From a virus, in the IMG/VR virus record IMGVR_UViG_3300025671_000294, positions 1-31,677 of that record: DNA of 31,677 bases. One strand, given 5' to 3'. This document shows positions 1 through 31,677 of the stretch, one piece after another. The notes under the pieces were generated by a model. That model searched no databases. It was not told the origin of the DNA and saw only the letters and a program-made list of their open reading frames with translations. How positions within the stretch are numbered: the first letter of the stretch is position 1; every line of letters begins with the position of its first letter. The position numbers and the translations under genes are program-made.

Positions 1-890
1 CAGCAACAAGCACAGACTACACCGTGGGGAGCTTGTTGGGTGTGAACCTTAATGGGCGTGCTGAATATGGCGCTATTACTGATGATGATGTCTCAGGTGA
101 TGTGACATTCTCACCCGCCTTCTCAGCCAACTATGACGGTCAGACGGTCTATTCATTACAAACGTGGTATCCGGGACAGAGGACACAGCTAGGCACAACC
201 GCCCACAGTGTGAGCTTCAGGGTTGATGGGGTGGGCTTCCGCTCATATGCTTACGGTTGCCGCCTTGAGTCAATGCAGCTCTCTCTTGATAATGGGCGCG
301 TGATGGCTGACCTAACTTATCAAGCGGCGCTCATTCAAGATGACCACGGCGCCGCCGTTGGACCTATCGAGCCAGTCTACAACTCAGGAGCTCCCTGCTT
401 CTTCCGTGGCTCTTATGCTGTCATCTCATCCACCTCACCCACTAGCCTCACTGATGCCAGCTCAACAGGTGACACCTTGGGGCGTATCGCCCTTGATGTA
501 GATGACTTCACCTTGACGGTCACCAACACGCTCACCCCACAGGGTCACTCAAACAGTATCCTAGCCATGAGTGATATGGAGGTCAGTGATGTGGACGTAG
601 AGCTCAGCCTCACCCTCTCCACCATCAACACCACCATTAACAATGACTTCTTTAACCGCACCTTGAGGCAGGTGGTCATTGGCTTTGGTCCTTTGGGATT
701 AGGGCAGGGCGGGGCGTTCATGCTTCCCGCCGCTTATCTGACTACTGACCCCTCAAAGTATGACCCATCAGGAAATGACATCACCCGTCAACAGCTCACA
801 TATAAAGCCTCACGCTTTGGCGGTGACATTGCTGACGTAAGTGAGACATACAACACGCCGTTCAGAATCGGCTTAGGACGACAGGCTTAA
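1..890 (+). CDS. probable major tail tube protein, 5' end missing
   Basis: The reading frame is open from the first complete codon (position 3) to a TAA at 888-890, so the true start lies outside the window; the GTG at 24 is not a convincing start because coding continues upstream of it. About 295 residues are visible. They are rich in Thr, Ser, Asp and Gly with alternating beta-strand-like segments and no membrane segment or signal peptide. No catalytic motif is seen. The tube assignment is by position: it lies directly before a two-frame tail chaperone and the tape measure, the usual place of the tube gene in siphoviruses. It could be another tail structural protein. Confidence 0.6.
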   Translation, partial: ATSTDYTVGSLLGVNLNGRAEYGAITDDDVSGDVTFSPAFSANYDGQTVYSLQTWYPGQRTQLGTTAHSVSFRVDGVGFRSYAYGCRLESMQLSLDNGRVMADLTYQAALIQDDHGAAVGPIEPVYNSGAPCFFRGSYAVISSTSPTSLTDASSTGDTLGRIALDVDDFTLTVTNTLTPQGHSNSILAMSDMEVSDVDVELSLTLSTINTTINNDFFNRTLRQVVIGFGPLGLGQGGAFMLPAAYLTTDPSKYDPSGNDITRQQLTYKASRFGGDIADVSETYNTPFRIGLGRQA

Positions 891-892
891 TC

Positions 893-1399
893 ATGGCGCT
901 CTCATTCCTCCCTGACGCTGACCTCACGCTTGACGTGGTTGTGACTTGTGACCCAGCTGTAAAGGCTACACCTGAGCAGGTGGGCGAGTATCTTGAGAGC
1001 GGTGATGTGAACGCGCTTGAGAGTTATGAGGGCGCTACTATCTTCACGCTCAAGGCGCTATCCCCAAGCGATAGGGAAACAGCGGAAGTCAGGGCGGGCG
1101 CCTATACCCGCTCAGAGCTTGGGCGTCTATTGTGGGTTGAAGCTCCTGACGACCCCAAAGATAAAGCCCGCTGGCACCATGAGCTAGCTGTTGATGAGCG
1201 TGAGGCGCTCGCCCAATATCAAGGCTACCTCAACCGCGTCTTTGTTGAGATGGTGAACGTGAGCCTAGTCAAGATTGACGGTGAAGACGCGGCGGGTAAG
1301 ATCGACCTCATCAAGCCTGAAAGCCACCGCCTCCAAGTCATCAGCGAGCTAGTGGGACACATTCAACGCATGAGCCTACTGGGTCACGCGGGAAAATAG
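893..1399 (+). CDS. tail assembly chaperone, unshifted form (lambda G analogue)
   Basis: This 168-residue acidic protein starts two bases after the tail tube stop. Its sequence has no recognisable enzyme motif. The assignment rests on architecture: it sits between the tube and tape measure genes and its last two sense codons (GGA AAA) form the slippery heptamer GGGAAAA immediately before the TAG stop, as in lambda G/GT-type chaperones. Such proteins bind the tape measure and recruit tube subunits during tail assembly and are not kept in the virion. The ATG at 893 has only a weak AGGA upstream, so translation may be coupled to the tube gene. Confidence 0.75.
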   Translation: MALSFLPDADLTLDVVVTCDPAVKATPEQVGEYLESGDVNALESYEGATIFTLKALSPSDRETAEVRAGAYTRSELGRLLWVEAPDDPKDKARWHHELAVDEREALAQYQGYLNRVFVEMVNVSLVKIDGEDAAGKIDLIKPESHRLQVISELVGHIQRMSLLGHAGK

Positions 1400-1821
1400 C
1401 GCTTGCGTCTTCCGTTTGGCTTGCCAACAGCGGGGGGCGCGGGTGGAGTTGTGAACAGTGCAGGGAGCGACCGGCGCTAAGGCGTCAGCGTGGCAACTGT
1501 GGGGGGGCTTTTAGGTCTGGGCTTCCACTAGCTCAAAAGGATGAGCGCGGGCTATTTGTACCCGGTTATCGAGTAGCGCCCAATTGTGGGGGGGCGTTCG
1601 CTGACCTTGAGGTCAGGGCTTGCCCTATAGCTGACGCCAACAGATTAGCGCCATTGATTAGCGCTTACCATAGACACCGGCAGGGCTTGGGCTCGATTGC
1701 TTCTAGTTATCCGCGCCCCACTTGTGCAATAATGGAAGCGCTTGACATTCTCCACAGTAACACCGAGGAGCTCCTCGCAAGACAAAGAGAACAAGCCGCT
1801 CAGGAGGCTCAACATGGCTGA
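893..1821 (+). CDS. tail assembly chaperone, -1 frameshift fusion (lambda GT analogue)
   Basis: A -1 slip on GGGAAAA at 1390-1396 bypasses the TAG at 1397-1399. I translated the -1 frame codon by codon and it stays open to a TGA at 1819-1821, giving 168 + 141 = 309 residues. The extension has seven cysteines, including CEQC, NCGG (twice) and RACP, which could bind a metal. It ends in a helical segment (MEALDILHSNTEELLARQ), as is common in T-type extensions. The frame has no good start of its own and fills what would otherwise be a gap of over 400 bases before the tape measure. In lambda the extension contacts the tape measure. The frameshift efficiency cannot be judged from sequence. Confidence 0.82.
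1390..1396 (+). promoter_or_regulatory. -1 ribosomal frameshift slippery site GGGAAAA
   Basis: The heptamer is in the correct phase (G GGA AAA, then TAG). Re-pairing in -1 gives GGG AAA followed by ATA. It fits the X XXY YYZ rule and is close to lambda's GGGAAAG. A small stem-loop (GTTTGG/CCAAC with loop CTTG, 1414-1428) lies about 17 bases downstream and could stimulate slippage, but it is weak and the zero-frame stop directly after the site may be enough. Confidence 0.82.
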
Positions 1822-3769
1822 GAATACAATTGAGATAGAAGTCGAGCTCAAAGGGCAAGAAGACACACTTGAGGGGCTAGAAGAAATCACCTCAAGCGCG
1901 GAAGGTATAGGAGAGACTTTTAAGGGGGTGGGTGATCTAGTTGGCAAAACTAACAAACAACTAGGGGAGAGCTTTAACGCTGTATCTGATGCTGTATCAC
2001 AAAGCGCTGAGGCGGTCACAGGGATAAAGGATTCATTCCTAGCGGTGGCTGAGGGTAGCGCCGGTATAAGCGCCCTCTTTGGTCCTATTGCTCTTTTGAC
2101 CGCCGCCCTTGGTGGCGTTTATGAAGCCTATCGGCAAGTCTCAGGAGCGGCGCGTGAGGCTGAAGAGAGACAGGAGGCACTAGCCGCCGCCTCATCTGAC
2201 CTCACACAAAAGCTAGAAGCCCTCGCTGAGAAGGGCTTGATTCCTGCAAGGAACGCCCTCCTTTTATATGTCAGGGCAAATCTTGAAGCCCAGCTCAAGA
2301 AGGAGCTTTTAGAGAAGAAAATAACACGCGCCACTAGGGTTCTACTTGAGGAGCAAGACGCCCAAAAGCAAGCGACTAAGGCGGCTCAGGCATACGTTAA
2401 AGCAGCTGAAGAACACGGCAAGAGCTCGCAAGAGGCTAAAAGAGCCCTAGTTAAACTAAACGAAGAAACAGCGATGTTTCAAAAAGCAATTAGGCAAAGC
2501 AAGACCACGTACAGCGCTTTAGGTCAAACCATCTCAAGCGTGAACACAGAGATAGCCGCCGCTGAGTCTCTCTATAAGTCGCTTGAAGATCAGACTAAGG
2601 AAAGCCTACAGACCAAGGCAAAAGAGCAAGCGGTCAGGCTTGCTGAAGTCAAAGCCCTACAAGCTCAAGTTCAGGCTCAGACAGAAGCCGACAAGCTGAC
2701 AAGGGCAAGGAACGCGGAACGACAAAAAGACCTGACTCTCAGCACCATTGAGAACCTCAACACTAAGCAATTGACCGCGCTCACCAAAGCCCAAAAGGTC
2801 GAGCTTGAGTCTCTCAATGAGGCAGCTTTAAAAGATGCCAAGCTCGCCCAAGAGATAGCCAAGCTCAACGAGAAGAAGGGCAAGTCAAGGGGCAAAGTGA
2901 CCAAGGCAACCCAAAGCCAAGCGGCGGCGCTTAAAGCTCTTGAGGCAGAGCAACGGCGCCAGCTTCTGATGGAGAGCCAACTTAGACAGCTTGATATTAA
3001 GCTCGCGAAAGAGGGCGATGATGAGCGCTTGGCTTTAGCGCGTGAGCGATATGAAACAGGTCTTCAGCTCGCCAAAGATAACGTCACAGCCCGCGCTATA
3101 GTTCAGAAGCAATATCAACTGGAGACTCAACAAATCAGGGACCAAGCTTTTCAACGCGAGCTTGCAAACATGGACAAGCTAGAGAAAGAGCGCGAGCTCA
3201 GGAGACAGAAGCGCCTTGAGGCTGAAAAGCAAGCCATGAGGAAACAGGCAAGGGAACAAGAGCAAATGCTCAAGATGGTGGGTGATGTCATAGACCGTTA
3301 TGGTGAAGGGCTCGCCAAAGCTGGCGTCAACGCTCTCCTGTTTGGTGAGGGCTTCAAGAAGGCGGCGGGCGAGGTGCTCAAAGGTTTGGCGGTTGAGTCA
3401 GGTGTTCGAGCGCTGATGGAGACAGCAAAGGCGGCGGCGGCTCTATTTATCAACCCAGCCCTAGCGGCGTCTCACGCTAAGAGCGCGGGGCTATATGTAG
3501 CGGCGGCGGCGGCGGCGCGAGCGGGCGCGGGTGCTCTTGGCGCTGGCGGTGGTGGAGGAGGTGCAACGGCTTCCCCCACAGGAGCTCCCCAAGTAGCAAC
3601 GGCGCCCCAAAGAGAAACAGCCGAAACCCAAGCCACCACCATAAACATAAACTTTGGCGGGGCGGTTGTGTATGACACAAGGGAAGCGGCTAGAAGGGCA
3701 ATGATGAATGAGCTCGTCAGAACATACAACGGCAACCCTAGAAGCGTTCAACGCTTTAGCATGAGGTGA
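1814..3769 (+). CDS. tail tape measure protein
   Basis: The ATG at 1814 is chosen because AGGAGG at 1802-1807 sits six bases upstream; earlier in-frame starts (such as 1742) would run through the chaperone extension. The start overlaps the chaperone stop (ATGGCTGA). The product has 651 residues. It is dominated by long Lys/Glu/Ala/Gln-rich helices and coiled coil over about residues 50-480, followed by a hydrophobic Ala-rich helical stretch (about 500-570) and a Gly-run linker near the C-terminus. This layout is typical of tape measures, which set tail length and help DNA entry. At about 0.15 nm per residue it would imply a tail of roughly 100 nm. Confidence 0.88.
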   Translation: MAENTIEIEVELKGQEDTLEGLEEITSSAEGIGETFKGVGDLVGKTNKQLGESFNAVSDAVSQSAEAVTGIKDSFLAVAEGSAGISALFGPIALLTAALGGVYEAYRQVSGAAREAEERQEALAAASSDLTQKLEALAEKGLIPARNALLLYVRANLEAQLKKELLEKKITRATRVLLEEQDAQKQATKAAQAYVKAAEEHGKSSQEAKRALVKLNEETAMFQKAIRQSKTTYSALGQTISSVNTEIAAAESLYKSLEDQTKESLQTKAKEQAVRLAEVKALQAQVQAQTEADKLTRARNAERQKDLTLSTIENLNTKQLTALTKAQKVELESLNEAALKDAKLAQEIAKLNEKKGKSRGKVTKATQSQAAALKALEAEQRRQLLMESQLRQLDIKLAKEGDDERLALARERYETGLQLAKDNVTARAIVQKQYQLETQQIRDQAFQRELANMDKLEKERELRRQKRLEAEKQAMRKQAREQEQMLKMVGDVIDRYGEGLAKAGVNALLFGEGFKKAAGEVLKGLAVESGVRALMETAKAAAALFINPALAASHAKSAGLYVAAAAAARAGAGALGAGGGGGGATASPTGAPQVATAPQRETAETQATTININFGGAVVYDTREAARRAMMNELVRTYNGNPRSVQRFSMR

Positions 3770-3773
3770 TTAA

Positions 3774-4988
3774 ATGCCATACAATACACCCGCCCCTAAC
3801 TTTGCTCTGATATCAGCCTTTGACGCTCGCGAGTGGGAAGGCGTTAACGTTTGCGCCTATAATGGCGTAGATGTCAGCATACCTAGCTACTCAACAGGCT
3901 CAGGGGTTTATGAAGATGGCTTGTTCTTTCTGAATGGGCGAGGGGTTGGAGACACCACGCCCGCTGACTCACAAGGAACGTTCACAGAAGCGCTCTCAAC
4001 GCTCGCCACCTTCAACACCTCCTGGGTGGTCTCCCTCACCTCAGATGATAAAATCAAGATTACCTCTGACGCTATCTTCAGGGTGACACCTCTTGACGCT
4101 GACGTGTTGGGACTGGGTACGACCACCGCCGTGGCAGATGGCGCTAATTTTAGCGTGACCGCTCCCTATGATTGGACAAGGGGAGTTTACAGAGGTGAGC
4201 GCTATCAGTTTGATAACTTGTCAGGCACTAGCTTTGACGCCTTCAGGGTGGGTGGTAATGAGTGGCACGCTCAAGACGTGGTGTGTGGACTGAGGGAGCG
4301 CGGGATAAATGACGCTGATGACCTCGCCCCCACCAATTGTTTTGAGGAGCTCATAAGAGATCAAAGCGGGCGAGAGGTCAGAGTGATTCTCAATGATGAG
4401 GGTCACGTTGAGATTCACTACATTGGGGCGGCTTTATTTGTTCTATACGCTACCACCTTTAGAGAGCGGCTAGGGTTTACAGGCTCAGAAAGCTCAGTCT
4501 CGTTAGGTGGTGGGGTTGTCAAGCTTGTGGCTGATCACCCTTACCCCGGCGCGGTCTTCCCTTCTCGCCCTTTTCAGAATCATCACTATTCAGTGGAGAG
4601 CGTGACACAAGCCAGACGTAAGATAGGCGGGGGTTACACCTCAAACCTTATAGGCACATACACAACAAGCGCCCTGAGCTTTGATCTAGACGCCCTATTA
4701 GATCAGCGTGATCTATACACCCACTTCACCGCTGATTTTGTGCCTTATGCCCCCAATGGTGAGCGGGTCAACTTCTATCAAGGCTGGGGTGATTCAAGGC
4801 GCTCGCTCAGGTCAGGAGCGGTTAACAGCGCTCAACCCGCTTATGATTTAGTTTACACTTCAGAGGATAACGGTGACCAAGGGCGCTTGAGGTGCTCAAT
4901 TGTCACCGCCTCCTATGACCTCGCCTTTGGCAACCTCAAGAGGCGCGTCCCTGTTCAGATGAGATTGGAGCACCTAAGCAATGGCTAA
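3774..4988 (+). CDS. tail protein of unknown function, directly after tape measure
   Basis: This 404-residue protein begins at an ATG four bases after the tape measure stop, with GAGG in the preceding ATGAGGTGA. It is rich in aromatic and beta-prone residues and has no signal peptide, membrane segment or recognised catalytic motif. The position after the tape measure is where distal tail and tail-tip proteins lie in siphoviruses, so a distal tail role is inferred from order alone. It overlaps the next gene by eight bases (ATGGCTAA), the same arrangement as at the chaperone/tape measure junction, which suggests coupled translation. Confidence 0.6.
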   Translation: MPYNTPAPNFALISAFDAREWEGVNVCAYNGVDVSIPSYSTGSGVYEDGLFFLNGRGVGDTTPADSQGTFTEALSTLATFNTSWVVSLTSDDKIKITSDAIFRVTPLDADVLGLGTTTAVADGANFSVTAPYDWTRGVYRGERYQFDNLSGTSFDAFRVGGNEWHAQDVVCGLRERGINDADDLAPTNCFEELIRDQSGREVRVILNDEGHVEIHYIGAALFVLYATTFRERLGFTGSESSVSLGGGVVKLVADHPYPGAVFPSRPFQNHHYSVESVTQARRKIGGGYTSNLIGTYTTSALSFDLDALLDQRDLYTHFTADFVPYAPNGERVNFYQGWGDSRRSLRSGAVNSAQPAYDLVYTSEDNGDQGRLRCSIVTASYDLAFGNLKRRVPVQMRLEHLSNG

Positions 4989-6060
4989 CAGCTTTACAAG
5001 CCCGCCCACTTTAGCTGATGAGGTGACCGTTGTAGCAGGTCAGCCAATTGCAGAGGGTGCCATCACCGCTATGAGTGACACCGCCAACTATCTTTGGTCA
5101 GTCGGTGGGACTCACGCGGTTGTCAGTCAATCTTGGGCTGAAGGTCAGTTTGAGCAACGCGGGACGACCTATCAAGAGATGGTGAGCTATACCATCCCAA
5201 TCATAAGCAGGATGCACTATGACTTACACATTCACTACATAGCGCTAGGACCGGGGGGGGTGAGAGCGACCCTGACCATTGGCGCCAACTCTTACACTGA
5301 TGAGGTGTTGAGCACCGGCGCCGGTCCTCACGTTATTGAGTCGACCATCACAGTGACCACCACCCCCACTCAATCATATGGGGTCTTGTCTATTGAGGTG
5401 AAGCACACATCAGGAACACCCAACCACCATGAGATTAGAACACTAGCGGCGCGGTGGATTCCGTGGACTTCTCCTGTAGCTCAAGGCGCTCAAGCTGATG
5501 GCAACCTCAATACCTTCACGCCGTTTGGAATTGGGCGAGCTGGTAATGACTACCCACTCACAACACGGTGGGGGGTCAATATGTTAGAGAACATTGAGAC
5601 ACTCAGGCGGCGTCCTATTTCATATGTGTCATGGAGTGGGGTTGATAATCTTTACGCCGCGCCCACCTCAAGCTCTGACCCAGCGCCCGCGCTCTATTTG
5701 GGTGTAGGTGATATTGAGGTCTTATTCAGCCCGGTCTATATCCCTCATGAAGCTTTTGAGACAAGCAACTTCTACACCATCACCATCTGGCTCAATATGC
5801 ACAACCCTCTATCTCAGTCTGTGAGCTACAGGATACTAGACCAAACCATCACAACCTCAAGCGCGGGCTGGCAACAGTTCACCATTGACGTAAGACCTGA
5901 CCAAGATGAGGAAATGAGTGAGCTCTTTAATCTCTCCATTTATCGGGTGGGGCTCGATAATGATGAGGACAATTGGAATTATTTAGTGAGCTTGACCAAC
6001 ACGCCACCAACAGCGCCAACCTTGCCCTATATTCGCGGGCTTTGTATTTGGGGGGTTTAA
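4981..6060 (+). CDS. tail-tip or baseplate-associated protein, function unknown
   Basis: This 359-residue protein starts inside the last codons of the preceding gene. Most of it is beta-rich and polar. The segment around residues 225-320 (after the DNLYAAPTSS stretch) looks like a jelly-roll or carbohydrate-binding type sandwich, with repeated Tyr/Ile/Ser strands, but I cannot name a family. There is no signal peptide or membrane helix. It lies between the tape measure and the large hub-like protein, so a tail-tip component or surface-binding protein is inferred. Confidence 0.55.
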   Translation: MANSFTSPPTLADEVTVVAGQPIAEGAITAMSDTANYLWSVGGTHAVVSQSWAEGQFEQRGTTYQEMVSYTIPIISRMHYDLHIHYIALGPGGVRATLTIGANSYTDEVLSTGAGPHVIESTITVTTTPTQSYGVLSIEVKHTSGTPNHHEIRTLAARWIPWTSPVAQGAQADGNLNTFTPFGIGRAGNDYPLTTRWGVNMLENIETLRRRPISYVSWSGVDNLYAAPTSSSDPAPALYLGVGDIEVLFSPVYIPHEAFETSNFYTITIWLNMHNPLSQSVSYRILDQTITTSSAGWQQFTIDVRPDQDEEMSELFNLSIYRVGLDNDEDNWNYLVSLTNTPPTAPTLPYIRGLCIWGV

Positions 6061-6061
6061 C

Positions 6062-6715
6062 ATGGCTACGCCTACAAACTTTCAGCCTATGCCTCTATCT
6101 AAAGCTTGTCATAATGGGGTGGTGACTTTTGGCGCTCCTGTGGCTCAGATGGCGCTTGCACTCAAACAGCTCAATCAGGTGAAGTTTAGGAGCGCTGGCT
6201 TTTATCACATAGGGCGGAGCACTTGGCTTGACTACTTAGCGCTAGGGTACATGAGGGGCGCTTATAATCGCGGGTACAATACAGCGCCGATCAAAGGTCA
6301 GTCGGATGAGTTTGACCTGTTCTACTTTAGCGCCCCGACTTCTCAATGGGTGGGGATCGAGTTCATGTATGGTATGAGCTCGCTTAACTCCAATGACCTC
6401 AATGGACCCTCAGTGTTGTTTGAGCTGTACAGGGTGAGCGGTGGGTCTATTGGGGCAAAGATTGATGAGGGTTGTGAGTTCCTCTATCCCAATCAACTAC
6501 AAGCTCCTGAGCGTGCCACCACTACAGGGGTCAATAGAGCCAACACAGGCAGCCGCCTCTATACTTTCCCCAGTGGGGGAATATCAGCCCCCACCACGCC
6601 GCGCCCATTGTATATCCCCCCAGCCAACAGAGGGGAGGAGCTCGTTGTGAAGGTCACGGCTTCCGAGGTGGCTTTGTACGCGGTCCACTTGTTTGACATC
6701 TTCATGGAGGCGTGA
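6062..6715 (+). CDS. small tail protein of unknown function
   Basis: This 217-residue protein starts one base after the preceding stop. It has many Gly, Tyr and Pro residues and an apparently globular beta-rich composition, without a recognised motif. Its stop overlaps the next start (GTGATG). Position between two tail-tip genes suggests a virion component. A receptor-binding or accessory tip role would be a guess. Confidence 0.55.
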   Translation: MATPTNFQPMPLSKACHNGVVTFGAPVAQMALALKQLNQVKFRSAGFYHIGRSTWLDYLALGYMRGAYNRGYNTAPIKGQSDEFDLFYFSAPTSQWVGIEFMYGMSSLNSNDLNGPSVLFELYRVSGGSIGAKIDEGCEFLYPNQLQAPERATTTGVNRANTGSRLYTFPSGGISAPTTPRPLYIPPANRGEELVVKVTASEVALYAVHLFDIFMEA

Positions 6716-9700
6716 TGAGCATAACTGATGATAGAGCGCGGCGCGTGTTTGTTTTAGAGGTGGGCGGGTTGCCTGTTCGCTACACATCAGGCAGCTTTGA
6801 CCCCACCACCTCCAACCTTCCCTCAACCATCACCACAGGGATAAACTATCAAGACCTTGAGGGGATTGTAGGGGTGAGCGCTTATTCAGCCAACCTCGAC
6901 CCAAGCGGCGGGGTTGCTACTTATAGCTCAGTCACAGTGACTCTCTCAACTGACAGAGTGAGGGGGGGAGTGAATGACCCCTCTGTGATCTTTGGGAGAT
7001 GTGGCGCTCGCGCTTCTGACCCGTTCCGCGCTCAAGTCATTAGTGAGCTCTTATATGTTACTGATAGTGGCTCGCTTGATATTGACACCACAGTAAGCGG
7101 GGTGAGTTATCCCGCCCTTTTCCATATTGGCGCTGAGACCGTCAGGGTGACAAGCTCAACGCCAATAGCGGGGGGCGCTCGCCTCAATATTGACAGTCGA
7201 GCGGTGGGGGGCTCACAACGTCAAGCCCACCTCATAACCCAAGGGGGCACAAATGTGCCTGAAGTCTCAACAGCTATCACCACCTTCAGAGGGCGCCGCG
7301 CTTCTCTTTGGGTAGCTCAGGAGCTCCCTGATGGTGGGTTGTCTGACTTCACGCAAATAGTCAACGGCTTCATTGATAGCTCACCCGTAGTTGAGAGCGG
7401 TGGGACTGTGAGCGTAAGCCTTACTCCAATCATCGCGCTATTAAACGGTGAAATAACTGAGCGCGGGCGAGTAACGACCAATTTAAAACAGGGCTTTCAT
7501 TATTACACTGGGAGAGAGGGGAGCTTCCTAGAGTGGGCTGTGTATCTTGAGGGGGGCGGGGTTGATTACTACATTGAGCGCTCAAGTATCACCTCAACTC
7601 AGTTTGATATGACATCATTTCAACCTGATCAATTAAACCACTTTTGGTACACAGGACCCAATGGGGTAAACCCTCCTTCTGATGGTTCTCACCCTCGTTA
7701 TCCTCGCCTTGAGGGAAGCTACGAGAACAACACAGAACAGGTCTTCTATCCTGAGCCCGGTCCACGCTTCAGCTATGACAGCTCCATCAGCTCCTATAAT
7801 ACATCAGGCACTAGCGACTACATCAAGGTGAGGACAAACAGCCGCCCTGAGTCAAAGAGAGTTAAGCTAGGGACAAATGAGGTCAAACAATTCCCTGAAG
7901 TGATCATTGACGCGCTCGATAACGAGCTTGAGTTTGTGAACACATACGCCGGATCATGGGCGCGGTGGCAGCTTGGCACAGACAACACGATCACGGTCTC
8001 ACCAAACGGTGACCCTGACGGGGTGCGTCCTGTGGTCGCGCTCACTCAAGCAGATTGGTCACGCTTCAGAATCTTAGGCTCTAAGGCTTATTACTGGGAC
8101 GCCAACGGACAGCACCCGCCTTTATGGTCAGGTCAGCGCCTTTGGTATCCTCTCGACATTAGAACGCCGGGCTCAGAGCAGCGCTTTGCCAATGAGGTGA
8201 GGACAGGACAAAGGCGAATGGCTCCCCTATCCTTCTTCAGGTGCTCTGACTCAGAAGCTCAACGCCCTGTGAGCTATCCTATCAGTGGCATAGCGCTTGG
8301 ATATTACCAGTGGCGTGAGCTCACTATCTTAGTTGAGGACGGGCTAGGGCTACCCGCCACCGCCACGGCTGGGGATACTTATGACATCCAAGTTAAGTAT
8401 CTTGATAAGCGAGCGGAAGAGACTAGATATCAATGGATTAAAGCCACGCATCAAACGGTGGCAACATATGACGGCTCATCTGTCGGCTATATCATCCACC
8501 TAGACCCCGCCCAAGATTGGGACCTAGTGTCAAGCTTTGGTGACTGGGAGGGAAGTGAGCGGGCTGAGATATACGGCGGGGCGCTGTTTGATAAAGAGCG
8601 ACCGGGGGAGATCATCCTTAAGCTCTTAGAGAGCGGTGGGGGAGACTCTAAGCTAGGGACTTATGATGTTTACTCCATTGGGCTTGCTATCCCCTCAAGT
8701 GAGATTGATGAGGAGAGTTTCTTGACGTATGACGGCGCGAGCGGCTTTACCTTCAGCGGGGCTATCAGCGGCGATGGGGTAAAGATTAAAGACATCATTG
8801 ACTCCATGCTCAAGGCTATGAGCTGCGCTCTCATAATGAAGCGTGACCTTAACGGTCGCTCTAAAATCACTCTTCAGCCCATAGGGTCAGAGCTCGCGTC
8901 TAATGTCACTCAGACAATAGCGGCGGGGGATTGGTTAGCAGATCAGCCGCCCACTTGGTCTATCTATGAAGATGTAGTCACTCAGACAGTGGTCAGGTAT
9001 CAATGGAACACTGAAGAGGAGCGGTTTGAAAATGAGCTCACCTTCAGCAACCAAGAGGCGATCAACCGCTATGGTGGCGAGCGCTCAAGAACCCAACTTG
9101 ATTTATATGGGCTGACCTCAAGAGACTTAGGAGACTCACTTGGTGACACCTTGGGGTACTTCCTCCCTGTTGTCGCTCGCCAATGGAATCTATTAAGCAA
9201 CCCTCTGAGGTTGTGGCGTGGCTCGATTGGAACAGGTCAGAGCTTGCTTTTAGACGTTGGTGATTATGTCAAGGTGAGCTCACCCCACCTCAAAGGATAC
9301 GGTGATGAGTGGGGGGTCACTGATGAAGTGGGGATGATTCAAAACATCCACCAAGAGCTCATGAGTGAGGGCGCTCAATTAGAGATCATTACCACGGGGA
9401 CAAACCCCGTTGCATGGAACGCCGCCGCCGATGTCACCACCATCACCTCAACCACAGCCCTTGAGGTGGCTGAGTATAGTTACAGCTCCACGGCTAAAGA
9501 TGTGACGTTCTTTGAGGTTGGTGACGTGGTGGATTATCTACCGAGGGGGAACGAGGACGCCGCTATCACAGGGCTAGAGATTGCCCAAATAGTGGGTAAT
9601 GTAATAACCTTCACCGCGGCTCATGGGGTCACTGTAACAGGTGGCACGCTTGAGCCCACCCTATACACTAGCGCGAGCGCTCACAGTAAGCTTGACGCTT

Positions 9701-9765
9701 ATCTCGCTAGCAACACGAGCCCGCCCGTGTTAGGCTCAACAACAGAGGCTCAGAGGTATTCATAA
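6715..9765 (+). CDS. large tail hub or tail-tip protein
   Basis: GGAGG at 6706-6710 lies four bases before the ATG at 6715, which is preferred over the in-frame GTG at 6712. The product has 1016 residues and is the largest protein in the window. It is beta-rich and soluble, and contains many Asp/Gly turns and several aromatic clusters. Segments near residues 660-840 (for example around DGVKIKDIIDSMLKAM) resemble the mixed alpha/beta organisation of central tail hub proteins that close the distal tube. The family is not recognised with certainty. Size and position (after the tape measure, before the lysin and fibre) support a central fibre or host-specificity role like lambda J, by analogy only. 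Confidence 0.6.
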   Translation: MSITDDRARRVFVLEVGGLPVRYTSGSFDPTTSNLPSTITTGINYQDLEGIVGVSAYSANLDPSGGVATYSSVTVTLSTDRVRGGVNDPSVIFGRCGARASDPFRAQVISELLYVTDSGSLDIDTTVSGVSYPALFHIGAETVRVTSSTPIAGGARLNIDSRAVGGSQRQAHLITQGGTNVPEVSTAITTFRGRRASLWVAQELPDGGLSDFTQIVNGFIDSSPVVESGGTVSVSLTPIIALLNGEITERGRVTTNLKQGFHYYTGREGSFLEWAVYLEGGGVDYYIERSSITSTQFDMTSFQPDQLNHFWYTGPNGVNPPSDGSHPRYPRLEGSYENNTEQVFYPEPGPRFSYDSSISSYNTSGTSDYIKVRTNSRPESKRVKLGTNEVKQFPEVIIDALDNELEFVNTYAGSWARWQLGTDNTITVSPNGDPDGVRPVVALTQADWSRFRILGSKAYYWDANGQHPPLWSGQRLWYPLDIRTPGSEQRFANEVRTGQRRMAPLSFFRCSDSEAQRPVSYPISGIALGYYQWRELTILVEDGLGLPATATAGDTYDIQVKYLDKRAEETRYQWIKATHQTVATYDGSSVGYIIHLDPAQDWDLVSSFGDWEGSERAEIYGGALFDKERPGEIILKLLESGGGDSKLGTYDVYSIGLAIPSSEIDEESFLTYDGASGFTFSGAISGDGVKIKDIIDSMLKAMSCALIMKRDLNGRSKITLQPIGSELASNVTQTIAAGDWLADQPPTWSIYEDVVTQTVVRYQWNTEEERFENELTFSNQEAINRYGGERSRTQLDLYGLTSRDLGDSLGDTLGYFLPVVARQWNLLSNPLRLWRGSIGTGQSLLLDVGDYVKVSSPHLKGYGDEWGVTDEVGMIQNIHQELMSEGAQLEIITTGTNPVAWNAAADVTTITSTTALEVAEYSYSSTAKDVTFFEVGDVVDYLPRGNEDAAITGLEIAQIVGNVITFTAAHGVTVTGGTLEPTLYTSASAHSKLDAYLASNTSPPVLGSTTEAQRYS

Positions 9766-10478
9766 TGGCACGAACCAAAAAAGACCTTGAAACCGAAAAT
9801 AAAGAGCTCAAGCTCATGATGGCTGACCTTAAAGAGAGCTGTGAGCATGAGGTCAGGCGCCTTCAACGCGCTATCCTTCAGATGGGTCTTGACCTCAAAG
9901 CCTTGGAAGTTGACCGCCGCCCAGAGCGCAACGTCTACGCCTCACCCCAAAGCCGTGAAGCAATTGAACGGGCTCAGTGTGAGTGGGAGCGCAATGTGAC
10001 TGAGCCTTCATATGGTGGAGACTGGCAACGCATCAATACCTATATCAAGAGCTCAGAGGGGATTGGATGGAGTTGGGAGCCTGACTATACCAAGAATGGT
10101 CAATTCTCTTGGTGCGGGGCGTTTGTGGCTTTTGCTTATGGTGGGTCAGTCAGGCTTGATATCAGAAAAAAGATATTCCCCTCATGTTATCGACTTTGGA
10201 GCAATTGGGGGAAAAGCTCACGCTGTAGAGATGGGGAAGCCCCACAGCCCGGCGATATCATCACAGTGTTCACTTCAGATGAACAAACGCCGGTTCAAGG
10301 GAATCACATTGTTTTATGTGTGGGAGCTCCTGACGATATGGGGCTATTTGATACAATCGAGGGAAACGCCCACGGACAAGGACCGGAAGGCAGAATTGAG
10401 GGCGTGATAAAGCGCCAACGCTCGATAGATACCGTGGCTCACATTTACCGTCTCCTATCTGAAGACTTTGAGGATTAA
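9765..10478 (+). CDS. CHAP/NlpC-P60-like cell wall hydrolase
   Basis: The 237-residue protein begins with a coiled-coil-like helix (residues 1-50). A cysteine hydrolase domain follows at about 85-235. The catalytic Cys is likely C117 in the segment SWCGAFVAFAY, the His H181 in GNHIVLCVG after the PGDII motif (162-166), and the polar third residue lies in EGNAHG (199-204). This Cys-His pattern is that of CHAP and NlpC/P60 amidases or endopeptidases that cut peptidoglycan. No signal peptide is seen. It may be the endolysin, or a tail-associated lysin acting at DNA entry, since it sits between tail hub and fibre genes. The N-terminal coiled coil favours attachment to a tail or partner protein. 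Confidence 0.78.
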   Translation: MARTKKDLETENKELKLMMADLKESCEHEVRRLQRAILQMGLDLKALEVDRRPERNVYASPQSREAIERAQCEWERNVTEPSYGGDWQRINTYIKSSEGIGWSWEPDYTKNGQFSWCGAFVAFAYGGSVRLDIRKKIFPSCYRLWSNWGKSSRCRDGEAPQPGDIITVFTSDEQTPVQGNHIVLCVGAPDDMGLFDTIEGNAHGQGPEGRIEGVIKRQRSIDTVAHIYRLLSEDFED

Positions 10479-10480
10479 TT

Positions 10481-10852
10481 ATGTCTAGGTTAAAAGTACA
10501 AGACCCTATCATTAGTGGCTCAATTCGTGGCTCCCTTGATCTGTCAGGCGTATCCAATACCGATTGGAACAACCTGACTTCATCTGATTTCATTGATTCA
10601 ACTACAGGCTCAGCTTGTGCAAGCGGGCTCACGTTCCAATGGGTTGGATTTACTAATGAGGGTTCTGATGTGATGTTCATCAAGTATCGAGCGCGAGCGA
10701 GCGCAAGCGACCCAACCACAAATGAAATGACGGTGGGTCAAATCTTCTCTGACGACCTAGGGACACTAAGAACCCCCATTCAAACTATCGCATACAAGAA
10801 AAATGACGCCGCTGACACCGTGAGGGTCATTGCAGGCTTTAGCGCTATCTAA
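10481..10852 (+). CDS. small protein of unknown function before the tail fibre
   Basis: This 123-residue protein is preceded by GAGG at 10470-10473 with seven-base spacing. It is polar and beta-prone, lacks cysteine pairs and membrane helices, and I do not recognise a family. It is cotranscribed with the lysin and the fibre gene. Its Ser/Thr/Asp-rich composition matches the neighbouring fibre proteins, so a fibre-attachment or adaptor role is possible. Confidence 0.55.
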   Translation: MSRLKVQDPIISGSIRGSLDLSGVSNTDWNNLTSSDFIDSTTGSACASGLTFQWVGFTNEGSDVMFIKYRARASASDPTTNEMTVGQIFSDDLGTLRTPIQTIAYKKNDAADTVRVIAGFSAI

Positions 10853-10863
10853 GGAGCTCCATC

Positions 10864-12897
10864 ATGTCAGTTCTATTCTTACCCCCATCAGCGGGCGCCG
10901 CTTCTGTACCTGACGCAAGTGAAACAGTCTCAGGAAAGATCAGGATAGCCACAAGCGCTGAAGCCACCACTGGTACAAACGACCTCACGGCAATGACACC
11001 TGCAAAGGTCAAGACCGTTGTAGATGCGGCGGTTGTTGGTGGCGTGACATATAAGGGCACTTTTGACGCTGCTGCGCCTCTTGATCTTAGCAACGCTGTA
11101 CAGGGTGATCTTTATATTATTGACGGTGCAGGCACTTATCAGGGGCAAGTGTGGGCGGTCGGTGATCATCTGCTTGTAAATGCAGATATGGGCGGCGCTG
11201 TTGACCCTGCCAAGATCGACAAGATTGACAGCACTGACGCCGTGACAAGCGTTGCAGGTAGAACCGGCGCGGTTGTTCTCTCCTCTTCTGATATCTCAGG
11301 GCTTGCAACCGTAGCAACATCAGGAGCTTATAGTGACCTGAGCGGAACGCCAACGCTCGCGACCGTAGCGACTACAGGAGCGTATAGTGACCTGAGCGGA
11401 ACGCCATCACTTGCGACCGTAGCGACCACAGGAGCGTATAGTGATCTGACCGGGACGCCAACGCTAGGCACGGCGGCGGCTGAGGATGTAGGCACAGCCG
11501 CTGGCAACGTGGTGCAGCTCAACGGATCAGCTCAACTTCCTGCTGTAGACGGCTCGCTGCTGACTAATGTGAGCGCGAGCGTTGCAGCTCTTAATGATGT
11601 GGGTGATGTAGACACCACAGGAGTGAGCACTAACAATGTCCTGAAGTATGATGGTGCAAACTGGGTTGATGGCTCTGTTGCTTATACTGAGGTAACAGGC
11701 ACGCCAACGCTCGCAACGGTCGCAACATCAGGGGCTTACTCTGATCTGACAGGCACGCCAACGCTAGGCACAGCAAGCGCCGAAGATGTGGGCACAGCCG
11801 CTGGCAACGTGGTGCAGCTCAATGGGTCAGCTCAACTCCCAGCCGTTGACGGCTCGCTTCTGACTAATGTGAGCGCGAGCGTTGCTGATCTTGACGATAT
11901 TGGCAATGTAGACACCACAGGAGTGAGCGCTAATAATGTCCTGAAGTATGATGGTGCAAACTGGGTTGATGGCTCTGTTGCTTATACTGAAGTAACAGGC
12001 ACGCCAACACTTGCGACCGTAGCAACTACAGGAGACTATAGCGATCTCAATGATTCTGTGGTTGTTCAGCAATTCAACACAACAACAACGTCAACCCCGA
12101 TTAACTCAAACGCCCTGCACGTCTTCCGGCTGTACGGCGGTGGTATCACTTTAACATTAGCTCAAGCGACCGTGGCGAATGGGTTTGCACTGTTTCATAA
12201 CCTCAGCGGCTCAGACGTAACGATCACAGGCGCTAGTACGTCATTTAGAGCAAACGGTGAGGGGGCTCTCGGCGGCTCAAGCTCGATTACTGTCAAGGCA
12301 GGTGAGCGGCGGCTTTATTATTTAGAGTCAACGCTTGTTTACATGGAAGTAAACAGCACGCGGCTTGAACATAATGGTGATGTGACAATCACAAGCGTAG
12401 CCAATAATGAGGTGATTAAATACAACAGCACCTCAGGAGATTGGGAAAATGGCGCGGTTGCTTATGCTGACGTAACAGGAACGCCAACGCTAGGAACAGC
12501 GGCGGCGGAAGATGTAGGCACAAGCGCCAACAACGTTGTGCAGCTCGATGGTACAGCGAGACTCCCAGCCGTTGACGGTTCACAGCTCACAAATCTCCCT
12601 ACAGCCGGCTATCCTTCACTCACATCAGCCTCTCCGACCTCAGCCTATACCATTTCCACTAGCACTGGGTTCATGGAGATTTATCTTCTAAATCCAACAG
12701 TAGCGATCACTGTAAACATCCCAGCGCCGGGCACTGTGTCATCTGGATACCGCTACAACATCAAGAATACATCAGCGAATAGCATCACGATCACGCCAGC
12801 GAGCGGAAATATTGATGGAGCTTCAACGCTTGTTCTTAATGTGCAATATTCAGCGGTTACGCTTGTGAGTGATCAATCAAACTGGTTTATCATCTAA
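10864..12897 (+). CDS. repeat-containing tail fibre protein
   Basis: A strong AAGGAG precedes the ATG. The N-terminus (residues 15-45, with SETVSGKIRIAT and LTAMTPAKV) has the pattern common in phage tail fibres and side tail fibre proteins. Residues about 147-200 are three 18-residue units (LATVATTGAYSDLSGTPT type). They are followed by two roughly 100-residue units and a partial third copy around residues 540-580 (LGTAAAEDVG...LPAVDGSQLTN). The last 90 residues form a different beta-rich domain that probably ends the fibre. Such repeats form trimeric shafts. The protein is 677 residues long and should mediate adsorption. Repeat copy number is likely to vary between relatives. Confidence 0.85.
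   Translation: MSVLFLPPSAGAASVPDASETVSGKIRIATSAEATTGTNDLTAMTPAKVKTVVDAAVVGGVTYKGTFDAAAPLDLSNAVQGDLYIIDGAGTYQGQVWAVGDHLLVNADMGGAVDPAKIDKIDSTDAVTSVAGRTGAVVLSSSDISGLATVATSGAYSDLSGTPTLATVATTGAYSDLSGTPSLATVATTGAYSDLTGTPTLGTAAAEDVGTAAGNVVQLNGSAQLPAVDGSLLTNVSASVAALNDVGDVDTTGVSTNNVLKYDGANWVDGSVAYTEVTGTPTLATVATSGAYSDLTGTPTLGTASAEDVGTAAGNVVQLNGSAQLPAVDGSLLTNVSASVADLDDIGNVDTTGVSANNVLKYDGANWVDGSVAYTEVTGTPTLATVATTGDYSDLNDSVVVQQFNTTTTSTPINSNALHVFRLYGGGITLTLAQATVANGFALFHNLSGSDVTITGASTSFRANGEGALGGSSSITVKAGERRLYYLESTLVYMEVNSTRLEHNGDVTITSVANNEVIKYNSTSGDWENGAVAYADVTGTPTLGTAAAEDVGTSANNVVQLDGTARLPAVDGSQLTNLPTAGYPSLTSASPTSAYTISTSTGFMEIYLLNPTVAITVNIPAPGTVSSGYRYNIKNTSANSITITPASGNIDGASTLVLNVQYSAVTLVSDQSNWFII
11302..11463 (+). 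repeat. three tandem 54-nt units in the tail fibre gene
   Basis: Units at 11302, 11356 and 11410 each encode an 18-residue LATVAT[ST]GAYSDL[ST]GTP[TS] motif. They are nearly identical at the DNA level, which suggests recent tandem expansion or selection for the shaft repeat. Confidence 0.85.
11464..12050 (+). repeat. two long tandem units (300-nt period) in the tail fibre gene
   Basis: The segments beginning at 11464 and 11764 are offset by exactly 300 nt and are nearly identical for most of their length (both encode EDVGTAAGNVVQLNGSAQLP and NNVLKYDGANWVDGSVAYTE). Each ends with another 18-residue unit. A diverged partial copy starts near 12487. Confidence 0.85.
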
Positions 12898-12909
12898 GAG
12901 AGGGTAAAT

Positions 12910-13356
12910 ATGAGCTATTACAGTCGAAAATTACCCACTCAATTGATTGAGATTTCTCTTAGTAGCGCTCAAACAGCTTCGCAAAATGATTATGTTTTGT
13001 TTGATACCTTGCGAGCGACAGGGACGCACGGTGTCACGCTCAACACGTCCACCGGTGAAATTGGGCTAGACACTACGAAGCAATACTCAGTCAGAGCGAG
13101 CATACACGTTCAGCGCTCAAACTCTACTTCAAGCTATACTTTTGCATGGCATGATTCAGGCGGCTCATTGATCACTCCGACAAATGGAGGTTATGATGCA
13201 CGCTTTGAGGATGGGACGTCTGCAAACAGCACATATATTGCAGCTTACCAGAATAGTAGCCCCCTCAGCGCTATACGCTTAAAGGCAACTCTGCTGGCTG
13301 CAAGCTCAACGATTTTAACAGCTACAAAGGTAATAATCATTGAGGTGACGCCATGA
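12910..13356 (+). CDS. small beta-type fibre or receptor-binding protein 1
   Basis: The 148-residue protein follows the fibre gene with a GAGAGGG before its ATG. Its pattern of strands (QYSVRASIHVQRS, YTFAWHDSGGSLI, IRLKATLLAA, TKVIIIEVTP) resembles the TNF/C1q-like jelly-roll heads found at the tips of phage fibres. That fold is inferred from pattern, not proven. The last codons contain GAGGTGA, which serves as the ribosome binding site of the next gene, and its stop overlaps that gene's ATG. Confidence 0.6.
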   Translation: MSYYSRKLPTQLIEISLSSAQTASQNDYVLFDTLRATGTHGVTLNTSTGEIGLDTTKQYSVRASIHVQRSNSTSSYTFAWHDSGGSLITPTNGGYDARFEDGTSANSTYIAAYQNSSPLSAIRLKATLLAASSTILTATKVIIIEVTP

Positions 13357-13787
13357 GCTTCATGCCCAACTATCCAGCGCTCTTTAGGGCGCACAATACA
13401 TCAACGCAGACAGGAATAGGGGTCACTGGACCTTTTAACCTGCAATTTTCTGAGGGTTGTGAAATCATTGGCGCATACTACAAACTAAACGTGCAGAATA
13501 ATGCTTATGTGTATGGAGACGTCAAGATCAACGGCTTTACAGCGTCAAACCAGTCGTATGACATAAGCTTTACCCCCACGGCGTTAATTAGCTCTATGGT
13601 TTCTGAAGGTTGGCAGGTCGCTAGTGAAATAAACCTCACAGTCATGACCGGCGATGATGGAGTGTATAATGTGGTTGAAGATAACGCTGGGCTTATTGTA
13701 GCAAACCAAAGCACCCCCCAAAATCCCGGCGGCTCATCAGCCGATCAGACGCGAATCTTCGGAGTTAGAGTTGAGGTGACTCCATGA
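13353..13787 (+). CDS. small beta-type fibre or receptor-binding protein 2
   Basis: The 144-residue protein starts in ATGA overlap with the preceding gene and again ends in EVTP followed by a coupled ATG. Its beta-rich, Asn/Thr-rich sequence resembles a compact structural domain. No catalytic motif, signal peptide or membrane helix is seen. The identical C-terminal tetrapeptide and the identical junction suggest it arose with its left neighbour by duplication followed by strong divergence, or that the junction itself is conserved for coupling. Confidence 0.58.
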   Translation: MSFMPNYPALFRAHNTSTQTGIGVTGPFNLQFSEGCEIIGAYYKLNVQNNAYVYGDVKINGFTASNQSYDISFTPTALISSMVSEGWQVASEINLTVMTGDDGVYNVVEDNAGLIVANQSTPQNPGGSSADQTRIFGVRVEVTP

Positions 13788-14278
13788 GCTACTTAATTAC
13801 AGAAGATTTAACAGAGCTCAAAGTGGACGTCTTGCGACCGATCGATATAACCCCTAATACAAACATCATGACGCTGCAAGCGCCCTCCTCATTTACAACT
13901 GACATCACAGTGACCTCAAACTCTATCACGCTTTATTCCGGCTCAAGCTATTACATCGAGGGGACTGTTCAGGCAAACAATGGGGTCACGGGCGTTAGAG
14001 GTACTTGTTTTTATCAGCTATATAATGCCACAGGCGCCGCCTACATCGGCAATGATGCGGGTGAAGATCTGACTGGCACAACGGGCGCACCATTGCGACA
14101 GGGGCGCAAATGTGCAACAGCGCTGATTTTAGATTCTGACATTAGTACAAGTATGACAATCGAGCTTCGCATTAAAACCTTAACCGGCACAGGTTGGGAT
14201 TTTAACGTGCTTGGCTGGCAGGGTGTTTCAGGATACATTGGTTTTCCATCTTTGCGAGTTTGGCAGCTACCCACCTAA
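13784..14278 (+). CDS. small beta-type fibre or receptor-binding protein 3
   Basis: The 164-residue protein is the third of the coupled series and starts in ATGA overlap after GAGGTGA. The strands SSYYIEGTVQANN, TCFYQLYNATG and IELRIKTLTG, with the closing segment SLRVWQLP, again suggest a jelly-roll-like domain such as those at fibre tips. Function as a receptor-binding or fibre-cap subunit is inferred from order and composition. Confidence 0.58.
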   Translation: MSYLITEDLTELKVDVLRPIDITPNTNIMTLQAPSSFTTDITVTSNSITLYSGSSYYIEGTVQANNGVTGVRGTCFYQLYNATGAAYIGNDAGEDLTGTTGAPLRQGRKCATALILDSDISTSMTIELRIKTLTGTGWDFNVLGWQGVSGYIGFPSLRVWQLPT

Positions 14279-14290
14279 TCGGAGTTTAAA

Positions 14291-14536
14291 ATGAATTGGG
14301 AAAAAGTTAAAGACGTGCTCACCTTCTGCCTTATCCCTGCTATGGGTTGGGTGATGATGACCTCGAACAGCCTCACATCACTTCAACAGGTGCAAGCTCA
14401 ACAGGCTAAAGAGATCGCTGAGATACAGGGGGCGGTCAAAGCGCTTCAAAAGCGAACCATTTCCATAGAGCTTCAAAACGCTAAGATCGAGACTAAACTG
14501 GATCACATTATCAAGATGTTAGAGAAGGTGAAGTAA
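14291..14536 (+). CDS. small membrane protein with coiled coil (possible holin or lysis accessory)
   Basis: This 81-residue protein has one hydrophobic segment at about residues 9-24 (VLTFCLIPAMGWVMM). A long amphipathic helix with heptad-like spacing follows to the C-terminus (residues 30-80). GGAG precedes the ATG. A single short membrane helix plus coiled coil occurs in several small phage lysis and superinfection proteins, but I cannot assign a family. It is followed directly (TAATG) by another membrane-anchored protein, so the three genes 14291-15232 look like one unit between the fibre genes and the nucleotide-metabolism gene. Confidence 0.55.
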   Translation: MNWEKVKDVLTFCLIPAMGWVMMTSNSLTSLQQVQAQQAKEIAEIQGAVKALQKRTISIELQNAKIETKLDHIIKMLEKVK

Positions 14537-14868
14537 TGCCTGAGCTTAAGCCTCATGAGCTCATGTTAATGCTTGCCGTTTGGTCTCTTCTCATCTTTGG
14601 GGGTGGCTTCTTGGGCGGTCGCTCATCTGTTGATGGAGACTGTGAGACTTGTGAGGCGGCGCTTGATAAAGCCATTGACGAGCTCCACGGGTGCGAGCGC
14701 AAGCTCTTGACACCTGACCCTAATGAGTGTGAAGATGAGCGTCTTGCTGAGCGTCAACTTTGCAGGGAGAGCCTCGCGAGGTACAAGGCGCTGAAGTGTC
14801 GCATTTGTGAGGTACATCATGACACCTATCCTCCTGAGCCTTCTGACGATCCTAACCCCAATAACTGA
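14536..14868 (+). CDS. membrane-anchored cysteine-rich small protein (spanin candidate)
   Basis: The 110-residue protein has a hydrophobic segment at residues 8-27 (ELMLMLAVWSLLIFGGGFLGG), consistent with a signal anchor. A Cys-rich polar domain follows, with paired cysteines (CETC at 36-39, CRIC near 91-94) and a Pro/Asp-rich tail. Its start overlaps the previous stop and its 3' end overlaps the next gene by 50 bases in another frame. An N-terminal membrane anchor with an external helical domain and an overlapping partner recalls inner-membrane/outer-membrane spanin pairs, but no lipobox is visible, so the role is uncertain. Confidence 0.5.
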   Translation: MPELKPHELMLMLAVWSLLIFGGGFLGGRSSVDGDCETCEAALDKAIDELHGCERKLLTPDPNECEDERLAERQLCRESLARYKALKCRICEVHHDTYPPEPSDDPNPNN

Positions 14869-15232
14869 GCCTCTTGTCTTGACGACAGGGGAGACGGTTA
14901 ACGCTCGCCATCTCATGCCCTCTGATGAGTTTTGCTTAAGCCTTGAAGAGTTCGCGCTTGTACAAGCCGACCAAATCAAGTCACGTCAGTATTGGGAGGG
15001 GCGCTTGAGCAGACAGCGAGCGCGATTCATTGAAAACCTCACAACGCTTCAGGAGAGTCACAAGGAAGTTCACAAGAGCTATCTAGCAGAGCAAGAGATA
15101 TTGAAGGGCGAGCTAAAGGAAGCTTATAAGCAACGAGACTTGGCTCGTCATGATCTATGGTGGTGGAGGGGTGCCACAGTGGGCTTGATCCTCTCAACTG
15201 GTGTCACGGTTGTTTATCTCATAGGTAGATAG
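14819..15232 (+). CDS. exported coiled-coil protein with C-terminal membrane helix (spanin-like topology)
   Basis: I chose the ATG at 14819 (137 residues) because GAGG at 14809-14812 sits six bases upstream; the in-frame GTG at 14807 has no such site. Residues 1-20 look like a signal peptide (MTPILLSLLTILTPITEPLV). A conserved-looking LTTGETVNARHLMPSDEFCLSLEEF segment follows, then a long charged coiled coil (about 50-112), and a C-terminal membrane helix (about 115-135). Such proteins are common beside phage lysis genes. The N-terminal export signal plus C-terminal anchor resembles the topology of unimolecular spanins, but the lipobox cysteine is missing. Confidence 0.55.
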   Translation: MTPILLSLLTILTPITEPLVLTTGETVNARHLMPSDEFCLSLEEFALVQADQIKSRQYWEGRLSRQRARFIENLTTLQESHKEVHKSYLAEQEILKGELKEAYKQRDLARHDLWWWRGATVGLILSTGVTVVYLIGR

Positions 15233-15240
15233 CCCAAGAG

Positions 15241-15256
15241 CGGGGGAGCTCCCCCG
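15241..15256 (+). promoter_or_regulatory. perfect GC palindrome overlapping the RNR ribosome binding site
   Basis: CGGGGGAGCTCCCCCG is a perfect 16-base palindrome that can fold as a six-base-pair stem with an AGCU loop. Its last base begins the GGAGG Shine-Dalgarno sequence (15256-15260) of the RNR gene. It has no T-run, so it is not a normal terminator. It could modulate RNR translation or mark an RNA processing site. Confidence 0.5.
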
Positions 15257-15266
15257 GAGGTACATA

Positions 15267-17270
15267 ATGCAGAATGATCTTTTAGGCGCGGTCGCGTTTG
15301 CCGCCCAATATGCACGTCCCCTGGTTGGAGGAGGTGGGCGCGAAACTTGGTATCAGGCGGCTTGCAGGGTTGAGGCTATGCACCTTAAGAGATACCCCCA
15401 AGTAGTGGGGGAAACTATGAGCGCCTTTAATTTAGTTCGTGATCAGAGGGTCTTTCCCTCTCAGCGCTCGACTCAGTTTGGAGGGCGTCCCATCGAGCGC
15501 AATAACATGAGGATATATAATTGCACGTATTCCCCATGTGACCGCCCGCGCTTCTTCAGTGAGGCTTTTTGGCTTCTCCTCTCAGGCTGCGGGACTGGCT
15601 TTAGTGTCAGGGCTGATGACATCAACCGCCTTCCACGCCTCCTGACCCTGAGCGAGTATGTGAGGAAAGAGCGCCGCGTCCATATGGTGACTGACTCCAT
15701 TGAGGGCTGGGCTCACGCTGTACAGCTCTTGATAGATAGCTATCTTCACCGCGGGTACTATGAGGAGTATTATGATTATAAGTTTGACTTCTCGCTTGTC
15801 AGACAGAAGGGCGCCCCCATTAGCTCAGGCGGTCACGCCCCCGGTCCCGCTCCACTAGAGACCGCGCTTGATAAGATTGATGAGCTCTTTGTGAATCTCA
15901 TCAAGTCAGGCTCAATGAGGCTCAGGTCAATTGACGCCTTTGATATCATGATGCTCTTGTCGGAAGCCGTCCTCTCAGGTGGTGTGAGGCGTAGCGCCTC
16001 CATTGCTATATTCGATGAAGATGACGCGCTCATGATGCAAGCCAAAACGGGGGACTGGTGGAAAGACCACCCTCAGAGGGCTTATGCAAACATCTCAGCG
16101 GGTCTGAGTATTGTGGGCGCTGACCGCTCCACGGTTGATCAGGTTGTAAATATGGCTCGCCAATGGGGAGAGCCGGGCGTCTTGTGGCAAGCTGACCCAA
16201 TGCACGGCACCAACCCATGCGCTGAAATTGGGCTCTTTCCGTATGTAGTCACTGATAGCAAAGGTGATCACGTCACAGAGATCACGCTTGAGATGTTAGC
16301 TAATCGTGAGAAGTATGAGGCGCGGGGCTGGGACTTCATGAGCGGCTGGGCTGTTTGCAACCTCACAGAGATCAACGGCGCGAAAGTTAAGAGCCGTGAA
16401 GACTTCCTTGAGGCTTGCAGGGCGGCGGCTCACATTGGGACGCTACAGGCGGGCTACACCCATCAGGGCTATCTTCTACTCAATACAAGGGTGATCATGA
16501 AACAAGAGTCACTGCTTGGGGTATCTATCACGGGTATGTGTTCAGCTCCTGACCTGCTGTTTAATCCTGAGCTACTTGAGGAGGGGGCGCGGGTATGTAT
16601 CGAGCAAAACAAAGCGACAGCCAAAGCTATCGGGATTAAGCCCGCCTCAAGGGTCACCACAGTAAAGCCCAGCGGGAACACCTCCACGGTGGCGGGTACT
16701 AGCGCGGGCGTCCACCCCTTCCACGCTCGCAGATACATAAGACGAATGAGGATAGCCCGCGTCAATCCTGTGTGGGATGAGCTGTGGGCTAAGGTCCCAG
16801 AGGCTTGCCTTGAGCTTGATAAGCACACGGGCGTGGTGGCGTTCGCTTGTGGAGCTCCTGAAGGGGCGCTCACTAGAGAGGAGGATACAGCCCTTGACCA
16901 CCTTGAGCGGGTGCGCTTGGTATATCAACACTGGGTTAAACCGGGTTCAGCTCCATCGAGGGTTGAGGGGTTGACCCATAATGTATCTAACACCTGCACC
17001 GTTAAGGATGAAGAGTGGGGCGCGGTCGCTGACTTCTTGTGGGACGCTCGCGAGGAGCTCAGGGGGGTTGCGCTCTTGGGTTGGTTTGGTGATAGCGCTT
17101 ATGATAACGCCCCTTACCAAACAGTAGAGGAGGGGAGTGAGGCAGAGGAGACTTGGAACCGCCTCATGTCTCTTGATTGGTCAGGGGTCAACCTGCTAGG
17201 TATCGAGGGTGATTATTATGACGCCACCCTTGAGCCCGCTTGCTCCTCCGGTCAATGCACTATCCAATGA
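15267..17270 (+). CDS. nrdJ: class II (adenosylcobalamin-dependent) ribonucleotide reductase
   Basis: The 667-residue enzyme reduces ribonucleotides to deoxyribonucleotides. GGAGG lies six bases before the ATG. The NCTYSPCDRPRFFSEAFWLL segment (C86) with SGCGTGFSV matches the first redox cysteine region. NPCAEI gives the radical-site cysteine C318 with E320, and CNLTE the partner C364. PSGNTSTVAGTSAGVHP is the substrate-phosphate region. The C-terminus carries a CxxxxC pair (C659, C664), as in the Lactobacillus leichmannii monomeric triphosphate reductase (739 residues). It is shorter than that enzyme and no small radical subunit is encoded nearby, consistent with class II. Together with ThyX it supports a self-reliant nucleotide supply that needs cobalamin and a host reductant. 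Confidence 0.93.
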   Translation: MQNDLLGAVAFAAQYARPLVGGGGRETWYQAACRVEAMHLKRYPQVVGETMSAFNLVRDQRVFPSQRSTQFGGRPIERNNMRIYNCTYSPCDRPRFFSEAFWLLLSGCGTGFSVRADDINRLPRLLTLSEYVRKERRVHMVTDSIEGWAHAVQLLIDSYLHRGYYEEYYDYKFDFSLVRQKGAPISSGGHAPGPAPLETALDKIDELFVNLIKSGSMRLRSIDAFDIMMLLSEAVLSGGVRRSASIAIFDEDDALMMQAKTGDWWKDHPQRAYANISAGLSIVGADRSTVDQVVNMARQWGEPGVLWQADPMHGTNPCAEIGLFPYVVTDSKGDHVTEITLEMLANREKYEARGWDFMSGWAVCNLTEINGAKVKSREDFLEACRAAAHIGTLQAGYTHQGYLLLNTRVIMKQESLLGVSITGMCSAPDLLFNPELLEEGARVCIEQNKATAKAIGIKPASRVTTVKPSGNTSTVAGTSAGVHPFHARRYIRRMRIARVNPVWDELWAKVPEACLELDKHTGVVAFACGAPEGALTREEDTALDHLERVRLVYQHWVKPGSAPSRVEGLTHNVSNTCTVKDEEWGAVADFLWDAREELRGVALLGWFGDSAYDNAPYQTVEEGSEAEETWNRLMSLDWSGVNLLGIEGDYYDATLEPACSSGQCTIQ

Positions 17271-17401
17271 ACGCCGCAATCGTCCTCATCCTCATTTTCC
17301 TCTTTGGCTTCTTCTCTGATTGGATAGCTGAGGTGATGGGGGATAACTTATGGGCGCTGTCAATCATCCTCCTCATCCTGTATGGAGTGATGACAAGCTA
17401 A
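17267..17401 (+). CDS. 44-residue two-helix membrane protein
   Basis: This short gene starts in ATGA overlap with the RNR stop. Two hydrophobic helices (about residues 4-16 and 29-42) flank a short acidic loop (SDWIAEVMGDN). No separate ribosome binding site is evident, so expression would depend on coupling to RNR. It overlaps the convergent gene's stop by four bases. Function is unknown; the size and topology are compatible with a small holin-like protein. Confidence 0.5.
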   Translation: MNAAIVLILIFLFGFFSDWIAEVMGDNLWALSIILLILYGVMTS

Positions 17402-17892
17402 GATATATTCTTACCTCTTCGCTTGCGCATATATTCACGCGCTTTCTTTAAGCGCTCTTCGCGTTGCTCAGGTGTTTCGTTTGCTCTCCGCTTGCGCTGA
17501 TTTTCACGCTTTTTCTTTAAGCGCTCTTCGCGTTGCTCAGGCGTTTCGCTTGCTCTTTGCTTATGATAGAGCTTGCGCATACGTTCACGCGCTTTCTTTA
17601 AGCGCTCTTCGCGTTGCTCAGGTGTTTCGCTTGCTCTTTGCTTATGATAGGGCTTGGGGTAGCGCTTGCGCATATATTCACGCACTTTCTTTAAGCGCTC
17701 TTCGCGTTGCTCAGGTGTTTCGCTTGCTTTTTTCTTCTGATAGTACTTGCGCATATATTCACGCTTTTTCTTTAAGCGCTCTTCGCGTTGCTCGGGTGTC
17801 TCGTTAGTATTCAAAGCTTTATCAGGGTGATAACGTATGCCCCACCACGTCAGGGGGCTGTTAGACGACCAGCTTAGCCTCAGAGTAGCCAA
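17398..17892 (-). CDS. highly basic tandem-repeat protein of unknown function
   Basis: The frame encodes up to 164 residues, with five copies of a core ETPEQREERLKK.RE.MRK separated by short Lys/Arg/Tyr-rich linkers. The sequence is extremely basic and predicted helical, suggesting nucleic-acid binding. Similar short basic repeats occur as linkers in some phage HNH or NUMOD proteins, but no HNH or other catalytic motif is present. The start is uncertain: the only early candidate is TTG at 17892, inside the 3' end of the RecT-like gene, without a clear ribosome binding site. A TTG near 17815 or coupling to the upstream stop are alternatives. It is last in the leftward operon. Confidence 0.6.
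   Translation of the reverse strand: MATLRLSWSSNSPLTWWGIRYHPDKALNTNETPEQREERLKKKREYMRKYYQKKKASETPEQREERLKKVREYMRKRYPKPYHKQRASETPEQREERLKKARERMRKLYHKQRASETPEQREERLKKKRENQRKRRANETPEQREERLKKAREYMRKRRGKNIS
17442..17805 (-). repeat. five near-identical repeats with in-frame variable spacing
   Basis: The 20-base core agcgctcttcgcgttgctca (in + orientation) begins at 17451, 17520, 17601, 17694 and 17775. The last copy has one change. Distances are 69, 81, 93 and 81 bases, all multiples of three, so the units encode 23, 27, 31 and 27 residues. Confidence 0.88.
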
Positions 17893-18787
17893 GGCTTAAG
17901 ATGACCTTGTGGAGCTCATCAAGCTCATCAGCGCTTGCCTCCTCTTGGGCGATATGCCACAGGGCAACCGTGAAGGACTCGACATCAAGCCAGCTCTCCA
18001 CGGCGTTCCCTTTGCTCTTAATTAGCGCCATCTTCTCAGGGTGCCACTCACTCTCAACTAGCTCGCCAAAGTCTTCATCAAAGCGCCCCATTGTAGCCAC
18101 GTCAATCAATCGGGTGACAACGTGTTGAGGAGAGGGGCGCTCACTCGCTGGGATGTCAACGAGAGCGGGAGGGATGTGAGGGTCAGCGGGTGGGGCGCTG
18201 TCAACCGCCTTATGCTGTGATGGTGGAACAGGCTTGGGTTGAGTCGAGACCTTGTGGAGCTCCTCGCCTAAAGAGTCAGCGCTTATCATAGCCCGCTCAT
18301 CGTCAGATATGCTCATGTTGTCTGCAAGCTCATCAGGTGAGTAGATACCACTTACCGCGTCAGGATAGGTGGCGCGTAGCATAAGGGTGAGCGCTCGCGC
18401 TCTTAACATCTGCATTGGCATTTGCTGCCAGTTGCGATTGCGGGTGAGCCCCTGAGCTTGAGCCATTTGGATGGTGTAAGTGAACGTATGAACAACGCTC
18501 TCAGGCTCATCATTTCGAGCGCAAGTATAGGTGCAGTGGTCATGGTCCCATGAGCTTATGACCATGTAACGACATAAGCCAGACCTCCTCACCACGCCCG
18601 CCATAGCGTCAGCGTTTAAGCTGGGCTTACCCTTAAGCATATAGGCGTTATTCTGTGTGATAGCCATATCACCGCTGAAGTGAGCGCCAAAGGCGGCGTG
18701 TAACCTGAGACAGTCTTGAGGACGGTCACTGATGAGGGTTGCAATCTCTTTGGCTTGGTCGAGTGTAGTTGGTGTGTAAATACCCAT
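17861..18787 (-). CDS. RecT/Red-beta-like single-strand annealing protein
   Basis: The 308-residue protein has RecT-type features: a KGKPSLNADAM segment (about residues 52-62) followed by RRSGLCRYMV, and the signature MPMQMLRARALTLMLRATYPDAVSGIYSPDEL (about 122-153), matching the conserved M..R..A..LR..YPD...G.Y..EE core of RecT-family recombinases. A Pro-rich linker (about 185-225) leads to a C-terminal helical domain of unknown role (230-308). Such proteins anneal homologous DNA strands during recombination-dependent replication and repair. No neighbouring exonuclease was recognised. It is encoded in the leftward early block. Confidence 0.78.
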   Translation of the reverse strand: MGIYTPTTLDQAKEIATLISDRPQDCLRLHAAFGAHFSGDMAITQNNAYMLKGKPSLNADAMAGVVRRSGLCRYMVISSWDHDHCTYTCARNDEPESVVHTFTYTIQMAQAQGLTRNRNWQQMPMQMLRARALTLMLRATYPDAVSGIYSPDELADNMSISDDERAMISADSLGEELHKVSTQPKPVPPSQHKAVDSAPPADPHIPPALVDIPASERPSPQHVVTRLIDVATMGRFDEDFGELVESEWHPEKMALIKSKGNAVESWLDVESFTVALWHIAQEEASADELDELHKVILSLGYSEAKLVV

Positions 18788-18826
18788 GATGTTTCCTTGG
18801 TTGGTTGGTGTGTTGGTTGGGTTGGG

Positions 18827-19219
18827 TTAGATGTTTAGTTTAAGGCGAATATCAAGGCGCTCCACGCGCTCGCTTTGGGGTTGACCTCGCGTGATGTACC
18901 AAGCGCGAGCGATGTTAAACCAAGAGCGCTGAGTGATCTTAAATGGGCGCCCTAGGTCTTTGCTGACGTGACCCTCAAGCTCATACTTGAGCCCGTTGTG
19001 ATAATCGTCAGGGTTAATGGGGTTCACGGCGTCATATATAGAGAGGTGCTTTAGAAGGTAAGCGATCTCATCAGGTTGTAGATGACGGTCACAGAAGGGC
19101 GCGGGCTCATACGGTTTAGGCGCGGGTTTAGCGGCTGACTTTACACCATCATAAATAGTATAGAGTAAGCCCACGATCAGCATGAGCGCCATAATTACAG
19201 CCGGATCAATGTAGTTCAT
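18827..19219 (-). CDS. small membrane-anchored protein of unknown function
   Basis: The ATG whose first base is 19219 is preferred over the GTG just before it because GGAG lies six bases upstream and the ATG overlaps the repressor stop (ATGA). The 130-residue product has an N-terminal membrane helix (about residues 5-22, VIMALMLIVGLLYTIYDGV) and a Pro-rich linker. A cytoplasmic or periplasmic polar domain follows, with no known motif. It is the second gene of the leftward operon, where lambda-like phages often keep host-takeover or exclusion genes; that role is only a possibility. Confidence 0.6.
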   Translation of the reverse strand: MNYIDPAVIMALMLIVGLLYTIYDGVKSAAKPAPKPYEPAPFCDRHLQPDEIAYLLKHLSIYDAVNPINPDDYHNGLKYELEGHVSKDLGRPFKITQRSWFNIARAWYITRGQPQSERVERLDIRLKLNI

Positions 19220-19488
19220 CACTTGCTCCTCAGCTCATCAAGCTCAGCCTCAGCCCTAGCTAAGCGGTCATGGCGAGCGACTGTGGTGAACATGTCAGGC
19301 GTGTAAGTCTTCCCAGTGCAACGTGAGGCAGCTACAGCCAAAGAGGAAGCAATGTGAATACTTGGGATAACTTCACAAGCGAGTATGCGGTAAAGGTAGG
19401 TGACTGAGACTTGAGCCTCACTAGCAAACGCGCTCAGTGAGTAGCGCTCGACCTTGAGGTCATTCTTTAATTTATCCTTGAAAGTCAT
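19219..19488 (-). CDS. Cro/CI-type helix-turn-helix repressor
   Basis: The 89-residue protein is preceded by TAAGGAG five bases before ATG (excellent ribosome binding site). Residues about 17-50 (SLSAFASEAQVSVTYLYRILACEVIPSIHIASSLAVAAS) form a helix-turn-helix of the lambda-repressor-like type, with the recognition helix near VTYLYRIL. The C-terminal 35 residues are helical and could give dimerisation, but there is no autoprotease domain, so it resembles Cro or a minimal repressor. It is divergently oriented from the replication genes, and the gap between them holds TACACT-type sites that are probable operators. Confidence 0.78.
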   Translation of the reverse strand: MTFKDKLKNDLKVERYSLSAFASEAQVSVTYLYRILACEVIPSIHIASSLAVAASRCTGKTYTPDMFTTVARHDRLARAEAELDELRSK

Positions 19489-19518
19489 CTTGACTCCTTA
19501 TCTGTTGTGGATGGTCAA

Positions 19519-19616
19519 CACCTACTAGCTTTTTTACACTCTGTCAACAATAAATGTACACTCAGTGTATAAAAAGCATAAACTGAGGGTAGACTATTTA
19601 TACCCTATGTGTAAAT
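19519..19616. promoter_or_regulatory. divergent operator/promoter region
   Basis: TACACT-C-AGTGTA (19557-19569) is a perfect inverted repeat. Related half-sites are TACACT at 19535-19540 and TGTGTA at 19608-19613. Rightward, TTTACA (19533-19538) with an 18-base gap precedes TACACT as a possible -10 inside the dyad. Leftward, TTGACA (complement of 19542-19547) with a 17-base gap precedes a poor -10, TAGGTG. The dyad overlaps or adjoins both, as expected for repressor control of both directions. No binding data exist. Confidence 0.6.
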
Positions 19617-19681
19617 GCAGGGTTGACCCACGGTGACACTTATGGCAAAGATGAACGCCCAACCAACACAATGGAGCTCTG

Positions 19682-20776
19682 ATGAAAGAGATCGACGTAA
19701 GGAAAGCGATAGGGCTAGACCCTGATTTAACCACGGCTCAGAAGTACACTCTCATCATGATGTGTCTTAAGCTCGACTGGGAGACGTGGACAGGAAGAGT
19801 CAGCGCCCTGGGCATCAGCAAGATAAGCGCCCAAAGCGACCGACAGGTCAAGAGACACCTGAGCAAGCTCAAGGCTTCAGGGTGGATCATGAGGATAAGT
19901 GACAGGAGGACTGACAAACCTCAGCTCAACCACAGGTCAGACACGGCGCTCAACACCCTCAAGGCTCAAGCCATCCTCTCCACCTATAGTGTCAATTGTG
20001 ACACTGTGGGTCACAGTGACATATTGGGTAACAGTGGCGAAAGTGTCACAGTAATGGACAGTGACATAATGGGTAACAGTGGCGAAAGTGTCACCATGGG
20101 ATACCTAAAGTGTCACAGTAACAGTGGCGAAAGTGTCACCATTGAGGACAGTGACATAAAAGGTAACAGTGGCGAAAGTGTCACCATGGCTGACCCAAAG
20201 TGTCACAGTAACAGTGGCGAAAGTGTCACCATGACAGTGGCGAAAGTGTCACACAATATAAACTATATTCAACCTATAAAAACTATAGAAAACAAAAACA
20301 GCAGCTCTGAGGACGATGAGGCAGGGCTAGACCCAGCGCGCGAGCGCGAGGAGGAAGACCGGGCTGAGAATTGGGATGACATCATGAGCCGTCATGAGCC
20401 TCCTGAGCCGGTGGAGTTCCAAGACGGTAAATTGTTTTATTTATCTCATATAAAAGACGAGACTGAATACAGAAGACAAGTTCAGGCATCTATTGACCAC
20501 AATAACGCCTATGACATCAGGCGGGCTCTCTTTGCTGCTAATGGTGAGCTGTACACCTTGATGATCTCAGAGCGAATCTCACCAAGGTCAGCTATTGATT
20601 GGGTGACAATCCAAGCTTCAGGGGAGCTCCCTGCTGTCAAGACTCAACCCGTCCCACCTCCAAAGCCGACCACAATTGTGGTGACTCCTGAGCGTCAAGA
20701 GGAGATACTCAAGGCTGATCTAGCCTGGATGAATCCAAGCTATAGAGGTAGAAAAACGAATGGAGATGGATGGTGA
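19682..20776 (+). CDS. replication initiator with embedded iterons (lambda O-like)
   Basis: The 364-residue protein has an N-terminal winged-helix-like domain (about residues 10-85; ISAQSDRQVKRHLSKLKASGWI fits a recognition helix and wing). The central part (about 100-195) is encoded by iterons and repeats NSGESVT. It is followed by an acidic linker (about 205-235) and a C-terminal helical domain ending in YRGRKTNGDGW. A DNA-binding N-terminus, an origin inside the gene and a helicase loader directly downstream match the lambda O/P arrangement. GGAGC precedes the ATG. The protein would bind the iterons and recruit the loader through its C-terminus; this is inference. It overlaps the next gene by seven bases. 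Confidence 0.78.
   Translation: MKEIDVRKAIGLDPDLTTAQKYTLIMMCLKLDWETWTGRVSALGISKISAQSDRQVKRHLSKLKASGWIMRISDRRTDKPQLNHRSDTALNTLKAQAILSTYSVNCDTVGHSDILGNSGESVTVMDSDIMGNSGESVTMGYLKCHSNSGESVTIEDSDIKGNSGESVTMADPKCHSNSGESVTMTVAKVSHNINYIQPIKTIENKNSSSEDDEAGLDPAREREEEDRAENWDDIMSRHEPPEPVEFQDGKLFYLSHIKDETEYRRQVQASIDHNNAYDIRRALFAANGELYTLMISERISPRSAIDWVTIQASGELPAVKTQPVPPPKPTTIVVTPERQEEILKADLAWMNPSYRGRKTNGDGW
19988..20299. other. probable replication origin (ori) within the initiator gene
   Basis: From left to right: an inverted repeat AGTGTCA-ATTG-TGACACT (19988-20005), a second dyad GTCACAGTGAC (20010-20020), six iterons (20028-20252), and an AT-rich stretch at 20253-20299 (38 of 47 bases A or T) that contains three CTATA boxes. 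Iterons followed by an AT-rich unwinding element inside the initiator gene are the known layout of lambdoid origins. The contrast with the roughly 50% GC surroundings is clear. Confidence 0.75.
20028..20252 (+). repeat. six 22-bp iterons, five at exact 45-nt spacing
   Basis: Copies start at 20028, 20073, 20118, 20163, 20208 and 20231. All contain ACAGTGGCGAAAGTGTCAC. The first five are identical over 22 bases (they begin GTA) and the sixth differs in two positions. The 23-base spacers alternate between two types, one with CAGTGACATA and one with AAAGTGTCACA, so a 90-nt higher-order unit is also present. Five copies lie 45 bases apart, about 4.3 helical turns, and all repeats stay in frame. 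Confidence 0.92.
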
Positions 20777-21573
20777 TTGACTACCACAGCATTGACGCTG
20801 AAAACTTCCCAGCTTCTGAATGGGTGAGCTCGTCAGGGTATCTGACCACCACCCCCCTCCCATACTGTGGAGAGTGTCAAGAGGGGATTGTGTATGAGAA
20901 GCCCCCACCACCGAGCGCACCTATTGCCCGCCGTTGTCCTCTGTGTACTCCTCTCAGGGATAGGCTCAAGCGACTAGAAGACGCTCGCCTCCCCTTCCTA
21001 GCTCATCAGCACACCTTGAGCTCTTATGAGTGGGATTCTCCCAAACAACGGGAGAGGGTGGGCGCAATACTCGATTGGATTCATGGCAAGACTGACCCCA
21101 TCGATAAGCCCGCGGTCATGCTGTATGGAAAGCCCGGTAATGGCAAAAGTATGATCCTTCACATCCTAGCCAAACACGCCATCTTCCAAGGCAAGCGAGC
21201 GCTGTTCATATCACATGAAGCTCTCTTTGCTGACATCAGGTCATCATGGAGCTCTAAAACAATCAACCTCCATGAGATGCTTGAGAAGGTTGACTTGCTT
21301 TGTCTTGACGAGCTTGGGGGGCTAGGTGGCGGTGGCAGGTGGTCAGACTGGTACAAGTCACAGACTAGAGAGATGATAGGGGCTATCTATGACCGCTGGG
21401 CTTCTAAGACTCTTAGCGTGATACTCACCTCTAACCTCACGCCTCAGACCATCACCCAAGACTTATGCGATAGGAACAGCGCCGTGAGGTCACGGCTTTC
21501 CGCAATCTTTGGCGCTCCTGTTCAGATGGTGGGGAGAGACAGGCGAGCGGGTAAAGATGACGGGTGGGGTTGA
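20770..21573 (+). CDS. DnaC/DnaI-like AAA+ helicase loader
   Basis: The 267-residue protein has two CxxC pairs (C33/C36 and C56/C59) that probably form a zinc site, then an AAA+ ATPase. Walker A is GKPGNGKS (120-127), Walker B LLCLDE (176-181), sensor 1 is in ILTSN (218-222), and an arginine finger candidate is R240/R242 in AVRSRL. This is the order found in DnaC-type loaders, which deliver the replicative helicase to the origin. GGAG lies before the ATG. The phage carries no helicase in this window, so it presumably loads the host helicase. Coupling to the initiator gene supports a shared role. Confidence 0.85.
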   Translation: MVIDYHSIDAENFPASEWVSSSGYLTTTPLPYCGECQEGIVYEKPPPPSAPIARRCPLCTPLRDRLKRLEDARLPFLAHQHTLSSYEWDSPKQRERVGAILDWIHGKTDPIDKPAVMLYGKPGNGKSMILHILAKHAIFQGKRALFISHEALFADIRSSWSSKTINLHEMLEKVDLLCLDELGGLGGGGRWSDWYKSQTREMIGAIYDRWASKTLSVILTSNLTPQTITQDLCDRNSAVRSRLSAIFGAPVQMVGRDRRAGKDDGWG

Positions 21574-21598
21574 CAGGCTAGGCTAGGGGGAGTACACA
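21565..21598 (+). promoter_or_regulatory. promoter-like element P1 (copy 1 of a duplicated block)
   Basis: A 24-base block (21565-21588) ends in GGCTAGGCTAGGG. It contains TTGACA (21570-21575) with exactly 17 bases to TACACA (21593-21598). The -35 overlaps the stop codon of the helicase loader gene. The -10 matches the consensus poorly, so an activator or a different sigma factor may be needed. Confidence 0.5.
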
Positions 21599-21604
21599 CA
21601 CTCA

Positions 21605-21705
21605 TGTAGTTTTTGCCTTAATCGAGCGCGACACTTGCCGGTCCAATCGCCAGTCGCTCGTTTGGGGGTTGGAAGCCTCTCAGCTTGCTGAGGGGCTTTT
21701 GTTTT
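21605..21705 (+). ncRNA. candidate small RNA 1 (upstream of a paralogous copy)
   Basis: No plausible protein is encoded. Downstream of P1 a hairpin can form between CGAGCG (21623-21628) and CGCTCG (21655-21660). An intrinsic terminator follows at 21673-21705. The predicted transcript of about 100 bases has the same order of elements as the next cassette. Its 5' end is inferred from the promoter-like boxes, not known. It could instead be only the 3' end of the replication operon transcript. Confidence 0.5.
21673..21705 (+). terminator. intrinsic terminator after the helicase loader / small RNA 1
   Basis: AAGCCTCTCAG pairs with CTGAGGGGCTT (11 base pairs, one G-U) around a CTTG loop and is followed by TTGTTTT. 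Only the + strand has a T-run, so it terminates rightward transcription. Confidence 0.82.
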
Positions 21706-21712
21706 AGATGGA

Positions 21713-21746
21713 TGGGGTTGACAGGCTAGGCTAGGGCAAGTAGTGT
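21713..21746 (+). promoter_or_regulatory. promoter-like element P2 (copy 2 of the duplicated block)
   Basis: The 24-base block at 21713-21736 is identical to the one at 21565-21588, 148 bases downstream. TTGACA is at 21718-21723, and again exactly 17 bases separate it from TAGTGT (21741-21746). The spacer is conserved better than the -10, which suggests that the GGCTAGGCTAGG element is bound by a factor. Confidence 0.5.
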
Positions 21747-21752
21747 GCCCTT

Positions 21753-21853
21753 GTCGAGCGCCGTGACCTCTTGGTGCTCGATGGGTTGTGAGCCTCCTCT
21801 CTCTGCGTGATTCCGGCAAGAAACTTCAGAGATTGGGGGCTTTGTCTATTTCT
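21753..21853 (+). ncRNA. candidate small RNA 2
   Basis: Downstream of P2, CGAGCGCC (21755-21762) pairs with GGTGCTCG (21773-21780) around a ten-base loop. A second long hairpin (21791-21841) and a T-rich tail follow. The order promoter block, CGAGC hairpin, GAGCCTC hairpin, T-rich end is the same as in cassette 1 although the primary sequence has diverged, which points to selection on RNA structure. The 5' end is inferred. Confidence 0.48.
21791..21853 (+). terminator. terminator-like long hairpin after small RNA 2
   Basis: AGCCTCC...CTCTG pairs with CAGAG...GGGGGCT (15 positions with one G-U and a two-base mismatch) around a 21-base loop. It is followed by TTGTCTATTTCT. The large loop makes it a weaker terminator than the first. 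It reaches the 3' end of the convergent thyX gene. Confidence 0.5.
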
Positions 21854-22520
21854 AGGAGAGCGCTATCTTAAGCATCCTATCCATTCCCTCGATACTCTTA
21901 ATGCAGTCACGAGCGGCGGCGGCGTAGTACCTCATTTCAGCTTGGGCGTGGTTATCAAGCCTCAGCTGTAGGAAGTGTATGAGCGCGTGAAGAGAGCAGC
22001 TCCAGAAGCACTCACTCATAAGAGACAAGGGCAACACGGCGCGGGCTTGCTCTTTAGCTACTCCCATAGCCAACAGCTCACGATAAACGCAAAAGTTTGC
22101 GGCGCTCGCCCTCTGATAAAGTAACTCGACCGATAACGCGGCGTGGTCTGGCATAGCGCCCCCTGACCCTTGCTTCACCTTCTCTGAGCTCTCGCGCCAC
22201 TCTGAGGGTTGCCACACCTCACCCTCAAACTCTACATATCTCCCGCTGATCTCATTCCAAGCGCACCCAACTTGATGCTTCATCCATTGGCGTAAGATGA
22301 AGATGGGCGCCTTGATGTGAAATTGAAATTGAACGTGTCTAAATGGTGAGGTGTGCTTATGGGTCCACAGGTACTCAATAAGCTTCCAATCCTTCTCACT
22401 CATCTCCTCTGAGCGCTTGCCCATTGACACCCTGGCGCTGTTCACCACTGACAAGGGTGAGCCCATGTGATCGACCAAAGAGACAAAGCCGCCCTGTGTT
22501 GTTATTTTATTCTCAATCAT
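21852..22520 (-). CDS. thyX: flavin-dependent thymidylate synthase ThyX
   Basis: The 222-residue protein matches ThyX in length and in the segments HTSPFRHVQFQFHIKAP and RQWMKHQVGCAWNEISGRY (residues 77-95). ThyX makes dTMP from dUMP with FAD, NADPH and methylenetetrahydrofolate. The usual RHRx7S signature is altered: KHQ (81-83) replaces RHR, and eight rather than seven residues separate it from S92. The NE.S.RY part is intact, so a functional divergent variant is likely. GAGG lies four bases before the ATG. It is transcribed opposite to its neighbours and shares its upstream gap with ssb. Confidence 0.9.
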   Translation of the reverse strand: MIENKITTQGGFVSLVDHMGSPLSVVNSARVSMGKRSEEMSEKDWKLIEYLWTHKHTSPFRHVQFQFHIKAPIFILRQWMKHQVGCAWNEISGRYVEFEGEVWQPSEWRESSEKVKQGSGGAMPDHAALSVELLYQRASAANFCVYRELLAMGVAKEQARAVLPLSLMSECFWSCSLHALIHFLQLRLDNHAQAEMRYYAAAARDCIKSIEGMDRMLKIALS

Positions 22521-22618
22521 GTAACCTCTTTCACGGTTGGATGTATGTACCCATAGGGCGGGGGTTGATGTTTAATTGACGCCATTGACCCTCGCCCGCC
22601 TTAAATAATGGAGAGAGA

Positions 22619-22987
22619 ATGAACCATATTATCTTGATTGGCAATGTAGGCAAGGACCCCGCCGCGAGAGGTCAAGAGCGAAACATCGCCAGCTTCTCCC
22701 TTGCTGTTGATGAGCGCCGCAAGGGTGGAGAGAAAATCACCCAGTGGTTTAATTGTGTAGCCTTTGGGCGTACAGGTGAGAGCATCATAAGCAACGTGAC
22801 CAAGGGCTCAACCGTTGCCATCACCGGCAAGCTAAAGACCAACACATGGGAAAAGGACGGGGTTAAACAACAAGACGTTGACGTCATCGTGAACACTTGG
22901 GAGTTTGTGACAGGCAAGCCCAAGCACAACGCCATAGGCAATCAGGGAGCTCCTACTTGGCATCCTGACAGCGACAAGTGGGGCTGA
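22619..22987 (+). CDS. ssb: single-stranded DNA-binding protein
   Basis: The 122-residue protein has the OB-fold hallmarks of SSB: MNHIILIGNVGKDP at the N-terminus, ITQWFNCVAFGRTGE in the middle, and GSTVAITGKLKTNTWEKDG with the closing strand VDVIVNTWEFV. GGAGAG precedes the ATG. The usual acidic tip (DDDIPF-like) is replaced by DSDKWG, so interaction with host SSB partners may be altered. It is the first rightward gene after the divergent thyX. A TAAATAAT box at 22602-22609 might be a -10, but no well-spaced -35 is seen. Confidence 0.93.
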   Translation: MNHIILIGNVGKDPAARGQERNIASFSLAVDERRKGGEKITQWFNCVAFGRTGESIISNVTKGSTVAITGKLKTNTWEKDGVKQQDVDVIVNTWEFVTGKPKHNAIGNQGAPTWHPDSDKWG

Positions 22988-23002
22988 CTAATAACCTGAC
23001 TA

Positions 23003-23530
23003 ATGGACAAGCGGATGACGGACATTGAAAAATTAGAGAAGATGGGAGAGCGCCTAGTGTTTATGAGGCGCCGCGCTATATCAAGAATCATGAGGGTCTT
23101 TCGCCTTAGCCTTGATGATGCTCAGGATATTTATCAGGACACCTGCATTTATCTCTTGGATAAAGGGTGGAGGCGTTTAGACATGTATGGATGTATTGAC
23201 GCCGCAATCATGCACACCACCAAGCTCAGAGCTATCAACCACTTCAGGGATCAAAAGACCAAAGACGATAAGCACCTTGAGATATTTAAGACTAGCCAAC
23301 ATCCAACCAACAGCACCCCTAAGAGCTGGGACTTTGAGATTGACAGGGAGGTGCTCAAGGCTGAGATGGCTAGTCATTTTAAGACGCGAGGGCAAAAGAT
23401 AGCAGCTCAACATTTCTTTGATGAGGGGCTCAACAGGAATGAGATCGCCCGTGACTATGGTGTCAATTTAAATACTATTCAGGGTGGCTTTAGGAGCGTG
23501 AGGCTCTACTTGAGGAAACATCATGGCTAA
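23003..23530 (+). CDS. sigma-70-family-like (ECF type) transcription factor
   Basis: The 175-residue protein has a region-2-like helical part (about residues 20-95: SLDDAQDIYQDTCIYLLDKGW, then TTKLRAINHFRDQK). A linker follows, and then a C-terminal helix-turn-helix (about 145-172: LNRNEIARDYGVNLNTIQGGFRSVRLYLRK) like sigma region 4. The size fits ECF sigma factors or related phage regulators. It lies directly before the terminase genes and overlaps the small terminase start, so it may direct late transcription. The start may be ATG 23003 or ATG 23015; neither has a clear ribosome binding site. Confidence 0.7.
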   Translation: MDKRMTDIEKLEKMGERLVFMRRRAISRIMRVFRLSLDDAQDIYQDTCIYLLDKGWRRLDMYGCIDAAIMHTTKLRAINHFRDQKTKDDKHLEIFKTSQHPTNSTPKSWDFEIDREVLKAEMASHFKTRGQKIAAQHFFDEGLNRNEIARDYGVNLNTIQGGFRSVRLYLRKHHG

Positions 23531-23993
23531 GAAGAAAAGCAAAGAACAGCTTGAGGCGCTTAAGGGCTTGGCTCAGCGAGAAGTGATTAAAGATGAGACC
23601 ATCAACGCACGCGCACAGGACCCTAGGTTCTTGGAGATGTTGGAGCGAATTAAGGACGGTCAATCAATACGCGGCGCTTGTGGTCTATCTAAGTTCAGCA
23701 AGGCAACTCTCTACCGTTGGATGGATAAGCACCCTGAGATTAAAGAGCTTGTTGAGGAGGCTCTTGATGAGGGCTTTGGGACAATCGAGCTCAACCTCAT
23801 GAGGTCAGCTTCACAGAGTGATGATAAGGACTGGCGGGCGCTCTCTTGGATGTTAGCCCGGCGCTTCCCTGCTGAGTATGGTGAGAAGAAGGAGCTTGAG
23901 ATAACCGCCAAGAAAGAGGACGGTATCCCTGAAGTGATCGCCATGATTGAGCAGACTAACGCCATGATGGTAGATGAGCCCAAAGACGACTAA
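23523..23993 (+). CDS. terS: terminase small subunit
   Basis: This 156-residue protein recognises the packaging site and stimulates the large subunit. A helix-turn-helix at about residues 46-75 (DGQSIRGACGLSKFSKATLYRWMDKHPEI) is typical of TerS DNA-binding domains. It is followed by an oligomerisation helix and the RALSWMLARRFPAEYGEKKELEI segment that recurs in this family. The ATG overlaps the upstream regulator's stop. The packaging site is probably nearby, but no cos or pac motif can be identified by eye. Confidence 0.85.
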   Translation: MAKKKSKEQLEALKGLAQREVIKDETINARAQDPRFLEMLERIKDGQSIRGACGLSKFSKATLYRWMDKHPEIKELVEEALDEGFGTIELNLMRSASQSDDKDWRALSWMLARRFPAEYGEKKELEITAKKEDGIPEVIAMIEQTNAMMVDEPKDD

Positions 23994-23996
23994 AGC

Positions 23997-24950
23997 ATGA
24001 GCCGCCCCCCCCACCCTCATAGGGGAGGCAAGCCCAAACAAAAGAGCGGGATTGTTATGACACAGAATAAACTTCAGATCAACCGCCCATCTCTGACCTC
24101 TACTTGGACTAAAGCCCAAATGGAGGCGGCTGCGGTTCGCATCCATCAGCGCTTCCAAGGTTTGTTGGTCTCGATTATCGAGAGCGCTGACTGGGCAAAC
24201 TATCGCCTGACCAAGAACCCTATAGAGGCGGGGCGCCCTGCCTTCCCTGAGCCGGGGGAGTATTGCGACCTCATACTTCAAAAGAGGAACGGTGAGGCGG
24301 TTGTCGCGTTAGAGGTCAAGACTAAGCACGCTAAGATAGATGACCGCCGCCCCATTTGGTCAATACTCGATGAGGTGCTCGACAGGATGGGTCCCAAGCT
24401 CACCAAGCTTCAAACCATAGCTCATGAGGGGGATGCCCTGTGGGTGGTGGCGCTTGGCATATATCGCGCCCCCTTCCAAGCGGCGGCGGTCAACTTCTCT
24501 ACGCCGTGGGAGGTGGTGATGGTTTGGGGGCGTGACGTTGGGAGAGATTCCCCCATGAGTCGAGCGCGCTGGCACAGCTTGAACGACCTTGACAAAGCCA
24601 TATGTGACTTCACTGACCCTCAACTCTTTTGGTCAGTGGCTTCATTGCCTCGCAAGTCACCACCCTCCCCTAACGTGACCCAAGACCTTGAGGAGCTCAT
24701 AGCACATAGCAAGCTCACTCATGAGTGTAAGCTCGCCCTCCTCGCTGTCATGAGCTTTCCTGAGGAAGAGATTGGCATCAGGACTTATATGAAGCGATAC
24801 GCCACCGCTGAGGTCAGCGCCTATAAGCTTCAACACTGGGCGCTCTTGATGGCTGAGGCGGGGGTCATCAGGGGATACAAGAAGGGGCGGCGCTCTCATC
24901 AGCTCACAATTGATGAGCCCACCCTCAGAGCTTACCTCAAGGATATGTGA
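23997..24950 (+). CDS. PD-(D/E)XK nuclease-like protein with C-terminal winged helix
   Basis: The 317-residue protein contains GEYCDLILQKRNGEAVVALEVKTKH (residues 87-111). This gives D91, E106 and K108 in the D...ExK pattern of restriction-like nucleases, with a preceding helix that has candidate acidic residue E62. The last 80 residues (ECKLALLAVMSFPEEEI...GVIRGYKKGRRSHQLT) resemble a winged helix-turn-helix. It is inserted between the terminase subunits and tightly coupled to both. It may cut or bind phage DNA during packaging, or act on host DNA; neither is proven. The alternative start ATG 24057 would remove a Pro/Gly/Lys-rich 20-residue leader. Confidence 0.62.
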   Translation: MSRPPHPHRGGKPKQKSGIVMTQNKLQINRPSLTSTWTKAQMEAAAVRIHQRFQGLLVSIIESADWANYRLTKNPIEAGRPAFPEPGEYCDLILQKRNGEAVVALEVKTKHAKIDDRRPIWSILDEVLDRMGPKLTKLQTIAHEGDALWVVALGIYRAPFQAAAVNFSTPWEVVMVWGRDVGRDSPMSRARWHSLNDLDKAICDFTDPQLFWSVASLPRKSPPSPNVTQDLEELIAHSKLTHECKLALLAVMSFPEEEIGIRTYMKRYATAEVSAYKLQHWALLMAEAGVIRGYKKGRRSHQLTIDEPTLRAYLKDM

Positions 24951-26329
24951 TGAGCACTGAGCCCGCCCTTGAGCTCAATGAGCTTCAACGTGAGATCATT
25001 GCAGGTATCAGGAGGAAGCAACACATTATAGCCGCCCGTTGTGGGTGGGGTAGTGGTAAGACTTCCTCGCTCATCTTTGCCTTATGGTTCCTGAGTAAGA
25101 CGCGCCCCGGTACTACCTCCCTCCTCATCACCGACACGAACCCGCGCTATAATTCCGTGTTAATGCCTGAGATTCAAAAGTGGCTAGCTCCTCGCGGGTG
25201 GACATACAACCACACCCTTCATAAGTGGACAGACAATCACACGGGCTCAAGCGTCCTCTGTCGTTCTTACTATAGACCGGGCACTAGGAGCGCTGAACAC
25301 AACCCACTTGAGGGGATCAACGTGACTTCAGGGGTTGCCCTCATAGATGAGTGTCAAACTTTGGGCGCTGAGGTAGCTCACAAAGCGCTAGGGCGCTTGA
25401 GGTCAGGACCATCACCCACCTTGATCTTGGTGGGTCTCCCAGTCGCTGACGCTTGGTGGTGTCAGATGGCAGAACAAGCCAAGATCGCCCCCCTCCTCTT
25501 CACCTCATACGTTAATCAGAACAACTTGAGTGAGGCATGGTTTGAAGCCACCAAGCTTCTCCCTGAGGCTGAGCGTGAGGCTATGGTGATGAATAAGCCA
25601 AAGCCACCAAGCGGGTTGGTGTATCAAGAGTTTAGCTCTGAGGATCATGTAATTGATGACTTTAAATATCATCCTGACATGAGCGGAAGGATTGCTATAG
25701 ACTGGGGCTTTAGGAAGCCGAGCGTCTTGATTATCGTTTATGATGAGGCGCGTGAGGCGAGCGTCATAGTGCATGAGTTTAACCCCCAAGAGGTCACCAT
25801 CACCCAGCTCAGTGAGATGATATTGAGGGTGGCTTACCCTCGTTCACTCAGGAGCTCCGCCCCCGGTCCTAGGATATGGCTTGATTCAGGATGTGCAGAT
25901 AAAGCGGGCAAGGCTAGGAGTGATCAGACAGGGCGCTCAGCCTTCCGTGAGATGGCTAAAGGGATTGGAGCGGGTGGGCTTGGGCTGAAGTTGAAGCACA
26001 CCACTGACCCCGTGAGGACTGACATTCTGAACGGCGTTCAGCGCCTCAAGCGAGCGTTCAACCGTAACCGCTACTTGATCACCCGCGAGGTCTGGGACAA
26101 GGGCGAGCGAGCTATAGGGAACAGCTTGAGGAAGGCGCTCCTGAGCTATGCTTGGGATAATAAAGAGCAACCAAAGAAGGATGGTCGAGAAGACCCTCTT
26201 GACGCTCTCAGATATGATTGCATCTTTCACTATTGGGCTGACGAAGTGAGCCGTTCATCATATACTCCAAGGCGTAAACCTGACCGCTCAAGGCTGGCGG
26301 GTATCACTCCAAACTCAAGGGGCTTCTAA
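24950..26329 (+). CDS. terL: terminase large subunit (packaging ATPase-nuclease)
   Basis: AAGGA lies six bases before the ATG at 24950, which is chosen over the GTG at 24947; it overlaps the upstream stop (TGATG). In the 459-residue protein Walker A is GWGSGKTS (32-39), Walker B VALIDE (129-134, E134 catalytic), and the coupling motif is LVGLP (160-164). The nuclease domain has AIDWG (D251), IWLDSG in the middle, and EDPLDALRYD near the C-terminus as the acidic metal-binding positions. It translocates DNA into the prohead and cuts it. Confidence 0.95.
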   Translation: MSTEPALELNELQREIIAGIRRKQHIIAARCGWGSGKTSSLIFALWFLSKTRPGTTSLLITDTNPRYNSVLMPEIQKWLAPRGWTYNHTLHKWTDNHTGSSVLCRSYYRPGTRSAEHNPLEGINVTSGVALIDECQTLGAEVAHKALGRLRSGPSPTLILVGLPVADAWWCQMAEQAKIAPLLFTSYVNQNNLSEAWFEATKLLPEAEREAMVMNKPKPPSGLVYQEFSSEDHVIDDFKYHPDMSGRIAIDWGFRKPSVLIIVYDEAREASVIVHEFNPQEVTITQLSEMILRVAYPRSLRSSAPGPRIWLDSGCADKAGKARSDQTGRSAFREMAKGIGAGGLGLKLKHTTDPVRTDILNGVQRLKRAFNRNRYLITREVWDKGERAIGNSLRKALLSYAWDNKEQPKKDGREDPLDALRYDCIFHYWADEVSRSSYTPRRKPDRSRLAGITPNSRGF

Positions 26330-26571
26330 TGGCTGACCCAAGCGCTCTCCCTCCATCTCTCATTGAGAAGGTACTTGACCCTAACAACCTAGTGGCGGTT
26401 GTGACCGTTGGCTTAATGTATATGCTTTACAAGTTCACCTCTAAGCGCTTTGAGTTAGAAGCGGAAGAACAGAAGGCAATCATTGAGCGAATGGATGACC
26501 TACATGACGAATTACTCAAACTTGAGGGCAAGGTTGAAGCTATCGCCAATAGAGCAAATCATGAGCGATGA
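26329..26571 (+). CDS. small membrane protein with coiled coil
   Basis: The 80-residue protein starts in TAATG overlap with terL. A membrane helix (about residues 22-38, LVAVVTVGLMYMLYKFT) is followed by an amphipathic coiled coil (40-75). Its organisation is like that of the 81-residue protein at 14291 (membrane helix then coiled coil), although the sequences differ. Function is unknown; a holin-like or capsid-assembly membrane role is possible. Confidence 0.55.
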   Translation: MADPSALPPSLIEKVLDPNNLVAVVTVGLMYMLYKFTSKRFELEAEEQKAIIERMDDLHDELLKLEGKVEAIANRANHER

Positions 26572-26830
26572 GATTCAAGTTTACCCAGCGCTTGATAGGG
26601 TCGACCTCACAGCAGACCTTGAGAGCTCCCCTGTAGATCACCCGCCTCATTACCATCATGAGAGCGGCGTTGAGGTCATTGACGCGGTGGAGGCTTGGGG
26701 GCTTGGGTTCTGTTTGGGTAACGTGGTGAAGTATGTAGCACGCTCAGGTCACAAGGGTGACGCCCGCGAGGATTTACAGAAGGCGCTTTGGTATCTCACG
26801 AGGGAGCTCAGCAAGTACGAAGACAAATAG
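26561..26830 (+). CDS. DUF3310 family protein
   Basis: The ATG at 26561 lies in the 3' end of the preceding gene and gives an 89-residue protein. The segments DHPPHYHHESGVEVIDAVEAWGLGFCLGNVVKYVARSGHKGDAREDLQKALWYLTREL match the conserved pattern of DUF3310 phage proteins (HPPHY, GLGF.LGN..KY..R.G.K, DL.KA.WYL.RE). Earlier in-frame starts lie inside the overlapping frame and lack a site. The family's molecular function is not established; it is often found near nucleotide-metabolism genes. Confidence 0.85.
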   Translation: MSDEIQVYPALDRVDLTADLESSPVDHPPHYHHESGVEVIDAVEAWGLGFCLGNVVKYVARSGHKGDAREDLQKALWYLTRELSKYEDK

Positions 26831-26847
26831 GAAGTCACTTCCTATTT
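26825..26847. promoter_or_regulatory. perfect 23-nt palindrome at the DUF3310 stop
   Basis: AAATAGGAAGT, one base (C), then ACTTCCTATTT: 11-base perfect arms that include the TAG stop codon. The short centre and A/T ends on both strands allow either a protein-binding dyad or a weak bidirectional terminator, and sequence alone does not decide. It begins the 147-base gap before the portal gene. Confidence 0.6.
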
Positions 26848-26977
26848 AAGATGTTTGGGTCAATCGAGGGCTGAGACAACCCTTGACATTTGCGCTGTTA
26901 ATAATGAAACTAGACCTGACGCAATGGACTAGCCTGACGAATGATGGAGGATTGACCCCCACATCATAGAGGGCTGA

Positions 26978-28411
26978 ATGAGAAAGCTCGATTATCAGAG
27001 TGAACAAGATGAGGCGCCGCGCCATATGCGAGCGCTCCATCCTCGCTTTTCTGTGAGGGGGATTACTGGCACCCAATTAAGCGGGGGCATGATCAGCGGT
27101 TATGAGCGCAACGCTCAGTTGACCGGGCTCAATTGGGTGAGAGAAGCTGAAGATATGTTAAGGACTGACCCAGTGGTCAGGCGCTCTTGGCATATGCTCA
27201 GGCAGACGCTCTTATCTGCTACATGGAGATGGGAGAGCGCAAATGAGACTGACCCGCTTTGTGTGGAGCTCGCCCGCTTTGCCAATGAAGCTTGGGGCTT
27301 TGATGGCTACGCCGGTCAGATGTCTCAATCTTGGGAGGAGCAACTAAGCTATCTCTTTGAGTTTGTGCCCTTGGGGTATCGCTACGCTGAAGAGATTTAC
27401 AAGGTTGGACCTGACTATGACGGCAAGGTGAAGGTTTGGCTTGACCTCTACGCCGACCGCGAGCCCTCAGCTCATCTGAAGTGGTTGTCACGCGACAATC
27501 AAAAGCTTGATGGTGTACAACAGCACGTTGTAGGGGTGGGTAAAGTTCCTGAGCCCATCCCATCCAACAAGCTCCTCCTCCTCACCTTGAACCGTACCGG
27601 CTCAAACTTTGAGGGCTCAGGGATGCTTCGACCTGTTTGGTGGTGGTGGCGTACTAAGCAGAGAATCTCAAACCTCATGTGTGTGGGTGCTGACCGCTGG
27701 GCGGTTCCTACTCCTCGCGTGAAGGTCGACCGTTCAGTGGCTGATATGCACGGGCTGACTGATAGCGATATCAACGCAATGATTGATGACGCTGAAGCGC
27801 AAGCTCAAGCCTTCTTGAGCGCCCAACAGAGCTATCTAGTAGACAACCCCGTGGTGAGCTTTGACCAATACGCCGCCGCGCCCAATCTATATGCTCAAGG
27901 TCCTCTTGATATCATCCGTGAGTGTGACAACCAAATCAGTCAAGCCTTCCTAACTCAGTTCGCAAACCTTGGCATATCTGCCACCGGCTCGCGCTCAGTT
28001 GGTGAAGTACACCTCACAGTGTTTAGGCGGGCGGCTATCAATCTGTGTGACTTGGTGGCGTCAGCCGTGAGCGGTGTTGACCGCCGTGGCGGTGGCACAA
28101 TTGGGAGATTGATCAGATGGAATTACGGACCCATAGACCCTTCCAAATTACCGCGCTTGGTGCATACCGGTTTAGATACGGACGACCTAGCCGAATCTTT
28201 AGGGATGCTCCCACAGCTCGTCACTTCAGGGCTACTAACACCCGACAACGATTTAGAGCGAGCCATCAGGGAACGTCTAGGAGCTGGCGACCTACCCGAA
28301 GAAGCACAGAGATCAGCCCTAGAGAGAACCGTCAGCGCCGCTAGTGGTGGAGGTGTAGCGGCGCTCGCTGAAGCGGCTATCAGGAGGAGGCGTGAGAATG
28401 GCAAGGACTAA
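26978..28411 (+). CDS. portal protein
   Basis: The 477-residue protein follows the terminase region and precedes the head protease, the standard place of the portal. The N-terminal part (VREAEDMLRTDPVVRRSWHMLRQTLLSATWRWE) and the middle (GSNFEGSGMLRPVWWWWRTKQR) resemble portals of the Mu gp29 (DUF935)/SPP1 type. The C-terminal half (RECDNQISQAFLTQFANLG onward) is helical. Portals form the dodecameric ring for DNA entry and exit. A GAGGG lies close before the ATG. Its 3' end overlaps the next gene by 14 bases. Confidence 0.82.
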   Translation: MRKLDYQSEQDEAPRHMRALHPRFSVRGITGTQLSGGMISGYERNAQLTGLNWVREAEDMLRTDPVVRRSWHMLRQTLLSATWRWESANETDPLCVELARFANEAWGFDGYAGQMSQSWEEQLSYLFEFVPLGYRYAEEIYKVGPDYDGKVKVWLDLYADREPSAHLKWLSRDNQKLDGVQQHVVGVGKVPEPIPSNKLLLLTLNRTGSNFEGSGMLRPVWWWWRTKQRISNLMCVGADRWAVPTPRVKVDRSVADMHGLTDSDINAMIDDAEAQAQAFLSAQQSYLVDNPVVSFDQYAAAPNLYAQGPLDIIRECDNQISQAFLTQFANLGISATGSRSVGEVHLTVFRRAAINLCDLVASAVSGVDRRGGGTIGRLIRWNYGPIDPSKLPRLVHTGLDTDDLAESLGMLPQLVTSGLLTPDNDLERAIRERLGAGDLPEEAQRSALERTVSAASGGGVAALAEAAIRRRRENGKD

Positions 28412-30362
28412 AGCCCAAACGCCCGCCCCAAAGCGTGACCAAATCAAAGGCAGTAAGACCAACCCCAAGGGGTCAGCTTCAGGCAAGCGCGGGGGAATTG
28501 AAATCACTGAGGCGGTTGAGCGCGGTCTTCAGGGGATGGTTGATAAGCACAATGACCGATATAAAGCCAAGTCTAAGAAGGTTGACCTAGGGTCACTCAA
28601 GGCGGTCTTTAGACGTGGCGCGGGTGCGTTCTCTGTGAGCCACCGCCCCGGAATGACTAGGAATCAATGGGCTTATGGTCGCGTCAAAGCCTTCCTCAAG
28701 TTGGTGGGTACAGGCGAGCGTAAGGAAGCTTACACAGGTGACCTTGACTTGCTCCCTAGCGGTCACCCTCAGAAGACAGAAGCAAAGAATGAGGCGGCTT
28801 TACTCGCTCCTAAGAAGTACAGTCACATTGACTTCAAGCCCCCTCAAGGCGCTCAGAAGGCAGCCGAGCGGGCGCTCAGGAGGCGAGCTCAAAAGCCTCA
28901 AAGCCAAAGAGGGATGACGCCGGTAGGAATAGCGCGAGCGCGTGACCTCATCAACGGCGTGACTCTATCCCCTCAGACTGTCAGGCGTATGCTCGCCTAC
29001 TTCACGCGCCATGAAGTGGATAAGCAGGGCTCGACTTGGGACGAATACGGCAAAGGGCGCCAAGCTTGGGACGGATGGGGCGGTGATGCTGGCTATACAT
29101 GGGCAAAGAAGGTGGTGAACCAAATGAACGCGGCTGATAAGAAGGCGGCGCTCAGGGCTTATGGTGAGGCGGTACAATTAAGCTTTGAGGCGTCCTATGA
29201 TGTACCTGAAGGGCTGACCATTGGAAAAGCCTTTAAAACCCTAGCGCTTGGTCAGGTGAGCTCACGCATGAGTGGGGAGGCTATAGGCGCTCCTGTATCT
29301 CAAGAGCTACTTGAGGAGATGGTGAGAGTCTATAGAGAGCGCCGTGAAGATGACCCTGTTATCATTGACTGGCAACACGCGACTTCACCCTATCAAAGCG
29401 GAACACCTGCACCTCCCGAGAGCGGGAACGCCCTGGGGATGATCGTAGACTTAGAGCTCAGAGATGATGGGCTTTATGCAATACCCGCATACAATGAGCG
29501 AGGTCTTAAGGTCGTTCAAGATGCGGGCGGCGTCCTGTGGAGCTCCCCTGAGTATCTACACGGCGAAATCTTCACCCGTGATGGTGGTGACAAGGTGGGC
29601 GATGCCCAGCTTCTCGCCATCACACTAACTCCACGCCCAGCTCAATCACACTCCAAGATTGATCGGGTCACTTTATCGGAAAGAGAGAAACTCATGGACT
29701 TTGAGAATATGTCCGCTGATGAGCTCAAAGCCGCGCTCGCCGCTAAGGACGCGATGGTTAAAGAGCTTGAGCAAAAGATTAAAGATATGAAGTCAGAAGC
29801 TGAGGCGAGCCTATCAGGTGAGCTTGAGGCTGAGGAGATGGCTGAAGAGTCAAAGCTTGAGGAGGAAGAGGAGACCAAGGCTGAGGCTATGGGCTCAGGC
29901 TATGACAAGGAGCGCAAGATGAGCGAGCCCGCTCAACTTAGTGAGAAGATCACTGACGCTAACCTCTTGAGCGAGGTCATGCAGTTACGCGCCCAAAATC
30001 AAAAGCTCAATGAGCGCCTTGAGGTTATCGAGACTGAGAAGCGTGAAGTCGAGCGCCGCGAGGCGGTCAGCGCCCTTCTCCGTGAGGGCAAGGTATCACC
30101 CGCTGAGGAGAGCGCGGCGGCTAAAGCTTGGGACGTTCGTGAGAACATGCCTGAGTTTTGGAGGATGTTCAGCGAGCGCCCAGCGTCTAGCGCGGTCCCT
30201 CTCAATGAGGTCGGACACGGTGCTAGTGGTGAGGAGCTCAACAAGGCAACACTCGCTGAGAAGGTCAAGGCGCTCGCAACAGAGAAAAGCCTCACCTTCT
30301 CTGAGGCTCTCAACCTCTACCGAGAGCAAAACCCAGATCAATACAACAGTGTTTTCAACTAG
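28398..30362 (+). CDS. head maturation protease fused to N-terminal phage domains and a scaffold
   Basis: AGGAGGAGG seven bases upstream selects the ATG at 28398 (654 residues) over the GTG at 28392. Residues 65-125 (RRGAGAFSVSHRPGMTRNQWAYGRV...DLLPSGHP) and 172-245 (TPVGIARARDLIN, YFTRHEVDKQG, WGGDAGYTWA) are two small domains that I recognise from other phage proteins but cannot name with certainty. Residues 295-420 resemble the phage Mu I-type protease, with IDWQHAT (H327) and WSSPEYL (S382 or S383) as likely catalytic residues. Residues 437-654 are an acidic, highly charged coiled coil, the expected scaffold. The protein would cleave itself and the scaffold during capsid maturation. Confidence 0.8.
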   Translation: MARTKAQTPAPKRDQIKGSKTNPKGSASGKRGGIEITEAVERGLQGMVDKHNDRYKAKSKKVDLGSLKAVFRRGAGAFSVSHRPGMTRNQWAYGRVKAFLKLVGTGERKEAYTGDLDLLPSGHPQKTEAKNEAALLAPKKYSHIDFKPPQGAQKAAERALRRRAQKPQSQRGMTPVGIARARDLINGVTLSPQTVRRMLAYFTRHEVDKQGSTWDEYGKGRQAWDGWGGDAGYTWAKKVVNQMNAADKKAALRAYGEAVQLSFEASYDVPEGLTIGKAFKTLALGQVSSRMSGEAIGAPVSQELLEEMVRVYRERREDDPVIIDWQHATSPYQSGTPAPPESGNALGMIVDLELRDDGLYAIPAYNERGLKVVQDAGGVLWSSPEYLHGEIFTRDGGDKVGDAQLLAITLTPRPAQSHSKIDRVTLSEREKLMDFENMSADELKAALAAKDAMVKELEQKIKDMKSEAEASLSGELEAEEMAEESKLEEEEETKAEAMGSGYDKERKMSEPAQLSEKITDANLLSEVMQLRAQNQKLNERLEVIETEKREVERREAVSALLREGKVSPAEESAAAKAWDVRENMPEFWRMFSERPASSAVPLNEVGHGASGEELNKATLAEKVKALATEKSLTFSEALNLYREQNPDQYNSVFN

Positions 30363-30371
30363 GAGACTGAC

Positions 30372-30749
30372 ATGAATCAGATCGTTCAATCGTTCATTTG
30401 TGCTTCTGCGGTCACTGAGTTCGCGTTAGTCGCTATCGACAGCGCGGGCAAGGTTGCAGTGGCTTCCACACCAACAGCTAACACCATCATTGGTGTAGCT
30501 CAACGCGCCGCTGAGGCGGGCGACCCTGTTGACGTTGTTATCAGTGGGCTCACCCGCGTCATCGCTTCAGGTTCCCTGACCCTCACCTCTGATACCGTCC
30601 TCAGTGTGACAACAGATGGCGAGGTTCAGGCGGCGGCGTCAACTCACTACCCAGTGGGCTTCACTGTTCCAAACATCAACCAACTGACCGCCTCAGCTAA
30701 TGAGCAAATCTTGATTTGCTTCAGCCGTGGTCTTGCTCCACTCGCTTAA
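30372..30749 (+). CDS. capsid decoration/head-fibre protein (DUF2190-like)
   Basis: The 125-residue protein is preceded by AGGAG. It is small, beta-rich and Gly/Ala/Thr-rich. The pattern ALVAIDSAGKVAVASTPTANTIIGVAQRAAEAGDPVDVVISGLTRVIASGSLT resembles DUF2190-type capsid decoration proteins, which bind the surface of the mature shell. Position between protease and major capsid gene agrees. It could also assist capsid assembly. Confidence 0.75.
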   Translation: MNQIVQSFICASAVTEFALVAIDSAGKVAVASTPTANTIIGVAQRAAEAGDPVDVVISGLTRVIASGSLTLTSDTVLSVTTDGEVQAAASTHYPVGFTVPNINQLTASANEQILICFSRGLAPLA

Positions 30750-30750
30750 T

Positions 30751-30761
30751 AGGAGGTGATC
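30751..30761 (+). promoter_or_regulatory. near-perfect Shine-Dalgarno sequence of the capsid gene
   Basis: AGGAGGTGATC can pair with 11 consecutive bases of the usual bacterial 16S rRNA 3' end. It ends three bases before the ATG at 30765. This is the longest match I see in the window, as expected for the most abundant virion protein. Confidence 0.8.
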
Positions 30762-30764
30762 TAA

Positions 30765-31677
30765 ATGGCTAGTTCATATCGTAATATCCACCCAGTTGAT
30801 GAGATCCTCAGTGGCTTAGTTGCTGAAGCGGTCCCTAGTGATAACCAACTCATTGCTGATAAGGTCTGTGAGAACGTTCGCGTTCCTCAGCGCTCAGGCA
30901 TTCTCTTACTTGAGACTTCACGCAACTTCATGGGCGCGGGTGCAGGGCTTGACCTTGAGCGAGCTCCCGGCGCTTCACGCGCTCGAATTGGTGGCTTTGA
31001 CCGCTCAAGACTCACATACAAGTGTGATATCTACTCAGCAGAGGACGGTATCGCTATGGAGGATATTGTTGATTCACAGTATCCCGGTTCTGAGGAAGCG
31101 CGAATTGTAAAGAAGGTCGCTCGAGTCATGAAGCTTGCCAAAGAGAAGCGAGCCGCTGACGTCCTCTTTGATGGCGCAAACTTCAACACAGCCACCTCAA
31201 CCGCTCAGTTTGGTAGCAAGTTTGACGTAGCGGGCGCTGAGCCTCTCAGCTACCTTGACCAGCTCAAGGACGTAATCTTTGAGAACGCTCACGGGCTCAA
31301 CGCTGACACCCTCATTCTAGGTCGTCAGGTCTTCCGCGCTCTTGGTCGCTCAGGTGAGCTCCGTGGATACTTTGGGGACAGCTCCCAGGGTGTAGCGGGT
31401 GGCGGTCGCCTTGTCCTCAATGATGAGGCTATCATCAATGTACTTCGTGACATCCTTGGCATCCCTAACATCTTGGTTGGTGCAGCTCGTCAGGATACAG
31501 CGGCGCCGGGGCTCGCGAGCTCAGAGAGCTACATTTGGACAGGTGACAGTATCTTCATGGGTATCCTCCACGGCGCTGACGCCATCCAAAGCCGCTCAGG
31601 TGTTCGCATGATGCCAATTGCGGCGGCTAACATGGTATTTGAGGACGTTAGAGCGGGTCAGTATGACGCGCTTGACC
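30765..31677 (+). CDS. major capsid protein, 3' end missing
   Basis: The frame runs from the ATG at 30765 off the end of the window; 304 residues are visible. The sequence has a polar N-terminal arm, a region with repeated Arg/Asp/Gly segments (residues 60-120), and a segment LNADTLILGRQVFRALGRSGELRGYF (about 183-208) typical of phage coat proteins of the major capsid protein E type. The exact family is uncertain. Position after protease and decoration genes and the outstanding ribosome binding site support the call. Confidence 0.88.
   Translation, partial: MASSYRNIHPVDEILSGLVAEAVPSDNQLIADKVCENVRVPQRSGILLLETSRNFMGAGAGLDLERAPGASRARIGGFDRSRLTYKCDIYSAEDGIAMEDIVDSQYPGSEEARIVKKVARVMKLAKEKRAADVLFDGANFNTATSTAQFGSKFDVAGAEPLSYLDQLKDVIFENAHGLNADTLILGRQVFRALGRSGELRGYFGDSSQGVAGGGRLVLNDEAIINVLRDILGIPNILVGAARQDTAAPGLASSESYIWTGDSIFMGILHGADAIQSRSGVRMMPIAAANMVFEDVRAGQYDALD

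Follow-up and report, generated by a model that had tools for sequence, protein, structure and literature searches.

A phage tail chaperone gene with a stop codon abutting its predicted -1 frameshift site and a cysteine-rich extension in the -1 frame

The viral DNA studied here, hereafter the window, is the whole stretch of 31,677 nucleotides that was analysed (IMG/VR record IMGVR_UViG_3300025671_000294). Near its 5′ end, two overlapping reading frames sit between the genes for a tail tube protein and a tape measure protein. The region contains the following features.

24–890, + strand: tail tube or major tail protein gene, directly upstream of the chaperone, start uncertain; assigned from PHROG 290 (‘minor tail protein’, tail category, E 7e-7) and from position.
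893–1399, + strand: tail assembly chaperone, the 0-frame product, G-like, 168 aa; assigned from an AlphaFold model, fold matches and gene order.
1390–1396, + strand: slippery heptamer G GGA AAA, in phase; GGGAAAR in 97/97 records.
1397–1399, + strand: 0-frame stop TAG touching the heptamer; a stop at the same codon in 94/97 records.
1405–1440, + strand: putative stimulatory RNA hairpin with arms 1405–1412 and 1433–1440, 8 nt 3′ of the heptamer; longer in the window’s own fold.
1396–1821, + strand: -1 frame extension, T-like, 141 aa, predicted to be made only as a fusion; assigned from the open frame, selection and a structural model.
1450–1623, + strand: invariant cysteines of a candidate metal site, C19 (1450–1452), C22 (1459–1461), C35 (1498–1500) and C76 (1621–1623), in 47/47 rows.
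1802–1807, + strand: AGGAGG, read from the sequence as the ribosome binding site for the tape measure protein.
1814–3769, + strand: gene for a tape measure protein of 651 aa, so named from its position and size; no PHROG or Pfam match.

A sequence-only reading of this DNA had proposed that a programmed -1 frameshift adds a cysteine-rich extension to a tail chaperone, and the layout that it described is borne out. GGGAAAA lies in the phase G GGA AAA, TAG follows it immediately, and the -1 frame is open for 143 codons from the heptamer (141 after the slip), ending at TGA 1819–1821. There it overlaps the tape measure gene (ATG 1814) by 8 bases, so that the two frames and the AGGAGG meet as described. 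The predicted frameshift product has 168 + 141 = 309 residues. One detail needs correction: the extension contains six cysteines (residues 19, 22, 35, 64, 76 and 110) rather than seven, the seventh belonging to the chaperone part. Under a first-order Markov model of the stretch, an open frame of 140 codons arises by chance in 0.5% of trials, and the remaining forward frames contain stops. Two other ways of extending the chaperone were considered and rejected, namely readthrough of TAG, because more 0-frame stops follow, and a +1 shift, because that frame stops early.

The -1 frame offers few places at which translation could begin. From its upstream stop at 1318 to about 1653 it contains no ATG, GTG or TTG, so the cysteine-rich part is without a start of its own; over 250 bases past the junction are start-free, and the first -1 frame starts in the window lie at +257, +290 and +335 from the stop codon. 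The extension might instead be a separate protein made by reinitiation at the stop, an account that draws on two divergent records (L129 and L130) in which a -1 frame ATG lies at or beside the stop. However, starts in other records are sporadic and unconserved, and reinitiation leaves both the heptamer and the hairpin described below unexplained; together with the start-free stretch in the window, these points make it very improbable as a general account. At the junctions of L129 and L130 themselves (about 2990–3010), the stops TAA and TGA overlap or touch the -1 ATG, and coupled reinitiation may occur there.

Comparison with relatives allows the frameshift reading to be examined base by base. 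Viral contigs were scanned with the chaperone, with the extension and with an alignment of the extension; the best 80 of 184 relatives from the alignment scan were kept, and the rest of the 184 were included only if the chaperone or extension scan had found them. The resulting set, in which the window is counted, comprises 97 distinct viral records whose junction can be read; they share ancestry and therefore represent fewer than 97 independent events. Clustering at 90% chaperone identity reduced these to 42 representatives; L129, which has no full chaperone, is in no cluster. Seven loci that end before the junction (L040–L046), as well as L133 and L134, stand outside the 97, and the records of L015 and L034 end before the end of the extension. 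Codon randomisation along the extension drew on 90 of the 97, with 76 unique extensions, whereas counts of hairpin pairing and covariation used 91 (63 unique junctions). The codon alignment and a repeat of the hairpin test used 41 of the 42 representatives (without L034), and dN/dS was calculated for 37 (without L034, L051, L052, L053 and L130). A tblastn search of 50,697 GenBank phage records gave no match for either half of the predicted fusion, the terminase or the tail tube protein; the ribonucleotide reductase of the window matched 1080 of these 50,697 records, all at <60% identity.

Relatives without the heptamer, or with stops in the -1 frame, had been named as evidence that would count against a frameshift, and neither kind was found. 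Wherever the -1 frame can be read to its end it is open, with an extension of 137–145 codons, and the heptamer is kept in all 97 records (GGGAAAA in 95, GGGAAAG in two). By itself GGGAAAA is ordinary in the window (5 found, 3.45 expected), so it is phase, position and conservation that carry the argument. The codon 5′ of GGA is GAG, TCG, CGG, GCG or CAG; these encode five amino acids, and the third base is always G, whereas in the rest of these genes only 7% of Ser codons and 17% of Arg codons end in G. Likewise, the slip-site Gly is GGA in 97/97 records, against 57 of the 325 Gly codons elsewhere in the representatives. A comparison of synonymous substitution at the heptamer and in the -1 frame, suggested in the earlier reading as a check, points the same way: among the 41 representatives, synonymous identity peaks at fusion residues 163–174 (ratios 2.24 and 1.93) and reaches 1.51 at residues 181–186, the 3′ arm of the hairpin, with ratios of mostly 1.0–1.4 in other windows. 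A short final window that covers the start of the tape measure gene has a ratio of 2.47 from fewer pairs. Upstream of that start, fusion residues 283–288 (codons about 1738–1755) show a raised synonymous ratio of 1.53.

The stop is nearly as well conserved as the heptamer. The codon directly 3′ of the heptamer is a stop in 94 of the 97 records (TAG in 92, TAA in one and TGA in one); three records (L034, L111 and L115) have a sense codon there and a stop two codons further on, indicating that contact between heptamer and stop is not obligatory. Of the 38 representatives with Ile as the first -1 frame residue, 37 use ATA for it, against 131 of 643 Ile codons elsewhere. Only ATA makes a 0-frame TAG, and the stop is therefore held beyond what the residues of the extension need.

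This arrangement raises the possibility of a shifty stop, in which the ribosome would slip while AAA occupies the P site and the stop the A site, and competition with release factor would set the ratio of short to long product. The abutting stop, its persistence as TAA and as TGA, and the excess of ATA all fit such a mechanism, and in the plant virus PEMV, according to PMC4737148, putting a sense codon in place of the stop cut frameshifting by 72% in vitro. However, keeping the end of the chaperone explains conservation of the stop equally well, since the next 0-frame stop in the window lies 27 codons past TAG 1397, and the stop is displaced in the three records noted above. A C follows TAG in 89 of 94 records, but a conserved Ala codon forces it. 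Moreover, slippage in the P site alone needs just AAA-A, yet the third-position G and the GGA are kept in 97/97 records. We consider a shifty stop unlikely; the stop itself may still aid slippage. Because GGG is fixed as well as AAAA, both tRNAs probably re-pair, in a tandem slip before the stop enters the A site; the conserved GGG favours ordinary tandem slippage.

The strongest support for the frameshift reading, and one that goes beyond the earlier reading, is a conserved hairpin downstream of the stop. In the unique junctions, the 45 bases 3′ of the stop form one main stem, which begins 8 nt past the heptamer and occurs in two registers three bases apart; for this reason, a single pairing common to all hairpins fails. 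When synonymous codons were randomised with the -1 protein held fixed, the hairpin had a mean z of -2.91 and all 76 unique extensions were more stable than their own mean, whereas 25 other windows along the extension averaged -0.74 to +0.26 under the same randomisation. Repeating the test on the 41 representatives gave a mean z of -2.96, with 41/41 below -1 and the window’s own sequence at -3.8; none of nine windows in the chaperone gene fell below -0.87 in the same test.

Base pairing was also counted within each register. The 63 unique junctions were split into registers of 25 and 38 sequences by eye, after the sequences had been seen, and the pairing and covariation counts consequently lean toward the hairpin; the randomisation tests are independent of register. 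With that leaning, 98.0% of cells pair in the first register, against 88.7% when shuffled and at most 64.5% when slid, and 80.1% pair in the second, against 66.2% and at most 67.8%, with four covarying pairs changed on both sides in the first register and seven in the second. Folding of 1397–1500 as a lone sequence gave a weak signal against dinucleotide shuffles (z -1.56); the hairpin signal is clear only with the protein held fixed and relatives included.

These data also bear on whether the extra frame could stem from slippage of RNA polymerase, or from a decayed or missequenced gene. A run of A at the junction speaks for such an origin, but the run is only four A long, the same junction recurs in 97 records, and selection for the hairpin acts at the level of RNA, with its 8 nt spacer. 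Both frames are under purifying selection as well: the median dN/dS is 0.137 for the extension (the 61 of 666 pairs with dS < 1.5) and 0.184 for the chaperone (45 pairs). An origin of this kind is therefore the least probable of the accounts considered, and we give it almost no weight.

The identity of the 0-frame product as a tail chaperone, assumed in the earlier reading, is supported by fold and gene order rather than by sequence families. Searches against Pfam and PHROGs gave no convincing family match for it, and lambda G/T and HK97 gp13/gp14 gave no profile match to either half. Its AlphaFold model (pLDDT 86.9) has as its best solved match 2ob9, the tail assembly chaperone of HK97 (Z 6.3, rmsd 3.0, 85 aligned residues), followed by YqbN (3klu, Z 5.7), Z values that are middling scores taken alone. 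A fold search of viral models gave no match at E <= 0.001, and annotated tail assembly chaperones ranked 1 and 3. The predicted model thus makes a chaperone fold supported rather than proved.

The extension is a compact, well-predicted domain, as judged from its model (pLDDT 93.4, pTM 0.81), and is without a family or clear structural match. The profile search against families that the earlier reading had called for returned no family in Pfam, PHROGs or NCBIfam, and comparison with PDB sequences gave nothing convincing. A fold search of the PDB gave no match at E <= 0.001 (best Z 3.6 on a second look), and viral models include one close relative, A0A516LZP6, with 60% identity across 83 columns. 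Against lambda T and HK97 gp14 the hhalign probability was <1%, in a weak test based on single sequences.

Four of the six cysteines (C19, C22, C35 and C76) are invariant in 47/47 aligned rows, one of them only 31% identical, which makes a four-cysteine metal site plausible. C110 is nearly invariant, and C64 is often Ser in relatives. The invariant residues supply the four conserved Cys/His ligands by which a zinc-binding domain may be recognised, and zinc binding by this CxxC-C-C set is plausible from the sequence, as a candidate site. Both NCGG motifs of the extension are encoded by an 18-base direct repeat (1494–1511 and 1581–1598), whose copies are 89% alike and contain seven consecutive G; the cysteine of the second motif is not conserved in relatives.

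Making both a short and a long tail chaperone through -1 slippage is a textbook principle, and the closest parallel to the present locus is lambda G/GT. The two share gene order, and in each a G GGA AAR site for -1 slippage comes shortly before the chaperone gene ends and a T part is read to the start of the tape measure gene. The nine bases of the lambda site, GGGAAAG in GCG GGA AAG, recur in relatives L051 and L052. The two differ in spacing, with 15 nt separating stop from heptamer in lambda and none here, and neither half matches by sequence. HK97 gp13/gp14 is likewise similar in its chaperone fold (the 2ob9 match), gene order and a frameshifted extension before the tape measure gene, but shows no sequence profile match to the halves in the window. 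In P2, the annotated shift site is about 17 nt 5′ of the stop, against 0 nt here, and the heptamer–stop distance averages 26 and 36 nt in two phage sets (PMC10885494).

Sites with an abutting stop are found among plant RNA viruses. As described in PMC4737148, the 0-frame stop comes immediately past the heptamer in BYDV, RCNMV and GRV, with RNA structure just downstream, and 3 nt past it in PEMV. These luteovirus, dianthovirus and umbravirus sites (BYDV, RCNMV and GRV) thus resemble ours in both stop and downstream structure; they differ in serving a polymerase extension and in their heptamers (GRV has AAAUUUU), and their spacers are shorter and their structures larger.

Distant relatives lie in two metagenome-assembled bacterial genomes (L133 and L134), with CCCAAAA at the same place and a 0-frame stop 132 nt later. 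L133 encodes a homologous chaperone (hhalign 93%) and an extension with the same four cysteines. Set against this locus, lambda, P2 and the two phage-set averages, the abutting stop seems characteristic of the window’s clade. L133 and L134 are very similar phage stretches in contigs binned as Fluviicola sp. and Planctomycetota bacterium; they are probably mis-binned virus, and the bins thus do not name a host. The accessible portions of the literature retrieved in our search describe neither a phage tail chaperone whose stop adjoins the heptamer nor a cysteine-rich T domain. The locus departs from the classical lambda kind in two respects, the stop at the slip site and the cysteine-rich T domain, and its clade has no counterpart among the annotated phages searched.

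The conserved heptamer, the open -1 frames and the hairpin together support the central proposal of the earlier reading, a programmed -1 frameshift that extends the tail chaperone. We are highly confident that the locus is a tail chaperone gene of the lambda G/GT type, in which a -1 frameshift makes forms of 168 and 309 residues. The inferred course of events is as follows. The majority of ribosomes would end at TAG 1397 and release the 168-residue chaperone, which would coat the tape measure protein. A minority would pause at the hairpin 8 nt downstream with GGA and AAA in the ribosome, slip back one base in tandem (G GGA AAA to GGG AAA) and read 141 more codons, yielding the 309-residue chaperone-plus-extension. 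In lambda, gpG is made with a minor gpGT by a -1 shift, and G binds the tape measure while T binds the tail tube protein (PMC5009743). By analogy, the extension may recruit the tail tube protein onto the complex of tape measure and chaperone.

A more ambitious combination, in which heptamer, abutting stop and hairpin form a switch sensitive to release factor and the long form carries a new class of zinc-binding T domain, strikes us as rather doubtful. If true, the switch would make the proportion of the two chaperone forms depend on how efficiently translation terminates in the host. The placement of the stop makes an old question testable, namely whether a stop beside the slip site aids frameshifting in bacteria. 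The clade also provides a clean comparative case: with 97 records and synonymous sites near saturation, the heptamer, stop and hairpin can be read from evolution alone.

Elsewhere, the window is a short siphovirus-like record that encodes a B12-dependent ribonucleotide reductase (15267–17270) and a ThyX-type thymidylate synthase (21852–22520). A fibre-like gene (10864–12897) contains repeated stretches of the type ATVATTGAYSDLSGTP. A small gene on the - strand (17398–17892), whose start overlaps the 3′ end of a RecT-like gene (17861–18787), encodes 23-residue peptide repeats ETPEQREERLKK that match the Pfam family STPRs, the ‘score and three amino acid peptide repeats’ (PF21107, E 5e-24), in four stretches.

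Follow-up and report, generated by a model that had tools for sequence, protein, structure and literature searches.

The window, a virus record of 31,677 bases analysed over its whole length, has a siphophage-like gene set, including a repressor-like gene, a replication initiation protein, a DnaC-like helicase loader, thyX, SSB, the small and large terminase subunits and a Mu-type portal. Two short related stretches, here called units 1 and 2, lie between the helicase loader and thyX, and the question they raise is what they encode and why they stand at this place. Here it is proposed, with about an even chance of being right, that they are two noncoding morons making small RNAs of ~100 nt in a cargo hotspot between the loader and thyX. 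The features of this region are as follows.

20770..21573, + strand: DnaC-like helicase loader gene (PHROG 50, E=2.1e-22)
21478..21505, + strand: candidate target of unit 2 within the loader coding sequence, from a complementarity search
21559-21573, + strand: last codons and stop of the loader, forming the left half of the first 24-nt block
21565..21588, + strand: 24-nt block, copy 1, exact; its -35 TTGACA (21570-21575) overlaps the loader stop codon
21593..21598, + strand: candidate -10 of unit 1, TACACA, 17 nt after TTGACA (from sequence and the TTGACA-N17-TA signature of the group)
21616..21667, + strand: 5' hairpin of unit 1, with outer stem CCUUAA/UUGGGG, core stem CGAGCG/CGCUCG and a variable loop (from folding and comparison with L003)
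21671..21705, + strand: predicted intrinsic terminator of unit 1 with U tail (hairpin 21671-21698; z -4.5)
21707..21721, + strand: noncoding relic of a loader 3' end (GATGGATGGGGTTGA), identical to the loader end of L003
21713..21736, + strand: 24-nt block, copy 2, exact; -35 TTGACA at 21718-21723
21741..21746, + strand: candidate -10 of unit 2, TAGTGT, 17 nt after TTGACA (from sequence and the group signature)
21751..21778, + strand: 28 nt of unit 2 with complementarity to loader mRNA 21478-21505 at 25/28 positions, counting G-U pairs
21753..21782, + strand: 5' hairpin of unit 2, GUCGAGCGCCG/UGGUGCUCGAU (z -4.8; 0/200 shuffles fold as well)
21790..21851, + strand: terminator-like hairpin of unit 2 with U-rich tail (hairpin 21790-21842; z -2.2), abutting the thyX stop
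21852..22520, - strand: thyX (Pfam Thy1, E=4.7e-47), which converges on the loader and bounds the hotspot on the right

The units share a 24-nt sequence, TGGGGTTGACAGGCTAGGCTAGGG, repeated exactly at 21565 and 21713, and the initial annotation was right in describing two cassettes 148 bases apart that share this block, its TTGACA and a 17-nt spacer. No further copy of the 19-nt core of the block was found in the window at up to three mismatches, with none expected by chance. The spacer-containing block is kept in all three alleles of the unit, and its noncoding half, CAGGCTAGGCTAGGG, is identical in the three. The loader tail, GATGAYGGRTGGGG, is common to the relatives, and the gene ends here with GAT GAC GGG TGG GGT TGA; the first cassette, annotated as noncoding, is so in its unit, which has no ORF, but its block is half coding, since the loader's final codons and stop lie in it. 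No sizeable sense ORF was found in either unit. The longest frame over them, on the minus strand at 21583-21819 (78 aa, TTG start), was discarded because it is not kept and the indels of L003 (fetched loci carry an L number) fall inside it.

From these elements, transcription would start at ~21605 in unit 1 and at ~21753 in unit 2. Both -10 hexamers are poor, each with 3/6 matches. Among the fetched loci, 19 distinct contexts of TTGACA-N17-TA were counted. Most lie just 5' of an RBS and an ORF, the genes behind them including repressor, replication and cargo genes, and four belong to ORF-less units, namely unit 1, unit 2 and those of L003 and L097. The commonest spacer after TTGACA is 17 nt (15 of 162 contexts, with 9 of those 15 at a gene start), followed by 13 nt (12 contexts) and 19 nt (11 contexts). 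Judged from these contexts, TTGACA-N17-TA marks promoters at gene starts in this group of phages, and it supports the predicted promoter function of the units without proving it, the -10s being weak.

Each putative promoter is followed by a 5' hairpin and a terminator hairpin. Compared with dinucleotide shuffles, the whole units fold with z = -2.3 (unit 1) and z = -3.9 (unit 2), and the 5' hairpin of unit 1, taken alone, does not fold significantly (z -0.7 to -1.4). The order of a CGAGC hairpin and then a terminator hairpin with a T-rich tail, as first annotated, was recovered to the extent that both hairpins fold in both units and unit 1 ends in a U tail; the terminator of unit 1, however, begins with AAGCCTC and not GAGCCTC, and that of unit 2 has a long loop and an interrupted T tail. 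Between unit 1 and L003, the loop differs by 6 substitutions and 8 gap columns out of 27, the core stem is unchanged (0/12) and the terminator, where conservation is strongest, differs at 1/33 positions. The indels in this loop argue against a conserved reading frame. In the true helix register 84.6% of cells are paired, far above the 50% that slid registers reach at most, and a covariance model built from unit 1 and L003 finds unit 2 only weakly, at 10 bits and with the filters off. The further claim that the pairing is kept gained no support from compensatory change: covariation in the helices is not above that of shuffles, with a single two-sided change and 331/500 shuffles scoring as high, in a comparison that has little power with three alleles.

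The units have no match among the Rfam 15 covariance models, either at the gathering threshold or at E<=5, and a tRNA/tmRNA search found none; they had no match in the plasmid collection, the phage collection gave no useful match and no related record when searched by DNA, loader protein or TerL protein, and the GTDB genomes gave none when searched by block or by loader. The statement that no named family matches is upheld by the Rfam search. A search with a degenerate block pattern returned only the known contigs. Five extra matches to the hairpin pattern in viral contigs lie inside long open frames, show no other kinship and were attributed to chance, and a covariance model match in L015 (E 0.03) was not counted, as it is at a contig end and has several broken pairs.

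The unit family was found in four contigs only, these being the window, L001, L002 and L003, three of which are identical over the units. Both units are unchanged in L001/L005 and L002/L006, and one diverged unit is present in L003/L017. The other loader relatives (71-83% identity, with further ones at 55-57% and more) are without units, and their loader stop is followed directly by the opposite-strand thyX or by various ORFs. The last ~205 nt of the loader are 100% identical between the window and L003, amid an identity of 50-75% over most of the other loader sequence, which indicates that this segment was exchanged by recombination. At the far end of L003 (positions 1-190), the contig ends in a short reading frame that resembles a fragment of a Bacteroidota RpoD; this end may well be a chimeric join, which makes it an uncertain clue to the host.

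The two units had been taken for diverged duplicates, and related they are; yet a 36-nt block of unit 2 matches L003 at 35/36 positions and unit 1 at 32/36, and unit 2 carries the relic of a loader end, which together point to a second allele that was added and not to a simple duplication of unit 1. Unit 2 thus probably came by addition from another allele, as read from these sequences. Comparable scars are found in other loci. L097 has a unit of 143 nt that bears the promoter signature and a terminator, without an ORF of its own being apparent, and behind it 20 nt repeat the loader end; this unit, in L097/L098 (~3321, - strand), stands on the loader stop codon and has TTGACA-N17-TAAACG and a terminator with z -5.9, and L099 shows the empty state as opposed to the insert of L097. 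L104 has a 37-nt exact repeat of the last loader codons behind an ORF-bearing insert, with 848 nt between the copies.

In 14 of 80 thyX loci, the loader and thyX overlap by a few bases with nothing between them, and the remaining thyX loci with a recognisable loader have inserts in the gap. The gap is a variable cargo hotspot, empty or holding ORFs in the relatives, and the position of the units is better explained by this hotspot than by a replication function. For the replication-control RNAs suggested initially by the placement behind the loader, what is left is a lead from the complementarity of unit 2. The units are extra DNA absent from relatives, as morons are, shown by the 14 empty loci; as to the promoter and terminator of its own that a moron carries, the terminators fold well and the promoters fit the group signature with weak -10s. 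Three loci (L090, L083 and L094) hold in this slot an ORF together with TTGACA-N17-TA and a leader hairpin, GGTGAGC...GCTCRCC, followed by a unit 1-like terminator in L090 (covariance model, 24.4 bits, E=5.5e-4) and L083 (14.8 bits, E=0.25).

Other contents of the gap are of several kinds. A Mom-family DNA-modification gene (Pfam PF25680, E=5.9e-25) is found directly behind the loader in L076 and similar loci. The gap of L062 holds a SAVED protein (E=2.8e-37) and a CD-NTase fragment (PADLOC, E=4.6e-20), and SAVED-like sequence is fused in frame to differing phage ORF fragments in the gaps of L062, L077 and L089; these fusions may be genuine CBASS cargo, or else chimeras that arose in assembly. 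L078, L080, L067 and others have at the loader 3' end an ORF with a YV-KSDDLGGLYYIG motif, which recalls GIY-YIG nucleases, and a Pfam search of that ORF gave no match.

The predicted pairing of unit 2 with the loader mRNA has a complementarity score of 46, which was reached by 0/300 and then 2/4000 dinucleotide shuffles and by 0/72 other 804-nt segments of the + strand; over the whole + strand, the score of unit 2 was reached by 2/60 shuffles. Because several target tests were run, this complementarity is a lead only. Compared with self-folding, the hybrid would gain only ~1.6 kcal/mol net in the window, and 6.2 in L001; the target site is nearly palindromic, site and unit 2 RNA each fold well alone, and the site is deep inside the coding region. 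Within the complementary loader stretch, the window has four clustered differences from L001 at 21498-21502 and agrees there with L003. The loops of unit 1 and L003 gave no convincing target in the window, none being comparable to that of unit 2, and candidate targets close to the starts of the window's genes did no better than shuffles.

The main rival, which is possible but rather doubtful, is that the units are what is left of protein-coding morons after loss of the ORF: promoter, leader hairpin and terminator persist, the terminators having been kept only for keeping apart the loader and thyX transcripts, which converge, and any RNA is incidental. In favour are the promoter layout, leader hairpin and ORF of L090, L083 and L094 in the same slot, the unit 1-like terminator that recurs in L090 and L083, and the terminator being the most conserved part. 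Against it stand the core stem of the 5' hairpin, which did not change between unit 1 and L003 although the loop did, the 24-nt block kept with its spacer in three alleles, and the leader hairpins of L083, L090 and L094, whose sequences have little in common with those of units 1 and 2.

It is improbable that the region is only a 3' UTR of the loader operon, with tandem terminators, chance promoter-like sequence and a first TTGACA that is a by-product of the stop codon. This would suit a convergent gene pair, a strong terminator in unit 1, a -35 of unit 1 that overlaps the stop and weak -10s, but the identity of the noncoding half of the block in three alleles speaks against it, as do L097, where a short unit ending in a terminator has TTGACA-N17-TA at this very position, and the 14 loci that leave no space at all for a terminator. 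That the units are RNA anti-CRISPRs, or a counter-defence RNA of another kind, is very improbable. It would fit a hotspot with Mom-like and CBASS-like genes, the relatives carry such cargo, and the Racr RNAs of viral genomes are likewise solitary noncoding units driven by a promoter (PMC10651486); against it, no Rfam match was obtained up to E=5 and no typical 3' repeat handle was seen.

Under the preferred reading of two noncoding morons, each unit would be an independent short transcription unit, with promoter, 5' stem-loop and intrinsic terminator, giving an RNA of ~100 nt, and with a -35 that makes use of the loader stop codon in unit 1 and of the relic of one in unit 2. The RNAs would most likely act as small regulatory RNAs through base pairing; in the one well-aligned pair of alleles, unit 1 and that of L003, the loop has changed but stem and terminator persist, as if the loop set the target, and for unit 2 this target may be the loader mRNA itself. 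The units were probably added singly by recombination on the loader 3' end, leaving a loader-tail scar. A bolder extension, and a long shot, is that phages of this group stack arrays of RNA units behind the loader, each with a scar and a fresh loop, and that unit 2 is an antisense brake that tunes replication. Noncoding cargo of hotspots is easily overlooked, as surveys count ORFs. If real, small RNA genes would travel and stack like morons, with scars recording the manner of their addition, and the locus would provide a testable case of RNA control over a phage helicase loader.

The likeness of the units to known phage RNAs is at most one of analogy, and no named RNA family is claimed for them. 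OOP of lambda is a short terminator-ended phage RNA beside replication genes and is antisense. It is, however, a cis-antisense RNA from the opposite strand, whereas the units run on the strand of the loader and the complementarity of unit 2 is imperfect and remote. OOP and CII are treated in PMC5869508. The Racr RNA anti-CRISPRs are likewise solitary noncoding units with their own promoter in viral genomes (PMC10651486), but no CRISPR-repeat similarity was found in the units by the Rfam search. The anti-sRNAs EcOnc, AgvB and AsxR of lambdoid prophages are short noncoding RNAs at a phage moron site (PMC4104026) and, by analogy with the units, are mutually related with one conserved and one variable part; they have 51-60 nt, a conserved 3' and a variable 5' part, and are found as convergent pairs downstream of PR' (PMC4104026), unlike the units, which are in tandem on the same strand behind a helicase loader. 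P2-like phages have cargo hotspots beside a replication gene (PMC9122126), and the likeness lies in a slot of variable cargo whose position next to such a gene is fixed. Those hotspots are cos-adjacent and have been described through protein systems (PMC9122126), whereas the slot described here is bounded by the loader and thyX, and has loader-tail scars and noncoding units.
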